From Poseidonibacter antarcticus (GTDB lineage: Bacteria; Campylobacterota; Campylobacteria; Campylobacterales; Arcobacteraceae): DNA of 64,000 nucleotides. The position numbers were made by a program, and so were the translations under genes. This document shows, one piece after another, positions 1-64,000 of this stretch; position 1 is the stretch's first letter; every line of letters starts with the position of its first letter. The stretch lies in NCBI RefSeq assembly GCF_003667345.1, contig NZ_RCWF01000009.1, forward strand, positions 1 through 64,000, read 5' to 3'. The notes beneath the pieces are model-generated. The model was not told the origin of the DNA and did not search any database. It saw only the letters and a program-made list of their open reading frames with translations.

Positions 1-1
1 T

Positions 2-76
2 GTTGATTATGATTTAGAAGGTTCTTCTGCTTCTGATTATAAAGAATACTCTGCTACTTTAGCTTATACTTTTTAA
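2..76 (+). CDS. C-terminal end of an outer-membrane beta-barrel protein (partial)
   Basis: Only the last 24 codons and the stop are in the window. The peptide ends in alternating polar and hydrophobic residues with a terminal phenylalanine (YSATLAYTF), the usual C-terminal signature recognised by the BAM machinery in porins and other barrels. The family cannot be named from this fragment; a major porin is a reasonable guess. A strong hairpin follows the stop. Confidence 0.6.
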   Translation, partial: VDYDLEGSSASDYKEYSATLAYTF

Positions 77-82
77 TTTTAG

Positions 83-111
83 ATAGTTTAGGAGTATAAC
101 TCCTAAACTAT
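83..111. terminator. Bidirectional terminator hairpin between convergent genes
   Basis: A perfect 12-bp inverted repeat (83-94 with 100-111) around a 5-nt loop sits between the barrel gene on the plus strand and mnmA on the minus strand. The flanks are A/T-rich but without a long uninterrupted T run, so termination in both directions is inferred from position. Confidence 0.65.
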
Positions 112-134
112 AAAACTAAATAAATTTTAATAAT

Positions 135-1169
135 TTATTTAGTACTTTCAATCCAAGCACTTCCTATTACTTTTTGATCATCATAAAAAACTGCTAGTTG
201 TCCAGAAGCAACACCAAAAGCTGGCTCTTTTAATGTAATATAAGCTTTTTCATTTTCTATTTTAACATCACAAGGAGTTGAATTTGATCTATATCTTAGT
301 TTTACAGTTGCTGTAAACTCTTTATCATCAATAAACATATTAAGTCCACTTGTTACAACTTTATTTACTTCTAAAACTTCTTTTTTACCAACAACAATAG
401 TATTTGTTTTAGGATTTAGTTCTTTTACAAAGTGTGGCTCATGAGCACCTTTTACAGTAAAGCCTTTTCTTTTTCCAATTGTATAGTGCATATAACCTTT
501 ATGCTCACCTATGACATTTCCTTTTTCATCTAAAACATCACCAGGCATATCAATATTTGCATGTCTAGAAATTACATCTGTATAAACCGTTTCTACAAAA
601 CAAATTTCTTGTGATTCATTTTTTTCTGTAATTCTTTTGTAGACGTTTGATAATGTTGCTCCAAATTTAACAATATCTTCTTTTTTATAAGTACTTAAAG
701 GAAACATCATAAAAGGAAGTGCTTTTTTATCAACTTGTGATAAGAAATAACTTTGATCTTTAGTTTTATCATCAGCTTCATAAAAAAACTCACCATCAGT
801 TTTTGCATAGTGTCCCGTTGCTAAAAATGAAGACCCATGTTCTTTAGCAAAATCAAGCATAGCACCAAATTTTATTTGTTTATTACATTTAACACATGGG
901 TTTGGAGTTGTACCTTCTAAGTATGATTCTACAAAGTAGTCATAAATTTCTGCTGTGAATTTATCGCTTAAATCTAATAGATGATATTTTATATTTAGAA
1001 ATTCAGCTACATCTTTTATATATCCAAGGTTTCTTTCGTGATATCCATCGTCTCTATTATGAAGTTTTAAATAAACACCTTCAACTTCGTAACCTTCTTT
1101 TTGTAGCATATAAGCAGTAACTGAAGAGTCAATTCCTCCACTCATACCTACCATTACTTTTGTTTTCAT
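135..1169 (-). CDS. mnmA: tRNA-specific 2-thiouridylase MnmA, copy 1
   Basis: This enzyme adds sulfur to U34 of tRNA-Lys, -Glu and -Gln using ATP and a persulfide relay. The start of the protein has the PP-loop motif SGGIDSS. The two catalytic cysteines are present, in the PNPCVKCN segment and in SQEICFVE (about residues 95 and 190). The ATGHYAK and YTIGKRKG motifs are typical of MnmA. The ATG at 1169 lies one base after the stop of the upstream mnmA copy, so translation is probably coupled. An in-frame GTG at 1184 preceded by GGCGGA would add five residues. The active-site wording (PNPCVKC) is what I associate with Campylobacterota enzymes. It differs clearly from its neighbour. Confidence 0.9.
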   Translation of the reverse strand: MKTKVMVGMSGGIDSSVTAYMLQKEGYEVEGVYLKLHNRDDGYHERNLGYIKDVAEFLNIKYHLLDLSDKFTAEIYDYFVESYLEGTTPNPCVKCNKQIKFGAMLDFAKEHGSSFLATGHYAKTDGEFFYEADDKTKDQSYFLSQVDKKALPFMMFPLSTYKKEDIVKFGATLSNVYKRITEKNESQEICFVETVYTDVISRHANIDMPGDVLDEKGNVIGEHKGYMHYTIGKRKGFTVKGAHEPHFVKELNPKTNTIVVGKKEVLEVNKVVTSGLNMFIDDKEFTATVKLRYRSNSTPCDVKIENEKAYITLKEPAFGVASGQLAVFYDDQKVIGSAWIESTK

Positions 1170-1170
1170 T

Positions 1171-2271
1171 TTAGTTGTAGTCACTTATAAATCCGCCACC
1201 TAGACAATATTTACCATCATATAAAACAAGACTTTGTCCTAAAGTTACAGCTCTTTGAGGCTTATCAAATTTAACTAATACTTTATCATCATTAGCTTCT
1301 ACTACTGTACAAGCTTGTTTTTGTTGACGATAACGAACTTGTGCCATTAATTTATCACCAACTTTTGCAGGTTTTTCTAATACCCAATGCATATGAGTAG
1401 CTTGTACATTTTGGTTCATAAGTAAGGGGTGAATTGTATCTTGTACAATTGTTATAGTATTATTTTCTAAATCTTTTTTGGCTACATACCATGGCTCATG
1501 AATATGATTAGCAGATTCAGTCTCTTTAATACCACCAATACCAATACCTTTTCTTTGACCTAGCGTGTAACAAATTAGGCCTTTATGTCTTCCTATTACT
1601 TTTCCTGTTTCATCTATAAAATTACCAGGAATAGCTTTTAAATGTTGTGTTATGAATTCATCAAATTTTTGTTTACCAATAAAACATATTCCTGTACTAT
1701 CTTTTTTATCACTTACGTGTAGTTTGTATTTAGTAGCTATTTCTCTAACTTCTTTTTTAGTTAGATCAGCAAGTGGAAATAAAGATTGCGATAATTGTTC
1801 ACTTGATAATGCGTGTAAAAAATAAGTTTGATCTTTTGTATCATCTTTAGGAGTATCTAGTACATAATGGTCATCGTATTTAGCTATTTTTGCATAATGT
1901 CCTGTTGCAATCATATCTGCACCCATTTTTTTTGCTTCATTTAAAAATACAGTGAATTTAATCTCACGATTACAAAGTATATCAGGATTAGGTGTAAGCC
2001 CTTTTTTTAAACCTTCTAAAAATACATCAAAAACTTTAGTTCTGTATTCTTCGACAAAGTCTATACCTTTTACTTCAATTCCTAATATTTTACCAACTTT
2101 TTTTGCATCTTCAAACTCTATGCGATTTGGGCACTGGCTACCTTCTATTCCATATTCCCAATTACGCATAAATAAGCCTATTACTTCATATCCTTGTTCT
2201 TTTAGCAGTAAAGCAGTAACTGAAGAATCAACACCACCAGACATTCCTACAACAACTTTTTTTTTGTTCAT
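1171..2271 (-). CDS. mnmA: tRNA-specific 2-thiouridylase MnmA, copy 2 (gammaproteobacterial style)
   Basis: A second full-length MnmA of 366 residues. SGGVDSS (11-17) is the PP-loop, Cys100 lies in PNPDILCNREIKF and Cys196 in STGICFIGK, the pair that forms the catalytic disulfide in Escherichia coli MnmA. The motifs ATGHYAK and YTLGQRKG are intact. Its wording is closer to the E. coli enzyme than to copy 1, so the two are not a recent duplication; transfer of one copy is the likeliest explanation. An AAAGG ribosome site lies six bases before the ATG, and copy 1 follows immediately, giving a two-gene operon. Confidence 0.9.
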   Translation of the reverse strand: MNKKKVVVGMSGGVDSSVTALLLKEQGYEVIGLFMRNWEYGIEGSQCPNRIEFEDAKKVGKILGIEVKGIDFVEEYRTKVFDVFLEGLKKGLTPNPDILCNREIKFTVFLNEAKKMGADMIATGHYAKIAKYDDHYVLDTPKDDTKDQTYFLHALSSEQLSQSLFPLADLTKKEVREIATKYKLHVSDKKDSTGICFIGKQKFDEFITQHLKAIPGNFIDETGKVIGRHKGLICYTLGQRKGIGIGGIKETESANHIHEPWYVAKKDLENNTITIVQDTIHPLLMNQNVQATHMHWVLEKPAKVGDKLMAQVRYRQQKQACTVVEANDDKVLVKFDKPQRAVTLGQSLVLYDGKYCLGGGFISDYN

Positions 2272-2286
2272 GTTTTACCTTTAAAA

Positions 2287-2305
2287 AGTTCTTTTTTTAA
2301 GAACT
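2287..2305 (-). terminator. Terminator between folK and mnmA copy 2
   Basis: Read on the minus strand, a 7-bp stem (AGTTCTT with AAGAACT) with a 5-nt loop is followed by a short T run, 22 bases past the folK stop. The T run merges into the AAAGG ribosome site of the next gene, so some read-through is plausible. Confidence 0.55.
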
Positions 2306-2327
2306 GTAATTACAACTATATGTTGTT

Positions 2328-2804
2328 TTATATGTATTTTAAAGGAATAATCACTGACTCTCTATTTGCCCAATCTTTATGAGGGATAATTAATTTTTTT
2401 GTATTAATTTTTTTATTATCAAAAAATATTATATCTATATCCAAGGTTCTAGGCGCATCTTGAAAGGATCGCTTTCTTCCGAATTTATTTTCATATCTTT
2501 GCATTGCTTTTAAAAAGTCATTAGGACAAAGATTAGATTTAATCGCGATTATACCATTTAAAAAATCATTTTGTTCTAAAAACCCAAAGGGAGGATTTTT
2601 TAAAAGTGGTGAAGTTGAAAGTATAGTAAATCTTGAATCTTGTTTTAAACATAAGAGTAATTTATCAAATGTTCTTTTCATATTCCCAATATTTCCCCCA
2701 ATACCAATTGTTACAGTATATTTTTTGTTTGAGGACTTTTTAAATATTTTTGGAAAATTAGGAGTATGGAAAAGTGTTAATTTATTAGTTAATTTTTTTT
2801 TCAA
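2328..2804 (-). CDS. folK: 2-amino-4-hydroxy-6-hydroxymethyldihydropteridine pyrophosphokinase
   Basis: HPPK transfers pyrophosphate from ATP to hydroxymethyl-dihydropterin in folate synthesis. About the last 130 of 158 residues match the family: IGIGGNIGN near residue 35, the substrate-binding NPPFGF, then YENKFGRKR, and the metal-binding APRTLDIDIIFFD followed by IPH. The reading frame begins at a TTG with a GAGA-type ribosome site upstream, and the first 28 residues are a lysine-rich extension not needed for the fold, so the start is uncertain. The next gene upstream is a M24 peptidase, a pairing also found in other Campylobacterota. Confidence 0.9.
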   Translation of the reverse strand: MKKKLTNKLTLFHTPNFPKIFKKSSNKKYTVTIGIGGNIGNMKRTFDKLLLCLKQDSRFTILSTSPLLKNPPFGFLEQNDFLNGIIAIKSNLCPNDFLKAMQRYENKFGRKRSFQDAPRTLDIDIIFFDNKKINTKKLIIPHKDWANRESVIIPLKYI

Positions 2805-2888
2805 ATTTTTCTCTTTTTATCTTGAAAAATTAAAGTTAACTTAAATACTCAAGTTTTATTTCTTTAATTTTTCTATATTTTCTAATTT

Positions 2889-3914
2889 TTAAAGTATTAC
2901 AGCTTTTCCATTTTTCATGACAACCGTATCTTCAATTCTTACACCAAATTCTTTAGGTAAATAGATTCCAGGTTCAATTGTAAAAACCATATTATCTTCA
3001 ATTATTACATCAGATTTAGAGTTGATATTTGGAAATTCATGAATATCAAGTCCTACCCCATGACCAGTACTGTGAATAAATCTATTTCCATATCCTGCTT
3101 TTTCAATTACAGAACGTGTTAGTGCGTCAATTTGCGAAGCTTTCATTCCAACTCTTGCATTTTCAATTGCATTTAATTGTGCTTTATAAACTAAGTCATA
3201 TATTTTTTGATGTTTTTTGTTTTTAAACTTTTGTTCTCTTTTAAAAGTTAATTTTTCAAAGTTTGCAGATGTTACGCAAGTTCTATCTGAACAATATCTT
3301 TTATATTTAACTCCAGCATCAACTAGTATTAAATCATTTAATTTTAATCTTTTCTTTGTTGGAAGTGCATGAGGTTTTGCAGCATTTTCATTTATTGCAA
3401 TTATTGGATCAAAGCTAAGGTCAAGTTTTCCACTTTGACTCATTTTTTCAATACCTTTAAAAAATAGATATTGTTCGCTTTGTTTATATCCATTTTTTCT
3501 TATAAACTTAGCTAAATCTTTAAAGCCATCACGGCCAAGTGTGGCAGCTTTTTTTAATAATTTTATTTCATCATCAGTTTTTATTATTCTTTTTTGTTTT
3601 GAAAAGTTTTCTTTTGGAACAAAAGTAGTTTTGATATTATTTGTCAATTTAATATATGTAGAGTATTTGAAATCATTTGGATCAAACATAATCTTTTTTA
3701 TTTTGTTTTTTATTAAAATATCTTGTGCTGTTTGAATTAAGTTTGAAGACTCTATAACTTCACAATTTTTAGCAAATTCTTGTGCTTCTGTTGTATATCT
3801 AGCATCTGTAATAAAATAGTTATTTCCTTCAAGTGATATAAAAAGTACATTATCACAAGAAAAAGAAGCTTCAAAATATACTGCATTTTCATCTAGTAAA
3901 ATAAAATTTTTCAT
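2889..3914 (-). CDS. pepQ: M24-family aminopeptidase (Xaa-Pro type)
   Basis: A cytosolic dinuclear metallopeptidase expected to cleave N-terminal residues ahead of proline. The 341-residue protein has a creatinase-like N-terminal domain (about 1-115) and the pita-bread catalytic domain. The five metal ligands are visible: Asp199 (LVDAG), Asp210 (CSDRT), His285 (HGVGLDIHE), Glu314 (FTIEPG) and Glu328 (VRIEDT). An AAAGGA ribosome site precedes the ATG. Whether it is an aminopeptidase P or a prolidase cannot be told from sequence alone; the symbol follows common usage. It is divergent from aroQ. Confidence 0.85.
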   Translation of the reverse strand: MKNFILLDENAVYFEASFSCDNVLFISLEGNNYFITDARYTTEAQEFAKNCEVIESSNLIQTAQDILIKNKIKKIMFDPNDFKYSTYIKLTNNIKTTFVPKENFSKQKRIIKTDDEIKLLKKAATLGRDGFKDLAKFIRKNGYKQSEQYLFFKGIEKMSQSGKLDLSFDPIIAINENAAKPHALPTKKRLKLNDLILVDAGVKYKRYCSDRTCVTSANFEKLTFKREQKFKNKKHQKIYDLVYKAQLNAIENARVGMKASQIDALTRSVIEKAGYGNRFIHSTGHGVGLDIHEFPNINSKSDVIIEDNMVFTIEPGIYLPKEFGVRIEDTVVMKNGKAVIL

Positions 3915-3954
3915 AAATTTTTCATCCTTTGGTATGGTTTAACTTTAATTTTAA

Positions 3955-3960
3955 TATAAT
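3955..3960 (+). promoter_or_regulatory. -10 element for aroQ operon
   Basis: A perfect TATAAT lies about 30 bases before the aroQ ATG in the short gap to the divergent peptidase gene. There is no convincing -35 hexamer, as is usual in Campylobacterota, where upstream T-rich tracts replace it. Confidence 0.5.
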
Positions 3961-3990
3961 CTTACCTAAATTTTATAAAAGGAATATAAT

Positions 3991-4464
3991 ATGAAAATAG
4001 CGGTAATTCAAGGACCAAACTTAAATATGTTAGGTATTAGAGAACAACACATTTACGGTCCAATGAACTTAGAACAAATTCACGATCAATTAAAAAATGC
4101 AGCAGCTCAAAATGGGGTTGAAGTAGAATTTTTCCAATCAAATTTAGAGGGTGAATTAGTTGATAGAATTCAAGAATGTTTAGGAACAGTTGATGGAATT
4201 ATGATTAATCCAGCGGCATATTCTCACACATCTATTGCTATTAAAGATGCATTAAAAGCAGTTGAACTTCCAACAGTTGAAGTACATATCTCAAATATTT
4301 ATAAAAGAGAAGAATTTAGACAAAAATCTCTTACAGCAGGATCTAGTACTGGTGTTATTTCTGGATTTGGACCATTTGGTTACCACATGGGATTAATTGC
4401 ATTAATGCAAATTATTTCAGAAATTAAAGCTGTTGAAGAATCTCAACAAGAAGTAACTGAATAA
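3991..4464 (+). CDS. aroQ: 3-dehydroquinate dehydratase, type II
   Basis: Third step of the shikimate pathway (3-dehydroquinate to 3-dehydroshikimate). The 157-residue length is normal for the dodecameric type II enzyme. Visible are QGPNLNMLG (7-15), the catalytic tyrosine at 22 in HIYGP, the NPAAYSHTS loop with His79, and EVHISN near 97-102. An AAAGGA ribosome site precedes the ATG. The mqnX gene follows 10 bases after the stop, so aroQ, mqnX and sppA are probably one operon linking aromatic and menaquinone precursors. Confidence 0.95.
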
Positions 4465-4474
4465 TTCAAAACAA

Positions 4475-5698
4475 ATGAATATATTAAGTGCTAAGTGGGT
4501 TCTTACCTGCGATGAAAATTTTAGCATCATTGAAAATGGTGCTATTGTTTTTTCTGATGAAATAATTGATATTGATACAATCGAAAATATCCAAAAAAAA
4601 TATCCCAATGAAGAAGTTTTAGAGCCTGAAGAGAATTCTGTTTTAATGCCTGGGCTTATAAATTCACATGTTCATTTAGAATTTTCTGCCAATTCAACTA
4701 CTTTAAAATATGGTAATTTTATGGCATGGTTAAACTCTGTTATAAAAAATAGAGATACCTTAATAGAAAAAGCTACACAAAAACTTATCTCTACAAAACT
4801 TGATAGAATGAAAAAAACTGGAACTACAACAATTGGTGCAATTTCTTCATACTCTTTTGATATGGAAGCTTGTGTAAAATCACCTATTAATACTGTATTT
4901 TTTTGTGAAGTAATTGGAAGTAAAGCTGATATGGCTGATACACTTTTTGCAGATTTTAAAAGTAGACTAAGTGGAGCAAAACAAAATACTTCAAAAAGCT
5001 TTATTCCAGCAGTTGCTATTCATTCGCCTTATTCTGTGCATCCTTTTTTAGTAAGAGAAAGTATAGCTTTAGCAAAACTTGAGAATCTTGCAGTTTCAAG
5101 TCATTTTTTAGAATCACCAGAAGAGTTTGAGTGGTTACATAAAAATGAAGGCTTATTTATAGATTTTTTTAAAAACTTTTTAGGACAAAGTACAGCAGTT
5201 ACAAAACCTATGGAATTTTTAAATCAGTTTTCAAATGTTAAAAATCTATCTTTTACACATTGTGTTGAAGCTAGTGATAATGACCTTGAAAAGATTAAAT
5301 CTTTAAATGCTGTAATTAATCATTGTCCTACATCAAATAGGGTATTAAATAATTCTAAATTAGATTTATCAAGATTAAAAGATATTAAGTTTTCAATAGG
5401 AACTGATGGTTTAAGTTCAAATAATTCCTTATCTATGTTTGATGAGTTACGAACTGCTTTAATGATTCATTCAAATGAAAATGTAATTGAATTTTCTAAA
5501 ACACTTTTAAAAGCAGCTACATTAAATGGTGCTATTGCTTTAGGATTGAATAAAGGAAGTTTAGAAAAACAAAAAGATGCAGATATTATATCTTTTAAAA
5601 TGAATGATAAAATAGAAGATAAAGAAGATATTGCAATGCAAATTATTTTACATACAAAATCTGTAAATAAAACTATAATAGGAGGTAAAGTTGTTTGA
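4475..5698 (+). CDS. mqnX: Amidohydrolase, probable aminodeoxyfutalosine deaminase
   Basis: A TIM-barrel amidohydrolase of the chlorohydrolase/SAH-deaminase type. The metal site is complete: HVH at 65-67 in INSHVHLEF, a central histidine in SSHFLES, another in SFTHC, and the aspartate in IGTDGLSSNNS. In Helicobacter and Campylobacter the related gene deaminates aminodeoxyfutalosine in the futalosine route to menaquinone, and the group lacks the classical Men pathway. I assign that role from family and taxon; no other mqn gene is in the window. It overlaps sppA by eight bases. Confidence 0.8.
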   Translation: MNILSAKWVLTCDENFSIIENGAIVFSDEIIDIDTIENIQKKYPNEEVLEPEENSVLMPGLINSHVHLEFSANSTTLKYGNFMAWLNSVIKNRDTLIEKATQKLISTKLDRMKKTGTTTIGAISSYSFDMEACVKSPINTVFFCEVIGSKADMADTLFADFKSRLSGAKQNTSKSFIPAVAIHSPYSVHPFLVRESIALAKLENLAVSSHFLESPEEFEWLHKNEGLFIDFFKNFLGQSTAVTKPMEFLNQFSNVKNLSFTHCVEASDNDLEKIKSLNAVINHCPTSNRVLNNSKLDLSRLKDIKFSIGTDGLSSNNSLSMFDELRTALMIHSNENVIEFSKTLLKAATLNGAIALGLNKGSLEKQKDADIISFKMNDKIEDKEDIAMQIILHTKSVNKTIIGGKVV

Positions 5699-6581
5699 TT
5701 TTTTAAAGAAGTTATTTTCACCAATAATTGTTATATTAGATTTTATAACTAAATATTTTAAGACAATAGTATTTTTAACTATTATGTATTTCCTTGTTTA
5801 TTCACCTAGTGATAAATTAAATGGAAATGGTACATTTGAAGTTGCTAACTTACAAAAGATAGAGCTTTTTGGTCCAATTTTGGATGTTAGTAATACGATG
5901 TTAGAAATAAAAAAAGCAAAAGATGATGAGAATATAAAAGGTGTTTTACTTGTAGTAAATTCTCCTGGAGGTGCTGTTGCTCCTTCTGTTGAATTAGCAT
6001 ATGCTATTAAAGAGCTTAAAGCTATTAAGCCTGTAGTTGTTTATGCAAGTGGAGTAATTGCTAGTGGTTCATATTATGCTTCTATTTGGAGTAATAAGAT
6101 TATTGCAAATCCAGGATCTATGGTTGGTTCAATTGGTGTTATTATGCAAGGTCTTAATGCAGAAGAGTTAATGGAAAAAATTGGTATTTCTACACAAACT
6201 GTAAAAGCAGGAAAATATAAAGAATCAGGGACACCAACACGAAAATGGTTTGATTATGAAAAAGAACAATTACAAAGTGTTATAGATGATACATATAATA
6301 TGTTTATCACTGATGTTGCTAATGCAAGAAAACTTGATGTGAAAAATTATACACAATTCGCTGATGCAAAAATATTTACAGCTTCACAAGCTAAGAAAGT
6401 TGGTTTAATTGATGAAGTAGGTACTATCTCAATAGCTGAAAAAAGTTTAGCAAAACTTTCTAACATTGACGATACAATTTGGAAAAAAGAAGATAAGTTT
6501 AATAAATTTATTAATAAATTTATTAGTGAAACTGCTTCAAAAGTTTCTATGAGTTTTATGAGTGGGTTGAAGGCGTATTAA
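5691..6581 (+). CDS. sppA: Signal peptide peptidase SppA
   Basis: A membrane serine protease that degrades cleaved signal peptides. The TTG start at 5691 is supported by GGAGG five bases upstream. One membrane segment (about 22-38) is followed by a periplasmic ClpP-like domain. The catalytic dyad is visible: the serine in VIASGSYYAS (Ser125) and the lysine of GKYKESG (175 or 177), with NSPGG forming the oxyanion region. At 296 residues it is the short single-domain form rather than the 67-kDa duplicated form of E. coli. Confidence 0.92.
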   Translation: MFDFLKKLFSPIIVILDFITKYFKTIVFLTIMYFLVYSPSDKLNGNGTFEVANLQKIELFGPILDVSNTMLEIKKAKDDENIKGVLLVVNSPGGAVAPSVELAYAIKELKAIKPVVVYASGVIASGSYYASIWSNKIIANPGSMVGSIGVIMQGLNAEELMEKIGISTQTVKAGKYKESGTPTRKWFDYEKEQLQSVIDDTYNMFITDVANARKLDVKNYTQFADAKIFTASQAKKVGLIDEVGTISIAEKSLAKLSNIDDTIWKKEDKFNKFINKFISETASKVSMSFMSGLKAY

Positions 6582-6608
6582 ACCTTTAATCTATTCATAT
6601 TTTTAATA

Positions 6609-6640
6609 AATTATTCCCAAATGATTAATTGGGAATAATT
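6609..6640. terminator. Bidirectional terminator between sppA and the SH3 protein
   Basis: A perfect 12-bp stem (6609-6620 with 6629-6640) and 8-nt loop lie between two convergent stops. The A/T-rich outer stem gives short T tracts in both directions. Confidence 0.65.
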
Positions 6641-6652
6641 ATAAATAGTATC

Positions 6653-7261
6653 TTACCAACGTTTTTTAGTACGACGATTTGGAATTAATATAGGTAGTAA
6701 TAATCCTAAAAGAAGACCTGCTCCAGCTACCATTCCACCATAAGTAAACCAACGCATCAATAGATCATTTTTTTTAGTGTCTAGTTTTGCATTTAAATCA
6801 CGATTTAAGGCCTGAACTTCCTGTAATTGTTCTTTTAATGCTGCAGTTGTATTTTGCAAGTTAAGAACTTGATTATTACGAGCCTTTAAATTCTTTTCTA
6901 AACTTGCTTTATCATTATTAGCTTTATCACTAGCTTGACTTAATTGTAAGTTTAATTTTGCTAGTTCAGCTTCAAGTTTTGGTAGACGTTCTTTTAGACC
7001 TATAGTATTAGAAATATATTTTGAATTAATCCATCCACTTCTACCTTTTGAATCTTTTATTAAAGTAAAATCAGAATCTGCATTTTTTTTAATTACGTTA
7101 ATATGCTCACCTGCATTAACACTACCAATGATTTTATATTTAGTACCAGGGCCTGAATGAATATAAGTATATAAATTGTCTGAGACATAACGAGTTGCTG
7201 CACTAGCATTTGAAAGTAAGCATAGAAGAGCTAATAATAGAAAAATTACCTTAGGCATCAC
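6653..7261 (-). CDS. SH3-domain, coiled-coil, membrane-anchored protein (YgiM/TIGR04211-like)
   Basis: The order of parts is clear: a signal peptide ending near ASA (about 21), a bacterial SH3 domain (about 24-85, with YIHSGPG and GWINSKYI), a long heptad-rich coiled coil (about 90-165), a C-terminal membrane helix, and a basic tail (NRRTKKRW). This is the layout of E. coli YgiM, whose function is not settled. A GTG start at 7261 fits the AAAGGA site; the adjacent ATG at 7258 is the alternative. Homologues I know of are mainly in Gammaproteobacteria, so transfer is possible. Confidence 0.75.
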   Translation of the reverse strand: MMPKVIFLLLALLCLLSNASAATRYVSDNLYTYIHSGPGTKYKIIGSVNAGEHINVIKKNADSDFTLIKDSKGRSGWINSKYISNTIGLKERLPKLEAELAKLNLQLSQASDKANNDKASLEKNLKARNNQVLNLQNTTAALKEQLQEVQALNRDLNAKLDTKKNDLLMRWFTYGGMVAGAGLLLGLLLPILIPNRRTKKRW

Positions 7262-7318
7262 TTAATAAATCCTTTTTGCATATTATAACTAATATAACAT
7301 TGATGTTCAATCATAAAC

Positions 7319-8716
7319 TTATTCTCTAGCTTTTGTCATCTCCTTTGGTTTAACATATTTTTCGAATTCTTCTTTTGTTAAAATATTTAAAGCAACTGCT
7401 TCTTCTTCAAGACTTGTATTATTTTTATATGCTGTTTTTGCTATTAATGCTGCTTTTTCATAACCTATATAGGGATTTAAAACAGTTACTAACATTAAAG
7501 AATTATTTAAATATTTTTCTATATTTTTTATATTTGCTTCTATTCCTATTGCACAATTATTGTTGAATGTTTTCATTGTATCACTTAATAGTCTAATAGA
7601 TTGAAGTAGGTTATAAGCAATTACAGGTTTAAATACATTTAGTTCAAAGTTTCCTTGACTAGCAGCTATTGATATTGATGAATGATTTCCCATAACTTGA
7701 ACAGCAACCATTGTCATAGCTTCACTTTGTGTAGGATTTACTTTTCCAGGCATAATAGAAGAACCAGGTTCATTTTGTGGAATACTAAGTTCGGCAATTG
7801 CACATCTAGGTCCACTTGATAACCATCTAATATCATTTGCTATTTTCATTAAATTTGAAGCTAATGCATTTAATGCTCCACTTAAAAATACTTCACCATC
7901 ATGAGATGTTAATGCATGAAACTTATTTGGATGAGATTTAAACTCATATTTTGTATTGGTAATTTCATTTAAAACTTCACAAACCATAGGTGAAAAATCA
8001 GGATGAGAATTTAATCCTGTTCCAACAGCCGTTCCTCCAATTGCAAGTTCTTTAATGTATTTTATTGAATCATCAACTTGAGATAAGGCTTTTTCTAACA
8101 TTTCAACATAAGCACTTATTTCTTGACCTAAGGTTAACGGAGTTGCATCTTGTAAATGTGTTCTTCCAATCTTTACAATATTTTCAAACTGTTTTACTTT
8201 TTTTTCAAATGTAGTTTTTAATATATTTATAGCAGGAATTAAATTATTTTGTAGTTCTAAGAGAAAAGCTATTCTCATTGCAGTAGGGTAGGTATCATTT
8301 GAGCTTTGACCTTTATTTACATCATCATTAGGATGTACGATTTTTTCAGTTCTAAAGTCATATCCTAGAAGTTCACTTGCTCTATTTGCAACAACTTCAT
8401 TTACATTCATATTTGATTGCGTACCTGAACCCGTTTGCCATACGACAAGTGGAAAATTATTATCAAATTTACCTTCAATAATTTCTTCACAAGCTTTTGA
8501 AATAACTTCACATTTTTTATCATCTAATTTTATTAGTTTATTATTTACAATAGCACAAGCTTTTTTTAAATATGCAAAAGCTTTTATAATTTCTTTTGGC
8601 ATTTTTTCATCACCAATAGGAAAGTTTTCTAAACTTCTTTGTGTTTGTGCTGCCCAATATTTATCATTAGGAACTTTAACCTCACCCATCGTATCTTTTT
8701 CAATTCTATATTTCAT
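7319..8716 (-). CDS. fumC: Fumarate hydratase, class II
   Basis: An iron-independent fumarase converting fumarate and malate in the TCA cycle. The fumarase/aspartase signature GSSIMPGKVNP is intact, as are GSGTQSNMNVNE, GRTHLQDATP and the active-site segment TAVGTGLN. I place the start at the ATG at 8716, six bases after AAAGGA, giving 465 residues, the normal family length; a longer frame upstream to 8761 has no ribosome site. It has its own position downstream of the ackA terminator. A class II enzyme in a Campylobacterota member suits microaerobic growth. Confidence 0.95.
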   Translation of the reverse strand: MKYRIEKDTMGEVKVPNDKYWAAQTQRSLENFPIGDEKMPKEIIKAFAYLKKACAIVNNKLIKLDDKKCEVISKACEEIIEGKFDNNFPLVVWQTGSGTQSNMNVNEVVANRASELLGYDFRTEKIVHPNDDVNKGQSSNDTYPTAMRIAFLLELQNNLIPAINILKTTFEKKVKQFENIVKIGRTHLQDATPLTLGQEISAYVEMLEKALSQVDDSIKYIKELAIGGTAVGTGLNSHPDFSPMVCEVLNEITNTKYEFKSHPNKFHALTSHDGEVFLSGALNALASNLMKIANDIRWLSSGPRCAIAELSIPQNEPGSSIMPGKVNPTQSEAMTMVAVQVMGNHSSISIAASQGNFELNVFKPVIAYNLLQSIRLLSDTMKTFNNNCAIGIEANIKNIEKYLNNSLMLVTVLNPYIGYEKAALIAKTAYKNNTSLEEEAVALNILTKEEFEKYVKPKEMTKARE

Positions 8717-8812
8717 TTTAAATCCTTTCTTTGAAAATATACAAATATTAGCACAATTCATTAATAAATAATATCAATAATTTAAAAAGATTAAAAATAA
8801 AATAGATATAAA

Positions 8813-8841
8813 AAAAGCTAGAAGTAAAACTTCTAGCTTTT
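8813..8841 (-). terminator. Rho-independent terminator of pta-ackA
   Basis: A 13-bp perfect stem (8813-8825 with 8829-8841) and 3-nt loop lie 25 bases past the ackA stop and are followed on the minus strand by a T-rich tract. Confidence 0.85.
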
Positions 8842-8865
8842 ATATATTATCAAATTTAAATAAGA

Positions 8866-10065
8866 TTATCTAATTTCACTAACAACTTTAAATGTGTCGT
8901 TTGCAATTACATATTCTTCATTTGTTGGAATAACAAAAATTCTTGAAGTAGAACTATTTGTAGCAATATCTCTTGCATCATGTCTTCTTTTATTATTTTT
9001 TGTTGGGTCTAAATTTAATCCCATACCATCAAGTCCAGAACAAACGATTTCTCTAATTAATGCAGAATTTTCTCCAATTCCACCTGTGAAACATAAAGCA
9101 TCAATACCGTCAAGAGCAGCTACATAACCACCAACATATTTTTTGATATTATATGCAACCATTTCAACAGCTAATCTACATCTATCATCACCATTTTGCA
9201 TACCCTCTAAAACTTCTCTTAAATCAGATGATTTTCCTGAAATTCCTAAGATACCAGATTCTTTATTCATAATATTTAATGCATCATCAATAGATATTTT
9301 TTCTTGAGTCATCATATATTGTAAAGCTCCAGCTCCAACATCACCAGATCTAGTACCCATCATTAAACCTTGAACAGGAGTAAGACCCATAGATGTATCA
9401 ATACATTTACCATCTAATACAGCAGAAACAGAAGAACCATTTCCTAAGTGACAAACAACGATTCTAGTATTATATTTTTTATCTAACATTTGTCTAGCTT
9501 CATTTGAAACAAAGTAATGAGATGTTCCATGGAAACCATATTTTCTAATACCATGTTTTGTATACTGGTCATATGGTAGTGCATACATATAAGCATAATC
9601 AGGCATAGTTTGGTGGAATGCAGTATCAAATACAGCAACATTAGGTTTACCTGGCATTAATTCTTGACAAATTTCCATTCCTAGAATATTTGCAGGATTA
9701 TGTAAAGGTGCTAGAGGAATTAATCTTTTCATTGTTTCAATTACTCTATCTGTTACAAGAACTGAACCTGAAAATTCTTCTCCCCCATGAACAGCTCTAT
9801 GTCCAATAGCATCTATATCATTAATAGAGTCAATAACTTTACCTTCACCTGTAGTTAATGTAGATAAAACAGCTTCAATAGCTTCTTTATGTGTTGGCAT
9901 AGAAACTTCTAATGTTAACTTTTTACCATCATTATATTCATGTTTTAATACACCATCAATACCAATTCTTTCACATAATCCAGAAGCAAAAACTTTTTTA
10001 ATGATTGGATTCATTAATTGATACTTTAAAGATGAACTTCCTGCATTTAAGATAAATACTAACAT
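8866..10065 (-). CDS. ackA: Acetate kinase, copy 1 (with pta)
   Basis: Interconverts acetyl phosphate plus ADP with acetate plus ATP. The 399-residue protein shows the ASKHA-fold motifs LVFILNAGSSSLKY, HRAVHGGE, DTAFHQTMP, FHGTSHYFV, CHLGNGSSV and FTGGIGENS, all intact. AAAAGGA precedes the ATG. It lies 26 bases after pta, so the two form the usual Pta-AckA operon, which can both excrete and take up acetate. It is the most typical of the three kinases and the one genetically tied to pta. Confidence 0.95.
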   Translation of the reverse strand: MLVFILNAGSSSLKYQLMNPIIKKVFASGLCERIGIDGVLKHEYNDGKKLTLEVSMPTHKEAIEAVLSTLTTGEGKVIDSINDIDAIGHRAVHGGEEFSGSVLVTDRVIETMKRLIPLAPLHNPANILGMEICQELMPGKPNVAVFDTAFHQTMPDYAYMYALPYDQYTKHGIRKYGFHGTSHYFVSNEARQMLDKKYNTRIVVCHLGNGSSVSAVLDGKCIDTSMGLTPVQGLMMGTRSGDVGAGALQYMMTQEKISIDDALNIMNKESGILGISGKSSDLREVLEGMQNGDDRCRLAVEMVAYNIKKYVGGYVAALDGIDALCFTGGIGENSALIREIVCSGLDGMGLNLDPTKNNKRRHDARDIATNSSTSRIFVIPTNEEYVIANDTFKVVSEIR

Positions 10066-10091
10066 ATTATTATTCCTTTTATTAAGTTAAA

Positions 10092-11087
10092 TTATTTAAT
10101 TTGTGTTGCTGTAATAGCTACTAAGTTTGCGATATCTTCAATTGAACAACCACGAGAAAGGTCATTTACTGGTTTTGCTAAACCTTGAACAACTGGTCCA
10201 TGGGCTGCAGCACCTGCAAATCTTTGAACTAATTTATATCCAATATTTCCAGATTGTAAATCAGGGAAAACTAAAACATTAGCTTTTCCAGCAACTTCAG
10301 ATCCTGGTGCTTTTTTTGCTCCAATTGCTTCAACTATTGCTGCATCTGCTTGCATTTCCCCATCAAAAGAGAAGTTTACATGTCTATCTTCTAAAATATC
10401 AACTGCATATTGTACTTTATCAACTAGAGGATGATTTGCACTTCCTTTTGTTGAAAATGATAACATAGCAACTCTAGGTTCAAGTCCAACTACACTAGCA
10501 GCAGTTGCTGCAGTTGCACAAGCAATATCAGCTAATTGTTCAGCATTTGGTTCAGGAATTACTGCACAATCTGCAAAAAGAATTAATCCATTATCTCCAA
10601 ATTTACCATCAGCAGTTTCCATAATAAACGCAGATGATACAGTATTAATACCAGGTGCAGTTTTAATTACATGAATAGCAGCTTTTAAAACATCAGCAGT
10701 TGGAGAATTTGAACCTGCAACTAAGCCATCAGCTTCACCAAGTCTTACCATCATACAACCAAAGAATCTAGGTTCAGTAGTCATTATTTCTGTAGCTTCT
10801 TCTTTTGTTAAACCTTTTTTCTTTCTAAGTTCAACTAATTCATTAATATATGTGTCAATATTATCAAATTTTTTAGGATCAATAATTGTTGCACCATCAA
10901 TGTTTGCACCACATTTAATTGCATCTGCTTTAATTGTTTCTTCATTTCCAATCAAAATAACTTTAGCAGTTTTTTCTTCTAAAACTTGTTGTGTAGCTTT
11001 TAGTACTCTTTCGTCTTCTGGTTCTGGAAGAACTATCGTTCTAAGTTGTACCTTTGCTTTCTCTTTAATACTTTCAATTAAACCCAT
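10092..11087 (-). CDS. pta: Phosphate acetyltransferase (short form)
   Basis: Interconverts acetyl-CoA and acetyl phosphate. The 331-residue protein is the single-domain form, without the long N-terminal extension of E. coli Pta. The PTA_PTB core is evident: VLPEPEDERVLKAT at the start, MVRLGEADGLVAGS in the middle, and FPDLQSGNIGYKLVQR near the end. AAAGGA precedes the ATG. The promoter region carries a TATAAT and the 11-bp-period direct repeat described separately, and ackA copy 1 follows in the same operon. Confidence 0.95.
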   Translation of the reverse strand: MGLIESIKEKAKVQLRTIVLPEPEDERVLKATQQVLEEKTAKVILIGNEETIKADAIKCGANIDGATIIDPKKFDNIDTYINELVELRKKKGLTKEEATEIMTTEPRFFGCMMVRLGEADGLVAGSNSPTADVLKAAIHVIKTAPGINTVSSAFIMETADGKFGDNGLILFADCAVIPEPNAEQLADIACATAATAASVVGLEPRVAMLSFSTKGSANHPLVDKVQYAVDILEDRHVNFSFDGEMQADAAIVEAIGAKKAPGSEVAGKANVLVFPDLQSGNIGYKLVQRFAGAAAHGPVVQGLAKPVNDLSRGCSIEDIANLVAITATQIK

Positions 11088-11123
11088 GTAAATTATCCTT
11101 TCTACTTATAACTTAATTTAAAG

Positions 11124-11157
11124 ATTATAGTAAAAAAACATAGCAAAAACATAGCAA
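11124..11157 (-). promoter_or_regulatory. pta promoter: -10 plus 11-bp-period direct repeat
   Basis: On the minus strand TTGCTATGTTTTTGCTAT (11157-11140) contains two GCTAT-type half-sites spaced 11 bp. A TATAAT (11129-11124) begins exactly 10 bp after the second one, so the repeats cover the -35 region. The same arrangement recurs before three other operons here. Binding by an OmpR-family regulator is inferred. Confidence 0.65.
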
Positions 11158-11179
11158 TGTTTTTTATCTTTCATCAGTA

Positions 11180-11227
11180 TATATTGTATATCTTTTTTTA
11201 CAAAAAGTACATAAAATATACAATATA
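11180..11227. repeat. 12-bp inverted repeat in the gap between ackA copy 2 and pta
   Basis: TATATTGTATAT at 11180-11191 is repeated inverted at 11216-11227. It lies upstream of the pta promoter repeat and about 145 bases past the ackA copy 2 stop. It could be an operator or a weak terminator structure. The rest of the 284-base gap holds only A/T-rich DNA. Confidence 0.4.
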
Positions 11228-11371
11228 TTTATAAAATAATAAAGATGTGAATTTTTGTAATAAAATATGTATTTAAAGGCTTTTTAGGATAGTTTTAATT
11301 TGTAGTATGTATAAAAATTGTACATGATGTATAAAAATAAGTGAAAATAATCTTTTTAACAAAAAGCTGTT

Positions 11372-12562
11372 TTAGCCTTTTGTTAATTCATAAGTATCTT
11401 TTGCAATAACTAATTCTTCATTAGTAGGAATTACATAGATTTTTACTTTAGAGTTTTTTGCATTAATTTCTCTACTTTTATCAGATTTAAGTAGATTTTT
11501 TTCTTGATCAATCAAAATACCCATAAATTCTAGTCCAGAACATACTTGTTTTCTAATTAGATCAGCATTTTCTCCAATTCCAGCAGTAAAACAAATTGCA
11601 TCAACTCCTTCTAGTAATCCAGCATAAGAACAAATATATTTTTTAATTCTATTACATAACATTTTTATTGTAACTTGTGCTCTTTGATCATTTTCTAAGG
11701 ATGCTCTTATAACTTCTCTTAAATCTGAACTAATTCCAGAAACTCCTAATATACCTGACTTCTTATTTAAATAATCAATTATTTGATGAGGAGTCATATG
11801 TTTTCTCTCCATTAAATATGGAATTACACCTGCGTCTATATCTCCACATCTAGTACCCATTACTAAACCTTCTAAAGGTGTAAGCCCCATAGATGTAGAA
11901 ATAGATTTACCATCTTTAACAGCACAAACAGATGAACCATTTCCTAGATGACAAACAATAATTCTTGATTTTTCTTTTTTAAGTAATTTAATTGCTTCAT
12001 TCGATACATAATAATGACTAGTTCCATGGAAACCATATTTTCGTAGATGATGTTGAGTATAATCCTCATGTGGTATAGCATATAGATAATTTTCTTCAGG
12101 CATTGTTTGATGAAATGCAGTATCAAATACGGCTACATTAGGAATAGTAGGCATAATTTCTTGACAGATTTTCATACCTAATATATTTGCAGGATTATGT
12201 AAAGGAGCAAGAGGGATAAGGTCTTCAATTTTTTTAATTACATCATCCGTAACAATAACAGATTTATCAAAATATTCTCCACCATGAACAACTCTATGTC
12301 CAATTGCATCAATTTCTTTTATTGAACTAATAACTTTAGTTTCATCATTTGTTAAAATTCTTAAGACTAGTTCTATAGCTTCTTTGTGTGTTGGAATTGG
12401 TAATTCAAAAGTTAATTTTTTATTTTCACCAATTTCGTGTTTTAAAACACCATCAATACCAATTCTTTCTACTAGACCACTAGCTTTTAATTCTCCACTT
12501 TGTGCATTAATTAATTGATATTTTAATGATGATGAACCAGCATTTAATACAAATACTAACAT
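11372..12562 (-). CDS. ackA: Acetate kinase, copy 2
   Basis: A second complete acetate kinase (396 residues) with all catalytic motifs: NAGSSSLKY, HRVVHGGE, DTAFHQTMP, FHGTSHYYV, CHLGNGSSV and FTAGIGENA. It resembles copy 3 more than copy 1, for example in FTAGIGEN and YNYxH-type C-terminal wording. It lies 111 bases after copy 3; that gap contains a 15-base near-palindrome (12633-12647) but no clear terminator, so it may be co-transcribed with the DUF294-exonuclease-ackA genes. Propionate or another short acid as substrate is possible but cannot be read from sequence. Confidence 0.93.
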   Translation of the reverse strand: MLVFVLNAGSSSLKYQLINAQSGELKASGLVERIGIDGVLKHEIGENKKLTFELPIPTHKEAIELVLRILTNDETKVISSIKEIDAIGHRVVHGGEYFDKSVIVTDDVIKKIEDLIPLAPLHNPANILGMKICQEIMPTIPNVAVFDTAFHQTMPEENYLYAIPHEDYTQHHLRKYGFHGTSHYYVSNEAIKLLKKEKSRIIVCHLGNGSSVCAVKDGKSISTSMGLTPLEGLVMGTRCGDIDAGVIPYLMERKHMTPHQIIDYLNKKSGILGVSGISSDLREVIRASLENDQRAQVTIKMLCNRIKKYICSYAGLLEGVDAICFTAGIGENADLIRKQVCSGLEFMGILIDQEKNLLKSDKSREINAKNSKVKIYVIPTNEELVIAKDTYELTKG

Positions 12563-12673
12563 ATAATTTTCCTTTTCTTTTTAAGTACTTAATGCTTTAA
12601 TCTTAAAATTAAATTTATTTTTTATATTAAGCATACTTTATAAGTATAACATATTATCTTAAAACTAAATTTA

Positions 12674-13864
12674 TTATTTTATTAAATTATAAGTATCCTG
12701 AGCAATTACAAATTCTTCATTTGTTGGAATTATAAAAATCTTAGTTTTCGAACTCTTTTTATTTATTTCTCTAGTCAAAGGAAGTAAAAGATTATTCTTT
12801 TCTTTATCTAATTCAATTCCCATAAATTCTAAATTAGCACAAACTTGTTCTCTTATTAAATTAGAATTTTCTCCAATACCAGCTGTAAAACAAATGGCAT
12901 CAGCTCCACCTAATAATCCAGAATAAGCACATAAATATTTTCTAATTCGATTACACATCATATCTATTGTAACTTGCGCTCTTTGATCACCTTCACTAGC
13001 AGCACTTATAATTTCTCTTAAATCAGAACTAATTCCAGAAACTCCCAACATACCTGATTTTTTATTTAGATAATCAATTATTTGATGTGTATCCATTCCT
13101 TTTTTATCCATTAAATATGGAATGACACCAGCATCAATATCTCCACTTCTAGTGCCCATCATTAATCCACCAAGTGGTGTTAATCCCATAGTAGTATTTA
13201 AAGATTTTCCATCTTTCACTGCACAAATAGATGAACCATTTCCTAAGTGACAAACAATAATCTTAGTATTTCTTTTATTACCTAATAATTTAATGGCTTG
13301 TTGAGATACATAATAATGACTAGTACCATGAAATCCATATTTTCTTAAATAATGTTCTGTATAATCTTCATGTGGAACAGGAAATAAAAAATGAACTTCG
13401 GGCATTGTTTGGTGAAATGCTGTATCAAAAACTGCAACATTTGGAGTGTTTGGCATAAGATTTTGACAAATTTGCATACCTAAGATATTTGCAGGATTAT
13501 GTAAGGGTGCAAGAGGAACAAGTTCTTCCATTTTTCTTAATACACTAGGCGTTACAATTACAGATTTATCAAAATATTCTCCACCGTGAGCTACTCTATG
13601 ACCAATTGCTTTAATTTCTTTAATTGAGTCTATTACTTTTGTTTCCGCATGAGTTAATGTGTGTAAAATTAGATTAATAGCTTCTTTATGAGTTGGAATA
13701 GGACATTCAAAAGTTATTTTTTTATTCTCTCCAATTTCATGTTTTAAAATACCATCAATTCCAATTCTTTCAACCAATCCACTAGCTTTTACTTCTGCTG
13801 TTTGTGCATGAATTAATTGATATTTTAATGAAGATGAACCTGCATTTAATACAAATATTAACAT
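12674..13864 (-). CDS. ackA: Acetate kinase, copy 3
   Basis: A third complete acetate kinase of 396 residues, with NAGSSSLKY, HRVAHGGE, DTAFHQTMP, FHGTSHYYV, CHLGNGSSI and FTAGIGENS. Its ATG follows the exonuclease gene by 25 bases, so it belongs to the DUF294-exonuclease operon. Copy 2 comes next. Copies 2 and 3 are evidently a tandem duplication, made before considerable divergence. An acetate-activating role beside an ActP symporter is the natural inference. Confidence 0.93.
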   Translation of the reverse strand: MLIFVLNAGSSSLKYQLIHAQTAEVKASGLVERIGIDGILKHEIGENKKITFECPIPTHKEAINLILHTLTHAETKVIDSIKEIKAIGHRVAHGGEYFDKSVIVTPSVLRKMEELVPLAPLHNPANILGMQICQNLMPNTPNVAVFDTAFHQTMPEVHFLFPVPHEDYTEHYLRKYGFHGTSHYYVSQQAIKLLGNKRNTKIIVCHLGNGSSICAVKDGKSLNTTMGLTPLGGLMMGTRSGDIDAGVIPYLMDKKGMDTHQIIDYLNKKSGMLGVSGISSDLREIISAASEGDQRAQVTIDMMCNRIRKYLCAYSGLLGGADAICFTAGIGENSNLIREQVCANLEFMGIELDKEKNNLLLPLTREINKKSSKTKIFIIPTNEEFVIAQDTYNLIK

Positions 13865-13889
13865 ATAATTTTCCTTTTAATTTTATAAT

Positions 13890-14510
13890 TTATTTTAGTT
13901 TTACTTTTGAAAGATTTCTAAGTTTTACAAAAATCAATGAAGTCATTAATGCATCATTATAAGCATCATGTGTTCCCATCATTGGTATTTGTAAATCATT
14001 CATTATTGTGTTGAATCTTAAATCAATATTTGCTTGAGGTATTCTTTCAATTTTATAATCATAATAAATTGCTGATACTTCATAACATTTATTTGGTAAC
14101 TTAATTCCGATTTTTGGTTTTAGATATTTATTTATCATTGCAATGTCAAATTCTAGAAAATATCCAACTAATGGTCTATTTCCAATGTATTGTATAAAAT
14201 CTTCTATAACATTATCTATGTCTTCTGCTTCTTCCAAATCGCACTCTCTTATATGGTGTATCTTAATCGCATCAACAAGCAGTTTACTCTTTGGTTTTAC
14301 AAATCTAACAAATTTCTTACTTGAAATTATTGTATTATTTTTAATAATAACAGCACCAATTGAGATAATATCATCAATTTTTCTATCTAATCCAGTTGTT
14401 TCACAATCAAAACAAACATATTCATCTTTATGAGGTTTATCAAAAAGATATAAGTATTTATCATATTTTAGATTTTTTTTATTAAAATAATTTGAGATAC
14501 TCTTAAACAT
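13890..14510 (-). CDS. DEDD-family 3'-5' exonuclease (DNA pol III epsilon-like), copy 1
   Basis: A 206-residue exonuclease domain protein. The catalytic DEDDh residues are visible: Asp35 and Glu37 in FDCETTG, an aspartate in VGYFLEFDIAM, and HDAYNDALMT with the final His and Asp. It overlaps the DUF294 gene by eight bases and is translated with it. A near copy stands at 18895. In Pseudomonas a nuclease and a DUF294 protein also accompany actP, so the association is conserved. Its target is unknown; replication proofreading is unlikely given this context. Confidence 0.85.
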   Translation of the reverse strand: MFKSISNYFNKKNLKYDKYLYLFDKPHKDEYVCFDCETTGLDRKIDDIISIGAVIIKNNTIISSKKFVRFVKPKSKLLVDAIKIHHIRECDLEEAEDIDNVIEDFIQYIGNRPLVGYFLEFDIAMINKYLKPKIGIKLPNKCYEVSAIYYDYKIERIPQANIDLRFNTIMNDLQIPMMGTHDAYNDALMTSLIFVKLRNLSKVKLK

Positions 14511-16344
14511 AATTCAACTTAAAATGATATTCTAATTTTTTCTTCAATTTATTTACAATTTTAAAAGAATCTTTTAATAAATCTTTTTCCATTGTATTTA
14601 AATCATTTGGATTAATATAATTGTCCATTTCTTCATTTTTATCTAGTTTCCCTAGATTGGATTTTAATCTTAAACTTGATAAAAAGTTAAATGACATTAT
14701 TAATTCTTGTGCAGTTTCTTCTTCAAATACACCTTTTTTTGTTAATAATTCAATTCTTTTAGCTGTATCTGTTTTAAAAATTTTGTGCTCTAAACATAAA
14801 GATCTAATACTATGCACAATTAAAAAAATACCACCTTTTTTAATATTAAGCTCATTTTCGTGTTTAGTATCTTTCGAATCGAGAACAAAACCATCAAAAA
14901 ACCCTAAAGGAACATCAAAATTTGTGATAACTTTTGCAAAACTTGCATTAAAAGTTTGTGAACTAGCACCAACTTTAAATAGATATTCTTTTAAGTCAAT
15001 AATTAAATCTTCATTTCCTGATACACAATCAGCATCATAGAAAATTGCAGTATTCATTAAATTATCTGGATTTGCTTCGTTTACCCATGAATAAATTAAA
15101 TCTTTAAATTCTGAAGTTTTCTTACACCAATAAGGATTTGAAACCATTATATTTCCTTCACATCTAGGAAAACCAAAATCAACTAATGTTTCAGTGAACA
15201 AATTTGTAAAAGTATATATTATTTCTATGTCTAATTTACAAACATCAGAAATAATTAAAGCATTATCTTGATCAGTTCTTAATATTTGTTCACCTCTTCC
15301 TTCACTTCCCATAACAACTAAACAAGAATTTTCAAATAATTCTTCTGGTGCTAATAATTTGTATAACTTATCTAATAATTTTTTATTTAATTGATTTATT
15401 AACTTTGAGATAAATTCTATTTTTACACCCTTTGCATTTAAGGATTTTATTATTTTAATAAAAGAATGAGATGCGATTTTTAGTTCTTCTACTGTTTCTG
15501 CTTGAACTATTTCATTTGAAACTGAAAAAATGTTTGTTGCAAAAAATGAAGACAAGGAAATTTGATCTAAAATTCCAATAATTTCTTCATCATCATTTTT
15601 TACAACAACTCTTTTTATTCCATATTTTGCCATTACTAATTGTGCATTAAATAAGAAATCATTTTCATTAACATAGATTAAACCTTTTGATGCAATTTTA
15701 ATAACTTTTTCATCAAAGCTCATTCTTTTTAAAATTACTTTTTGTCTGAAATCAGAATCAGTAACAATATAAATTTCACCAGTTTCATCTTTTAAAAGTA
15801 AAGTAGGTACTTTTTCTCTTTTTATAATACTTGCAGCTTCAAAAATAGATTTTTTATAATCAGTAATTATTGCTTTGTGAATTTTTGCATCTTTTACTTT
15901 GGCAATCATAATATTTGCCATTTCTTTATTTTTTTCATTATCAATATTATTATTTAATTTTTGAGAAATAGTTTGAAAGAAGTAACTTTCTAATTCACTA
16001 TTTTTATGTAATGTTTTAATAAATATCTCTTTTGGTAAAGAGTAGCAAATAGTTTCTTCTATTGTATAAAAGCTATTTTTTGAATAATTCTCAATCAACG
16101 AAACTGGATCAAAAATTTCGTTTACAGAGAACAATGAAAGTACTTCTTCATTGTTTTTTTCTTGAACAACACCTTTTAAAATAAAATAAAGATTTGTAGG
16201 ATTAGTTGATTGTTTTTGTATTACTTCATCTTTTTTAAAATATACAATATCAATATTTTGGGCAAATTCTTCCAATTGAACTTTATCTAAATGTTCAAAA
16301 GGATGTATTTTTGTTATAAATGTTTTTTGTTCTAAAATACTCAC
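14503..16344 (-). CDS. cNMP-binding / CBS-pair / DUF294 nucleotidyltransferase-like protein, copy 1
   Basis: A 613-residue cytosolic regulator-like protein. In order: a cyclic-nucleotide-binding-type domain (about 15-135), a CBS pair (about 155-265), a DUF294 nucleotidyltransferase domain with MGSEGRGEQ (345-353) and the acidic pair TDQDN (357-361), and a DUF294 C-terminal domain. The second half resembles GlnD-type uridylyltransferases, and the acidic residues look intact, but no reaction is established. The GTG start follows AAGGGA by seven bases. It precedes an exonuclease gene and lies next to actP, suggesting control of acetate transport or use. Confidence 0.85.
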   Translation of the reverse strand: MSILEQKTFITKIHPFEHLDKVQLEEFAQNIDIVYFKKDEVIQKQSTNPTNLYFILKGVVQEKNNEEVLSLFSVNEIFDPVSLIENYSKNSFYTIEETICYSLPKEIFIKTLHKNSELESYFFQTISQKLNNNIDNEKNKEMANIMIAKVKDAKIHKAIITDYKKSIFEAASIIKREKVPTLLLKDETGEIYIVTDSDFRQKVILKRMSFDEKVIKIASKGLIYVNENDFLFNAQLVMAKYGIKRVVVKNDDEEIIGILDQISLSSFFATNIFSVSNEIVQAETVEELKIASHSFIKIIKSLNAKGVKIEFISKLINQLNKKLLDKLYKLLAPEELFENSCLVVMGSEGRGEQILRTDQDNALIISDVCKLDIEIIYTFTNLFTETLVDFGFPRCEGNIMVSNPYWCKKTSEFKDLIYSWVNEANPDNLMNTAIFYDADCVSGNEDLIIDLKEYLFKVGASSQTFNASFAKVITNFDVPLGFFDGFVLDSKDTKHENELNIKKGGIFLIVHSIRSLCLEHKIFKTDTAKRIELLTKKGVFEEETAQELIMSFNFLSSLRLKSNLGKLDKNEEMDNYINPNDLNTMEKDLLKDSFKIVNKLKKKLEYHFKLNYV

Positions 16345-16432
16345 TAAATTTTCCCTTAAGTTTAGTTACAATAATTATAATTAGAAATTATATATTAATA
16401 TCTATTCAAAATAAGTAGTTTTAATATTATCA

Positions 16433-16449
16433 ATAGCATTAAAATAGCA
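16433..16449 (-). promoter_or_regulatory. 11-bp-period direct repeat upstream of DUF294-exonuclease-ackA operon
   Basis: Plus-strand ATAGCA at 16433 and again at 16444, the same spacing and orientation as at pta, the DUF4212 symporter and eutB. It lies about 90-105 bases before the DUF294 start. Here the hexamer 9-10 bp downstream (TAAAAC) is only a weak -10 match. Confidence 0.55.
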
Positions 16450-16651
16450 AAATAGATAATCTTGAGATATTATACATATATAAAATCGCAAGAAGTTTAT
16501 AATATTAATTTAAATATGTAAAAGATATGTATAATTGTAGATTTGTAACAAAAAGTACTAATATAAATTATTTAATATAATATAAATTATTTATATTTAT
16601 TTAAGATTTTAATGAATATAAATATAAGTAGTAATAATAAGTTTTAATTAT

Positions 16652-16683
16652 ATGTTACCAAAGAGAAAACTCTTTAGTAACAT
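16652..16683 (-). terminator. Terminator of the DUF485-actP operon
   Basis: A 14-bp stem with one mismatch (16652-16665 with 16670-16683) and loop AAAA lie 11 bases past the actP stop. The following tract is A/T-rich rather than a pure T run. Confidence 0.65.
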
Positions 16684-16693
16684 AGTTTATTTT

Positions 16694-18343
16694 TTAATGC
16701 TCAACTGCACCATCTGCACCAATACCAGTTTCTGCTCTGATAAGTTGTGCTTCATATGCATCTCTATCTTGTTTTGCTCTTTCTGAATTATCAGTAATTG
16801 AGAAGAACCAAATACTAATAAATGCAACAGTCACAGAGAATAATGCTGGATATTTATAAGGGAAAATTGCTTCTGCATTTCCTAAAATTTGAACCCATAC
16901 AATTGGTCCTATAATTACAAGAACTACAGCTGTAGTTAATCCCATAATTCCACCAATAAATGCACCTCTTGTTGTTAATTTTGACCAATAAATTGATAAA
17001 AATAAAATAGGGAAGTTTGCTGATGCTGCAATTGCAAAAGCAAGTCCTACCATAAATGCAATATTTTGTTGTTCAAAAGCTATTCCTAGAATAACACCAA
17101 CAATACCAATAACAATAGTAGCTCTTTTTGAAACTTTAATTTCTTGTTCTTCAGTTGCATTTGTATTGATAACAGATGCATAAAGGTCATGAGAAATTGC
17201 ACTTGCCCCTGCTAGTGTAAGTCCAGAAACAACTGCTAAAATCGTAGCAAAAGAAACAGCTGAAATAAATCCTAAGAATATATTTCCACCTACCATATGT
17301 GATAAATGAACTGCTGCCATATTATTTCCACCGAATAATTTACCATCAACAAAGTATTCTGCACCTTCAGGAGAATTTAAAAATACAATTGCTCCTAAAC
17401 CAATAACAGCAATAACTAAGTAGAAATAACCAATAAATCCTGTTGCATAAACAACTGATTTTCTAGCTTCTTTTGCATTCCCAACTGTAAAGAATCTCAT
17501 TAGTACGTGAGGAAGACCAGCTGTTCCTAACATTAATGCAAGACCTAATGAAATTGCAGATATAGGATCAGAAATAAATCCACCAGGAGCCATAATCGCT
17601 TGTCCTTTTGTATGCGTTTCAACAGCTTTAGTTGCTAATGCTTCAAATGAGAATCCATAATGAGAAAGAACAATAAATGCCATAAATGTTACACCAGAAA
17701 GTAATAAAATAGCTTTAATAATTTGAACCCAAGTAGTTGCTAGCATTCCACCAAAAGTTACATATACAATCATCATAATACCAACAAGGATTACTGCATA
17801 TTCATATTCTAAACCAAATAAAACTTGAATAAGTTTTCCTGATCCAACCATTTGTGCAATAAGATATAAAGTAACAACAGCTAATGAACCAAGTGCTGCT
17901 AAAGTTCTAATCTCTTTTTGACCAAGTCTATAAGCTGCAATATCAGCAAAAGTAAATTTACCTAAGTTTCTTAATTTTTCAGCCATTAAGAATAAAATTA
18001 CAGGCCAACCAACTAAGAATCCAACTGCATAAATTAAACCATCATAACCGCTTAGATATACAAGTCCAGAAATACCAAGGAAAGATGCAGCAGACATATA
18101 ATCACCTGCAATTGCCATACCATTTTGGAAACCAGTAATCCCTCCACCAGCTGTATAAAAGTCTGCTGCTGATTTTGTTCTCTTTGCTGCCCAATAAGTA
18201 ATACCTAAAGTACCACCGACAAAAATGAAAAACATAATAATTGCAGGAATATTTAATTCTCTTTTTGTTGCTTCAAATGATGCATCCCCTGCAGCAAAAG
18301 CAGTAATTGCAAAAATAGAAATAAGTGCTAAAATTTTCAACAT
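16694..18343 (-). CDS. actP: Cation/acetate symporter ActP
   Basis: A sodium/solute symporter of the SSS family, 549 residues, the same length as E. coli ActP. It starts with a signal-like helix ending near FAAG and continues with about 13 membrane segments. Conserved stretches include [20 protein letters not shown] and [15 protein letters not shown], which are typical of ActP. It overlaps the DUF485 gene by one base (TAATG), the same pairing as yjcH-actP. The DUF294, exonuclease and acetate kinase genes follow, so acetate is the likely substrate. Confidence 0.92.
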
Positions 18344-18657
18344 TATAATAAATCCTTTACGTCTTTTTTAATATCGTTTGTCAAGTCTTCAAATTCCCCA
18401 TTTGCTCTTTTAACATAGATTAATGTAGTAATAAAACTAACAATAATAATACCTGCAGCAATTGGAAATGCTATAGTCATAACACCTTCTCCTGTTAACG
18501 TAGCTAAGATACTTGGATCAAATGCAATAGTTAAAATATATGCATAAAATATAACCAAAATAAAAATCGATAGTTTTAATGCAAAACCATTTCTTTTTGT
18601 AGTTAATTCCTTGTACTTAGGATTAGCTTTGATACGTTGTACTAACTCATCTTTCAT
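18343..18657 (-). CDS. DUF485 small membrane protein (YjcH family)
   Basis: A 104-residue protein with two membrane helices (about 27-47 and 59-82) between a basic N-terminus and an acidic-lysine tail. DUF485 proteins are encoded directly before ActP symporters and are thought to assist them. The ATG has a strong AAGGAGG site. Translation is coupled to actP by a one-base overlap. Confidence 0.88.
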
Positions 18658-18695
18658 TTTCTGCCTCCTTAATTTATTACTATAAATATAAATTG

Positions 18696-18724
18696 TACTA
18701 ATACTTGATAAATAGATATTAGTA
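18696..18724 (-). promoter_or_regulatory. Inverted repeat upstream of DUF485-actP
   Basis: TACTAATA at 18696-18703 and its exact inverse TATTAGTA at 18717-18724 are separated by 13 bases, 39-67 bases before the DUF485 ATG. The length of spacer suggests an operator rather than a hairpin. The 11-bp-period direct repeat seen at the other C2 operons is absent here. Confidence 0.4.
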
Positions 18725-18894
18725 AAAAAGATATTATAATAAATGAATTTTATTATACTTATGTAAAAATTATGTTTAACTATGATTATGACTTTATAGG
18801 TGAATTTTAAGTGTAAATAATTTTATTGTAACTTTTTGAAGCGGTTTTTTTAAGATTATTTTATTTAATTGAGTAATTATTAATCAAGAGATTT

Positions 18895-19527
18895 TTAATT
18901 TGTATAAAAGGTTGTTTTTGCAGGAGTTAAATCTTTTAATTTCAAGAATATCATAGATGTCATAATTGCATCATTTAAGGCATCATGTTTCCCTAATCTT
19001 GGAATATCTAATTCTTTCATAATTGTATCAAATTTTAAATCAATAAATTCATATTCACTAGTTTTCTTTTTTGTTTTATAAAACATAGATGAAACCTCAA
19101 TGCTTTCATTAGGAAGTTTAATACCAATATATTGTTTTGTATATTTTGAAATAATAGCAATATCAAATTCGATATAATATCCAACAATCGGTCTTGAACC
19201 TATGAAGTCTAATAATTTTAATATTGCTTCTTGTGGATTCACAGCATTTTCTAAATCAATAGGTCTGATATGATGAATTTTAATAGATTCTACACTAATA
19301 TTTTTTGATGGTTTAACAAATATATTAAAAGTTTTTCTCATAAGAATTTTATTATTTTTTATATGAACAGCACCAATTGATAATATTTCATCTTTTCTTG
19401 AATTTAATCCAGTAGTTTCACAATCTAAACATACATATTCATTTTCTATTGATGTATCAAATAAAAAATCATATTTTTTATTTTTGAGTTTTTTTCTATT
19501 CCAGTTTTTAAAGAATTTATCAAACAT
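18895..19527 (-). CDS. DEDD-family 3'-5' exonuclease (DNA pol III epsilon-like), copy 2
   Basis: A 210-residue paralogue of the protein at 13890, with LDCETTG (Asp and Glu), VGYYIEFDIA and HDALNDAIMT supplying the DEDDh residues. Its start overlaps the stop of the DUF294 paralogue by one base (TAATG). The gene order repeats that of copy 1, showing that the whole DUF294-exonuclease pair was duplicated. Function unknown; a nuclease acting on a nucleotide or oligonucleotide signal is a speculation. Confidence 0.85.
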   Translation of the reverse strand: MFDKFFKNWNRKKLKNKKYDFLFDTSIENEYVCLDCETTGLNSRKDEILSIGAVHIKNNKILMRKTFNIFVKPSKNISVESIKIHHIRPIDLENAVNPQEAILKLLDFIGSRPIVGYYIEFDIAIISKYTKQYIGIKLPNESIEVSSMFYKTKKKTSEYEFIDLKFDTIMKELDIPRLGKHDALNDAIMTSMIFLKLKDLTPAKTTFYTN

Positions 19528-21344
19528 TATAAAATCTTATCTATTTGAAATGAATAATTAATAAATTTTTTAAAATCATTTACAATTTTAAATGAGTCTT
19601 TTAATAAATCTCTTTCTATTTTCCCAAGAGTATGCGTATCAATTTCATTATTGATCTCTTTATTTTCAAGAATTTTATCTAATTGTGATTTTAGTCTTAA
19701 TGTATTTACTACATCAAAAGCTTCTAATAATTCATCAGCTTTTTCTTTTTCAATAACTTGTTTTTGTTCTAAAATTTTTATTCTTTTTACAGTAGTTGTT
19801 TCTCTAATTTTTTCTCTTAATGCAAGCGATCTAATTCCTTGAACTATTGGAAATACTGCTGTTTTTTTAATATCAATATAATGAACTTTTGTCATAAAAT
19901 TTGCAACTGTATTTGGTGTATCAAAAGCTAAAGTTGCTTTTGCAAAATATGCCATAAATACATCTTGATCATGAAGTTTTTGGAATAAATCATTTTTTAA
20001 ATTAATTAAAAGATCTTTATCTCCAGCGACTGCAAATGAATCAAAAAATATTGCCAAATCCATATAATTATGCATATCAGGAGCTTCAATCCATCTTTTT
20101 GTTTCATTTTTATATTCACTTACTGTTTTACACCAAAATGGATTTGAAACCATTATATTCCCTTCACAAGGTGGATATCCAAAATCAATAAGATGTTCCG
20201 TTAATTTATTCATATATGGTCTATATAAATCAACATCAACACCATCTTTTATAACTAAAGCATTATCTTGATCTGTTTTTATTATTTGTTCATTTCTTCC
20301 TTCACTTCCCATTACAATTAAACATGCGTCATTTCTAAGTTCATTTGGTACTACAAGATCGTAAAGTTTTTGATAAACCTTTGTATTTAATTGACCAATT
20401 AAATTTGAGATATGATTTACTTTTACACCTTTTGCTTGTAAACTTTTAATAATATTAATTAAATCATTACTTGAGCTTTTTAATTCATCTATATTTTTAG
20501 CTTTTTTAATTTTTGTATCAACTACATAAGTATTATTAGCAAAATGTGATAAAACATCAATTTGTTCTAATACTCCAATCATTTCACCTTGATTATTTGT
20601 TACACCAATTCTTTTTATATTTCTTTTTATTAAAACTGTTAATGCCTCAAATAAATAATCGTCATTATATACTGTCATTAAAGGATAAATTGCTATATCA
20701 TTTACAGGTATATCTAAAGTTCTACCTTCTAATAAAACTTTTACTTTAAGTAATGAATCTGTAATAATTCCATACGTATCATCATCTTTTTTTACAATAA
20801 TAGTAGATGTTTTATAATTCATAGATTTTTCAATTGCATCAATTAATCTTGTATCTTGACTTACAATACAGGGCTCATGAATAATTGTATCATCTACTTT
20901 TGCAATCATAAAAGATGATAATTCTGAAGTATATTCTTTATCTTTTAATGTTTGTATCTTTTCTACAAGATTGTTTAAGAAGAAGTCTTTAAACTTTTGA
21001 TTTTCTTCAATAAGTTTTAAAAAAGTAACTTTTTCCAGTTCATAACAGATTAAGTCTTCATGTACTTTAAAAGTATTTTTAGTTTCACTATATATCAATG
21101 AATTTGCATCAAATGAATCTTCTTGATGATAATCCATTACAACTTCATCATCAGAATATTCATAAACTGAACCTTTTATAATAATAAAAAAGTGAGATGA
21201 TATTTTACTAGGACTTATTAATATTGAATTTTTAGGATAATATGCGATATCCATATGTTTAATACAGTTATTAATTTGATTTTTATTTAAAACTTCAAAA
21301 GGGTGTATATTAGAAAGAAAAGCTTCTTGATCTTGTAGGCTCAT
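19527..21344 (-). CDS. cNMP-binding / CBS-pair / DUF294 nucleotidyltransferase-like protein, copy 2
   Basis: A 605-residue paralogue of the protein at 14503, with the same domain order: cyclic-nucleotide-binding-like domain, CBS pair, DUF294 domain with MGSEGRNEQIIKTDQDNALV, and C-terminal domain. The nucleotidyltransferase-like G-S and D-x-D residues are kept. AAGGA precedes the ATG. A strong terminator separates it from the upstream symporter gene, so it probably has its own promoter in the 99-base gap. Each symporter in this region thus has a dedicated DUF294 partner. Confidence 0.85.
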   Translation of the reverse strand: MSLQDQEAFLSNIHPFEVLNKNQINNCIKHMDIAYYPKNSILISPSKISSHFFIIIKGSVYEYSDDEVVMDYHQEDSFDANSLIYSETKNTFKVHEDLICYELEKVTFLKLIEENQKFKDFFLNNLVEKIQTLKDKEYTSELSSFMIAKVDDTIIHEPCIVSQDTRLIDAIEKSMNYKTSTIIVKKDDDTYGIITDSLLKVKVLLEGRTLDIPVNDIAIYPLMTVYNDDYLFEALTVLIKRNIKRIGVTNNQGEMIGVLEQIDVLSHFANNTYVVDTKIKKAKNIDELKSSSNDLINIIKSLQAKGVKVNHISNLIGQLNTKVYQKLYDLVVPNELRNDACLIVMGSEGRNEQIIKTDQDNALVIKDGVDVDLYRPYMNKLTEHLIDFGYPPCEGNIMVSNPFWCKTVSEYKNETKRWIEAPDMHNYMDLAIFFDSFAVAGDKDLLINLKNDLFQKLHDQDVFMAYFAKATLAFDTPNTVANFMTKVHYIDIKKTAVFPIVQGIRSLALREKIRETTTVKRIKILEQKQVIEKEKADELLEAFDVVNTLRLKSQLDKILENKEINNEIDTHTLGKIERDLLKDSFKIVNDFKKFINYSFQIDKIL

Positions 21345-21400
21345 TTACGTTTCCTTGAGTTTAGTATTTTTTTATATTAATAAGTTTTAACATAAAAAAA

Positions 21401-21436
21401 TACTAAAAGCATACCCAAAGGGTATACTTTTTAGTA
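21401..21436 (-). terminator. Rho-independent terminator of the DUF4212-symporter operon
   Basis: A long stem (TACTAAAA...ATACCC with GGGTAT...TTTTTAGTA, one bulge) with loop AAA is followed on the minus strand by seven T residues, the clearest terminator in this region. Confidence 0.9.
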
Positions 21437-21443
21437 AGATTTT

Positions 21444-23324
21444 TTAGTGATCAACTGCGTCACCAGCGCCTGAAGGAATTCTAATTCTCTCTACAAGCTC
21501 TTGAATTTCTTTAGGTGGTTCAGGAGTCATTCTAGAAACAATTAATGCTACTACTAAGTGAAGTAGTGTACCAACTGTACCAATACCTGTTGGAGCAATT
21601 CCAAATAACCAATCTTCTTTTACTCCGCCTAAGAATACAAAGTAGATAATGTAACTGAATGTGAAAATAAGACCAGTTAAAATACCAGCTATCGCACCTT
21701 CTTTATTCATTCTCTTATCAAATACTCCAAGGATAATTGTTGGGAAGAATGCTGCTGCTGCTAAACCAAATGCAAACGCAACAACTTGTGCAACAAATCC
21801 AGGAGGGTTAATTCCTAAGTATCCTGCGACACAAATTGCAGCTACAGCTGAAACTCTTGCCCACATTAACTCTGTTTTCTCATTTAATGTTGATTTACCA
21901 GTTTCTTTGTCTTTGTAAATAACTTGTCCAAGAAGATCATGTGAAATTGCAGAAGCAATTACAAGTAATAATCCTGCTGCTGTTGATAATGCTGCTGCAA
22001 GACCACCAGCTGCAATAAATGCAATTACCCAGTTAGGTAAGTTTGCAATTTCTGGATTCGCAAGTACCATGATATCTCTATCAACATATAACTCATTTGC
22101 AATTCCATTACCTTTAGCCATTTCAGCTTCATCTGCACCAGCTTTTGCATTAGTTACAAGTCTATGTCCATCTTCAGCTCTTTTATCACCATCAAATGCT
22201 GGTTTACCTTTAGCTCCGTCAAAAGCAGCTCCAGTAGCATATTGAATTTTACCATCGCCATTTCTATCATTCCATGCAATTAATCCACCATTTTCCCATG
22301 TTTTAAACCAATTCCCATCATTTCCTTCAATTTCACCATTTACAAACGCTTTATATTCAGTGTTTTGTAAGTTGTTAATTAAGTTAACTCTTGAGAATGC
22401 AGCAACTGAAGAAATAGTTGTATACATAATTGCAATAAATAATAATGCCCAACCAGCAGATATTCTAGCATCTTTAACAGTTGGAACTGTAAAGAATCTA
22501 ACAATAACGTGAGGAAGTCCAGCAGTACCAAGCATTAAAGCTGTTGTAAGCATAAACATATTCCATAAGTTACCTGGCTGTGTATATTCAGTAAATCCAA
22601 GATCTGAAATAGATTGATCAAGTGCATGTAATAAATATGTTCCTTCAGGTATTACTGAAATTCCAGAATCAAATGCAAATGTAGTTGTTGCAAAAATACC
22701 TAATTGAGGTATAAATGTATCAGTAACTTGTAATGATAAGAAAATTGCAGGAATCATATATGCAAAAATCATAACAACATATTGAGCAACTTGTGTATAT
22801 GTAATACCTTTCATTCCACCTAAAACAGAATAGAAGAAAACAATTGCCATACCAATTAATACACCTGTATTAACATCAACTTGTAAGAATCTAGAGAAAA
22901 CGATTCCAACCCCTCTCATTTGTCCTGCAACATATGTAAATGAAACAAAAATAACTGCTACAACGGCAACTAATCTAGCTGTATCAGAATAATATCTATC
23001 ACCAACAAAATCAGGAACTGTAAATTTACCAAATTTTCTCAAATAAGGAGCAAGTAACATTGCTAGTAGAACATATCCACCAGTCCAACCCATTAAATAT
23101 GCTGAAGCATCAGAACCTTTGAAAGAAATAATACCTGCTAATGAGATAAATGAAGCTGCAGACATCCAGTCAGCTGCCGTTGCCATACCATTTGCAATTG
23201 GATGAACACCACCACCTGCAACATAGAAATCTTTAGTCGAACCAGCTTTTGCCCATAAAGCAATACCAATATAAACTGCAAAAGAAATACCTACAAATAG
23301 GTAAATTAATGATTGTAATTCCAT
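21444..23324 (-). CDS. Sodium:solute symporter large subunit (VC_2705/TIGR03648-like)
   Basis: A 626-residue SSS-family transporter related to ActP ([40 protein letters not shown]). Unlike ActP it carries a hydrophilic insert at about residues 315-420. This contains DRNGDGKI (353-360), which matches the first eight positions of an EF-hand calcium loop. Such inserts are known for the subfamily that pairs with DUF4212 subunits. The substrate is probably acetate or another short carboxylate, inferred from family and neighbours. GGAGA precedes the ATG. Confidence 0.88.
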   Translation of the reverse strand: MELQSLIYLFVGISFAVYIGIALWAKAGSTKDFYVAGGGVHPIANGMATAADWMSAASFISLAGIISFKGSDASAYLMGWTGGYVLLAMLLAPYLRKFGKFTVPDFVGDRYYSDTARLVAVVAVIFVSFTYVAGQMRGVGIVFSRFLQVDVNTGVLIGMAIVFFYSVLGGMKGITYTQVAQYVVMIFAYMIPAIFLSLQVTDTFIPQLGIFATTTFAFDSGISVIPEGTYLLHALDQSISDLGFTEYTQPGNLWNMFMLTTALMLGTAGLPHVIVRFFTVPTVKDARISAGWALLFIAIMYTTISSVAAFSRVNLINNLQNTEYKAFVNGEIEGNDGNWFKTWENGGLIAWNDRNGDGKIQYATGAAFDGAKGKPAFDGDKRAEDGHRLVTNAKAGADEAEMAKGNGIANELYVDRDIMVLANPEIANLPNWVIAFIAAGGLAAALSTAAGLLLVIASAISHDLLGQVIYKDKETGKSTLNEKTELMWARVSAVAAICVAGYLGINPPGFVAQVVAFAFGLAAAAFFPTIILGVFDKRMNKEGAIAGILTGLIFTFSYIIYFVFLGGVKEDWLFGIAPTGIGTVGTLLHLVVALIVSRMTPEPPKEIQELVERIRIPSGAGDAVDH

Positions 23325-23335
23325 TTTATAATCTC

Positions 23336-23590
23336 CTATTCGTGAACGCCGTATTTCTCATCAATTCCTGTCATTACTTTAACATAAACAAAAATTAATA
23401 TTACAAATACATATATTGCACCTTGTTGTGCAAACCAAAATCCTAATTTAACACCACTAATCTCAATAGCGTTAAGTTCGTTAATAAATAAAATACCACA
23501 ACCGAAAGAAACAATAAACCAAACTATAAGTAATTTGATAATCATAGCAATGTTTTCTTTCCAGTATGCTTCTGCTTTTTCTGGACTCAT
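23336..23590 (-). CDS. DUF4212 symporter small subunit
   Basis: An 84-residue protein with two membrane helices (about 16-36 and 54-72), matching the DUF4212/TIGR03647 small subunits encoded directly before VC_2705-type symporters. The AYWKEN start and the FWFAQQGAIYVFV segment are characteristic. GGAGAG precedes the ATG. It begins an operon with the large subunit and has the 11-bp-period direct repeat in its promoter. Confidence 0.88.
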   Translation of the reverse strand: MSPEKAEAYWKENIAMIIKLLIVWFIVSFGCGILFINELNAIEISGVKLGFWFAQQGAIYVFVILIFVYVKVMTGIDEKYGVHE

Positions 23591-23648
23591 CCTGCTCTCC
23601 TTATTATTTTTATTAAATAATTTAATTATTTAATATTTTAACATTGAA

Positions 23649-23682
23649 AGTATATTAGTTGTAGATAGCAAAAAGGTAGCAA
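23649..23682 (-). promoter_or_regulatory. DUF4212-symporter promoter: -10 plus 11-bp-period direct repeat
   Basis: On the minus strand TTGCTACCTTTTTGCTAT (23682-23665) gives two GCTA half-sites 11 bp apart. TATACT (23654-23649) starts exactly 10 bp beyond, identical spacing to the pta promoter. The regulator genes lie immediately upstream. Confidence 0.65.
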
Positions 23683-23741
23683 TTGATTTTTTTTTGAGAA
23701 AGTTTTTTTTTAAGTTGGGTTGAGTATATAAAATAGTTTAA

Positions 23742-23766
23742 AGAACACCTATAAAATAGGTGTTCT
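23742..23766 (-). terminator. Terminator of the kinase-regulator operon
   Basis: An 11-bp perfect stem (23742-23752 with 23756-23766) and loop AAA overlap the first bases of the regulator stop codon. A moderately T-rich tract follows on the minus strand. Confidence 0.7.
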
Positions 23767-24427
23767 AAACAGAATAATACCTATCAATTTTATAGCCTAA
23801 TCCTCTAATATTTTTTATAAAGTCTTCTTTTAATGCTTTTTTCAATCGTGAAATTTCAGCTCTTATTGTTGGATTATCAATATTCTCTCCATCCCAGATA
23901 TCAATTCTAAAACTTTCAAAGTCAACAATCATATTTATATTAAGGGCTAATATATGAATTATTTCCAATTGTTTTTTTGTTAAATTTTGTGGTTCACCAT
24001 TAAAATATAAAGTTTGTGTATTTTTTGCATAAGAATAATTCTCAGAAAATCTTATATGTGACGTATTGCTTTGGTCTTTTTTTAATAATTGATTTATTTT
24101 TATTCCAAGTTCTTCAAGATGGAATGGTTTTTTAATATATTCACGACATCCTAAATCATATGCCTTAGAAATATCTTCAATATCAATTAATGCAGATATA
24201 AATATTGTTGGAATATATATCTTTTTGCTATTTAATTCACTTAATATTGTAAAACCATCTTTAGTTGGAACATTAATATCTAATATTAATAAATCAAATG
24301 AAGTATCAACTGAGTCAATAACTTCTTGTCCATCTGTAAAGCTTTCAACCATATGTCCAATACCTCTTAAATACTCACATATTGAGTTATTTAACATTAA
24401 TTCATCTTCAAGTAGTAGTATCTTCAT
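23765..24427 (-). CDS. OmpR/PhoB-family response regulator
   Basis: A 220-residue regulator: receiver domain (1-115) with acidic residues at 7-9, phospho-accepting Asp50 in LILDINVP, and lysine in KKPF; then a winged-helix DNA-binding domain (about 130-218) ending RGLGYKIDRYY. It overlaps the kinase gene by 20 bases. Regulators of this class activate by binding 11-bp direct repeats near -35. Four such repeats lie before C2 operons in this window, the closest just downstream of this gene, so it is the best candidate regulator. This is inference. Confidence 0.92.
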   Translation of the reverse strand: MKILLLEDELMLNNSICEYLRGIGHMVESFTDGQEVIDSVDTSFDLLILDINVPTKDGFTILSELNSKKIYIPTIFISALIDIEDISKAYDLGCREYIKKPFHLEELGIKINQLLKKDQSNTSHIRFSENYSYAKNTQTLYFNGEPQNLTKKQLEIIHILALNINMIVDFESFRIDIWDGENIDNPTIRAEISRLKKALKEDFIKNIRGLGYKIDRYYSV

Positions 24428-25991
24428 TTATTTTAAACCTATAAGTAAATTTTGTTTCTTTATCATTCGAATCTAATCTAATTGTAACTAAATTCTTGTC
24501 ACATATCTCTTTTACAATTCTTAATCCCAGACCAAAACCACCTCTTGCAGAGTTTTCTCTATAAAAATCATCAAAGATTTTATTTTGATACTCAATTTTT
24601 TTTGAATGTGTAGTAATTGATAATTCAACTTCATTATCATTTAGATAATCTAATTTTACAAAAACAGGAGACTTAGAATAAGAATATTTAATCGCATTTG
24701 ATAAATTATTGTCTATTACTCTTTGGAATTCTGTTTTATTAAATTTTATATATATATCATCTTTAATATTTCTTACTAAATATAATGAGTTAGATTTAGC
24801 AATTTCTGAAAAGAAATCTAATCTTTGTAGAACAATATCAGATAAGTTTAAATATTCTTTTTCATAAATCACACGATCTTTTTTTACTAGATAAGATAAA
24901 TCATCGTAGATGTATTGAATTATCTTTGCACCTGATTCTATATGTGTTATATATTTATTTTCAGGTATTTTCATTTTAAGTAAATCAATATTTGTTTGTA
25001 TTATTGATAAGGGTGTATTTATTTCATGAACAGAATGCTTTATAAACGTTTTTTGAGATTCTATAAGTTTTGTAAGTTCTTTTGTTTTTTCATCAACTTT
25101 ATATTCAAGATTTTTATTTAAATCTTCAAGCATATGTGTTTTTAGTTTTATATTATTCATAGCATCTGTTGCATAATTTGCAATAACTTTAAATTCTCCA
25201 AAAATGATTCTATTTTGATTTATAGGTTCATCATTCTTTTGAGATTCTTTAAAATATTTTCCAATTTCTTTTACATCATTTAAAATAAGAATAGTTGCAT
25301 TTTTATAAATAAATATAGAATAAAGAACTAGCATAATAGTTAGTGAGCTAATTTGTAATGTATAATCTGATATTTTTTGATTATATTCATTTTTTTTAGT
25401 TAAAACAAGTTTATCAATTTTATCTAAGTAAACACCTTTACCAATTGTCCATCCCCAGTTTTCATAAGAATTCGCATATGATATTTTTTTTACATGTTTT
25501 TTAATATTTTGTTTATACCAAACGTAATCTACATATCCACCTTTTGGTTTTTTAGAAATTTCTATTATCTCTTTTACAAGTTTTTTTCCATTGATATCAG
25601 TTAAATTAATTAAATTTTTACCTACTTTATTTTTATCAACAGGGTGATATAAAAATTTGCCTTTAAAGTCATAAATAAAAATGTATTCATTTCCATTGTC
25701 ATTTATTCTTAATTTTTTTAATGCTAATAATATTTCTTTTTGTATTTGTTTAGTATTTTTTACATTTTTGTATTTTGAGTCATAATATCTAATAAAGTTG
25801 ATTACAGAATTAACATCATTCTTTATTAATTCTTTTTGATTATTAGAATAATCAGATTTTAATGTAATAATCTTTTCTTGTAATTCTTCATGAGCATTGT
25901 CAATAATAATAAAGGTAAAAAAAGAAATTAATATAATAATAAAAACAATACTATAGACAATTAGATGATATAAACTTTTTGCTTTGAACAT
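24408..25991 (-). CDS. Sensor histidine kinase with periplasmic Cache-type domain
   Basis: A 527-residue membrane kinase. Membrane helix 1 (about 10-31), periplasmic single-Cache domain (about 35-200, with NEYIFIYDFKG and WGWTIGKGVYLD as typical Cache segments), membrane helix 2 (about 210-230), a coiled-coil linker, then HisKA with His322 in VHEINTP and an HATPase domain ending with the G-box GGFGLGLRIVKEIC. Cache domains of this kind often bind short carboxylates. Being next to acetate transporter genes, an acetate-type ligand is plausible but unproven. Confidence 0.9.
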   Translation of the reverse strand: MFKAKSLYHLIVYSIVFIIILISFFTFIIIDNAHEELQEKIITLKSDYSNNQKELIKNDVNSVINFIRYYDSKYKNVKNTKQIQKEILLALKKLRINDNGNEYIFIYDFKGKFLYHPVDKNKVGKNLINLTDINGKKLVKEIIEISKKPKGGYVDYVWYKQNIKKHVKKISYANSYENWGWTIGKGVYLDKIDKLVLTKKNEYNQKISDYTLQISSLTIMLVLYSIFIYKNATILILNDVKEIGKYFKESQKNDEPINQNRIIFGEFKVIANYATDAMNNIKLKTHMLEDLNKNLEYKVDEKTKELTKLIESQKTFIKHSVHEINTPLSIIQTNIDLLKMKIPENKYITHIESGAKIIQYIYDDLSYLVKKDRVIYEKEYLNLSDIVLQRLDFFSEIAKSNSLYLVRNIKDDIYIKFNKTEFQRVIDNNLSNAIKYSYSKSPVFVKLDYLNDNEVELSITTHSKKIEYQNKIFDDFYRENSARGGFGLGLRIVKEICDKNLVTIRLDSNDKETKFTYRFKINEDTTT

Positions 25992-26096
25992 TTAAAATAA
26001 TCCTAAATTTCATTTGATATATAAATATAGAGTATCTATTTTTTGTTAAAAAGTTACTTTGAAAAGATATAATTTGGAAGTTTAAAGATAAAGTTT

Positions 26097-26172
26097 TGGT
26101 GACCCGTGATGGATTCGAACCATCGGCCACCTCCTTAAAAGGGAGATGCTCTACCAGCTGAGCTAACGGGTC
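26097..26172 (-). tRNA. tRNA-Lys (anticodon TTT), second copy in transcript
   Basis: A 76-nt cloverleaf with acceptor GACCCGT/ACGGGTC, D arm GCTC/GAGC, anticodon loop CTTTTAA, T loop TTCGAAT and encoded CCA. It is identical base for base to the copy at 26551-26626. It is the last of five tRNAs in the transcript. Confidence 0.97.
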
Positions 26173-26191
26173 ACAAAATAAAATAAAAAGG

Positions 26192-26268
26192 TGGCGCGGT
26201 AGAAGGGACTCGAACCCTCGACCTCCTACGTGACAGGCAGGCGTTCTAACCAACTAAACTACTACCGC
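26192..26268 (-). tRNA. tRNA-Asp (anticodon GTC)
   Basis: A 77-nt cloverleaf: acceptor GCGGTAG/CTACCGC, anticodon stem CCTGC/GTAGG with loop CTGTCAC, T arm GAGGG-TTCGAGT-CCCTT, discriminator G and encoded CCA. Confidence 0.95.
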
Positions 26269-26362
26269 GCTTAAAAATACTATAAAGATAAAATCTAAAT
26301 AGATGTCACTGTTAAAATAAGATTTAAAAATCAATACCACTGTATTTTACGATTCTTAAAAA

Positions 26363-26438
26363 TGGTGGTCGATAGAAGACTCGAACTTCTGACGTCTACC
26401 TTGTAAGGGTAGCGCTCTACCAACTGAGCTAATCGACC
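26363..26438 (-). tRNA. tRNA-Val (anticodon TAC)
   Basis: A 76-nt cloverleaf: acceptor GGTCGAT/ATCGACC, D arm GCTC/GAGC, anticodon stem CTACC/GGTAG with loop CTTACAA, T loop TTCGAGT, discriminator A and encoded CCA. Confidence 0.97.
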
Positions 26439-26451
26439 AAATAAATGTTAA

Positions 26452-26526
26452 TGGTGATCCCTAGGGGATTCGAACCCCTATGGTAGGAATGAAAATCCTA
26501 AATCCTAACCATTAGATGAAGGGACC
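26452..26526 (-). tRNA. tRNA-Glu (anticodon TTC)
   Basis: A 75-nt cloverleaf: acceptor GGTCCCT/AGGGATC with one G-T pair, anticodon stem TAGGA/TCCTA with loop TTTTCAT, T arm AGGGG-TTCGAAT-CCCCT, discriminator A and encoded CCA. It is a substrate of the MnmA enzymes encoded at the left end. Confidence 0.97.
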
Positions 26527-26550
26527 ACAAATTTGTTTAACATTTATAAA

Positions 26551-26626
26551 TGGTGACCCGTGATGGATTCGAACCATCGGCCACCTCCTTAAAAGGGAGA
26601 TGCTCTACCAGCTGAGCTAACGGGTC
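26551..26626 (-). tRNA. tRNA-Lys (anticodon TTT), first copy in transcript
   Basis: A 76-nt cloverleaf identical to 26097-26172, with loop CTTTTAA and encoded CCA. It is the first gene after the promoter at 26665-26693. The order of transcription is Lys, Glu, Val, Asp, Lys. Confidence 0.97.
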
Positions 26627-26664
26627 ACTTATATTTTAAGTTTATTTTCTTAAAATGGAGTGGA

Positions 26665-26693
26665 ATTATAATAGATTTCTTTTTATTTGTCAA
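26665..26693 (-). promoter_or_regulatory. Consensus sigma-70 promoter of the tRNA operon
   Basis: On the minus strand a perfect TTGACA (26693-26688) and a perfect TATAAT (26670-26665) are separated by exactly 17 bases. The -35 lies inside the 3' end of pncC. A consensus -35 is unusual in this group and fits strong constitutive tRNA expression. Confidence 0.9.
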
Positions 26694-27189
26694 TAGTTTT
26701 TTTAATAAATTTTAAAATTTTTAAAAGCCCCGTTTTTGCAGCTTGAATTTGTACTTCTTCTCGCGAGCCTTTAAAGTGATGAATATCAATTATTTTTTCA
26801 CCAAGAGGACCGATACAACCGATTACTACTGTACCAACTGGTTTATCTTTTGAACCTCCTGAAGGACCTGCTATACCTGATACTGCTATTGCATATTGTG
26901 CTTCAAATTTTTTACTTACACCTTCAAGCATTTGGCTTACAACTTCTTTACTAACTGCTCCAAAGCTATTTAGTATGTTATTTTCTACGCCTAATTCTTG
27001 ATGTTTGATATTATTAGAGTATGAAACAATTGCACCATTAAAAATATCTGATGAATTAGGTATTTTAGTAATCATATGGGCTATTAAACCACCTGTACAT
27101 GATTCTGCTGTTGTAATTGATTGTTTTTTATCTCTTAGTATATTTTGAAGTTTTATCATATCTTCTTTATTAAAAATTTCATCATACAT
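26683..27189 (-). CDS. pncC: CinA C-terminal domain protein, nicotinamide-nucleotide amidohydrolase
   Basis: A stand-alone 168-residue CinA_C domain, expected to deamidate nicotinamide mononucleotide in NAD salvage. The active-site segments TAESCTGGLIA (about 23-33), GAIVSYSN and AVSGIAGPSGGSKDKPVGTV are intact. GGAT precedes the ATG. It lacks the N-terminal molybdopterin-binding-like domain of full CinA, as do the PncC proteins of many bacteria. Its 3' end overlaps the tRNA promoter. Confidence 0.88.
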   Translation of the reverse strand: MYDEIFNKEDMIKLQNILRDKKQSITTAESCTGGLIAHMITKIPNSSDIFNGAIVSYSNNIKHQELGVENNILNSFGAVSKEVVSQMLEGVSKKFEAQYAIAVSGIAGPSGGSKDKPVGTVVIGCIGPLGEKIIDIHHFKGSREEVQIQAAKTGLLKILKFIKKTIDK

Positions 27190-27244
27190 TCTATAATCCT
27201 TTAGAAGTAATTTATTATTTTGAAGTATATTTTAAATTTAGAAT

Positions 27245-27271
27245 AAAGTAAGAGAGTATATCTCTTACTTT
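27245..27271 (-). terminator. Terminator of mqo
   Basis: An 11-bp perfect stem (27245-27255 with 27261-27271) and 5-nt loop lie 10 bases past the mqo stop. The downstream minus-strand tract is A/T-rich. Confidence 0.7.
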
Positions 27272-27280
27272 ATAAGGGTA

Positions 27281-28648
27281 TTATTTAGCTATTTCGTCTT
27301 CAGTTAAGTCTTTTAAGAATTGTTCTTCATTGAAATCTAAATTTAAGTAATCACAAACTACTTTTATATCTCTTTCTGCATTTCCTAAACAAGAAGTAGC
27401 ACCTGGAGATGGAGTCATATTAAAGATAATACCATTACCTTCACTTAATGATGCTTCACCAAGCATTAATTTTTTCTCATCTTTATTTAGAACTTGAGGT
27501 CTAACACCACCAAATCCTTTTGCATATTCAATATCGTCTTTTGTTAATGATGGTACAATTTTTTTAGCATCTTTAACAAATAAACCTTTGTTTATACCTG
27601 GTACTTCAAATAAGAAGTTTTTAAATACATAATTTCTAATATCTGAATCTTTTAATAAATCCCAGAAGATTTTTAAAATACTTCCATCAAGATTTAATGT
27701 TTTTAAACATTGGAAGAATGATTTTCCACCTTTATATCTTTCTAATACTAGAAGAGCAAGAGCAGTTGGACCAAATCTTGTTTTACCATCTTCTAAAATA
27801 TCTGGATCGCCATGAAGTGCAGCAAATGGTAATTTATCATTTTGAACCATATAAACTTTACCATTTAAGAATTTTCCACTTGTAATATAGAATGAACCTG
27901 CCATTGATAAAGAACCCATATGTTTACCATAACCCATTTTATGAGCTAAGAATAATGAGTGAGCACCTGCATTTACAACAACAAAATCTGCTGTATAAAC
28001 AGTACCATTAACAGTTGTTAATTTATATTTTTCACCAACTCTTTCAATATCTTCTACTTCTGAGTTATAGAAAATATCTGTTGTTTTAGATTCATCAGCA
28101 GCTTGTCCTGCTTTTGCTAATTCATTTGTCATAGCTCCAAAGTCAACAGTAGTATATTGGTCACCTGTACCCATTGCTACAATTTCTTCTGGTCTATCAA
28201 CCGTTTGAGCTTTATCCGCATAAACTAGTTTAGGCTCTAATTCTCTTAATTTTTCTTTATCCCATAATTCTAAATAAGGGAATAATTCTTTAAATTCATT
28301 ATATCTATTAGTAATAAATTCAACTTCTTCTTTTCCAACACCTAAAGCCATTTTTTGATGTTTAAACATAATTTTATCTTGTAAATCATGTTGTAAACAG
28401 AACTTTTCAATCATTTTTGCAGTTCTTCTTGTAATTTTAGCTTTTTCTAAAGTATAGTTTGTTTCAATATCACCTACGTGAATTGTTTGAGAGTTACTAG
28501 TACCTTTTGAATTTAATGTAGCTAATGCTTCATACTTTTCTAACATACAAATATTTTTTGCCGTAGAATACTTTGCTAACTCGTAAAATAACGCCGCGCC
28601 AGAGATTCCTCCACCAACAATTACGACTTCATAATGTTTTTCGTTCAT
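27281..28648 (-). CDS. mqo: Malate:quinone oxidoreductase-type FAD enzyme
   Basis: A 455-residue flavoprotein oxidising malate to oxaloacetate with electrons passed to quinone. It begins with the Rossmann FAD motif VVIVGGGISGAALFYELAK, followed by NSKGTSNSQTIHVGD, and ends with NMTPSPGATSCLGNAERD, both typical of Mqo. It is the short form common in Campylobacterota, where it replaces or supplements malate dehydrogenase. AGGA precedes the ATG. It is divergent from ileS across a 256-base gap rich in inverted repeats. Confidence 0.85.
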   Translation of the reverse strand: MNEKHYEVVIVGGGISGAALFYELAKYSTAKNICMLEKYEALATLNSKGTSNSQTIHVGDIETNYTLEKAKITRRTAKMIEKFCLQHDLQDKIMFKHQKMALGVGKEEVEFITNRYNEFKELFPYLELWDKEKLRELEPKLVYADKAQTVDRPEEIVAMGTGDQYTTVDFGAMTNELAKAGQAADESKTTDIFYNSEVEDIERVGEKYKLTTVNGTVYTADFVVVNAGAHSLFLAHKMGYGKHMGSLSMAGSFYITSGKFLNGKVYMVQNDKLPFAALHGDPDILEDGKTRFGPTALALLVLERYKGGKSFFQCLKTLNLDGSILKIFWDLLKDSDIRNYVFKNFLFEVPGINKGLFVKDAKKIVPSLTKDDIEYAKGFGGVRPQVLNKDEKKLMLGEASLSEGNGIIFNMTPSPGATSCLGNAERDIKVVCDYLNLDFNEEQFLKDLTEDEIAK

Positions 28649-28688
28649 ATATACTTCCTAATGTATTGTTTAATTATCGGAAAATTTT

Positions 28689-28707
28689 AGCACATTAAAG
28701 TTGTGCT
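28689..28707 (-). promoter_or_regulatory. Inverted repeat over the mqo promoter
   Basis: AGCACA and TGTGCT are separated by seven bases. On the minus strand the right arm runs directly into TGCTAAAAT, an extended -10 candidate, so a protein bound here would cover the promoter. Function inferred from position only. Confidence 0.4.
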
Positions 28708-28791
28708 TAAGCTAAATAAATATAGAAATTGTACAATAAATCAATAAAATATAGAGTTTGGTAACAGCAATTATTGTAATAAGAAATAGGG

Positions 28792-28818
28792 TAATGTACA
28801 TTATTTATACATAATGTA
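28792..28818. promoter_or_regulatory. Cluster of TAATGTA sites between mqo and ileS
   Basis: TAATGTACATTA (28792-28803) is a perfect palindrome, and a further TAATGTA starts 20 bp later at 28812, two helical turns away. The second arm also forms an 8-bp inverted repeat with 28797-28804. This looks like an array of sites for one regulator. Confidence 0.45.
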
Positions 28819-28872
28819 AAATTATTGCACTTTTTACTATATTGGATTATATAAATTTTAATAAATTTTAGA

Positions 28873-28878
28873 TATAAT
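28873..28878 (+). promoter_or_regulatory. -10 element for ileS operon
   Basis: A perfect TATAAT 51 bases before the chosen ileS ATG, in a T/A-rich context without a clear -35 hexamer. Confidence 0.5.
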
Positions 28879-28928
28879 CGACGACTTAATGAAAAATAAT
28901 AAATATGATAATTGAAGGTACTAAGAAA

Positions 28929-31658
28929 ATGGATTATAAAGAGAGTTTACTACTACCAAAAACTGCGTTTCCAATGAGAGGGAATCTTCCTCAAAATGAA
29001 CCAAAGAAATATAAACTTTGGGATGAACAAAATGTTTATGAAAAAATGAAAAAAAATAGAGTTGGAGCTCCAAGTTTTACTTTACATGATGGACCACCGT
29101 ATGCTAATGGACATATTCATATTGGACATGCTTTAAATAAAATTTTAAAAGATATTATAAATAAATTTCACTATTTTGATGGAAAATCAATTAGATATGT
29201 TCCAGGTTGGGACTGTCATGGTTTACCAATTGAACAAAAAGTTGAAGAAAAAATTGGAAGTACAAAAAAGAAAGAACTTCCAAAATCTAAATTAAGACAA
29301 TTATGTCGAGATCATGCTGGACGATTTGTAGATATTCAAAGAAATGAATTTAAACAATTAGGTGTTATTGCTGATTGGGAAAATCCTTATTTAACAATGG
29401 ATTTTAAATTTGAAGCTAATATTTATAGAGAACTTTGTGCAATTGCAAAACAAGGTTTATTAATTCAAAGAAGCAAACCTGTTTATTGGTCATGGGCTGC
29501 ACAAACTGCTCTTGCTGAAGCAGAAGTTGAGCATGAAGATAAAGTATCTCCATCTATTTATGTTGCTTTTAAACATGAAACTTTAGATGCAAGTATTGTT
29601 ATTTGGACTACAACTCCTTGGACACTTCCTGCAAATGCTGGTATTTCACTTAATGGTGAAGAAAAGTATGTTTTAACAAGTGATAAATTTATTGTTGCTA
29701 AAAAATTATATAACTCACTTATTGAAAATGAAGTAATTTCAGGTGATATTGTAGAAACTATTAATCCAAATGATTTAGAAAATACTTTTGCAATTAATCC
29801 ATTAAACGATAGAAAGTCTAAAATTATTTTAGGTGAACACGTAATGATGGATTCAGGTTCTGGAGCTGTTCATACTGCTCCTGGACATGGTGAAGATGAT
29901 TATAAAGTAGGTTTAAAATATGACCTTGAAGTAATTATGCCTGTTGACGCTTTTGGAAAATATGACCAAACGATTGTAAGAGAAAAACTTTTTAAGAATA
30001 CAGATAAATATTTAGGTATTAATGTATTTAAAGCAAATGAACCAATTTTAGAAGAGTTAGGTGATGCTTTATTAAAAAGAGTAGATATTACTCACTCATA
30101 TCCACATTGTTGGAGAACGCATACACCAATTATTTTTAGAGCTACTAAACAATGGTTTATCTCTATTGATGATGAGTATGGAAAAGAAAAGAAAACACTA
30201 AGAGAAAATGCTCTTAAAGTTGTTGAAGATTTAACTTTCTATCCTGAATGGGGAAGAAATAGATTAAGAGCAATGTTAGATGGTCGTCCTGACTGGTGTA
30301 TTTCAAGACAAAGAGATTGGGGTGTTCCAATTGCATTCTTTAGAAATAAAAAGACTGATACGATTATTTTTGATGAAGAAGTATTAACTCATACTGCTAA
30401 GATTTTTGAAGAAAAAGGTTGTGATGCTTGGTATGATTTATCAATTGAAGAGTTATTACCTGCTAATAGTGGATTAAATCCTGAAGATTTAGAAAAAACT
30501 TCAGATATTTTAGATGTATGGTTTGATTCAGGTTCAACTCAAAATGCAGTTTTAAGATCAGGAAATTATGATGCTGGTACTTTCCCTGCTGATATGTATT
30601 TAGAAGGAAGTGATCAACATAGAGGTTGGTTCCAATCTTCACTTTTAACAACTTTAGCTTCATCTGAAATTGCTCCTTATAAGTCAATTTTAACTCATGG
30701 ATTCACTGTTGATGAAAAGGGTGAAAAAATGTCTAAATCAAAAGGAAATGTTATTGCTCCTGAAAAAGTTATGAAGCAATACGGTTCTGAGATTTTAAGA
30801 CTATGGGTTGCTATGAGTGATTATCAATCAGATTTAAAAATATCTGATAATATTTTAAAACAAAATGCTGAACTTTATAGAAAGATTAGAAATACTGCTA
30901 GATTCTTACTTGCAAATGTAAGTGATTTAGAAGAAATTATTGCTGTTGATAAAATGGGTCCATTAGATAAATGGGTTCTTTCACGTGCAAAATCAGTATT
31001 TGATGAAATTGAAGAATCATTTAGAGTTTATGAATTTTCAAAAGGTTTAAATAAATTAAACAATTTCTTAGTTGTTGATTTATCTGGAATTTATCTTGAT
31101 GTTTGTAAAGATAGATTATATTGTGATGATAAAAATGATATTCATAGACTAGCATCTCAAAGTGCTATGGCTTTAATTGCTAAGAAGTTAATTTCAACAC
31201 TTGCTTGTATTTTAACATATACTATGGATGAATTATTAACTTATGCACCTGCTTTTATAAAACAAGATTGTGAAGATATTTTTGATTATAAAAAAGTAAT
31301 TTTACCAGAAGTTGAAGTTTCTATTAATGCAGAAACATTATTATTAGCAAAAGAGAAATTCTCTGAAATAAAAGATGCATTAAGTAAAGAAAAAGTTATT
31401 AAATCAACACTTGAATTAGATATGTATACTAATAATGAAGATATTTTAAGTTTAAATAATACAGAATCAGCAGATTGGTTTATAATCTCTTCACTTTCTA
31501 GTGAAAAACAAGATAGTGAAGTATTAGGTTCATTTGAAATAGATGGAAGTATTTTTGAAGTTTATAAAGCTTCAATGCATAAATGTCCAAGATGTTGGAA
31601 ATTCACTTCAACAAAAGAAGATTCTCTTTGTTCAAGATGTGAAGAAGTGATAAATTAG
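28929..31658 (+). CDS. ileS: Isoleucyl-tRNA synthetase
   Basis: Class I synthetase charging tRNA-Ile. The HIGH motif lies in [12 protein letters not shown], the KMSKS motif in [10 protein letters not shown], and the C-terminal zinc knuckle in CPRCWKF and CSRCEE. The editing domain is recognisable by [14 protein letters not shown] choose the ATG at 28929 (909 residues), preceded by GAAGG; an in-frame ATG at 28905 has no ribosome site and would add eight residues. A small gene follows nine bases after the stop. Confidence 0.95.
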
Positions 31659-31666
31659 GAAATAAT

Positions 31667-31780
31667 ATGTTTCAAGAAGAAGTAACATTAACACTTGTAT
31701 TCCAAACAATAGGAGTAATTTTAGCTCTTACTGCTGTTGGAATATATTTAGTTAAGAAAAAAGCAAAAGAGGTAAAATAA
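31667..31780 (+). CDS. Small membrane protein of 37 residues
   Basis: An ATG preceded by AGGA at a six-base spacing opens a 37-codon frame ending one base before the next gene. The peptide has an acidic start (FQEEV), one hydrophobic helix of about 22 residues, and a lysine-rich end (KKKAKEVK), so it should insert with its C-terminus in the cytosol. The tight spacing between ileS and the NifU-type gene argues that it is real. I do not recognise the family. Confidence 0.65.
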   Translation: MFQEEVTLTLVFQTIGVILALTAVGIYLVKKKAKEVK

Positions 31781-31781
31781 T

Positions 31782-32060
31782 ATGATGCCATTTACAGATG
31801 AGGACTTACTAGACCCTGTAAGTTCTATTATAAAAACAAAAATTGCTCCTATGCTAGCACGTGATGGTGGAGCTATTGAGTTATTAACTATTAAAAATGC
31901 AAGAGTATTTGTACAGTTACAAGGCTCATGTGTTGGCTGTAGTGCAAGTGGGAGTACTTTAAAATTTATTGTTGAAAAAGAACTAAAAGCTGCAATTCAT
32001 CCTGACCTTGATATTGTAAATGTACCAGCTGGTATGGAAGATAAATTAGAGGAACTTTAA
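31782..32060 (+). CDS. NifU C-terminal-domain iron-sulfur scaffold
   Basis: A 92-residue stand-alone Nfu domain. The cluster-binding CxxC is in GSCVGCSAS (residues about 50-53), following the conserved ARDGGAIEL. Nfu proteins carry or assemble Fe-S clusters for delivery to targets. Two consecutive ATG codons (31782 and 31785) follow GAGG. Its stop overlaps the start of the next gene by one base. Confidence 0.9.
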   Translation: MMPFTDEDLLDPVSSIIKTKIAPMLARDGGAIELLTIKNARVFVQLQGSCVGCSASGSTLKFIVEKELKAAIHPDLDIVNVPAGMEDKLEEL

Positions 32061-32656
32061 TGATAAATGAAAGTAGATTATTAAATGAGGCAAATAGCTT
32101 TTTCTTACAAAAAGATTTTGAAAAAGCTTTATTTTTATATTCTCAATTATCATCAACTTTTAAAGAAAATAAAGAGTACCCAATTTATGCATTATTTTGT
32201 GATATTGCAAGTGAAGATGAAGAAAAAGCAATGTCACTTTATGATTATTTTTCTGTAGTTAAGGAAGAAAATTTAGATAATGCTATTGCTTATGTTGAAG
32301 ATATTATTGATGCATATGATGGTGATATTGACAAAATGATGGAAGTTCTAAAAGAACTGAGTATTTCAACAGTTGATGCATTGGATGCTATTAAATATGA
32401 AGATTTTAAAAAACTTATAAACTCAAGAGGTTCTTTTAGAATCGCTTTTGAGGATATTATGTTTTCTACAAAAGTTGCAATTGAAAATAAAGATGATTTT
32501 TTTGATTTTGTTACTAAATTAATTGATAATGATTTTAATACTACAGCATATTCATATTTAGATGGTTTCAATGAATACTTTGCTTATGATGATGAAATTG
32601 AAAAACTATATAAACGATTAGAAGAGAAAAAAATTGCAATTAACAATCAACAATAA
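32060..32656 (+). CDS. Unknown acidic helical protein, possibly TPR-like
   Basis: A 198-residue soluble protein, rich in Asp, Glu and Lys, predicted mostly helical. The first 35 residues (ANSFFLQKDFEKALFLYSQL) read like one tetratricopeptide hairpin; the rest has no motif I recognise. No signal peptide or membrane segment. It starts by one-base overlap with the Nfu gene and overlaps murE by 23 bases, so it is part of the ileS-murE operon. It resembles conserved hypothetical proteins found before murE in Campylobacterota, but I cannot assign a role. Confidence 0.75.
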   Translation: MINESRLLNEANSFFLQKDFEKALFLYSQLSSTFKENKEYPIYALFCDIASEDEEKAMSLYDYFSVVKEENLDNAIAYVEDIIDAYDGDIDKMMEVLKELSISTVDALDAIKYEDFKKLINSRGSFRIAFEDIMFSTKVAIENKDDFFDFVTKLIDNDFNTTAYSYLDGFNEYFAYDDEIEKLYKRLEEKKIAINNQQ

Positions 32657-33920
32657 AATATTTACAGATAATTCAAATGAAGCAAATGAAAATGTTGCTT
32701 TTGTTCTTTCATCTCATAATGAGAGATTTAAACAAGGTGCAATTGATAATGGATGTAAAGAAATTATCAATTCATCTGATTTAAAAAATTATCTTGATAT
32801 GTCAAGTATTAAGATTATTGGAATTACAGGAACAAATGGTAAAACTACAACAGCAGCTGCTATTTATTCTATTCTTTTAGATTTAGGTTACAAAGTTGCA
32901 CTTCAAGGTACTCGTGGTTTTTATATAAATGATAAAAGAGTTGAAGAGTATTCTTTAACAACTCCAATGCAAATTGGAAACTTTGCACATATACAAAAAG
33001 CTATGGAAAATGATTGTGATTTTTTTGTTATGGAAGTTAGCTCTCATGCAATACAACAAAATAGAATCGAAGGTTTAAGTTTTGAGCTTAAAATTCATAC
33101 TAATATTACAAGAGATCACTTAGATTATCATAAAACAATAGAAGAGTATATCAATATTAAAAATTCATTTTTTTCTGATGAGACTAAAAAACTAATCAAT
33201 AAAGATGATAAAATAGTAAAATACAATGTAAAAAATGGATTTGCATATTCACTTGATGAACCTTCAACTTATAAAGTAGGGGCATATTCTTTTAAAAATG
33301 GAATGCATGTAATGTTTTCTTATTTTGGGGAAATGCATTCTTTCTCATCTTCTATGATGGGTATTTTTAATGTATACAATCTAATGGCAGCTTTAAGTGC
33401 TGTTCATATTACAACTTCTAAACCTTTAGATGAAATCTGTGAAGCACTTGAAAACTTTGCAGGAGTAAGTGGTAGAATGGAAATAATTTCATCTTCACCT
33501 CTTGTGATTGTAGATTTTGCACATACACCAGATGGAATGAAAGAAGTTTTACAAAGCTTTGCACATAAAGACATCATTTGTGTATTTGGAGCAGGTGGAG
33601 ATAGAGATAAAGATAAACGACCTCTAATGGGACAAGTTGCTGCTAATTATGCAAAACATATAATCGTAACTAGTGATAACCCAAGATTTGAAGACCCTGA
33701 TTTGATTATTGAAGATATTTTAAAAGGTATCAAAAACCATCAAAGCGTTCAAGTTGATGTAAATAGAAAATCAGCTATTAGAAAAGCAATTGATATGGCT
33801 GATGAAAATTCAGTTATTTTAATCCTTGGAAAAGGCGATGAAACTACTCAAATAATCTATGATAAAAAACTAGCATTTTCTGATAAAGAAGAAGTTTTGA
33901 AGTATTTGAATAAAGAGTAG
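32634..33920 (+). CDS. murE: UDP-N-acetylmuramoyl-tripeptide synthetase (meso-DAP adding)
   Basis: Adds the third residue of the peptidoglycan stem peptide. The ATP-binding GITGTNGKTTTAA is at about 62-75, HTNITRDHLDYH carries the catalytic centre, and DNPRFEDP near the C-terminus is the DNPR motif that selects meso-diaminopimelate. At 428 residues it is shorter than E. coli MurE because the N-terminal domain is reduced, as usual in Campylobacterota. The TTG start is inside the upstream gene, with a GAAGAG site. Confidence 0.92.
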   Translation: MQLTINNKIFTDNSNEANENVAFVLSSHNERFKQGAIDNGCKEIINSSDLKNYLDMSSIKIIGITGTNGKTTTAAAIYSILLDLGYKVALQGTRGFYINDKRVEEYSLTTPMQIGNFAHIQKAMENDCDFFVMEVSSHAIQQNRIEGLSFELKIHTNITRDHLDYHKTIEEYINIKNSFFSDETKKLINKDDKIVKYNVKNGFAYSLDEPSTYKVGAYSFKNGMHVMFSYFGEMHSFSSSMMGIFNVYNLMAALSAVHITTSKPLDEICEALENFAGVSGRMEIISSSPLVIVDFAHTPDGMKEVLQSFAHKDIICVFGAGGDRDKDKRPLMGQVAANYAKHIIVTSDNPRFEDPDLIIEDILKGIKNHQSVQVDVNRKSAIRKAIDMADENSVILILGKGDETTQIIYDKKLAFSDKEEVLKYLNKE

Positions 33921-34297
33921 AGGCTTTAGCCAGTTTTAAAAACTTTAATTTCAGCTTGAGCAAATACAACTTCAAGTGGTAGAACTTTAGTTTTACCACT
34001 TTTTAAATCATCTATTTTTTTATATACTCATAGTGGTTAAAATGATATTGTATGAGTTGTTGACTTTTTTATATATTAATTAACCCTTTATCTCAGATAA
34101 ATTTCTAGTACATAATTTACCATTAAAACTATGAGTTTGTGTACAATATTATTTAAGATGACTATTGAATTGAAGCTCTAGTTTATAAAACACCTTTATT
34201 ATTATTCTTTCATTTTTATTTATTTGAGGTATAAAAGCTCGAAGTTTTTACTTTTACACTTGTTTCTTCCATGTATTTTGTTAGATATATTAGTATA
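33921..34297. other. 377-base intergenic region at the left edge of the accessory island
   Basis: No intact gene is visible. It contains the murE terminator (33974-34001). On the minus strand there are two short open stretches without starts, one of 33 codons ending at 33926 and one of about 25 codons around 34225-34300. They could be remnants of a decayed gene but are short enough to be chance in A/T-rich DNA. Confidence 0.55.
33974..34001 (+). terminator. Rho-independent terminator of the ileS-murE operon
   Basis: A 12-bp stem with one G-T pair (33974-33985 with 33990-34001), loop TTTA, followed by TTT and an A/T tract, 53 bases after the murE stop. Confidence 0.75.
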
Positions 34298-34816
34298 TTA
34301 TTTCAATAAATCAAAAAGTGTATTTTCTCCTTTTTTGATTTGTGAAACCCTACAATATTCATGTATGCTTTCAAGTAATTTATCTATATCATTGAAATAG
34401 TCTTTTACAAAATCATATCGCTTAACACTACTAAACTTTAGTATTATTTTACAAAATTCACTTGGTTTCATTCTCGATTTCTTCCATTCACTATATTTAT
34501 GTTCATTACAAATAATGAACATCTCAATTTCAGGAGCTGTAATAATATTAATTACAGAAATCTTGTCTACATATGCTTTACTCAAGTTAAAATTTTCTTT
34601 TCTTGAATCCAAGATTCTTAATACAGTTATTTTTTCACTAAAACCTTTTCTTAAATATCTCTTTTCAAATTCTTTAGCAGCTCTACAACGAATTATCTCA
34701 TTTTCTAATAATTGATCATTATTAAATATGAGCTTATTAGAATCTAATAATAATTCCATTATAGCCTGCTCTGCATTACCTTCACAAATACATGCTATAT
34801 AGCCATCTAAATTCAC
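34298..34816 (-). CDS. Small Toprim-like protein, partner of the AAA ATPase
   Basis: A 172-residue protein translated from a GTG start with GGAG seven bases upstream, two bases after the ATPase stop. The pattern fits a reduced Toprim fold: a hydrophobic strand ending in Glu12 (CICEGNAEQ), a second strand ending in Asp70 (VLRILDSRKE, where a full motif would be DxD), then TAPEIEMFIICNEHKYSEW, which recalls the RloB-type segment. No signal or membrane helix. OLD, AbiL, PARIS and Rlo systems pair an ATPase with a Toprim nuclease. I infer a similar role but cannot name the family. Confidence 0.6.
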   Translation of the reverse strand: MNLDGYIACICEGNAEQAIMELLLDSNKLIFNNDQLLENEIIRCRAAKEFEKRYLRKGFSEKITVLRILDSRKENFNLSKAYVDKISVINIITAPEIEMFIICNEHKYSEWKKSRMKPSEFCKIILKFSSVKRYDFVKDYFNDIDKLLESIHEYCRVSQIKKGENTLFDLLK

Positions 34817-34818
34817 GA

Positions 34819-35988
34819 TTATTCTCCATATCTAATTAATGCTTTTTTAAACTCTATAAAAGATTCATATGCTGGTACAGTACCTTGTAGATACCCACTT
34901 TGATACAATTCACTTTTTTTGATGTCATTACGTTTTAATATATTAGAAAGATTTTCAACACTAATTCCACCATTATTTCTTGTGATATAAATATTGTCAT
35001 TTCTCTCAAATTCATCTAATAATTCTGGGTAATGTGTAGATAATAAAATTACAGCACCTTTTCTATTCACCTTATGATTCATAAAAAATCTAACTAGTGT
35101 AACTGCAAGCTCTTTATTAAAATGATTTTCAATCTCATCAATAATTAAATATCCACCTTTAGCCAACACAAACATTGCATTAATAAAGACATTAATTCCT
35201 TTTATTGTTCCAGATGATAAATATTTTTGTAATTCAACTGGTGAGTTCATTAAAATTTCTTCTTTATTTTTAAATTTCAACTTAATTTCAACATCTTTAC
35301 CTTCTTTTATAATATTAGATTTTAAATATTCAATACTTGAATCCAGAAATGTTATTAATTCATGTGGAAATTCTCCGAACATCCTAACTAAATTTATATT
35401 TGTCCAATTAATTAAATCCTCAAAATTAATTTTAATATTGTTCTTTTTATTTAAAGATATGATGATACTAACATCATCAGGTAAGTACTCTTCATCACCT
35501 TTTCTAAGTTGTATTGGTATTAAATCTGTGAAGTTAAATATATTTTTTTTTGTTTTAATACTCTTAATATCTTTTCTCCATAATTGCTCACTTTCAATAA
35601 CAAATTTATCTTCAATTTCATCACTAAATTCACTCTTTATTATTGTTGTCTCTAATTTATATATAGAGTCTGAGAATATACTAAAGTAAATATCAAAAAT
35701 AATTTTGTCTTTTCCTCTTAACCCATTTAATATACTATTGTTTTCTATCTTATTTATTGGTTCATTATTAAGCATTTGAATTATGAAAGAAATCACCTTT
35801 AATGTTGTTGTTTTACCTGATGCATTAATTCCAACAAATGCAATTGCATTATTTTGATAAATTTGTGGGGATATTTTATGCAACATTTCACTTTTATCAT
35901 TCCTAACACGCTGTGTTGTCGTGAAATCAATTTCCAGATTTTTAGGAAATAATTTAAGACCATTTGCTTTTATTTTTAATATTTTCAT
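34819..35988 (-). CDS. AAA/ABC-type ATPase of a candidate defence pair
   Basis: A 389-residue ATPase of the SMC/OLD-like kind. Walker A is FVGINASGKTT (51-61), a signature-like YLSSGTIKG lies at 256-264, Walker B is YLIIDEIENHF (280-290), and the switch histidine is His319 in LLSTHYPELL. The region between 100 and 250 is a charged insertion typical of this class. No DNA-binding domain is seen. AAGGA precedes the ATG at a long spacing. The gene pair sits alone between housekeeping genes, as mobile defence genes often do. Confidence 0.8.
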   Translation of the reverse strand: MKILKIKANGLKLFPKNLEIDFTTTQRVRNDKSEMLHKISPQIYQNNAIAFVGINASGKTTTLKVISFIIQMLNNEPINKIENNSILNGLRGKDKIIFDIYFSIFSDSIYKLETTIIKSEFSDEIEDKFVIESEQLWRKDIKSIKTKKNIFNFTDLIPIQLRKGDEEYLPDDVSIIISLNKKNNIKINFEDLINWTNINLVRMFGEFPHELITFLDSSIEYLKSNIIKEGKDVEIKLKFKNKEEILMNSPVELQKYLSSGTIKGINVFINAMFVLAKGGYLIIDEIENHFNKELAVTLVRFFMNHKVNRKGAVILLSTHYPELLDEFERNDNIYITRNNGGISVENLSNILKRNDIKKSELYQSGYLQGTVPAYESFIEFKKALIRYGE

Positions 35989-36007
35989 AACTTAGAATTT
36001 TCCTTTT

Positions 36008-36084
36008 AAAACGAATAATATGTATTTATATTAAATGTAATGTAGCATATAAGTAAAAAGATTAAGCTTAAAACGTATATTATG
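36008..36084 (-). repeat. Two near-identical 15-bp elements upstream of the ATPase gene
   Basis: AAAACG(A/T)ATA(A/T)TATG occurs at 36008-36022 and 36070-36084 (13 of 15 bases the same, 62 bp apart). The second copy is part of a near-palindrome (36070-36088). The first touches the ribosome site of the ATPase gene. Likely promoter or operator elements of the pair. Confidence 0.45.
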
Positions 36085-36261
36085 TTTTAAAATAATTTTT
36101 GAGAAAACTAGAAATTATTTATAGACTATTATTCTGAACTAGGGAATTTCTTTTCTTTTAATAATGCCTAGTAAAAGAACATTTTTCTACTTGATAAAAA
36201 ACCAAAGTATTTAAAAAATATTTTGCTAAGATATTCACAAAAAAAGGTTTAATCAATAAAT

Positions 36262-36876
36262 ATGTTTTCAAAATTTCTAGAATCTAACACAACATATCCA
36301 ATTGCATTACAAGATTTTCCTACATGGCACAAGGGTATTGAGTATTTTGGTTTTTGGGCAATTGAAGTTTCAACTTTTGAGTGTCAAAATAAAATAAAAA
36401 GTTATCAGAATTATTTATCTTCTTTTTTACATCCTAATTATTTACGTCAAGCTCATATTACTTTGGTTGCTTCTGGTTTATTATCTGATGAGTATTTTTC
36501 TGAAGATTTACTAAAAAGACAAATCAACGAACTAGAAAAAAGTAATATCAAACAATTTTCTTTAAAATTAAAAGATTTTAATAGTTTTTCTACTTGTCCT
36601 TATCTTGCTATTGAGGATTCTTTTTCTAACTTGGATTTTATTCGTAAGGTTTTGAATAATACTTCAAAAGAGATTGATGCAGCTAATTATACGCCACATA
36701 TTACTTTAGGGTTTTATAATAAAGAGTATAAAACATCTGAAATAGTTAAAAATATTTCTGATTTTTCTTTGCCTGATATTGAATTTAGAGTTGATAAAAT
36801 AGTATTTGCTAAATATGAAACTAAAGATATTCAAGGTCCTTATGAAGTTTTACATCGTGTTAAGTTAAGTTGTTAA
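36262..36876 (+). CDS. 2H phosphoesterase / 2'-5' RNA ligase-like protein
   Basis: A 204-residue cytosolic protein with the two catalytic H-x-T motifs of the 2H superfamily, AHITLVAS (His65, Thr67) and PHITLGFY (His146, Thr148), 81 residues apart, as the fold requires. Members open cyclic phosphates or 2'-5' linkages in RNA and nucleotides. The substrate cannot be read from sequence. It is just beyond the ATPase/Toprim island and transcribed away from it; because some 2H enzymes cleave defence signals, a link is possible but not supported by operon structure. Confidence 0.8.
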   Translation: MFSKFLESNTTYPIALQDFPTWHKGIEYFGFWAIEVSTFECQNKIKSYQNYLSSFLHPNYLRQAHITLVASGLLSDEYFSEDLLKRQINELEKSNIKQFSLKLKDFNSFSTCPYLAIEDSFSNLDFIRKVLNNTSKEIDAANYTPHITLGFYNKEYKTSEIVKNISDFSLPDIEFRVDKIVFAKYETKDIQGPYEVLHRVKLSC

Positions 36877-36910
36877 AACAAGGAATAAGTTTTATCTTAT
36901 TCCTTTGTTT
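36876..36910. terminator. Bidirectional terminator between the 2H gene and the permease
   Basis: A 14-bp stem with a single bulge (36876-36889 with 36896-36910) and 6-nt loop TTTTAT separate two convergent genes. The outer stem supplies A and T runs for both directions. Confidence 0.75.
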
Positions 36911-36926
36911 AAAATGAGTTAGTTTA

Positions 36927-38339
36927 TTATAATTCGTGTTCCAAGTCAGATTCTGCTTTTGAAAGTAAAGCAAACTCTTCTTCTGCTGTTTTTGCAACTA
37001 AATGATTTTTACTATAGAAGAAGTAATATAAAGCTCCTAAAATATATAAAATAATTGTATAGTTGAAAGCTCTTGGATCAAAAGCATAAACTCCTGTTAA
37101 TGCAATAATAGAAAGAACTAATGCAATAGATGATGTAAATACACCACCTGGTGTTTTATAAGGTCTTGGCATATCTGGATTTTTAATTCTTAATAAAATA
37201 TGACTTAATGCCATAAGTGCATAAGAAATTGTAGCTCCAACAACAGCCATTCCTAAAATTAAATCACCTTCTTGTGTTAATGAAGCCAAAAATCCTATGA
37301 TACCTGGAATGATTAAAGCCCAAGTTGGAGTTTTTTTCTTACTTGTAAGTGATAAAAATTGTGGTACATAACCAGCTCTTGAAAGTGCAAATACTAATCT
37401 ACTATAACCATAAATAATAGAGAAGAAAGAAGCTACTAATCCTGCTAATGCAAGTACATTTACCATAGTTCCTAATGTTTCATTTCCTGTTGCATTTAAT
37501 GCATCAACTAAAGGAACAGCACTTTTACCAATTGTATCAGCTCCTGCTGCACCTGCTACTAAGAATACAACTAAAACAGCTGTAAATAATAAGAATATCA
37601 TTGCCCCAATAATACCTTTTGGAACATCTTTAGCTGGGTCTTTTGCTTCTTCTGCTGCCAAAGGAACACCTTCAACTGCTAAGAACAACCACATACCAAA
37701 TGGTAATGCAGCCCAAACTCCATACCAACCCATTGGTAAGAATTCACTAGCACCAAAAGCTTCTGTAGAAACTGCTATATCAAATAAGTTTGAAGAATCA
37801 AAATGTCCAAAAAGTGAAACAGCTGTAGCAATAATTGCAAACACAGCTAAGGCACTAATAATCATCATAGTTTTTAAAGCTTCACCCGCACCAATCAAAT
37901 GAATACTAATAAATACAATATAAAAAAGAGCATATATAATAGGTCCATTTATTCCTATGAGTGATTCAACCGCTGAACCTATAAAAATTACAATAGCAGC
38001 TGGTGCTAATGCATATTCGATTAATATGGCAAGTCCTGTTAGAAATCCACCTGCTGGTCCCATTACTTGTCTTGCAAAACTATATCCACCACCTGCTGCT
38101 GGAATTGATGCTGACATTTCTGCTAGTGATAATACTAAACATAAATACATTATTGCCATTAAAGAAGCAGCAATAGCAAATCCTCCCCATCCTGCTTCTG
38201 CAATACCAAAATTCCATCCTGCAAAATCACCTGATATTACATATGAGATTCCAAGCCCTGTTAATAATAACCAACCAGCTGTTCCTTTTTTTAATTGTCT
38301 TTTTTCAAGATATTCTTTACTTATGTGAGCTTTGCTCAT
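36927..38339 (-). CDS. eat: Ethanolamine permease (APC family)
   Basis: A 470-residue amino-acid/polyamine/organocation transporter with about 12 membrane segments. SYVISGDFAGWNFGIAEAG near the N-terminus and the SIPAAGGGYSFARQ loop are characteristic of proton-coupled ethanolamine permeases. AAAGGA precedes the ATG, 11 bases after eutC. Together with eutB and eutC it makes a simple uptake-and-deamination operon. Confidence 0.88.
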   Translation of the reverse strand: MSKAHISKEYLEKRQLKKGTAGWLLLTGLGISYVISGDFAGWNFGIAEAGWGGFAIAASLMAIMYLCLVLSLAEMSASIPAAGGGYSFARQVMGPAGGFLTGLAILIEYALAPAAIVIFIGSAVESLIGINGPIIYALFYIVFISIHLIGAGEALKTMMIISALAVFAIIATAVSLFGHFDSSNLFDIAVSTEAFGASEFLPMGWYGVWAALPFGMWLFLAVEGVPLAAEEAKDPAKDVPKGIIGAMIFLLFTAVLVVFLVAGAAGADTIGKSAVPLVDALNATGNETLGTMVNVLALAGLVASFFSIIYGYSRLVFALSRAGYVPQFLSLTSKKKTPTWALIIPGIIGFLASLTQEGDLILGMAVVGATISYALMALSHILLRIKNPDMPRPYKTPGGVFTSSIALVLSIIALTGVYAFDPRAFNYTIILYILGALYYFFYSKNHLVAKTAEEEFALLSKAESDLEHEL

Positions 38340-38349
38340 TTATAATCCT

Positions 38350-39231
38350 TTATTTTATAAGAAAATTTTCATTATTGATACTACTTTCTAGTGTATCATC
38401 GCTTGTTCTATCTTTTAGATTTACTCCTGATAGTTCTAATCTTCTGGCTTCGTTTAATAAATACATTGTTTTTTTTACTGCCTCCTCATAAGACAATCCA
38501 TCTGAACGAACATTTGATATACAATTTCTATTTGCATCTGTAAGTCCTACTTTTGGATTATATGTAAGATATAAACCAAGACTATCTGGGGAACTTAGTC
38601 CTGGTCTTTCACCAATTAATACTAAAGTCATTCTTGCTTTTAATATTTCTCCTACTTCATCTCCTACGGCTACTCTTCCTTGATGAACAATTGTAATAGG
38701 AGCTAGTTTCCATTGATTTTTATCTTTAGCTAGGGCATGAGATAAGATTTGAATATAATTTACTGCATTTTCTTTTATTGCTAAAGAAGAAAGTCCATCT
38801 ACTATAACAATGGATAAATCATAAGGAACTCTTGTTTGATCAATACTTTTTGATAATAATTTACAAGAATTAGAATCTAATCTTCTACCTAAATCAGGTC
38901 TTTGTAAATAAGTAACTCTATTTACTGCTTGAGAATGTAATAAAATAGGAGAATATCCATCTTGAAAAAGCTCACTTGTATCTGTATTACTTAATAAATT
39001 AACATTTACAGATATTTTATTTAATTGATCAACAACGTGTTCTGTATCTAAGGGTAAATGAACTGCATCTTGTGCTTGCGCATGTGCTAATTGAAAATCC
39101 AATAAGTGATTTGTTGGAATACTAACTCCTGTTCTACCCAGTCCAATTCTAGCTTCTGTATGTTCTCTTAAAAAAGCCCATGGGTTTTGAATAACAGTTG
39201 TTTCTTTATCTTGTTTTATTAAATCAGACAT
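38350..39231 (-). CDS. eutC: Ethanolamine ammonia-lyase small subunit
   Basis: The light chain of the adenosylcobalamin-dependent lyase that turns ethanolamine into acetaldehyde and ammonia. Family segments TEARIGLGRTGVSIPT, DFQLAHAQAQDAVH and IGERPGLSSPDSLG are present. At 293 residues it is normal in length. It begins three bases after eutB. The two subunits are needed together, and cobalamin is required. Confidence 0.93.
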   Translation of the reverse strand: MSDLIKQDKETTVIQNPWAFLREHTEARIGLGRTGVSIPTNHLLDFQLAHAQAQDAVHLPLDTEHVVDQLNKISVNVNLLSNTDTSELFQDGYSPILLHSQAVNRVTYLQRPDLGRRLDSNSCKLLSKSIDQTRVPYDLSIVIVDGLSSLAIKENAVNYIQILSHALAKDKNQWKLAPITIVHQGRVAVGDEVGEILKARMTLVLIGERPGLSSPDSLGLYLTYNPKVGLTDANRNCISNVRSDGLSYEEAVKKTMYLLNEARRLELSGVNLKDRTSDDTLESSINNENFLIK

Positions 39232-39233
39232 AA

Positions 39234-40634
39234 TTAATTTCCTATTACTTTTTGTAAAGAAGCAGAAAAACTTTTTGGAATATCATCATTTAAAATGTAA
39301 TTATTTGCATCTTTAAAAATTTCCATTTTTTCTAACCAAAGTTTAAATTCAGGAGCAGGGTCAAGATTCAATACTCTTCTTGCATATAATGCATCATGAA
39401 AAGATGTTGTTTGATAGTTAAGCATAATATCATCAGACCCTGGAATACCCATAATAAAATTACATCCAGCAACTCCTAAAAGTGTTAATAAATTATCCAT
39501 ATCATTTTGATCTGCATCGGCATGATTTGTATAACAAATATCACAACCCATTGGTAAACCTAAAAGCTTTCCACAAAAATGATCTTCTAATCCAGCTCTT
39601 GTAATCTCTTTTCCATCAAATAAATATTCAGGACCAATAAAACCAACAACAGTATTTACTAATAATGGATCAAACTCTTTTGCAACTGCATAAGCTCTAA
39701 CCTCACAAGTTTGTTGATCTAATCCAAAGTTTGCATTTGCTGATAAAGAACTTCCTTGTCCTGTTTCAAAATACATTACATTATTTCCAACTGATCCACG
39801 ATTTAAAGATAAAGCTGCATCATGTGCTTCTTTTAGAATATTTAAGTTTACACCAAAGCTTGTATTTGTAGCTTCTGTTCCACCAATTGATTGAAAAACT
39901 AAATCAACAGGTGCTTTTTTGTTAATAGCTTCTATAGTATTTGTTACATGAGTTAAAACACACGATTGTGTTGGTATTTCATATTTGTTTATTACATCAT
40001 TCATTAGATTTATTAGTTTGATAGATTGTTCTACATTATCTGTAGCTGGGTTAATTCCAATAACAGCATCACCATTTGCATATAATAATCCATCTAGCAT
40101 ACTAGTTGCAATACCCATCATATCATCAGTAGGATGATTTGGTTGTAACCTTGTAGACAAGTGTCCTTCTAGTCCAATTGTATTATTAAAAGATGTAATA
40201 ACAGGACATTTTTTAGCAACCATTATCAGCTCTTGGTTTCGCATTATTTTACTAACAGCTGCTACCATTTCAGGTGTCATTCCTGGTCTTGCTTTTTTTA
40301 TTAATTCTTTAGAAGTATAATCACTTAGTAACCAGTTTCTAAATTCACCAACATTTAAATCTGAAATTATTTTGAAAGCTTCTTTATCGTGTTTATCAAT
40401 AATTAATCTTGTAATCTCATCGTTTTCATATGGAATTAAAAGATCTTCAAGAAAAGTTTTTAAAGGAACTTCAGAAAGTCTCATTTGTGCAATAGCTCTT
40501 TCTTGGGAAGAATCAGCACAAACACCAGCTAACATATCCCCAGCTCTTTTAGGTGTTGCTTTTGCCATTAAATCCGCTAAATTTTTAAAAAGGTAAGTTC
40601 TATTTCCTTTTTTTATTTTGTAAGAATGTTTCAT
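39234..40634 (-). CDS. eutB: Ethanolamine ammonia-lyase large subunit
   Basis: The catalytic TIM-barrel subunit, 466 residues. Recognisable are the N-terminal LMAKATPKRAGDMLAG, NPATDNVEQS in the substrate pocket, YFETGQGS, and CYTNHADADQNDMDNL. First gene of the eutB-eutC-permease operon. No microcompartment shell genes, EutA-type reactivase, EutR or acetaldehyde dehydrogenase are found nearby, so acetaldehyde must be handled by unlinked enzymes. The promoter carries the 11-bp-period direct repeat. Confidence 0.94.
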   Translation of the reverse strand: MKHSYKIKKGNRTYLFKNLADLMAKATPKRAGDMLAGVCADSSQERAIAQMRLSEVPLKTFLEDLLIPYENDEITRLIIDKHDKEAFKIISDLNVGEFRNWLLSDYTSKELIKKARPGMTPEMVAAVSKIMRNQELIMVAKKCPVITSFNNTIGLEGHLSTRLQPNHPTDDMMGIATSMLDGLLYANGDAVIGINPATDNVEQSIKLINLMNDVINKYEIPTQSCVLTHVTNTIEAINKKAPVDLVFQSIGGTEATNTSFGVNLNILKEAHDAALSLNRGSVGNNVMYFETGQGSSLSANANFGLDQQTCEVRAYAVAKEFDPLLVNTVVGFIGPEYLFDGKEITRAGLEDHFCGKLLGLPMGCDICYTNHADADQNDMDNLLTLLGVAGCNFIMGIPGSDDIMLNYQTTSFHDALYARRVLNLDPAPEFKLWLEKMEIFKDANNYILNDDIPKSFSASLQKVIGN

Positions 40635-40699
40635 GATTCTAATAAATACATTTTATACATATTTATTCCTTATTTTCATAATTTTTTATTAAGAGTGTA

Positions 40700-40732
40700 A
40701 GCATACATCTATTCTATAGCTTGAATATAGCA
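40700..40732 (-). promoter_or_regulatory. eutB promoter: -10-like hexamer plus 11-bp-period direct repeat
   Basis: On the minus strand TGCTATATTCAAGCTAT (40732-40716) gives GCTAT twice at 11 bp. TATGCT (40705-40700) starts exactly 10 bp beyond, the same spacing as at pta and the DUF4212 gene, although it matches the -10 consensus at four positions only. Confidence 0.55.
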
Positions 40733-40808
40733 TATAAATTATATTTTTAAAACATAAAAATAGTATGTAAATTATACAAATATTTGAAAAATGGAATTTG
40801 TAGTGAAT

Positions 40809-40832
40809 TTTAACTAGTATTTACTAGTTAAA
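40809..40832. repeat. Perfect inverted repeat downstream of the VWA gene
   Basis: An 11-bp stem centred on TACTAGTT (40809-40819 with 40822-40832) with a 2-base centre. No T run follows on the minus strand, so it may be an operator for eutB or a weak terminator for the VWA operon. Confidence 0.4.
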
Positions 40833-40878
40833 TAAAATAGAGATTAAATTAAATTATTAGAATAGTTTTTTTACTTTT

Positions 40879-41784
40879 TTACTCTTTATTTTTTAAGTAA
40901 ATAAATAAAATTAGAAATAATACAGCAAAAAACAGTGGATAAAAGAAGAGATAATCTTTTAATATTATTTTATTCTGGTCAATTTTAGATTTTTCAAGAT
41001 TATTGATATTTTCATAAATAGCACTTAAATCTTCTTTTGAATAAGCAGTATATGATTTTGCATTTGATGACGATGAAATATAATTTAAAACTTCTTTATT
41101 TGAGTTTCCTATTCCTATTGTGTAAGCTTTTATATTATATTTTTTTAGTAGTTTCATTACTACTTTAAGTGGTATTTTACTAGCATTATCAGTTCCATCA
41201 CTTAAAACTATAATTACATTTGATTTTGCTTTTTTATCTTTTAGGATATGTACACTTTTTGCAATGGAATCTATTAGTGCTGTTTGATTTCCAATCATTC
41301 CTACTTCTAAATAATCTATTATTTCTCTTTGTGTATCTTTATCAAAGCTTAGAGGACTTGCCATCATTACAGAATCACCAAATATTACTAAACCTATATT
41401 ATCTGAGGGTCTTTTTTGCATAAAATCTTTTACAATCTCTTTTACAACATCAAATCTATTTTTTGTTTTATCATTTTTATCTAAATCATTATAATTCATA
41501 GAACCACTTGCATCAAGATCTAATAATATATTTATTCCATCATTTTTTATTAATTGTGTGTCATTTATTTTTATAGGTGAGGCTAGGGCGATTATAGAAA
41601 GTATAATAATTGAAAATTTTAATATACTCATTAGCATACTAGACTTTTGATTTGATTTTTGAAATATATTTAAATGTGGAATAAAATAACTAGGACTCTT
41701 TGCTTTACAATATATTGAACAAAATATAAATACTAAAATCAATAATAAGACATAAGGAAATTCAAAACTAATATCATTAAACAT
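40879..41784 (-). CDS. VWA-domain membrane protein (BatA-like)
   Basis: Layout: two N-terminal membrane helices (about 11-25 and 52-68), a von Willebrand A domain with the MIDAS motif DLDASGSMN near residue 88 and a later SDGTDN, and a C-terminal membrane helix. The ATG at 41784 is placed seven bases after AGGA; a TTG directly upstream is the alternative. Last gene of a MoxR-DUF58-VWA operon; these loci are linked to envelope stress and chaperone-like assembly in other bacteria. Confidence 0.85.
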   Translation of the reverse strand: MFNDISFEFPYVLLLILVFIFCSIYCKAKSPSYFIPHLNIFQKSNQKSSMLMSILKFSIIILSIIALASPIKINDTQLIKNDGINILLDLDASGSMNYNDLDKNDKTKNRFDVVKEIVKDFMQKRPSDNIGLVIFGDSVMMASPLSFDKDTQREIIDYLEVGMIGNQTALIDSIAKSVHILKDKKAKSNVIIVLSDGTDNASKIPLKVVMKLLKKYNIKAYTIGIGNSNKEVLNYISSSSNAKSYTAYSKEDLSAIYENINNLEKSKIDQNKIILKDYLFFYPLFFAVLFLILFIYLKNKE

Positions 41785-42172
41785 CAATTATTCCTAAAAG
41801 TGTATTTAGTTTGTTTTTTATATCTGTAGTTATATTTGGTACATTTTTTTTATATTTATATTCTTCAAGTTCATTTATTAGCTCATTTGCTAATATCTTC
41901 TCTCTTTTGTTTTGTGCTAGAATTCTAATATATTTGGTAATTGTATAAGCATCTTTTTTTGAATCTTTAAACTCTATATTTTTTAAAATATCAAAATAGA
42001 TTTTTCTTTGATTTACTTTTTTATTTTTAAAATATTTGATAATAAAGATGATAATAATCAAAGTTAGTAATAATGCTACAAAAATTAATCCATAATAAAT
42101 AAATATACTATTATCAGGAATTTTGACAATATCTTTTATATCATGTATTTTTGAAGCTATATCTTCATTCAT
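41777..42172 (-). CDS. Single-pass membrane protein of the MoxR locus (DUF4381-like)
   Basis: A 131-residue protein: a short periplasmic N-terminus containing IVKIPDNS, one membrane helix (about 23-46), then a lysine-rich helical cytosolic domain. Position between the DUF58 and VWA genes and the general layout match DUF4381 proteins of other MoxR loci, but sequence similarity is weak by eye. It overlaps both neighbours by a few bases or one base, so translation is coupled. Confidence 0.65.
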   Translation of the reverse strand: MNEDIASKIHDIKDIVKIPDNSIFIYYGLIFVALLLTLIIIIFIIKYFKNKKVNQRKIYFDILKNIEFKDSKKDAYTITKYIRILAQNKREKILANELINELEEYKYKKNVPNITTDIKNKLNTLLGIIDV

Positions 42173-43005
42173 TATCTTAAAAGTCCTATTAATTTTTTTG
42201 TAGCATCTTCATTTGTATAGATTTTGACAAATCTAATTGCATTATCTTGTAAATGAGTAAATAACTTGTGGTCATTTTCTTTTACTTTTTTTATATAGTT
42301 AATAATTGTATCTTTATTTAAAATACCTTCAAAATTTTGATTTGTAGCAGGGTCATTAAAATTTACATTTCCTAATTCATTTGGTTCTTCTTCAAACTTA
42401 TCTCGAACTATAATTACAAATATCTCATGCTTTTTACTTAATAGTTTTAAATCAAGTTTTTCAATATCAAAAAAATCTCCAATAAAAAAAATGATAGATT
42501 TATGATGTATTTTTTTAAATAAATCATTTGTAAGATAATCATAATCAATATTTTTACCAATTACATTATAATCATAAAGTTGTTGTGCCATAAAATTTAC
42601 ATTAAATATTTTTTTTGATTTTTTAGTACAAAGTTCGCAGGTTTCATTTGCTATATATGAAGCAAAAGGGTCACCTTGTTTTACACAAATAAATCCTAAA
42701 ATACTTGCAATTTCAGTTATAAGTTCTTGTTTAAACTTGTTTGTTCCAAAATAAGTAGAACCATTTAGCAAAGATACAATTTTTATATTTAGCTCTTTTT
42801 GTGAGTGAAAAACTTTGACAAATGGTTTTTGCATTTTGGCAGATATAACCCAGTCGATATTTTTTACATCTTCACCATATTCATACTCTTTTAGTTCACA
42901 AAAATCGTAACCTTCGCCTTTTTGAAATGAGACATTATTTCCTATGATTTCTGAAAAAACTTGTTTTTTAGTTTTTATGAGTATTTTTTTTAAAGCTTGA
43001 TTCAT
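42172..43005 (-). CDS. DUF58 protein
   Basis: A 277-residue cytosolic protein with the DUF58 core: GEGYDFCELKEYEYGEDVKNIDW, here about residues 31-53, is the hallmark (the R-x-Y-x-x-G-D-D-x-R-x-I-D-W type motif). The C-terminal half is VWA-like (IIFFIGDFFDIEKLDL). DUF58 proteins accompany MoxR ATPases and VWA proteins. It starts two bases after the MoxR gene. Confidence 0.88.
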   Translation of the reverse strand: MNQALKKILIKTKKQVFSEIIGNNVSFQKGEGYDFCELKEYEYGEDVKNIDWVISAKMQKPFVKVFHSQKELNIKIVSLLNGSTYFGTNKFKQELITEIASILGFICVKQGDPFASYIANETCELCTKKSKKIFNVNFMAQQLYDYNVIGKNIDYDYLTNDLFKKIHHKSIIFFIGDFFDIEKLDLKLLSKKHEIFVIIVRDKFEEEPNELGNVNFNDPATNQNFEGILNKDTIINYIKKVKENDHKLFTHLQDNAIRFVKIYTNEDATKKLIGLLR

Positions 43006-43007
43006 TT

Positions 43008-43961
43008 TTATGGAATATTAACTTTCTCAATAATTTTTTGAATAATAGTATCAACATCAATTTCTTTCGCTTGTGCTTCATAAGTTAAAATAATTCTATG
43101 TCTTAGTACATTTTTTATAACCATAGTTACATCAAGTGGTGAAACAAAATCATTACCTCTTATAAATGCATTTGCTTTTACAGCTTTAAACATATCAATT
43201 GTAGCTCTTGGACTTGCTCCAAAGTGAATTAACTCGTCTAATTCTTCAAGCTCATAATCTTTTGGATTTCTTGATGCATCAATTATATTTACAATATACT
43301 CTTCAAGTTCTTTATCAATATGTATATTTTGAACCTCTTTTTTAAGTAGTTCTAGTGTTTGTTTATCCATTATCTTTTCTATTTTTTCAAAAGAGTTCAT
43401 AGTAACTTTTTTTGCTATTTCATACTCTTCTTCTTTATTATTATAATTTACAACAATTTTAAACATAAATCTATCAAGTTGTGCTTCAGGTAAACTATAT
43501 GCACCTTCTTGTTCGATTGGATTTTGAGTAGCTAGTACTAAAAATGGAGTATCAATTTTAAATGTATCATCAGCAATTGTAACTTGTCTTTCTTGCATAA
43601 CTTCAAGTAGGGCTGATTGTACTTTTGCAGGTGCTCTATTAATTTCATCTGCTAATAAAAGATTTGTAAATATAGGACCTTTTTTTATTTTAAACTCAGC
43701 AGTTTTCATATCATAGATTTGAGCACCTACAATATCACTTGGTAATAAATCAGGTGTAAACTGAACTCTTTTAAAGTTTAAATCAATTGCATCTGATACA
43801 GCTTTTACAGCAGTTGTCTTAGCAAGTCCTGGAACACCTTCTAATAATATATGACCAGAAGTTAGTAATCCTATTATAATAGAATCAATCATCTCCTCTT
43901 GACCTATTACACCTTTATGAATTTCTTTTTTTAAGTTTATAAGTTTGTCGTGAAGACTCAA
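43008..43961 (-). CDS. MoxR-family AAA+ ATPase
   Basis: A 317-residue chaperone-type ATPase. Walker A is EGVPGLAKTT (about 40-49), Walker B is LLADEINRAP (about 102-111), followed by MQERQVTI and the sensor segment LATQNPIEQEG and GASPRATIDM. A TTG start at 43961 follows GGAAG. First gene of a four-gene locus (MoxR, DUF58, small membrane protein, VWA). It should drive assembly or metal insertion for a target not encoded here. Confidence 0.92.
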   Translation of the reverse strand: MSLHDKLINLKKEIHKGVIGQEEMIDSIIIGLLTSGHILLEGVPGLAKTTAVKAVSDAIDLNFKRVQFTPDLLPSDIVGAQIYDMKTAEFKIKKGPIFTNLLLADEINRAPAKVQSALLEVMQERQVTIADDTFKIDTPFLVLATQNPIEQEGAYSLPEAQLDRFMFKIVVNYNNKEEEYEIAKKVTMNSFEKIEKIMDKQTLELLKKEVQNIHIDKELEEYIVNIIDASRNPKDYELEELDELIHFGASPRATIDMFKAVKANAFIRGNDFVSPLDVTMVIKNVLRHRIILTYEAQAKEIDVDTIIQKIIEKVNIP

Positions 43962-44038
43962 GTTACTTCCTTGATTTTTTTGATTTTCTATTCTATCGAA
44001 TAAGTTATAAATAATATATTTAAATCTTTTATAATCTC

Positions 44039-44755
44039 TTATACTTTATTTTTTGGGAATATGATTTTGAATAAGGCACCATTGTTATTTACATATTCAA
44101 AATTACCTGCTAGTTGTAATTTTGAAATATTGTTTATCAATTTTAGTCCTAATGTTTTATTTTGATAAATATTTATATCACTTGAAATACCTTTTCCATT
44201 ATCTTTTATTTCTAATATGTAAAAAGAATTATCTTCTTTTACTGAAATATTTAATATAGGATTTGGATTATTTACAAAAGCATATTTAAAAGCATTTGTT
44301 ATAATCTCATTTAAAATTAATGCACAAGGTATTGTTTTTTCAATATCTAAAAAAATATTATCTATATTCAAAATAACCTTTACATCTTTTGTATTTTTGT
44401 ATGTTTTTGAAATTTCATTTACTAAAGTATCAATATAAAATTTCATATGAATTTGATTAAAATTATTTGATTCGTAAAGCATTCTATGGACTAGTTCCAT
44501 AGTGTAAATTCTTTCTTGAATATCATTTAAAATATTTTTTGTATTAGTGTCTTTTATTTTTAATTGTTGAAGTTTAATTAAACTAATTGTTAATGCTAAA
44601 TTATTTTTTACTCTATGATGTATTTCTTGTAATAATATATCTTTATCTTCTAATGATTTTTTTAACTCATCTATTTTAAAAAGTTTTTTAAATAAAAAGT
44701 AAGTTACAAGAATTGTAAAAAATAAAGTCATTAAAAAAAGTAGAAAATTACTCAA
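44039..44755 (-). CDS. Histidine kinase, HisKA_2 type, without sensor domain
   Basis: A 238-residue kinase with one N-terminal membrane helix (about 4-24), a HisKA_2 domain whose phospho-accepting His lies in LLQEIHHRVKNNLAL (about 46-47), and an HATPase domain with NEIITNAFKYAF and DNGKGIS. There is no periplasmic or PAS sensor, so the signal must come through the membrane helix or a partner. A TTG start overlaps the regulator gene by eight bases. Confidence 0.85.
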   Translation of the reverse strand: MSNFLLFLMTLFFTILVTYFLFKKLFKIDELKKSLEDKDILLQEIHHRVKNNLALTISLIKLQQLKIKDTNTKNILNDIQERIYTMELVHRMLYESNNFNQIHMKFYIDTLVNEISKTYKNTKDVKVILNIDNIFLDIEKTIPCALILNEIITNAFKYAFVNNPNPILNISVKEDNSFYILEIKDNGKGISSDINIYQNKTLGLKLINNISKLQLAGNFEYVNNNGALFKIIFPKNKV

Positions 44756-45485
44756 AATTAACCACTTTTATTTTATATCCTAATTCATATAAGTTTTCAA
44801 ATATATTTGTACCAAGTTTTATTTTTAATCTATAAATCAATGTTCGGAGTCTTCCTTTATCATAAATACTTTCTCTCCATATATATGTAGAAATTCGTTC
44901 AAAATTTACTATTTTACCTGGTCTCTCACACATAATTTCAAATAACTTTTTTTCATTTTTGGTAAGTTTTATTTGCTTATTGTCTTTATATAATTCTGAT
45001 TTACTAATATCAAACTTAATATTTTCATCAATGTGTATGTATTTACTTTCTATTATTTTATAACTGTTTTTATTTTTAAAGAAAAAGTTATGTTTATGTA
45101 TTGCCATATTTATTGTAATTTTTAATTCTTTATCTCTACATGGTTTGAGTAAATATCCATAAGGTTCACATTCCATTGCTTCTTTAATAGTTTTATCATT
45201 TGAATATGATGTAAGAAAAATTATAGGTATTTTTAATGTTTTCCATATCTCATTAGCGGCTGTTATCCCTGAACTTGACGCTAAGTTTATATCCATAAGT
45301 ATAATATCAGGGATATTATTTCTTGCATGTGAAATTGCTCTTTTAGTATTTGATTCAATTCCACTTACCATAAAACCCATTTGGCTTAAACTTAGTTCTA
45401 AAGCCATTGCTAAAACAATTTCATCTTCTACTATTAAAACATTTATTTCATTATCAAGTTGTTTTAAATTTGTTAAATTATGCAC
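44748..45485 (-). CDS. OmpR-type response regulator near the TonB receptor
   Basis: Receiver domain with acidic pair in LIVEDE, phospho-acceptor in ILMDINLA, and lysine in LLKPC; winged-helix domain at the C-terminus (KLTKNEKKLFEIM, then YELGYKI). The start is placed at a GTG at 45485 preceded by AAAGG at six bases, giving 245 residues; the longer frame from 45542 would overlap the promoter region and has no ribosome site. It is followed by the kinase and is divergent from a TonB-dependent receptor, which may be its target. Confidence 0.88.
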   Translation of the reverse strand: MHNLTNLKQLDNEINVLIVEDEIVLAMALELSLSQMGFMVSGIESNTKRAISHARNNIPDIILMDINLASSSGITAANEIWKTLKIPIIFLTSYSNDKTIKEAMECEPYGYLLKPCRDKELKITINMAIHKHNFFFKNKNSYKIIESKYIHIDENIKFDISKSELYKDNKQIKLTKNEKKLFEIMCERPGKIVNFERISTYIWRESIYDKGRLRTLIYRLKIKLGTNIFENLYELGYKIKVVNFE

Positions 45486-45525
45486 TAAATACCTTTTTGT
45501 GATTATTTTGTGATTTTTATTGGTT

Positions 45526-45542
45526 ATGATACTCACTATCAT
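45526..45542. promoter_or_regulatory. Fur-like palindrome between the regulator and TonB receptor genes
   Basis: ATGATACTCACTATCAT is a perfect 6-5-6 inverted repeat, 28 bases before the receptor ATG. The TGATA...TATCA arms match the pattern of Fur sites (GATAAT-type), which suggests iron-repressed expression of the receptor. Assignment to Fur is inferred. Confidence 0.5.
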
Positions 45543-45570
45543 TTAAAAATTAGTTTAAATAAGGAAAAAA

Positions 45571-47586
45571 ATGAAAGAAAATAAAAAAATTATATTAAGT
45601 TTATCGTTAGCTGCAAGTATGGCGATAAGTACTACACAAGCAAAAGCTGAATCTTTAGGAGAAGTTTCTGTAACAGATACAGCTTTTGAGTCACAAGTAA
45701 AAAGTATCACATCTTCTAGGTTAGAAAAGTTACAAGCAAATGATGTTAAAGATATTTTAAAATCACTTCCAAGTGTAATAGTAGATGGTAGTGCAAGATA
45801 TTCACAAAAAGTTTATGTAAGAGGTTTAGAAGATAAATCTTCAAATATTACAATTGATGGTGCAAAAATGTCAGGACAACTTTTTCATCATTCAGGTGAT
45901 CAAACAATTGATGCAGAGATGTTAAAAATTGGTTCAATTGAACTTGGTCCAAATTCTGCTTTAAGTGGAGCTGGTGTAATAAATGGTTCATTTATTTATG
46001 AAACAAAAGATCCAAGTGATTTTTTAGAAGAGGGTGAAACTTTTGGTGGAAAAATTTCTGCTGGTTATGAAAGTGGATATGAAAGAAAAAAAACAAGTGT
46101 TGCAGTTTTCTCAAAACTTAATGACAAAATTGAGTTTGTTGGAATCGGAAATATTACAGAAGATGGTGAATTACATACTCCTTCAAGTCAAACAATTACA
46201 TCAAAAGAAAGTAAGCTAAAAAGTGGTTTACTAAAAGTGGTTTTTAAACCAAATGAATATAATACTATTAAATTAGCATATAATACATACAATGATGGTG
46301 GAGATAGACAACTTTCAGGTGAAAAACCAGGAAATGATGAAACTAATCCATATAATGAAATAACAAGAGATACTTATACATTAAATTATACTTATGCTCC
46401 TGATAATGAATTGGTAAAAATAGAAGCAAAAGCTTATTCAAATACTCAAAAGTTAGTTAGAGATTCATTAACAGAAGATTATAGTACAAATGGTGTAGTT
46501 GATGGAGATTTAATTCAACCTGAAAGAACTTATGAAAATAAAGTTGTAGGTTTTGATTTAAGAAATAGTTCAATTTTAAGTAATCATCTAATTACTTATG
46601 GTGTTGATTATTCTAAAGAAGAACAATCAAAAACAGCTGATGGTTTAGCTGTTTATTCAACAGGTTCAAGAGCAGGGGAAACTGAAGTTTCAAGTGTTGC
46701 TGGAAAAGGTGAAATTGAAGCTTATGGTCTTTATTTAGAAGATGAAATTGATTTAGATAGATTAGTTTTAAATATTGGTGCAAGATATGATGTTCATGAA
46801 TTAGGTGGCTTTTATAGTGGTAAATTTGAGCAACTATCTCCAAAATTTAAATCTTCTTATCAAGCAACAGATAAATTAAAATTAAGAGCAGCCTATGGAC
46901 GAATTTTTAAAGGTCCAAGTTTAGGTGAAACATTAATGTTGAATGATAATATTGTTCAATCTGATGATACTCAACCACAAACTGGTAATAACTATGAAGT
47001 TGGGTTTGATTATGATTTATCACATGCTTTAAATGCAGATAGTTCTATCTTTGGTTTTACAGCATTTACTTATAATGTAGATAACTATTTACATCCAACA
47101 AAAAATGGTGCTATAGAAGCACAATCAGATATGAAAATATGGGGATTAGAAACTGTATTTAAATATCAAAAAGACAAATTTGGCTTAAATGCAAGTCATA
47201 CTTATACAGATGGTGAAGATAAATCTTTAGAAGATGGTTCAGTTATTGATCCACGAACTGCTAAAATTCATACATTTAAAGTTGGACTAGATTATCAAGC
47301 AACAGCTAATTTATTCTTAAACTACAGCGGTGAATTTGTTCCAGGGAATAAATATCAATATAAAGTTGATGAAAAAGTAAAAAGAAGTGGTTATGCTGTT
47401 CATAATGTAAGTGCAAGTTATGATATTACTGCAATAAAAGGTGCAAAAGTTAGCTTTGGTATAGATAATGTTTTAGATAAAAAATTCACTAGACATACAG
47501 CCTTTGGTACATATTTTGGTAATGAAGGTTATACTGCTTATGAAGTTGGAAGAAACTTTAAAGTTAATTTATCATATAAATTTTAA
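45571..47586 (+). CDS. TonB-dependent outer-membrane receptor (iron or heme type)
   Basis: A 671-residue receptor. Signal peptide ending near AKA (about 26), plug domain (about 45-160, with KVYVRGLEDKSSNITIDGAK), then a 22-strand-type barrel ending in YEVGRNFKVNLSYKF with the terminal Phe. RIFKGPSLGE in the barrel is the usual FRAP-region variant. AAGGA precedes the ATG. No periplasmic binding protein or TonB gene is adjacent. The plug segment LFHHSGDQT is histidine-rich, compatible with heme or a metal chelate; the substrate is not certain. Confidence 0.88.
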   Translation: MKENKKIILSLSLAASMAISTTQAKAESLGEVSVTDTAFESQVKSITSSRLEKLQANDVKDILKSLPSVIVDGSARYSQKVYVRGLEDKSSNITIDGAKMSGQLFHHSGDQTIDAEMLKIGSIELGPNSALSGAGVINGSFIYETKDPSDFLEEGETFGGKISAGYESGYERKKTSVAVFSKLNDKIEFVGIGNITEDGELHTPSSQTITSKESKLKSGLLKVVFKPNEYNTIKLAYNTYNDGGDRQLSGEKPGNDETNPYNEITRDTYTLNYTYAPDNELVKIEAKAYSNTQKLVRDSLTEDYSTNGVVDGDLIQPERTYENKVVGFDLRNSSILSNHLITYGVDYSKEEQSKTADGLAVYSTGSRAGETEVSSVAGKGEIEAYGLYLEDEIDLDRLVLNIGARYDVHELGGFYSGKFEQLSPKFKSSYQATDKLKLRAAYGRIFKGPSLGETLMLNDNIVQSDDTQPQTGNNYEVGFDYDLSHALNADSSIFGFTAFTYNVDNYLHPTKNGAIEAQSDMKIWGLETVFKYQKDKFGLNASHTYTDGEDKSLEDGSVIDPRTAKIHTFKVGLDYQATANLFLNYSGEFVPGNKYQYKVDEKVKRSGYAVHNVSASYDITAIKGAKVSFGIDNVLDKKFTRHTAFGTYFGNEGYTAYEVGRNFKVNLSYKF

Positions 47587-47637
47587 TAAATAATAACAAC
47601 AATATATTTATGAAAAAATGCGAATTCTCATAAACTA

Positions 47638-47665
47638 AACAATAAGTTTGCGATTTCTTATTGTT
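47638..47665 (+). repeat. First hairpin downstream of the TonB receptor
   Basis: A 9-bp perfect stem AACAATAAG/CTTATTGTT with a 10-nt loop, 52 bases after the stop. It is weaker than the hairpin that follows it and may only assist termination. Confidence 0.45.
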
Positions 47666-47673
47666 CTTCTATG

Positions 47674-47706
47674 GAAAACACTACTTATTTCCTTTGTAGT
47701 GTTTTC
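47674..47706 (+). terminator. Rho-independent terminator of the TonB receptor
   Basis: An 11-bp perfect stem (47674-47684 with 47696-47706) and 11-nt loop, followed by TTTATCTTTATT. Confidence 0.8.
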
Positions 47707-47784
47707 TTTATCTTTATTAAATATTCTTAAAATAAAAACTAAAGCTTTATATAGTAAAATCATTAAAACATAAAAGGACATATC

Positions 47785-48498
47785 ATGCGTGAAAAAAAAA
47801 GTGATAAATTAGCTGTTTTAATTGATGCAGATAATGCACAAGCTTCAATAATTGCAGAACTTCTAGCTGAGGTATCAAAATTTGGAACAGCAAGTATAAA
47901 AAGAGCATATGGAGATTGGACAACACCAAATCTTAAAAAATGGAAAGAGTACTTACACAAATATGCAATTCAACCTGTTCAACAATTCGCTTATACAAGT
48001 GGAAAAAATGCAACAGATTCTTCACTTATAATTGATGCAATGGATATTTTACATGAGAGTGAACTTGATGGATTTTGTTTAATTTCATCAGATAGTGATT
48101 TTACTAGACTTGCTACAAGAATAAGAGAATCTGGATTAGTTGTATATGGTTTTGGTGAGAAAAAAACTCCTGAAGCTTTTATTGCAGCTTGTGATAAATT
48201 TGTATTTACTGAAATTTTAAGAGAAAAAGATGTTCCTACTCAAAAATCTGAATCAAATATATCAACTTTAAAGCCAATTATTGTTTCAGCTATAAATGCA
48301 GTCTCAAAAGATGATGGATGGGCTAGATTATCAAATGTAGGTTCATATATAAATAAAAATAATCCATCATTTGATCCAAGAAATTATGGATATGAAAAAC
48401 TTGGTAAATTAATATATGATTTAAATTATATTATTGTTGATGAAAGAGAGTTTAATGATCACTCATCTAATGTACATATTTATATAAAATTACGATAA
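47785..48498 (+). CDS. NYN-domain ribonuclease-like protein with LOTUS/OST-HTH domain
   Basis: A 237-residue protein. The N-terminal NYN (PIN-like) domain has the acidic residues AVLIDADNAQ (Asp14, Asp16), DSSLIIDAMD and SSDSDFTRLA, so the nuclease site seems intact. The C-terminal part (about 160-235, with GWARLSNVGSYI and YGYEKLGKLI) is an OST-HTH/LOTUS RNA-binding domain. AAAAGGA precedes the ATG. Single gene between terminator and rpsB leader. RNA is the likely target; its role is unknown. Confidence 0.85.
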   Translation: MREKKSDKLAVLIDADNAQASIIAELLAEVSKFGTASIKRAYGDWTTPNLKKWKEYLHKYAIQPVQQFAYTSGKNATDSSLIIDAMDILHESELDGFCLISSDSDFTRLATRIRESGLVVYGFGEKKTPEAFIAACDKFVFTEILREKDVPTQKSESNISTLKPIIVSAINAVSKDDGWARLSNVGSYINKNNPSFDPRNYGYEKLGKLIYDLNYIIVDEREFNDHSSNVHIYIKLR

Positions 48499-48543
48499 TC
48501 TTTTTACTTAAACAAACTTTAAAATATCTTTAGGTAAAATCTC

Positions 48544-48639
48544 GGTTCTAATTTTATATTAGAAACCTCACATGTATCATTCCTGGTATGGGTTGTGACT
48601 AGATTTATCTAGACATTAAGGGATACAGAGGCTAAACCC
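48544..48639 (+). promoter_or_regulatory. Structured leader upstream of rpsB
   Basis: The 168-base gap before rpsB holds at least three pairings: GGTTCTAAT with ATTAGAAACC (48544-48567, one bulge), CTAGA-TTTA-TCTAG (48599-48612), and a closing GGGTT/AACCC pair (48590-48594 with 48635-48639) that encloses the second. A TAAAAT at 48535-48540 could be the -10. A role in feedback control by ribosomal protein S2 is inferred from position. Confidence 0.5.
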
Positions 48640-48666
48640 AAATTTAAAATATACAAGGAAATTGTC

Positions 48667-49452
48667 ATGGTTACAATGAAAGATTTATTAGAATGTGGTG
48701 TACATTTCGGACACCAAACTAGAAGATGGAATCCAAAAATGAAAAAATTCATTTTCGGTGTAAGAAAAAATATTTATATTATTGACTTACAAAAAACATT
48801 AAGATACTTTAGATATACATATAATGTAGTTAGAGATAGAGCTGCTGCTGGTGAAACAATGATTTTCGTAGGTACTAAAAAACAAGCTAGTGAAGCTGTT
48901 AAAAGAGCTGCAGAGAATTGTAATATGCCGTACGTTAACCACAGATGGTTAGGTGGAATGTTAACTAACTACGGAACAATTAAAAAATCAATTAGAAAAT
49001 TAGAAATTATTAAAAAAATGAGAGAAGAAGGTCAATTAGACTTACTTACTAAAAAAGAAGCATTAATGCTTACTAGAAAAGAAACTAAGTTAGAATTATA
49101 CCTTGGTGGAATTAAAGAAATGCACACTATCCCTGATATGATGTTCGTTCTTGATGCTGTTAAAGAAAAAATTGCTATTCAAGAAGCAAGAAGATTAGGA
49201 ATTACTGTTGTTGCTCCTTTAGATACTAACTGTGATCCTGACTTAGTTGATTTACCAATTCCAGGTAATGATGATGCAATTAGATCAATTCAACTATTTT
49301 GTAATGAAATGGCTGCAGCTATGAATGAAGGTAAAGCTTCAAGAGAAGAAGAAGTTGAAGAAGAAGCACCTGTTTCTACTGACGAAGCAGCAGAAGTTGT
49401 AGCTGAAGCAGTAGCTGAAGGTGAAACTGAAACTAAAACTGAGGAAGCGTAA
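48667..49452 (+). CDS. rpsB: 30S ribosomal protein S2
   Basis: Begins [24 protein letters not shown], the family signature, and includes FVGTKKQA and [10 protein letters not shown]. The 261-residue length is normal; the last 40 residues are an acidic Glu/Ala tail. AAGGA precedes the ATG. The tsf gene follows by two bases in the near-universal rpsB-tsf operon. Confidence 0.98.
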
Positions 49453-49454
49453 TT

Positions 49455-50501
49455 ATGGCAGGAGCTACTCCAAAATTAATTAAAGAATTAAGAGAAAAAT
49501 CTGGTGCAGGTATGCTTGATTGTAAAAATGCTTTAAATGAGTGTGATGGTGATATTGAAAAATCAATCCAACACTTAAGAGAAGCTGGATTAGGTAAAGC
49601 TGCTAAAAAAGCTGGAAATATTGCTGCTGAAGGTGTTATTGCTGTTAAAGTTAACGCTGATAATACACAAGCTACAATGTTAGAACTTAACGCACAAACA
49701 GATTTCGTTGCAAAAAATGAAAACTTTTTAAACTTAACGCAAGAGATTGTATCTCATGCGCAAGAAAATAACATTATTGATGCTGTTGCACTTGCTGCTT
49801 CATCAATCAATGGTGTTGATTTCAATGAGTTTTTAAATGGTAAAATTGCAACAATCGGTGAAAACTTAGTTGCAAGAAAAGTTGCTGCAGTATCTGGTGA
49901 TGTTGTAAACGCTTATGTTCATACAAATGGTAGAGTTGGTGTTTTATTAGCTGCAACTTGTGATGAAGCTGCTAAAGATAAAACTAAAGCATTATTAAAA
50001 TCACTTGCAATGCATGCATCAGCAATGAAACCTACAGTAATTGCATATACTGATTTAGATCCAGAATTTGTTGAATCTGAAAACAGAGCAATTATTGCAG
50101 AAATTGAAGCTGAAAATGATGAGTTAGTTAGATTAAAAAAACCATTAAAAAACATCCCTCAATTTGTATCTAGATCACAATTGACTGAAGCTGCTATTGA
50201 AACTGAAAAAGCATCAATGAGAGCTAAATTAATTGAGCAAGGTAAACCTGAAAAAATTCTTGATAATATTATCAAAGGTCAAATTGCTAGATGGATTGAT
50301 GATAACTGTCAATTAGATAATAGATTAGCTTTATTATCTCAAGCTTATGTAATGGATGATAAAAAATCTGTTGAAGAAGCAATTGCAGATGTTGATGCAT
50401 CTATTAAAATCACTTCTTACATCAGATTTGAACTTGGTGAAGGAATTGAGAAAAAAGAAGAAGATTTTGCTGCAGAAGTTGCTGCACAAATGGCTAAATA
50501 G
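49455..50501 (+). CDS. tsf: Elongation factor Ts
   Basis: Nucleotide-exchange factor for EF-Tu. The N-terminal TPKLIKELREKSGAGMLDCK with ALNECDGD and the core LNAQTDFVAKNENF are both diagnostic. At 348 residues it is longer than E. coli EF-Ts, as in other Campylobacterota. GAGGAAG precedes the ATG. It is followed after 37 bases by the ABC ATPase gene. Confidence 0.97.
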   Translation: MAGATPKLIKELREKSGAGMLDCKNALNECDGDIEKSIQHLREAGLGKAAKKAGNIAAEGVIAVKVNADNTQATMLELNAQTDFVAKNENFLNLTQEIVSHAQENNIIDAVALAASSINGVDFNEFLNGKIATIGENLVARKVAAVSGDVVNAYVHTNGRVGVLLAATCDEAAKDKTKALLKSLAMHASAMKPTVIAYTDLDPEFVESENRAIIAEIEAENDELVRLKKPLKNIPQFVSRSQLTEAAIETEKASMRAKLIEQGKPEKILDNIIKGQIARWIDDNCQLDNRLALLSQAYVMDDKKSVEEAIADVDASIKITSYIRFELGEGIEKKEEDFAAEVAAQMAK

Positions 50502-50538
50502 TATATTTAAACTTCTTAAAAAATAAAGGATCAGAACT

Positions 50539-51222
50539 ATGAGTGAAAAGAATCTAGAAAAGTCACTCATGGATGATGACCTTTTATTACAAGCTAACAA
50601 TATTTCTCACAAGTTCGATTATGAACTTTTTAATAATATAACATTATCTTTAAAAAAACAAGAATCAATTGCAATTATAGGAATGAGTGGTAGTGGAAAA
50701 TCTACACTTTTAAATATTCTTAGTTCACTACTAAAACCTATTGAAGGTGAAGTATTATTCAATGACGAAGAAATTTATTCTTTAAAGCAAAAAAAACTTT
50801 TAAATATTAGAAGAAAAGATTTTGGTATTATTTTTCAAGCACATTATCTTTTTAGAGGATTTTCAGCAAGTGAAAATTTAGATATTGCTACACTTTTAAG
50901 TGGAGAAGAATTATCAAAAAAATTACTTAAAGATTTGAAAATTGACCATGTATTAACTCAAAGTGTTGGAGAATTAAGTGGTGGGCAACAACAAAGACTT
51001 TCAATTGCAAGAATTATGACTAAAAAACCAAGAATAATATTTGCTGATGAACCAACTGGAAATTTAGATAAAGATACAGCTAATATTGTAATGGATACAC
51101 TATTTAATTATATTAAAAACAATGATGCGGGGTTAATACTTGTTACTCATGAAAGCGAATTAGCTGATAAATGTGATAAAGTATATAAACTAGAAGATTT
51201 AGTATTACAGGAGTTAAAATGA
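50539..51222 (+). CDS. LolD-like ABC transporter ATP-binding protein
   Basis: A 227-residue ATPase with Walker A GMSGSGKST, Q-loop FQAHYLFRGFSA, signature LSGGQQQRLSIARI and Walker B IIFADEPTG, closest in wording to LolD/MacB-type subunits. No permease gene is adjacent. The same gene follows tsf in Campylobacter jejuni, so the order is conserved. The stop overlaps the start of the next gene (ATGA). A lipoprotein-release role is plausible, with permease subunits elsewhere. Confidence 0.85.
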   Translation: MSEKNLEKSLMDDDLLLQANNISHKFDYELFNNITLSLKKQESIAIIGMSGSGKSTLLNILSSLLKPIEGEVLFNDEEIYSLKQKKLLNIRRKDFGIIFQAHYLFRGFSASENLDIATLLSGEELSKKLLKDLKIDHVLTQSVGELSGGQQQRLSIARIMTKKPRIIFADEPTGNLDKDTANIVMDTLFNYIKNNDAGLILVTHESELADKCDKVYKLEDLVLQELK

Positions 51223-52046
51223 ATTTATTGTTGATATGTGAAACGGCAATAATAGAGCAGATTTTTTCACTTGTTTGTAAAAAACTAAATATTGATTTGG
51301 TTATGAAAAAAACGAATGATGTTAATGAAAAGTTTGATTTAATTGTTGTAGATCAAAATTTTGTTGATGATAAATTTAATATAATTAAGCAGTTTTCAAA
51401 AAAATTAGGAGCCATTTCTAGTGAAGAATTACCTTTTGATAAAGCAAGAGATTTTATAATTCCTAGACCATTCTTACCTACTAAATTACAAGAAATATTA
51501 ATAGAACAATTTGAAGAAATTAAAAAAGATGAACATTCTTCTAGTATAAATAATTATACTAATACTACAGCAAGCAATGATGAGTATGAAGAAGATGAGG
51601 ATGTAACTGTACCTATTATTACAGATTATGTTGAATCTTTAGCTGAAGATGTTTATTTAGATATTGAAGAAGAGAATGATGAGAGTATAGTTAATATTGC
51701 ATCTTTAAAAAATGGTGGAATTTTAGATGATTCTGAATTGTCTAAAATAAATAATATTTTAAAAGAAGAAGTAATTCATAATGAAATTGTTATGAATAAA
51801 AATGATTGGAAAGATATTTCTGATATTATTGATGATGCATTAGATGAAGTAAAAGAATATGAATTTGATTTAGATGAAGAAGCTAAAAACAATACAAATA
51901 ATCAGTTAAAACTTGTTTTAACTGATTATAATATTAACGAACTAAAGCCTTTACTTGAAAAACTTAACCAAGAAATAATTGATAAACTTTCTCAAGGAGA
52001 GAGTATTGATATTAGGCTTATGTTAAAGGATGAAAAAGTTGATTAA
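51219..52046 (+). CDS. Highly acidic protein of unknown function
   Basis: A 275-residue protein with a receiver-like first 85 residues (alternating hydrophobic strands, LIVVDQNF) and then a very Asp/Glu-rich, probably disordered middle and a helical end. It matches by position and composition the so-called highly acidic protein encoded before gmk in C. jejuni. No catalytic motif is visible. GGAG precedes the ATG. It overlaps the upstream gene by four bases and gmk by 17. Confidence 0.75.
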   Translation: MNLLLICETAIIEQIFSLVCKKLNIDLVMKKTNDVNEKFDLIVVDQNFVDDKFNIIKQFSKKLGAISSEELPFDKARDFIIPRPFLPTKLQEILIEQFEEIKKDEHSSSINNYTNTTASNDEYEEDEDVTVPIITDYVESLAEDVYLDIEEENDESIVNIASLKNGGILDDSELSKINNILKEEVIHNEIVMNKNDWKDISDIIDDALDEVKEYEFDLDEEAKNNTNNQLKLVLTDYNINELKPLLEKLNQEIIDKLSQGESIDIRLMLKDEKVD

Positions 52047-52656
52047 TGAAAAAAAAGGTGCAATATTAATATTATCAGGACCAAGTGGTTGTGGTAAATC
52101 TACTTTATTAAAAGAAGTATATAAACAAATTGATGATTATTATTTTTCAATTTCTACAACTACAAGACAACCAAGAGTTGGTGAAGTAAATGGAGTAGAT
52201 TATTTTTTTGTGTCAAAAGAAGATTTTGAAAAGGATATTGAAAAGGATAATTTTTTAGAATATGCACTTGTTCATGGAAATTATTATGGAACATCTCTTA
52301 CACCAATTAAAAAAGCGCTTGAAGAAAAAAAGTTAGTAATCTTTGATATTGATGTACAAGGTCATGAACTAGTTAGAAATAAATTAGACTCTATTGTTAC
52401 ATCTGTATTTATTACTACTCCATCTTTAAAAGTATTAGAAGATAGATTACATAGTAGAAATACAGATAATAAAACTGTAATTGAAAATAGAATTAAAAAT
52501 GCAAAAGTAGAAGTTGAACATTTTAGAAATTATGATTATTTAATAATAAATGATGATTTGGAAGAAGCTTCAAAACAATTAGTTTCAATAGCTAATATTA
52601 TAAGAATTAAAACTAAATTATTTGATAAAAACTCTATAGTATCAAGTTGGTTATAA
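52030..52656 (+). CDS. gmk: Guanylate kinase
   Basis: Phosphorylates GMP to GDP. P-loop LSGPSGCGKST near residue 15, the GMP-binding STTTRQPRVGEVNGVDYFF, and FDIDVQGH are all present. The ATG at 52030 has AAAGG touching it, which is too close; a TTG at 52039 has better spacing and would shorten the protein by three residues. Length 208 is normal. It ends an operon reaching back to rpsB or the ABC ATPase. Confidence 0.95.
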   Translation: MKKLINEKKGAILILSGPSGCGKSTLLKEVYKQIDDYYFSISTTTRQPRVGEVNGVDYFFVSKEDFEKDIEKDNFLEYALVHGNYYGTSLTPIKKALEEKKLVIFDIDVQGHELVRNKLDSIVTSVFITTPSLKVLEDRLHSRNTDNKTVIENRIKNAKVEVEHFRNYDYLIINDDLEEASKQLVSIANIIRIKTKLFDKNSIVSSWL

Positions 52657-52669
52657 AAACCTACTTGAT
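52641..52669 (+). terminator. Terminator of gmk, overlapping two stop codons
   Basis: A 10-bp stem with one mismatch (52641-52650 with 52660-52669) and 9-nt loop, then six T residues on the plus strand. It contains the gmk stop and runs into the 3' end of the convergent EAL gene. Confidence 0.75.
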
Positions 52670-54283
52670 TTTTTCATATGCTACAGGCTTATCAAAATAG
52701 TAGCCTTGGCAATAATCTATTCCTAACTCTTTAACTTTTTCATAAATTTCTTTACTTGATACATATTCAGCAACAGTATTTACTTTAAAATCTTTTGAAA
52801 AATTAACAATTGTATTTACAATAATTTCTAAATCTTTAGAAGTAGTTATATTTTCAATTAAAGATCCATCAATCTTTACAAAATCAATATTAAGTAGTGT
52901 TAATAAATTAAAGTTAGAATATCCAGCTCCAAAATCATCGACTCCTACATTACAATTAAATTTCCTTACATTTGTAATAAATTTTGTTACTTGATTAAAA
53001 TCAGAGATTTCTTCAGATTCAAGAATTTCAAATTCTAATAAATGTGTATATTCTTTATTTTTTTCTAATATATCATATATAAAAGCAGTTGTTTCTTCAT
53101 TTGCAATATCATCAAATGAAACATTAACTGAAACTCTTTTATTTTTATTTTTAATTAATTCAAAAGAATCATTAATAATTATCTTAATAATATTAGGATA
53201 TAGTTTTGTTCTTTTAGCAACATCTAAAAAATTTACAGGAGCAATTTCTTCTCCTTCATGTGTTATATATCTTATTAAGGCTTCATATTTATATACTTCT
53301 TGTGTTTTTGCATTTACAATTGCTTGAAAGTATGCTTTAAATAAATTATCTCTAAATCCTACTTTTACTTGTTTAACCCATTTGATATTTTCTTCAAAAG
53401 ATTGTTGAATATTAAATGATTCATTATATACCATGATTCTTTGAAGTTTTGATCTTGCATAGTTGATAACTCTTTGGGAATATTTATATGCTCTTGCTCC
53501 ATCACCTGTTGCAATACCAATAGTAATATTAATATCTATTTCATCATCATTAATATATAAAGAATCTTTCTCTATTTTATCAGCAAAAGCACAACATAAT
53601 TTATAAAAAGAATCTACGTCTAATTCTTGTTTTAAAGATACAATAGCAAATTTATCTGCATCCATTCTATATATAGTAAAATCAGTACTTTTGAAAAAAG
53701 CTTTTAGGGATTTGGCTAGTTCATATAATATTACATCACCATTTTTTTCACCAAAAAGGTCATTTATTGTTGAAAACTCATCAATATCTAAAAGACCCAT
53801 TAATCCATACTTACTATTTTCAATATCTTTTTTTAGCCTATTTCTATTTGGAAGATTAGTTAAATTATCAATATATAAATCTTTTAATTCATGATAAAGT
53901 AAAGATTGTGACATAACTTGTAAAAGTTTTGATATATCTATTGGTTTTAAAACGTATTTATCTACACCTATATCAATAGCTTCTAAAAGATATTCTTTAT
54001 TTGAAAAAGCTGTTGCAACTATAATAGGAATATTTAAATTTATTTTTTTTATTTCTTTAACCATCTCTAAACCATTTAGAATTGGCATATTTACGTCAGT
54101 AATAATTAGGTCTATTTCATTTTCATGCTCTTTAAATAAGTCAAGACCTTCTTGGCCATTTTCAGCAATGAATTGTTTTTTTGTAAAACCTTTTAAAATT
54201 TGATGAGTTACTTCTCTCAAATCTTTTTCATCTTCTGCGTATAAGATAGTAATATTTTTTAGTATTGATATATTGTTTATCAT
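52661..54283 (-). CDS. Response regulator with degenerate GGDEF and EAL domain
   Basis: A 540-residue protein: receiver domain (1-125, Asp63 in ITDVNMP, lysine in LKPID), GGDEF-type domain (about 140-290) and EAL domain (about 305-540). The GGDEF loop reads RMDADKF at 206-212, so cyclase activity is probably lost. The EAL domain keeps YEALIRY, FEILESEE, DDFGAGYSN and IDYCQGYYFDKP, so c-di-GMP hydrolysis is likely, controlled by receiver phosphorylation. No partner kinase is adjacent. Confidence 0.9.
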   Translation of the reverse strand: MINNISILKNITILYAEDEKDLREVTHQILKGFTKKQFIAENGQEGLDLFKEHENEIDLIITDVNMPILNGLEMVKEIKKINLNIPIIVATAFSNKEYLLEAIDIGVDKYVLKPIDISKLLQVMSQSLLYHELKDLYIDNLTNLPNRNRLKKDIENSKYGLMGLLDIDEFSTINDLFGEKNGDVILYELAKSLKAFFKSTDFTIYRMDADKFAIVSLKQELDVDSFYKLCCAFADKIEKDSLYINDDEIDINITIGIATGDGARAYKYSQRVINYARSKLQRIMVYNESFNIQQSFEENIKWVKQVKVGFRDNLFKAYFQAIVNAKTQEVYKYEALIRYITHEGEEIAPVNFLDVAKRTKLYPNIIKIIINDSFELIKNKNKRVSVNVSFDDIANEETTAFIYDILEKNKEYTHLLEFEILESEEISDFNQVTKFITNVRKFNCNVGVDDFGAGYSNFNLLTLLNIDFVKIDGSLIENITTSKDLEIIVNTIVNFSKDFKVNTVAEYVSSKEIYEKVKELGIDYCQGYYFDKPVAYEKIK

Positions 54284-54382
54284 TAAGAATCACTCCAATG
54301 TTATTAGGGTATAATAACATATTCTAACATAATAAACTAAGTGTAATTTAATAAATAACAAAATAAGAATAGGAATCTCTCT

Positions 54383-56821
54383 GTGTCCCAAGTAAAATGT
54401 AATCACTGTCATCTAAGTTTTGATGAGGAAATAATGATAAAAGAAGGTGACTTAAACTTCTGTTGTAAAGGCTGTCAAGGAGTTTATCATATACTTCAAG
54501 ATGATGGATTAAACTCTTTTTATGATAAATTAGGTAATAAAACCATCTCTCCTCCTCTTAATTTAGTAGATGATGATATTTCAAAATTTGATACAAAAAG
54601 TTTTATGAAGAACTATGTTCATACAACAAAAGAAGGATTTAATGAAGTTGATTTAATAATTGAAGGAATTCATTGTGCAGCTTGTGTTTGGCTAAATGAA
54701 AAAATACTTCATGATACAGTAGGCTTAGTTGATGCAAATATTAATTTTACAACTAATAAGGCAAAAGTCATTTGGGATGGCGATGAATTAAAACTATCAG
54801 ATATTATTTTGAGAATTCGTGCCATTGGATATAATGCCTATGCTTATGATTCTTCCATAGCCGATGAAAAAGCAACAAAAGCAAAGCGTGAATATTTTAT
54901 TAAAATGATGGTTGCAGTTATTGCAAGTATGAATATTATGATGTTAAGTGTTGCAAAATATACAGGCTTTTTTACAGGAATTACTCCTGAAGTAATGCAT
55001 ATGATTCATATTGGTGAATTTTTATTATCAACGCCTGTATTATTTTATTCTGGTTGGGTATTTTACAAGGGTGCATATTATGGACTAAAAAATAGAATCT
55101 TAAATATGGATTTCTTGGTAAGTTCTGGTGCAACTCTTACATATATTTACTCCTTATTTATTCTTTTTGGTGCAAAAGGTGAGAGTTACTTTGATTCTGT
55201 TGCTATGATTATTACTTTTGTATTAGTTGGTAAATATCTTGAAGTTATAGGAAAAAAATCTGCTGTTGATACTCTTGATAAAATAAAATCATCATTACCA
55301 CTTGAAGCTACAATAATAGATGGTGATAATAAAAAACAAGTTGCTTTAAATAATATAAATATTGGTGATATTGTAGAAATAAAAACAGGTGAAAAAGTCC
55401 CTGTTGATGGAATGATTATAAAAGGTGAGGGTGCTTTTGATGAAGCAAGTTTAACAGGTGAATCTATTCCTATTTTTAAAAAAAGAGGTGATACTGTTTA
55501 TAGTGGAACTGTAAATTCAAATAACTTAATTCAATTTGTAGTTACAAAAGATTTTAAAAACTCTACTTTCTCATCAATTGTTACGCTACTTGAAGACTCA
55601 CTAAATTCTAAGCCAAAAATACAAGATACAGCAAATGAAGTTTCAAAAGGTTTTACTGTTACTATTTTAACACTATCTATTCTTACTTTTTTAGTTTGGT
55701 ATTTCTTTGGATTAGATTTAGGTTTTGATTATGATGGAACAAGTCATTTTGAGAAATCTTTTATAGTTGCTATTTCTGTAATTGTAATAGCTTGTCCTTG
55801 TGCTTTAGCACTTGCAACGCCAATAGCTAGTTTAATTGGAATATCTGAGTTAGCAAAAAAAGGCTTGTTATTTAAAGAAGCTAAGTTTATTGAATCACTA
55901 GCAAAAGCAAATACAGTAGTTTTTGATAAAACAGGAACCTTAACAAAGGGTGAACTTTCTGTTGTAAAAGCAAATATCTTAAAAGATACTAGTGATAATT
56001 TGAATTTATTATATTCTTTATTAGGTTCTTCAACACATCCAATTAGTAAATCTCTTAAAAAGTATTTAGAATCAAAGTATGATTTAAAAGCAAAAGAATT
56101 ATCTGATATAACAAATATTGATGCAAGAGGAATGAGTGCTATTTTCAAAGATGCAAATGAAAATGAATTTAAATTACTTGGTGGTAATTTAGATTTAATT
56201 GAAGATGAAAATATTAAGCATAATTTAAACCCACAAAATAGTGTATATGTTTTTGCAATAAATAATGAAGTAATAGCTACGTTTGAATTAATTGATGAAG
56301 TAAAAGATTATGCTCTTGATTTAGTAAAATATTTACAAAGTAATAAAATAGATGTTGTTATGTTAACAGGAGATAATGAAAATGTTGCTTCAACAATTGC
56401 AAATGAATTAAATATTAAAACTTATTATTCATCTCAAACACCGATATCAAAAGCAGATTTTATAAATAAGCTAAAAGAAGAAGATAAAATGGTAATAATG
56501 GTAGGTGATGGTGTAAATGATAGTATTGCATTATCAAATGCTGATGTTGCAATTGCAATGGGTACATCTGCTGATATTTCTATGGAAGTTTCAGATATTG
56601 TTTTATTAAACTCTTCTCTGACTTCGTTAAAAGATGCTTTTACAATTTCAAAAAGAACATATAAGTTTATAAAGCAAAATTTAGGTATATCTTTATTATA
56701 TAATCTTATAACAATACCTTTTGCGATGTTTGGATATGTAATACCTTTAGTTGCAGCTTTATCTATGAGTTTAAGCTCACTAATAGTAGTACTAAATTCT
56801 CTTAGAATAAAAATGAAATAG
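54383..56821 (+). CDS. ccoI: Copper-transporting P-type ATPase for cbb3 oxidase assembly
   Basis: An 812-residue P1B ATPase. The N-terminus has a metal-binding pattern CNHCHLSF and CCKGCQGVY, then a heavy-metal domain with GIHCAACVW. The transport motif CPCALALATP, the phosphorylation motif DKTGTLTKG, TGES, and VGDGVNDSIAL are complete. The double N-terminal motif and the ccoS gene directly after it identify CcoI/FixI, which supplies copper to cbb3-type cytochrome oxidase. The GTG start follows AGGA by eight bases. The oxidase genes themselves are not in the window. Confidence 0.92.
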   Translation: MSQVKCNHCHLSFDEEIMIKEGDLNFCCKGCQGVYHILQDDGLNSFYDKLGNKTISPPLNLVDDDISKFDTKSFMKNYVHTTKEGFNEVDLIIEGIHCAACVWLNEKILHDTVGLVDANINFTTNKAKVIWDGDELKLSDIILRIRAIGYNAYAYDSSIADEKATKAKREYFIKMMVAVIASMNIMMLSVAKYTGFFTGITPEVMHMIHIGEFLLSTPVLFYSGWVFYKGAYYGLKNRILNMDFLVSSGATLTYIYSLFILFGAKGESYFDSVAMIITFVLVGKYLEVIGKKSAVDTLDKIKSSLPLEATIIDGDNKKQVALNNINIGDIVEIKTGEKVPVDGMIIKGEGAFDEASLTGESIPIFKKRGDTVYSGTVNSNNLIQFVVTKDFKNSTFSSIVTLLEDSLNSKPKIQDTANEVSKGFTVTILTLSILTFLVWYFFGLDLGFDYDGTSHFEKSFIVAISVIVIACPCALALATPIASLIGISELAKKGLLFKEAKFIESLAKANTVVFDKTGTLTKGELSVVKANILKDTSDNLNLLYSLLGSSTHPISKSLKKYLESKYDLKAKELSDITNIDARGMSAIFKDANENEFKLLGGNLDLIEDENIKHNLNPQNSVYVFAINNEVIATFELIDEVKDYALDLVKYLQSNKIDVVMLTGDNENVASTIANELNIKTYYSSQTPISKADFINKLKEEDKMVIMVGDGVNDSIALSNADVAIAMGTSADISMEVSDIVLLNSSLTSLKDAFTISKRTYKFIKQNLGISLLYNLITIPFAMFGYVIPLVAALSMSLSSLIVVLNSLRIKMK

Positions 56822-56829
56822 GAATAAAA

Positions 56830-57078
56830 ATGATAGATGATACACTTTTTTTTATGTTAATAGTTGGAATAATAATCTCAGCAGCGCTTCTTCTTATTTT
56901 TGTTTGGGCTGCAAAAACTGGTCAATTTGATGACTCTAATAAATTAATCGATGGAATGTTATTTGATAGTCCTGAAGATTTAAATGATGCAATTAAACAA
57001 GAAAAGAAAAAAGAAGAAGCAAAGAAAGCTAAAATATTAAAAATGAAAAAAAAAGAAGTTAGTCAAAAAGATGACTAA
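56830..57078 (+). CDS. ccoS: Cytochrome oxidase maturation protein CcoS
   Basis: An 82-residue protein with one membrane helix (about 8-29) followed by TGQFDDSNKLIDGMLFDSPED, whose GQFDD segment is typical of CcoS, and a lysine-rich tail. It is needed for insertion of redox cofactors into cbb3 oxidase. AGGA precedes the ATG, eight bases after ccoI. Its 3' end doubles as the terminator of the convergent cytochrome gene. Confidence 0.9.
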   Translation: MIDDTLFFMLIVGIIISAALLLIFVWAAKTGQFDDSNKLIDGMLFDSPEDLNDAIKQEKKKEEAKKAKILKMKKKEVSQKDD

Positions 57079-57083
57079 CTTCT
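57054..57083 (-). terminator. Terminator of the cytochrome c gene, inside the ccoS 3' end
   Basis: An 11-bp perfect stem (57054-57064 with 57073-57083) and 8-nt loop. On the minus strand it is followed by eight T residues, which on the plus strand are lysine codons of ccoS. Confidence 0.85.
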
Positions 57084-57093
57084 AAAAAAGAAA

Positions 57094-57384
57094 TTATTTC
57101 ATTGCTGAAATTTGTTTTGCTAAATCTTCGATATCAGCATCAGAAAGTCTTGCAACTTGACCTTTCATAACACCTTTCATAACACCACCGTAACTACCAT
57201 CTTTATAACCATGTAATGCAGCACTAATTTTAGCAACATCCCAACCAGCAATAATTTGTGATTTTCCTAATGCTGGTTTTTCAGCTTTTTGCCCATGACA
57301 CGCAGCACATGCAGCAAAAGATGCAGCAGATAATGTTAATGCCGCAGATGCAGCTACTAATGTAGTTAATACAAGTTTTTTCAT
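57094..57384 (-). CDS. Periplasmic monohaem cytochrome c (c553-like)
   Basis: A 96-residue precursor: signal peptide of about 20 residues ending near SFA, haem motif CAACH at about 25-29, and a methionine ligand in the GGVMKGVMKGQV segment. It is the short class I cytochrome c typical of Campylobacterota, likely feeding electrons to the cbb3 oxidase matured by the neighbouring ccoI-ccoS products. AAGGAG precedes the ATG. Confidence 0.9.
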   Translation of the reverse strand: MKKLVLTTLVAASAALTLSAASFAACAACHGQKAEKPALGKSQIIAGWDVAKISAALHGYKDGSYGGVMKGVMKGQVARLSDADIEDLAKQISAMK

Positions 57385-57577
57385 TTTTTCTCCTTAAATT
57401 TGAAGCTATAGTTTAGCTTTTTATTCATTTTCCTTAGCTTAATAATTTATATTACAAGTTAAGTATTAGAAATATTTTTACAAGTAATTGTATAGTAATT
57501 GTGTATTTAAAAAATTTAGCTTTTGCAAATATAAAGGCATATTTTTATATAGTATCTTTTTAATTAAAGGTATCTTA

Positions 57578-58180
57578 TTGAATAAAGAATTGATTTTAAA
57601 TATTAAAAATTTAAATTTCTCATATAAAGAAAATATTCCAATCTACAAAGATTTTGATTTGTCTTTATACAAAGGGGAACTAGTTACTATTTTTGGGAAA
57701 AGTGGAAGTGGGAAAACTACACTTTTTGAGCTTATTATGGGAACGCTAAAACCTAAGAGTGGAAGTATTGAAAAAAAAGATTTAAGTTTGATATTTCAAG
57801 ATCCATATAACTCTTTTCATCCAACATACACAATTATTGAACAAATAAATGATGTAGTACAAAGAGATTTTAAAGACGAGGTTGAAAGTTTTTTAATTGA
57901 ATTAAATTTAGAAAAAAATTTACTTAATAAAAAACCTCATGAGTTAAGTGGAGGACAGTTACAAAGATGTTCAATTTTAAGAGCACTTTTGATGAAACCA
58001 AAACTTTTACTAGTTGATGAACCAACATCAGCACTTGATAATATAATTGCCTATGATGTAATGAAACTTCTTATAAAATATTTAGATTCATGTGCAATTT
58101 TATTAATAACTCATGATTTAGATATGGCAAAATGGTGTAGCGATAAAATAATAAGGTTAGAAGATAATGCAAAAAACTAA
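57578..58180 (+). CDS. ABC transporter ATP-binding protein (peptide/nickel type)
   Basis: A 200-residue ATPase when started at the TTG at 57578, which has AAAGG seven bases upstream; the frame is open further upstream but without a ribosome site. Walker A GKSGSGKTT, Q-loop FQDPYNSFHP, signature LSGGQLQRCSILRA and Walker B LLLVDEPTSALD resemble DppF/NikE subunits. No permease or binding protein is encoded nearby. It overlaps hemH by 14 bases. A link to metal or haem supply is only suggested by that neighbour. Confidence 0.85.
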   Translation: MNKELILNIKNLNFSYKENIPIYKDFDLSLYKGELVTIFGKSGSGKTTLFELIMGTLKPKSGSIEKKDLSLIFQDPYNSFHPTYTIIEQINDVVQRDFKDEVESFLIELNLEKNLLNKKPHELSGGQLQRCSILRALLMKPKLLLVDEPTSALDNIIAYDVMKLLIKYLDSCAILLITHDLDMAKWCSDKIIRLEDNAKN

Positions 58181-59093
58181 TAAAGCAATAGTACTACTTA
58201 ATATGGGTGGGGCTAGAAATAAGTCCGAACTAAAAATGTTTTTAACAAATATGTTTAATGATAAAAATATACTAACAGTAAATCCAGTTTTACGAAAGTT
58301 AATAGCATTTTTTATAGTAAAATCAAGACTTGATTCTGCATGGAAAAATTATGAATTAATAGGAAATGAATCACCAATAAATAAACTAACAGAACAATTA
58401 GTAAATAATGTTAATGAAAAAATAGGTGAATACAAAACTTACCAAGTTATGAGGTATACTCCACCTTTTGCGCAAGATGTGATAAAACAAATGAAAGAAG
58501 ATGGAATAGAAGAGGTAATACTATTCCCTCTATATCCTCAATATTCAACTACAACTACAAAGTCATCATTAGAAGATTTTGAAAAATATGCAAAAGATTC
58601 TTTTAAAACTAAAATAATTGAACCTTTCTATAAAAACAGAATGTTTAATGAGTGTATTATAAATGAAATTATTTCAAAGTTAGAAAATCCAAAAGAATTC
58701 AATCTTATTTTCTCAGCACACGGACTTCCTCAAAAGATTGTAGACTCAGGTGATCCTTATGAAAAACAAATGAATGAACACGTAGAAATCTTATCAAATA
58801 TGCTAAAAGCAAAAGGTATTGAATTTAAGTCAATTTCTCTAGCTTATCAATCAAAAGTAGGTCCATTAAAATGGTTAGAACCTTCACTTGATGATGCTTT
58901 AAAAGATTTCAAAGATGATAATGTTCTTATTTATCCTATTGCTTTTATTGTTGATAACTCTGAAACAGATTTTGAACTTAGTATTGAGTACAAAGAAATT
59001 GCAGAAGAAATTGGAATAAATAAATATAAAGTATGTAAATGTGTAAATGCAAGTAATGAATTTGTTTCTACAATTGCAAATATTATAAAATAG
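58167..59093 (+). CDS. hemH: Ferrochelatase
   Basis: Inserts iron into protoporphyrin IX, the last step of haem b synthesis. The 308-residue protein shows LLNMGGARN at the start, MRYTPPF, LFPLYPQYSTTTT, and the catalytic FSAHGLPQ with the active-site histidine; QSKVGPLKWLEP is also typical. It starts within the ABC ATPase gene. Haem supply fits the neighbouring cytochrome and cbb3 maturation genes. Confidence 0.94.
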   Translation: MQKTNKAIVLLNMGGARNKSELKMFLTNMFNDKNILTVNPVLRKLIAFFIVKSRLDSAWKNYELIGNESPINKLTEQLVNNVNEKIGEYKTYQVMRYTPPFAQDVIKQMKEDGIEEVILFPLYPQYSTTTTKSSLEDFEKYAKDSFKTKIIEPFYKNRMFNECIINEIISKLENPKEFNLIFSAHGLPQKIVDSGDPYEKQMNEHVEILSNMLKAKGIEFKSISLAYQSKVGPLKWLEPSLDDALKDFKDDNVLIYPIAFIVDNSETDFELSIEYKEIAEEIGINKYKVCKCVNASNEFVSTIANIIK

Positions 59094-59101
59094 GGAAATA
59101 G

Positions 59102-59647
59102 ATGAACGAAGAAATATTATTAAAAATCGCACATGACTCAATCAAATGTAGGTTTGATGAAACTTTTAAAATAGATAAAGAAGAACTACTTAAACAATAT
59201 CCATTTTTGGAAGAACCTGCTGCTTGTTTTGTAACGATTAATTTAAATAAAGAATTAAGAGGGTGTATAGGAAGTTTAGAAGCTTATGATATGTTAATTG
59301 ATGATTTAATATCAAATGCTTACAATGCTGCTTTTTTAGATCCAAGATTTTTAGAACTAACAAAAGAAGAATATGAAAATATTGAATTAGAAATATCAAT
59401 TTTAACTCCTGCTATGAAACTAGAATACTCTAGTTTAGAGGATTTAAAATCAAAAATAAAAATCGGAGTTCATGGAGTAGTTATAACAAATGAAGAAGAA
59501 CGCTCTACATTTTTACCACAAGTATGGGAACAATATCCAACTTTTGAAGAGTTTTTTGAAAAACTTTTATATAAAGGAAGTTTTGAAGAAAATGCACTTG
59601 AAACTGGTATTGATGTATTAGTTTATGAAGTTATAAAAGTAAAATAA
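59102..59647 (+). CDS. AMMECR1-domain protein
   Basis: A 181-residue protein with the family signature LRGCIGSLEA (about 54-63) and NAAFLDPRF (about 75-84), and LPQVWEQYPTFEEF near the end. In bacteria and archaea it is part of the AmmeMemoRadiSam set, whose function is not settled. It is followed with no gap by the MEMO gene. The radical SAM member is not present here. Confidence 0.9.
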   Translation: MNEEILLKIAHDSIKCRFDETFKIDKEELLKQYPFLEEPAACFVTINLNKELRGCIGSLEAYDMLIDDLISNAYNAAFLDPRFLELTKEEYENIELEISILTPAMKLEYSSLEDLKSKIKIGVHGVVITNEEERSTFLPQVWEQYPTFEEFFEKLLYKGSFEENALETGIDVLVYEVIKVK

Positions 59648-60439
59648 ATGAATATAAGAAAAACTGTTGTTTCTGGAAGTTTTTATCCAAATGATAAAGA
59701 TGAATTAATAGAGTTAATCAACAGTTTTTCAAAAGACATTAATCAAAAATATGAAAATACTTTTGAACATATAAATGCAATTATAACACCACATGCTGGA
59801 TATATTTATAGTGGATACCTTGCAAATCTATCTTTTAATCTAGCTTCAAAACAAAATCCTAAAAGAGTAATAGTAATAGGACCTTCACATCAAGCATATT
59901 TTGAAGGTTCTAGTATTTGCCTTGATGATTTTTATGAAACACCATTAGGAAATATAAAAATAGATACAAAACTTTCAAAACAAATCCTTCAAAAATATGA
60001 TTTTATAAATCAAAATGAAGAAACAGCTTTTGAACACTCAAGTGAAACACAAGCACCTTTTATAAAATACTATTTTCCAAAAGCACAATTAATAGAAATA
60101 GTTTACGCCAATCAAGATATAAATATTCTTTGTACTTTAATAAATGAATTAATTTTAAATAAAGATAATTTAATAGTAATTAGTTCAGATTTAAGTCACT
60201 TTCACACCCTAGAAGATGCAAAAAAATTAGATGAAAATTGTATAAGTGCAATTAATCAAAAAGATATAAATAAACTAAATATCTGTGAAGCTTGCGGAAA
60301 AATTGGAATAAGTGCAATACTAAAATCAGCAATAAAAAACTCACTAAAAACAAAAGTTTTAGATTATGCTACTAGTTTTGATATTAATAATGATAAATCT
60401 AGTGTTGTAGGATATACAACTGCTTTGATAGGAGAGTAG
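59648..60439 (+). CDS. MEMO-family protein (AmmeMemoRadiSam B)
   Basis: A 263-residue protein of the MEMO/dioxygenase-like fold. Histidines in TPHAGYIYSG, GPSHQAYFEG and SSDLSHFH correspond to the metal-binding site of the family. It begins directly after the AMMECR1 stop, so the two proteins probably work together. Human MEMO1 binds iron or copper, and a redox role is possible, but the bacterial function is unknown. Confidence 0.9.
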   Translation: MNIRKTVVSGSFYPNDKDELIELINSFSKDINQKYENTFEHINAIITPHAGYIYSGYLANLSFNLASKQNPKRVIVIGPSHQAYFEGSSICLDDFYETPLGNIKIDTKLSKQILQKYDFINQNEETAFEHSSETQAPFIKYYFPKAQLIEIVYANQDINILCTLINELILNKDNLIVISSDLSHFHTLEDAKKLDENCISAINQKDINKLNICEACGKIGISAILKSAIKNSLKTKVLDYATSFDINNDKSSVVGYTTALIGE

Positions 60440-61183
60440 ATGTTTTTATTTAAAAAAATTGTTTCGGCTTTTTTACTACCTCTTCCTATTGGTCTTTTTT
60501 TACTTTTAATTGCTTTTTATTTTTTGATGAGAAATTCATATAAAAAAGCAAAGGTATTTTTATTTTTAGGGCTTTCTTGGTTTGTTCTTTTATCTTTTCA
60601 GCCAATTTCAAATGCGATTATCAGCCCTTTAGAAAACTCATATAAAGCATTATTAGAAATACCAAAAGTACAGTATATTTTAGTTTTAGGTTCAGGACAT
60701 AAAACAAATGAAAACTTAAGTATTACATCACAATTAGGAAGTACTGCTGTTGTTAGATTAAATGAAGGTATTAAAATTTATAAAAAACTTGATAATGCAA
60801 AACTAATAGTTTCAGGATATAAAGGCTTTGATAAAAATTATCACTCTTTTATGAGTAAAAAACTTGCACTTGATTTAGGAATTAAAAAAGAAAATATTAT
60901 AAAAATGGATAAGCCAAAAGATACAAGACAAGAAGCTATTGAAGCCAAAAAAATCATTGGAACAAATCCTTTTATTCTTGTAACAAGTGCTTCTCATATG
61001 AAACGCTCGATGTTATTATTTGAAAAACTTGGATTAAAGCCAATTGCGGCACCTACTTATCATTTAGCAAAGGAAGAAAAAAACTTTTCTTCTATCTTTT
61101 CAAGTGAAAACTTATATAAAGTTAAAGTTGCTTTTCATGAATACTTAGGACTAATATGGGCTTATCTTAAAGGATATATTTGA
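60440..61183 (+). CDS. ElyC/YdcF-like DUF218 membrane protein
   Basis: A 247-residue protein with two N-terminal membrane helices (about 10-30 and 38-55) and a periplasmic DUF218 domain: YILVLGSGHK, GIKIYKKLDNAKLIVSGYKG, then DTRQEAIEAK and VTSASHMKRS. ElyC of E. coli has the same layout and affects envelope and undecaprenyl-phosphate metabolism. GGAG precedes the ATG, which abuts the MEMO stop. Confidence 0.85.
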   Translation: MFLFKKIVSAFLLPLPIGLFLLLIAFYFLMRNSYKKAKVFLFLGLSWFVLLSFQPISNAIISPLENSYKALLEIPKVQYILVLGSGHKTNENLSITSQLGSTAVVRLNEGIKIYKKLDNAKLIVSGYKGFDKNYHSFMSKKLALDLGIKKENIIKMDKPKDTRQEAIEAKKIIGTNPFILVTSASHMKRSMLLFEKLGLKPIAAPTYHLAKEEKNFSSIFSSENLYKVKVAFHEYLGLIWAYLKGYI

Positions 61184-61218
61184 TACAATTGCGACTTTGT
61201 TGCAACGAAAGGCAAAAC

Positions 61219-61965
61219 TTGGAAATACTTAATATAAAAAATCTATCATACTCTTATAAAAATAACTTTAAAGTACTAGAAAATGTAAACTTAACTGTAC
61301 AAGACGATGATTTTCTAGCGATAATCGGTCCAAATGGTGGAGGAAAATCTACACTTTTGAAACTAATTTTAGGATTAATAAAACCTCAAAGTGGGGAAAT
61401 ATTAAAAAATATTAAAAATGAATTAATAGGTTATGTTCCCCAAAATACAAATCTAAATACAGATTTTCCTATAACTGCTCTTGAAGTGGTTTTGATGGGA
61501 TATATTGGAAATAAAAAAAGACTTTTTGGATATAGCAAAGAAGATAGAATAAATGCTATGGATTCTTTAGAAAAAGTTGGAATGAAAGATTTTTCAAATA
61601 GAAAAATAGGTGATTTAAGTGGAGGACAAAGACAAAGAGTACTTATAGCAAGAGCTTTATGTACTAATCCTAAACTTATGCTTTTAGATGAACCAACTGC
61701 AAGTATTGATGTAAAAGGTCAAAATGAGATTTATGAATTATTAAAACAGTTAAATAAATCAATTTGTATTGTAGTTGTTAGTCACGATATTTCAGTATTG
61801 TTAAACTACGCTAAAAATGTTGCACATATAAATAAGAATCTTGTTTATCACAAGTTAGAAAGTATACAAAAAGATATACATACAGTTGATGAGCATTTAT
61901 GTGAAGTTGAGCTTTTAAAAGCTTTAGGAAAAACACAAACTTGTTGTGATCATAAGCAAAAGTAG
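61219..61965 (+). CDS. znuC: Metal (zinc/manganese-type) ABC transporter ATP-binding protein
   Basis: A 248-residue ATPase. The TTG at 61219 is preferred because AAAGG lies six bases upstream; a longer frame from a TTG at 61180 lacks a site. Walker A GPNGGGKST, Q-loop VPQNTNLNTDFPITALEVV, signature LSGGQRQRVLIARAL and Walker B LMLLDEPTAS are those of ZnuC/MntB-type subunits. The C-terminus TQTCCDHKQK has a Cys-Cys-x-His that could bind metal. The permease gene follows eight bases later. Confidence 0.88.
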   Translation: MEILNIKNLSYSYKNNFKVLENVNLTVQDDDFLAIIGPNGGGKSTLLKLILGLIKPQSGEILKNIKNELIGYVPQNTNLNTDFPITALEVVLMGYIGNKKRLFGYSKEDRINAMDSLEKVGMKDFSNRKIGDLSGGQRQRVLIARALCTNPKLMLLDEPTASIDVKGQNEIYELLKQLNKSICIVVVSHDISVLLNYAKNVAHINKNLVYHKLESIQKDIHTVDEHLCEVELLKALGKTQTCCDHKQK

Positions 61966-61973
61966 GGACGAAA

Positions 61974-62771
61974 ATGTTAGAAATATTAGAATATAGTTTT
62001 ATACAAAACGCTTTGATAGCAGGAATTTTAATTTCAATTGCTGCTGGAATTATGGGTTCACTTGTAGTTGTGAATAAAATCACTTTTTTAACAGGTGGAA
62101 TTGCTCATAGTTCTTATGGTGGAATTGGAATTGCAATTTATTTAGGGTTACCCGTACTTTTAGGTGCAACAGTTTTTGCAGTGATTACAGCAGTTATCAT
62201 AGCTATTCTAACTTTAAATAATAGAAATAGAGCAGATGCAATAATAGGAATGATGTGGGCTTTTGGTATGGCAGTTGGTATTATATTTGTGGATTTAACA
62301 CCTGGATATAATGTAGACTTGATGTCATATTTATTTGGTTCAATTATTGCAGTATCAAGTGATGATATATTTTATATGGGAATTTTAGATGTTGTAATTG
62401 TTTCTATTGTTGTATTCTTTTATAAAGAAATATTAGCAGTATCTTATGATAGTCAATTTGCAAAATTAAGAGGTGTAAATACAGAGTTCTTTTATATATT
62501 GATTTTAGTATTAGCATCTTTATGTGTAGTAGCAGCGATTAAAGCAGTTGGACTTATACTTGTTATTGCATTACTTACAATACCTACATATTTAGCAGAA
62601 GCATTTTCAACTAAATTATCTCAAATGATGATAATAAGCTCAATATTTGCGTGTATTTTTACACTTAGTGGATTAGTGATTTCTTATATATATGATATTA
62701 GTTCAGGTGCAAGTATTATCATCTCAGCTGTAGTAATACTTACACTTGTGAAACTAATAAAAAGAAAATAG
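61974..62771 (+). CDS. znuB: Metal ABC transporter permease
   Basis: A 265-residue permease of the ABC-3 family with about eight membrane segments. FLTGGIAHSSYGGIGIA near residue 37-53, NNRNRADAIIGMMWAFGMA, and the C-terminal AVGLILVIALLTIPTYLAEAF are family hallmarks. Zinc is the commonest substrate, but manganese and iron members exist. No periplasmic binding protein is found before or after the pair. Confidence 0.9.
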   Translation: MLEILEYSFIQNALIAGILISIAAGIMGSLVVVNKITFLTGGIAHSSYGGIGIAIYLGLPVLLGATVFAVITAVIIAILTLNNRNRADAIIGMMWAFGMAVGIIFVDLTPGYNVDLMSYLFGSIIAVSSDDIFYMGILDVVIVSIVVFFYKEILAVSYDSQFAKLRGVNTEFFYILILVLASLCVVAAIKAVGLILVIALLTIPTYLAEAFSTKLSQMMIISSIFACIFTLSGLVISYIYDISSGASIIISAVVILTLVKLIKRK

Positions 62772-62829
62772 AAATATATTCTATATCTTTAGCTATAATT
62801 ATAAAAATTTAAAAAACGGAATTACTAAA

Positions 62830-63699
62830 ATGATTGAAAATAAAAAAATAAAACAGACAACAGAAGATGTAAAAATAAATGAACATATTTATGTAGGTGA
62901 AATAAATAAACTTGCAGTTTATAGAAAAAGTGAACCAGGTTTATATTTGGTTAGTGATGATAGAGAAGAAGTTTTACTTCCAAATGCCTATGTTACAAAT
63001 GAAATGGAATTGGGTTCTTTTTTAGATGTATTTATTTATACAGATAGTGAAGATAGATTAGTAGCAACTACTCTTGACCCTTATCTTTATGTAAATGAGT
63101 TTGCATATCTTGAAATTGTTGATACTGCTGCTTTTGGTGCATTTGTTGATATTGGACTTCCTAAAGATATATTAGTTCCAAAAAATAAACAAAGAAGTAT
63201 TTTTCACAAAGGTCATAGTAAAGTTCTAAAAATGATTTTAGACGAAAAAACTGATAGATTAATTTGTACTGAAAAATATACCTTAGAGCAAAATATAAAA
63301 AATTTAGAAGAAAAAGATGAGGTAGAAATACTTGTTTATTCTAAAACTCCTCTTGGATATAAAGTTATTGTAAATGATTTATATGATGGAATGATTTTCC
63401 ATACTGAAATATTTGAAAATGTATATTTTGGAGATAGAAAAAGAGCTTATATTAAAAAGATTAGAGATGATAATAAATTAGATATATCTCTTCAAGAAAT
63501 TGGGAAAAAAATAAAAGATGATAAAGTTTTAGAAATCTTAAAGCAAAAAGGTGGAAAAATGGATTTTACTTATAAAAGTGATGCCGAAGATATTAAAAAA
63601 GTTTTTGGTATTAGTAAAAAAGCATTTAAAGCAACATTGACAAAACTATTAAATGAAGACAAAATTGTATTAGAAAGTAATTGTATCAAAATTAAATAG
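62830..63699 (+). CDS. CvfB-type S1 RNA-binding protein
   Basis: A 289-residue protein of the CvfB/YitL family: an N-terminal S1-like domain, a second S1 domain (about 85-150, with FGAFVDIGLPKDILVP), a third, and a C-terminal winged helix (about 225-289, with GKMDFTYKSDAEDIKKVFG). CvfB affects virulence gene expression in Staphylococcus, and related proteins bind RNA. GGAA precedes the ATG. It is a single gene with tpx following. Confidence 0.85.
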   Translation: MIENKKIKQTTEDVKINEHIYVGEINKLAVYRKSEPGLYLVSDDREEVLLPNAYVTNEMELGSFLDVFIYTDSEDRLVATTLDPYLYVNEFAYLEIVDTAAFGAFVDIGLPKDILVPKNKQRSIFHKGHSKVLKMILDEKTDRLICTEKYTLEQNIKNLEEKDEVEILVYSKTPLGYKVIVNDLYDGMIFHTEIFENVYFGDRKRAYIKKIRDDNKLDISLQEIGKKIKDDKVLEILKQKGGKMDFTYKSDAEDIKKVFGISKKAFKATLTKLLNEDKIVLESNCIKIK

Positions 63700-63741
63700 A
63701 GCAGTTATATAGTAATTAAGACAAAATTTATCCGAATTTAT

Positions 63742-63747
63742 TATAAT
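63742..63747 (+). promoter_or_regulatory. -10 element for tpx
   Basis: A perfect TATAAT 32 bases before the tpx ATG. A recognisable -35 hexamer is lacking. Confidence 0.5.
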
Positions 63748-63779
63748 GTCTAGAAATATTAAAAATCAAAGGAAATAAT

Positions 63780-64000
63780 ATGGCAACAACAATGTTAAAA
63801 GGTAATGAAGTACAATTAAGTGGAGCTGATGTAAAAGTTGGAGATATTGCACCTGTAGTAACAGTAGTAGCAAAAGATTTAAAAGATGTTCAAGTTGGTG
63901 GTAAAAACGAAAAATCACAAATCGTGGTAGTTGTTCCATCTTTAGATACAGCTGTTTGTGCATCTGAAACTAGAAAATTCAATGAAGAAGCTGCAAAAGT
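63780..64000 (+). CDS. tpx: Thiol peroxidase Tpx (partial, cut by window end)
   Basis: The first 73 codons are present. The protein begins MATTMLKGNEVQLSG and contains VPSLDTAVCASETRKFNEEA, where the cysteine after SLDTAV is the peroxidatic residue of the Tpx family. The enzyme reduces peroxides with thioredoxin in the periplasm or cytosol, depending on species; no signal peptide is present here. AAAGGA precedes the ATG. The resolving cysteine is beyond the window. Confidence 0.93.
   Translation, partial: MATTMLKGNEVQLSGADVKVGDIAPVVTVVAKDLKDVQVGGKNEKSQIVVVVPSLDTAVCASETRKFNEEAAK

Follow-up and report, generated by a model that had tools for sequence, protein, structure and literature searches.

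Modules that combine an ATPase with a Toprim protein (OLD, Gabija, AbiL, PARIS and retrons) make up a considerable part of bacterial immunity, and few of them have been studied mechanistically. In PARIS, a hexamer of the AriA ATPase keeps the Toprim tRNase AriB in an inactive state, and release follows once a phage protein has acted as the trigger (PMC12409363). In E. coli, TOPRIM_OLD toxins, one of them RloB-like, are neutralised by AAA antitoxins (PMC10440598). The active site of class 2 OLD proteins is described in detail: E400 and D455 are ligands of metal A, D457 acts on it via waters, E508 binds metal B, E404 and T506 participate via waters, and K562 also belongs to the site; the single mutant D457A shows no discernible loss of cleavage (PMC6755086).

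We have analyzed a 64,000-nucleotide stretch of Poseidonibacter antarcticus DNA (contig NZ_RCWF01000009.1, positions 1 to 64,000; here referred to as the window), in which a first-pass annotation had singled out an ATPase gene and a gene for a small Toprim-like protein as a candidate defence pair.

The gene pair and its acquisition

Both genes are on the minus strand, with the ATPase gene first (34819-35988, 389 aa, ATG start) and the partner gene (34298-34816, 172 aa, GTG start) second, at a spacing of 2 bp. The flanking genes, murE (32634-33920) and a 2H-phosphoesterase-like gene (36262-36876), are both on the plus strand; coordinates and flanks thus agree with the earlier description of two genes two bases apart between murE and a 2H phosphoesterase gene. 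The partner's GTG start codon lines up with the ATG of its nearest relatives. For both genes, dN/dS in comparisons with loci L014 and L016 is 0.20-0.25, indicating purifying selection, which, taken together with conservation across phyla, excludes a chance pair of open reading frames.

The pair has been acquired, since in four sister genomes murE is followed directly by the 2H gene, without the pair (gap 0-396 bp). The match between the window and the sister genome G398 ends at 33932 and restarts at 36231, and the corresponding site in G398 holds ca. 350 bp of unrelated AT-rich DNA. The segment so delimited (33933-36230) carries the pair as its only cargo. Neither end of the insert is marked by direct repeats, att-like sites, terminators or a recombinase, and promoter-like sites in the insert region were no more frequent than expected by chance.

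Two other regions of the window were read from their translations. Adjoining the pair, 36927-40634 (minus strand) contains an ethanolamine permease-like gene followed by EutC-like and EutB-like ethanolamine ammonia-lyase genes. At 11372-13864 (minus strand), there is a duplication consisting of two tandem acetate-kinase-like genes, 396 aa each and 76% identical.

The ATPase and its Toprim-like partner

The product of the first gene is an ABC/AAA_21 ATPase of the OLD/AbiLi/RloA-like kind (Pfam AAA_21, E 7e-14). It has the complete set of motifs for binding and hydrolysing ATP. On the minus strand, its Walker A motif (G53-INASGKT-T61, 35806-35832) includes K59 and T60, invariant in alignments A4 and A6; the ABC signature (S258-SGTIK-G264, 35197-35217) has S258, G260, T261 and G264 invariant in 25 sequences; the Walker B motif (L281-IIDEIE-N288, 35125-35148) has invariant D284, E285 and E287; and the H-loop histidine H319 (35032-35034) lies in an STHY segment with T318, H319 and Y320 invariant. 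The best PADLOC model of the protein is AbiLi (E 2e-32), which is matched by 25/25 family members, and homology to ATPases encoded ahead of RloB genes elsewhere in the Campylobacterota extends over 341 aligned columns (hhalign E 1e-25). The OLD/SMC-like motifs noticed at first pass are borne out by the Pfam, PADLOC and homology results alike. In a tree, the ATPases form a clade apart from RloA, DUF4276-neighbouring and OLD ATPases with branch support of 100/100; of these separations we rely on that from RloA alone, the branches of the OLD and DUF4276 rows being long. The AbiLi score of the window ATPase is 110 bits, compared with 163-336 bits for RloB-adjacent ATPases. Judging from sequence, the ATPase is nearest to AbiLi/RloA, yet belongs to a clade of its own.

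The 172-aa partner was matched by no naming model of Pfam, NCBIfam, PADLOC or PHROG and by no PDB sequence, in line with the initial failure to assign the pair to a named system, and PDB sequence searches with the partner and with its profile returned nothing above noise. None of the partner members matched the AriB model, and the HNH models of Pfam and PADLOC did not match the partner. The Pfam entries YgxA-like_sub_bind (E 0.003) and DNA_pol3_a_NII (E 0.04) were rejected, their matches being below curated cut-offs and present in at most 2 of 27 members. With the RloB/AbiLii models (PF13707, PDLC02337), the window partner gave no match at E <=1; one of the 27 members matched at E 0.011 and the others not at all, as against 1e-12 to 1e-30 for matches of RloB proteins to AbiLii. 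When the RloB motifs D-x-D and S-x-P-C-F-E-x-W-x-L-L-H were compared with the partner, the second D and the FExW..LLH residues were absent and only D70, P95 and E98 corresponded.

The residues on which the first-pass annotation relied are correctly placed: E12 in CEGNAE, D70 in ILDSRKEN, TAPEIEMF at 93-100 and DSR instead of DxD. In an alignment of 34 sequences (all positions that follow are on the minus strand), E12, G13 and E16 of motif I (E12-G-N-A-E16, 34769-34783), the counterpart of OLD E400 and E404, are invariant, as are T93, E96, I97 and E98 of motif III (T93-A-P-E96-I-E98, 34523-34540), the apparent counterpart of OLD T506-x-E508. Motif II (D70-S-R72, 34601-34609) corresponds to OLD D455-x-D457 with the second Asp replaced; D70 is present in 32/34 sequences, and the two rows without it have D one residue later. 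K117 of a KPS segment (34466-34468) is found in 33/34 rows. Order and spacing agree with those of OLD for E12 and E16, which are four residues apart as are E400 and E404, and for D70 and E98. We infer that E96 and K117 may be the counterparts of T506 and of the catalytic K562, respectively, the position of T506 being uncertain in the alignment.

Residue 72 is R or K in 29/34 sequences, D in a single row (Bifidobacterium, DSD) and N, P, E or F in the others, so DSR is a family rule and not a peculiarity of the window. E12, E16, D70, E96 and E98 are kept across phyla and at 28-40% identity. The replacement of the second DxD Asp, mostly by Arg or Lys, in nearly all members would suit a Toprim-fold protein that no longer cuts and serves as an adaptor, a nucleotide sensor or a regulator of the ATPase, which would then be the acting component. 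We regard such a role as unlikely: the five acidic residues, invariant across phyla, fit a kept metal site, and the matching OLD Asp is no direct metal ligand, its single mutation being tolerated (PMC6755086), so that the substitution at residue 72 need not mean a dead enzyme.

The AlphaFold2 (AF2) model of the partner, built with 25 family members, has a mean pLDDT of 91.7. In this model, E12 directly follows strand 1 (residues 6-11), D70 follows strand 2, and E96 and E98 lie where the helix that follows strand 3 begins. The top PDB matches in Foldseek were to the OLD C-terminal region and were weak (E 0.047). OLD C-terminal regions aligned to the model with Z 6.5-6.7 and rmsd 4.1-4.5 over 141-143 aa, which is below the tool's safe level; GajA gave Z 5.3-5.5, unrelated Rossmann-like folds gave Z 5-5.8, and the solved structure with the highest Z (8.0) was 2p62, an uncharacterised archaeal protein. 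A BFVD fold search with the partner returned weak matches only, among them an RloB-like protein at rank 9. Comparison of the partner by hhalign with family sets built here gave P 1.3e-4 for OLD_TOPRIM, 0.005 for DUF4276 and 0.006 for RloB (the last value being 0.042 with the first alignment and 0.006 with a wider one), while reversed-sequence controls gave P 0.1-0.55; DUF4435 proteins, at P 0.17, scored no better than these controls.

The claimed likeness to Toprim and RloB proteins therefore stands as far as motif order, remote profiles and a moderate fold resemblance are concerned, and fails at the level of RloB/AbiLii models, which the partner does not match. That the partner is a divergent Toprim-like protein, nearest to OLD, DUF4276 and RloB, is well supported, though not proven, by the predicted structure and the profile comparisons. 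It is probably a Toprim-like metal-dependent enzyme; the AF2 model, the OLD-like fold and the hhalign results point to a nuclease effector as its probable role.

Distribution and mobility of the pair

About 45 homologous partner loci were collected from Campylobacterota, Fusobacteria, Bacillota and Bifidobacterium: 21 came from a scan of a genome collection with a four-sequence alignment, 10 from IMG/VR scans, 3 from PLSDB and more from genome sampling. The hosts include a Sulfurovum MAG (81% partner identity), a Fusobacteriaceae MAG, many Clostridia, Erysipelotrichaceae, lactobacilli and, on plasmids, Bifidobacterium. Nine Campylobacterota matches at E 1e-4 to 1e-6 were judged to be due to chance: L002 and L007 overlie unrelated genes, and the other seven were judged by a common weak pattern and internal stops. 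A search of the phage GenBank records in INPHARED with three family members and with the ATPase was negative.

Wherever there was enough upstream DNA, the ATPase gene was found directly 5′ of the partner gene, with one exception. At this locus (L033, 1032-1376), only partner residues 58-172 remain, without an ATPase and beside a Druantia DruE gene; it reads as a decayed remnant of a pair lost inside a defence island. A reverse search of IMG/VR from the ATPase alone retrieved 14 loci, 12 of them with an adjacent partner; of the two others, L156 is on a contig that breaks off at the ATPase, and L169 has a distant ATPase with a different neighbour, so that the partner is next to 12/12 testable close ATPase relatives. 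The co-occurrence of homologues, which had been set beforehand as a test of the pair, thus holds in both search directions. Pairwise identities of ATPases and partners are correlated (Mantel r 0.915, n = 20 loci, 0/2000 permutations), and at every locus read the two proteins are encoded by separate genes. Partner length across the family is 172-199 aa and RloB proteins recovered here are 178-281 aa long, which leaves the description of the partner as "unusually small" only mildly true.

A more divergent partner branch with the same ATPase neighbour was seen on four IMG/VR contigs (L164-L167; CEGPNE..., GDKQ, CTxPELE). It keeps E12, E16, D, T, P, E and E, has K117 in part of its members and S in some, and may be a second subtype.

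In the ATPase tree, copies from Fusobacteriaceae and Bacillota fall together with those of the window and of Sulfurovum. The pair moves horizontally, also between phyla. The ATPase model most closely resembles Rad50/SMC heads (it also resembles PtuA; Z 16-17), as might befit a host function in DNA repair or RNA processing instead of defence. Such a function is very improbable in view of the transfer between phyla, the empty site in sister genomes and an occurrence that is patchy and sparse: about 1/397 sampled Campylobacterota, 3 full copies (plus one fragment) among 398 genomes of the phylum of L024 and 7/295 genomes of the order of L031.

At L037 (1750-3444), the pair is located directly upstream of the gene for the terminase small subunit, which is followed by terminase large subunit, portal, protease and capsid genes; at L036 it is next to an integrase gene, and at L027 it adjoins a type I restriction system. 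Plasmid copies were found in Ligilactobacillus and, with a type IIG restriction enzyme encoded nearby, in Bifidobacterium. Many copies, that of the window included, stand alone among housekeeping genes, outside defence islands. The expected co-occurrence with defence islands is therefore seen in part: prophage, plasmid, restriction or Druantia neighbours are present in some cases and housekeeping neighbours in many.

Plasmid and prophage copies, and the fact that AAA-TOPRIM pairs act as toxin-antitoxin pairs in E. coli (PMC10440598), would also suit a toxin-antitoxin or addiction module that lacks a phage-specific trigger and serves to stabilise plasmids and prophages, its nuclease toxin being kept silent by the ATPase. 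We find this quite unlikely, because most copies are chromosomal, the ATPase is no short-lived DNA-binding antitoxin, and among studied systems the nearest relatives act in phage defence (PMC12409363, PMC10440598).

Several of the loci merit separate mention. The packaging-module site of L037 is a possible cargo spot for prophage defence genes. In two Lachnospiraceae genera (L024 and L029), the pair appears downstream of the genes for ribosomal proteins L13/S9, a possible shared insertion site; two members each gave matches, and the position was deduced from ORF sizes. The partner on a Ligilactobacillus salivarius megaplasmid (L011, 9986-10528) is annotated as "N-6 DNA methylase", which its sequence does not support and which is probably a misannotation.

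Proposed mechanism and comparison with known systems

On balance, we take the two genes to form a mobile ATPase-effector module that probably defends against phages by an abortive route; a role in defence of whatever kind is likely. The precedents of PARIS and of the AAA antitoxins, together with the anatomy of the pair, lead us to assign the part of sensor and silencer to the ATPase and that of effector to the partner. According to this scheme, the partner would be a metal-dependent nuclease held silent by an ATPase oligomer; the ATPase would sense a phage product and release or activate the partner, which would then cut nucleic acid, either tRNA, as in the case of AriB, or DNA, as in that of OLD/GajA, and the cutting would halt phage growth, probably at a cost to the cell. 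Silencing of the partner by the ATPase seems somewhat more plausible than its absence, and tRNA is a possible substrate, though less likely than not.

A further possibility, which we hold to be rather doubtful, is that the partners are a separate family of Toprim-like effectors in which D-S-R/K has replaced DxD, with a basic residue at the place of the Asp that binds the waters of metal A. Under the control of a dedicated ATPase, such an effector might be an altered nuclease, for instance one that uses a single metal, or a phosphoryl-transfer enzyme of another kind, and the pair an uncatalogued defence system. The loss of the second Asp is expected to be tolerable, because in OLD D457 reaches metal A only via waters and D457A still cleaves; occurring naturally, it offers a ready test of which metal ligands such nucleases need. 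The compact family may also tell whether the substrate, tRNA or DNA, tracks the effector family or the ATPase, and the system is one to seek in Clostridia, lactobacilli, bifidobacteria and Campylobacterota, with their prophages and plasmids.

Among the described systems, AbiL (AbiLi and AbiLii) and RloA-RloB are like the pair in having two genes, the ATPase first and a small Toprim-like protein second, and share with the partner the motif order EGxxE - D - PxxE. They differ in that the window ATPase falls in a separate clade (100/100) with a lower AbiLi score, and the partner is shorter than RloB/AbiLii, lacks the second Asp and matches none of their models. PARIS (AriA and AriB) also consists of an ABC ATPase and a separate Toprim effector, and its sequester-trigger-release cycle provides the likely working model; however, the partner has no AriB or DUF4435 match, and AriA is a poorer match to the ATPase than AbiLi is. 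Class 2 OLD/GajA proteins provide the best remote profile match of the partner and the same order of acidic residues (E400/E404, D455, E508), but there the Toprim domain is a C-terminal fusion, whereas here the Toprim-like protein is a separate polypeptide in which the counterpart of D457 is replaced. The window ATPase model overlaps PtuA of Septu and retrons (Z about 16), from which the pair differs in having neither an HNH protein as the partner nor a reverse transcriptase next to it.

No 2023 PADLOC model covers the partner family. A possible relative, and as such a risk to novelty, is the TOPRIM_OLD toxin of S. agalactiae (node D60, NetFlax, PMC10440598). Since the partner fails the RloB/AbiLii and AriB models and lacks DxD, the pair can be filed neither as AbiL nor as PARIS; the best reading, by analogy, is that of a new ATPase-plus-Toprim-like pair that would work in the manner of AbiL and PARIS.
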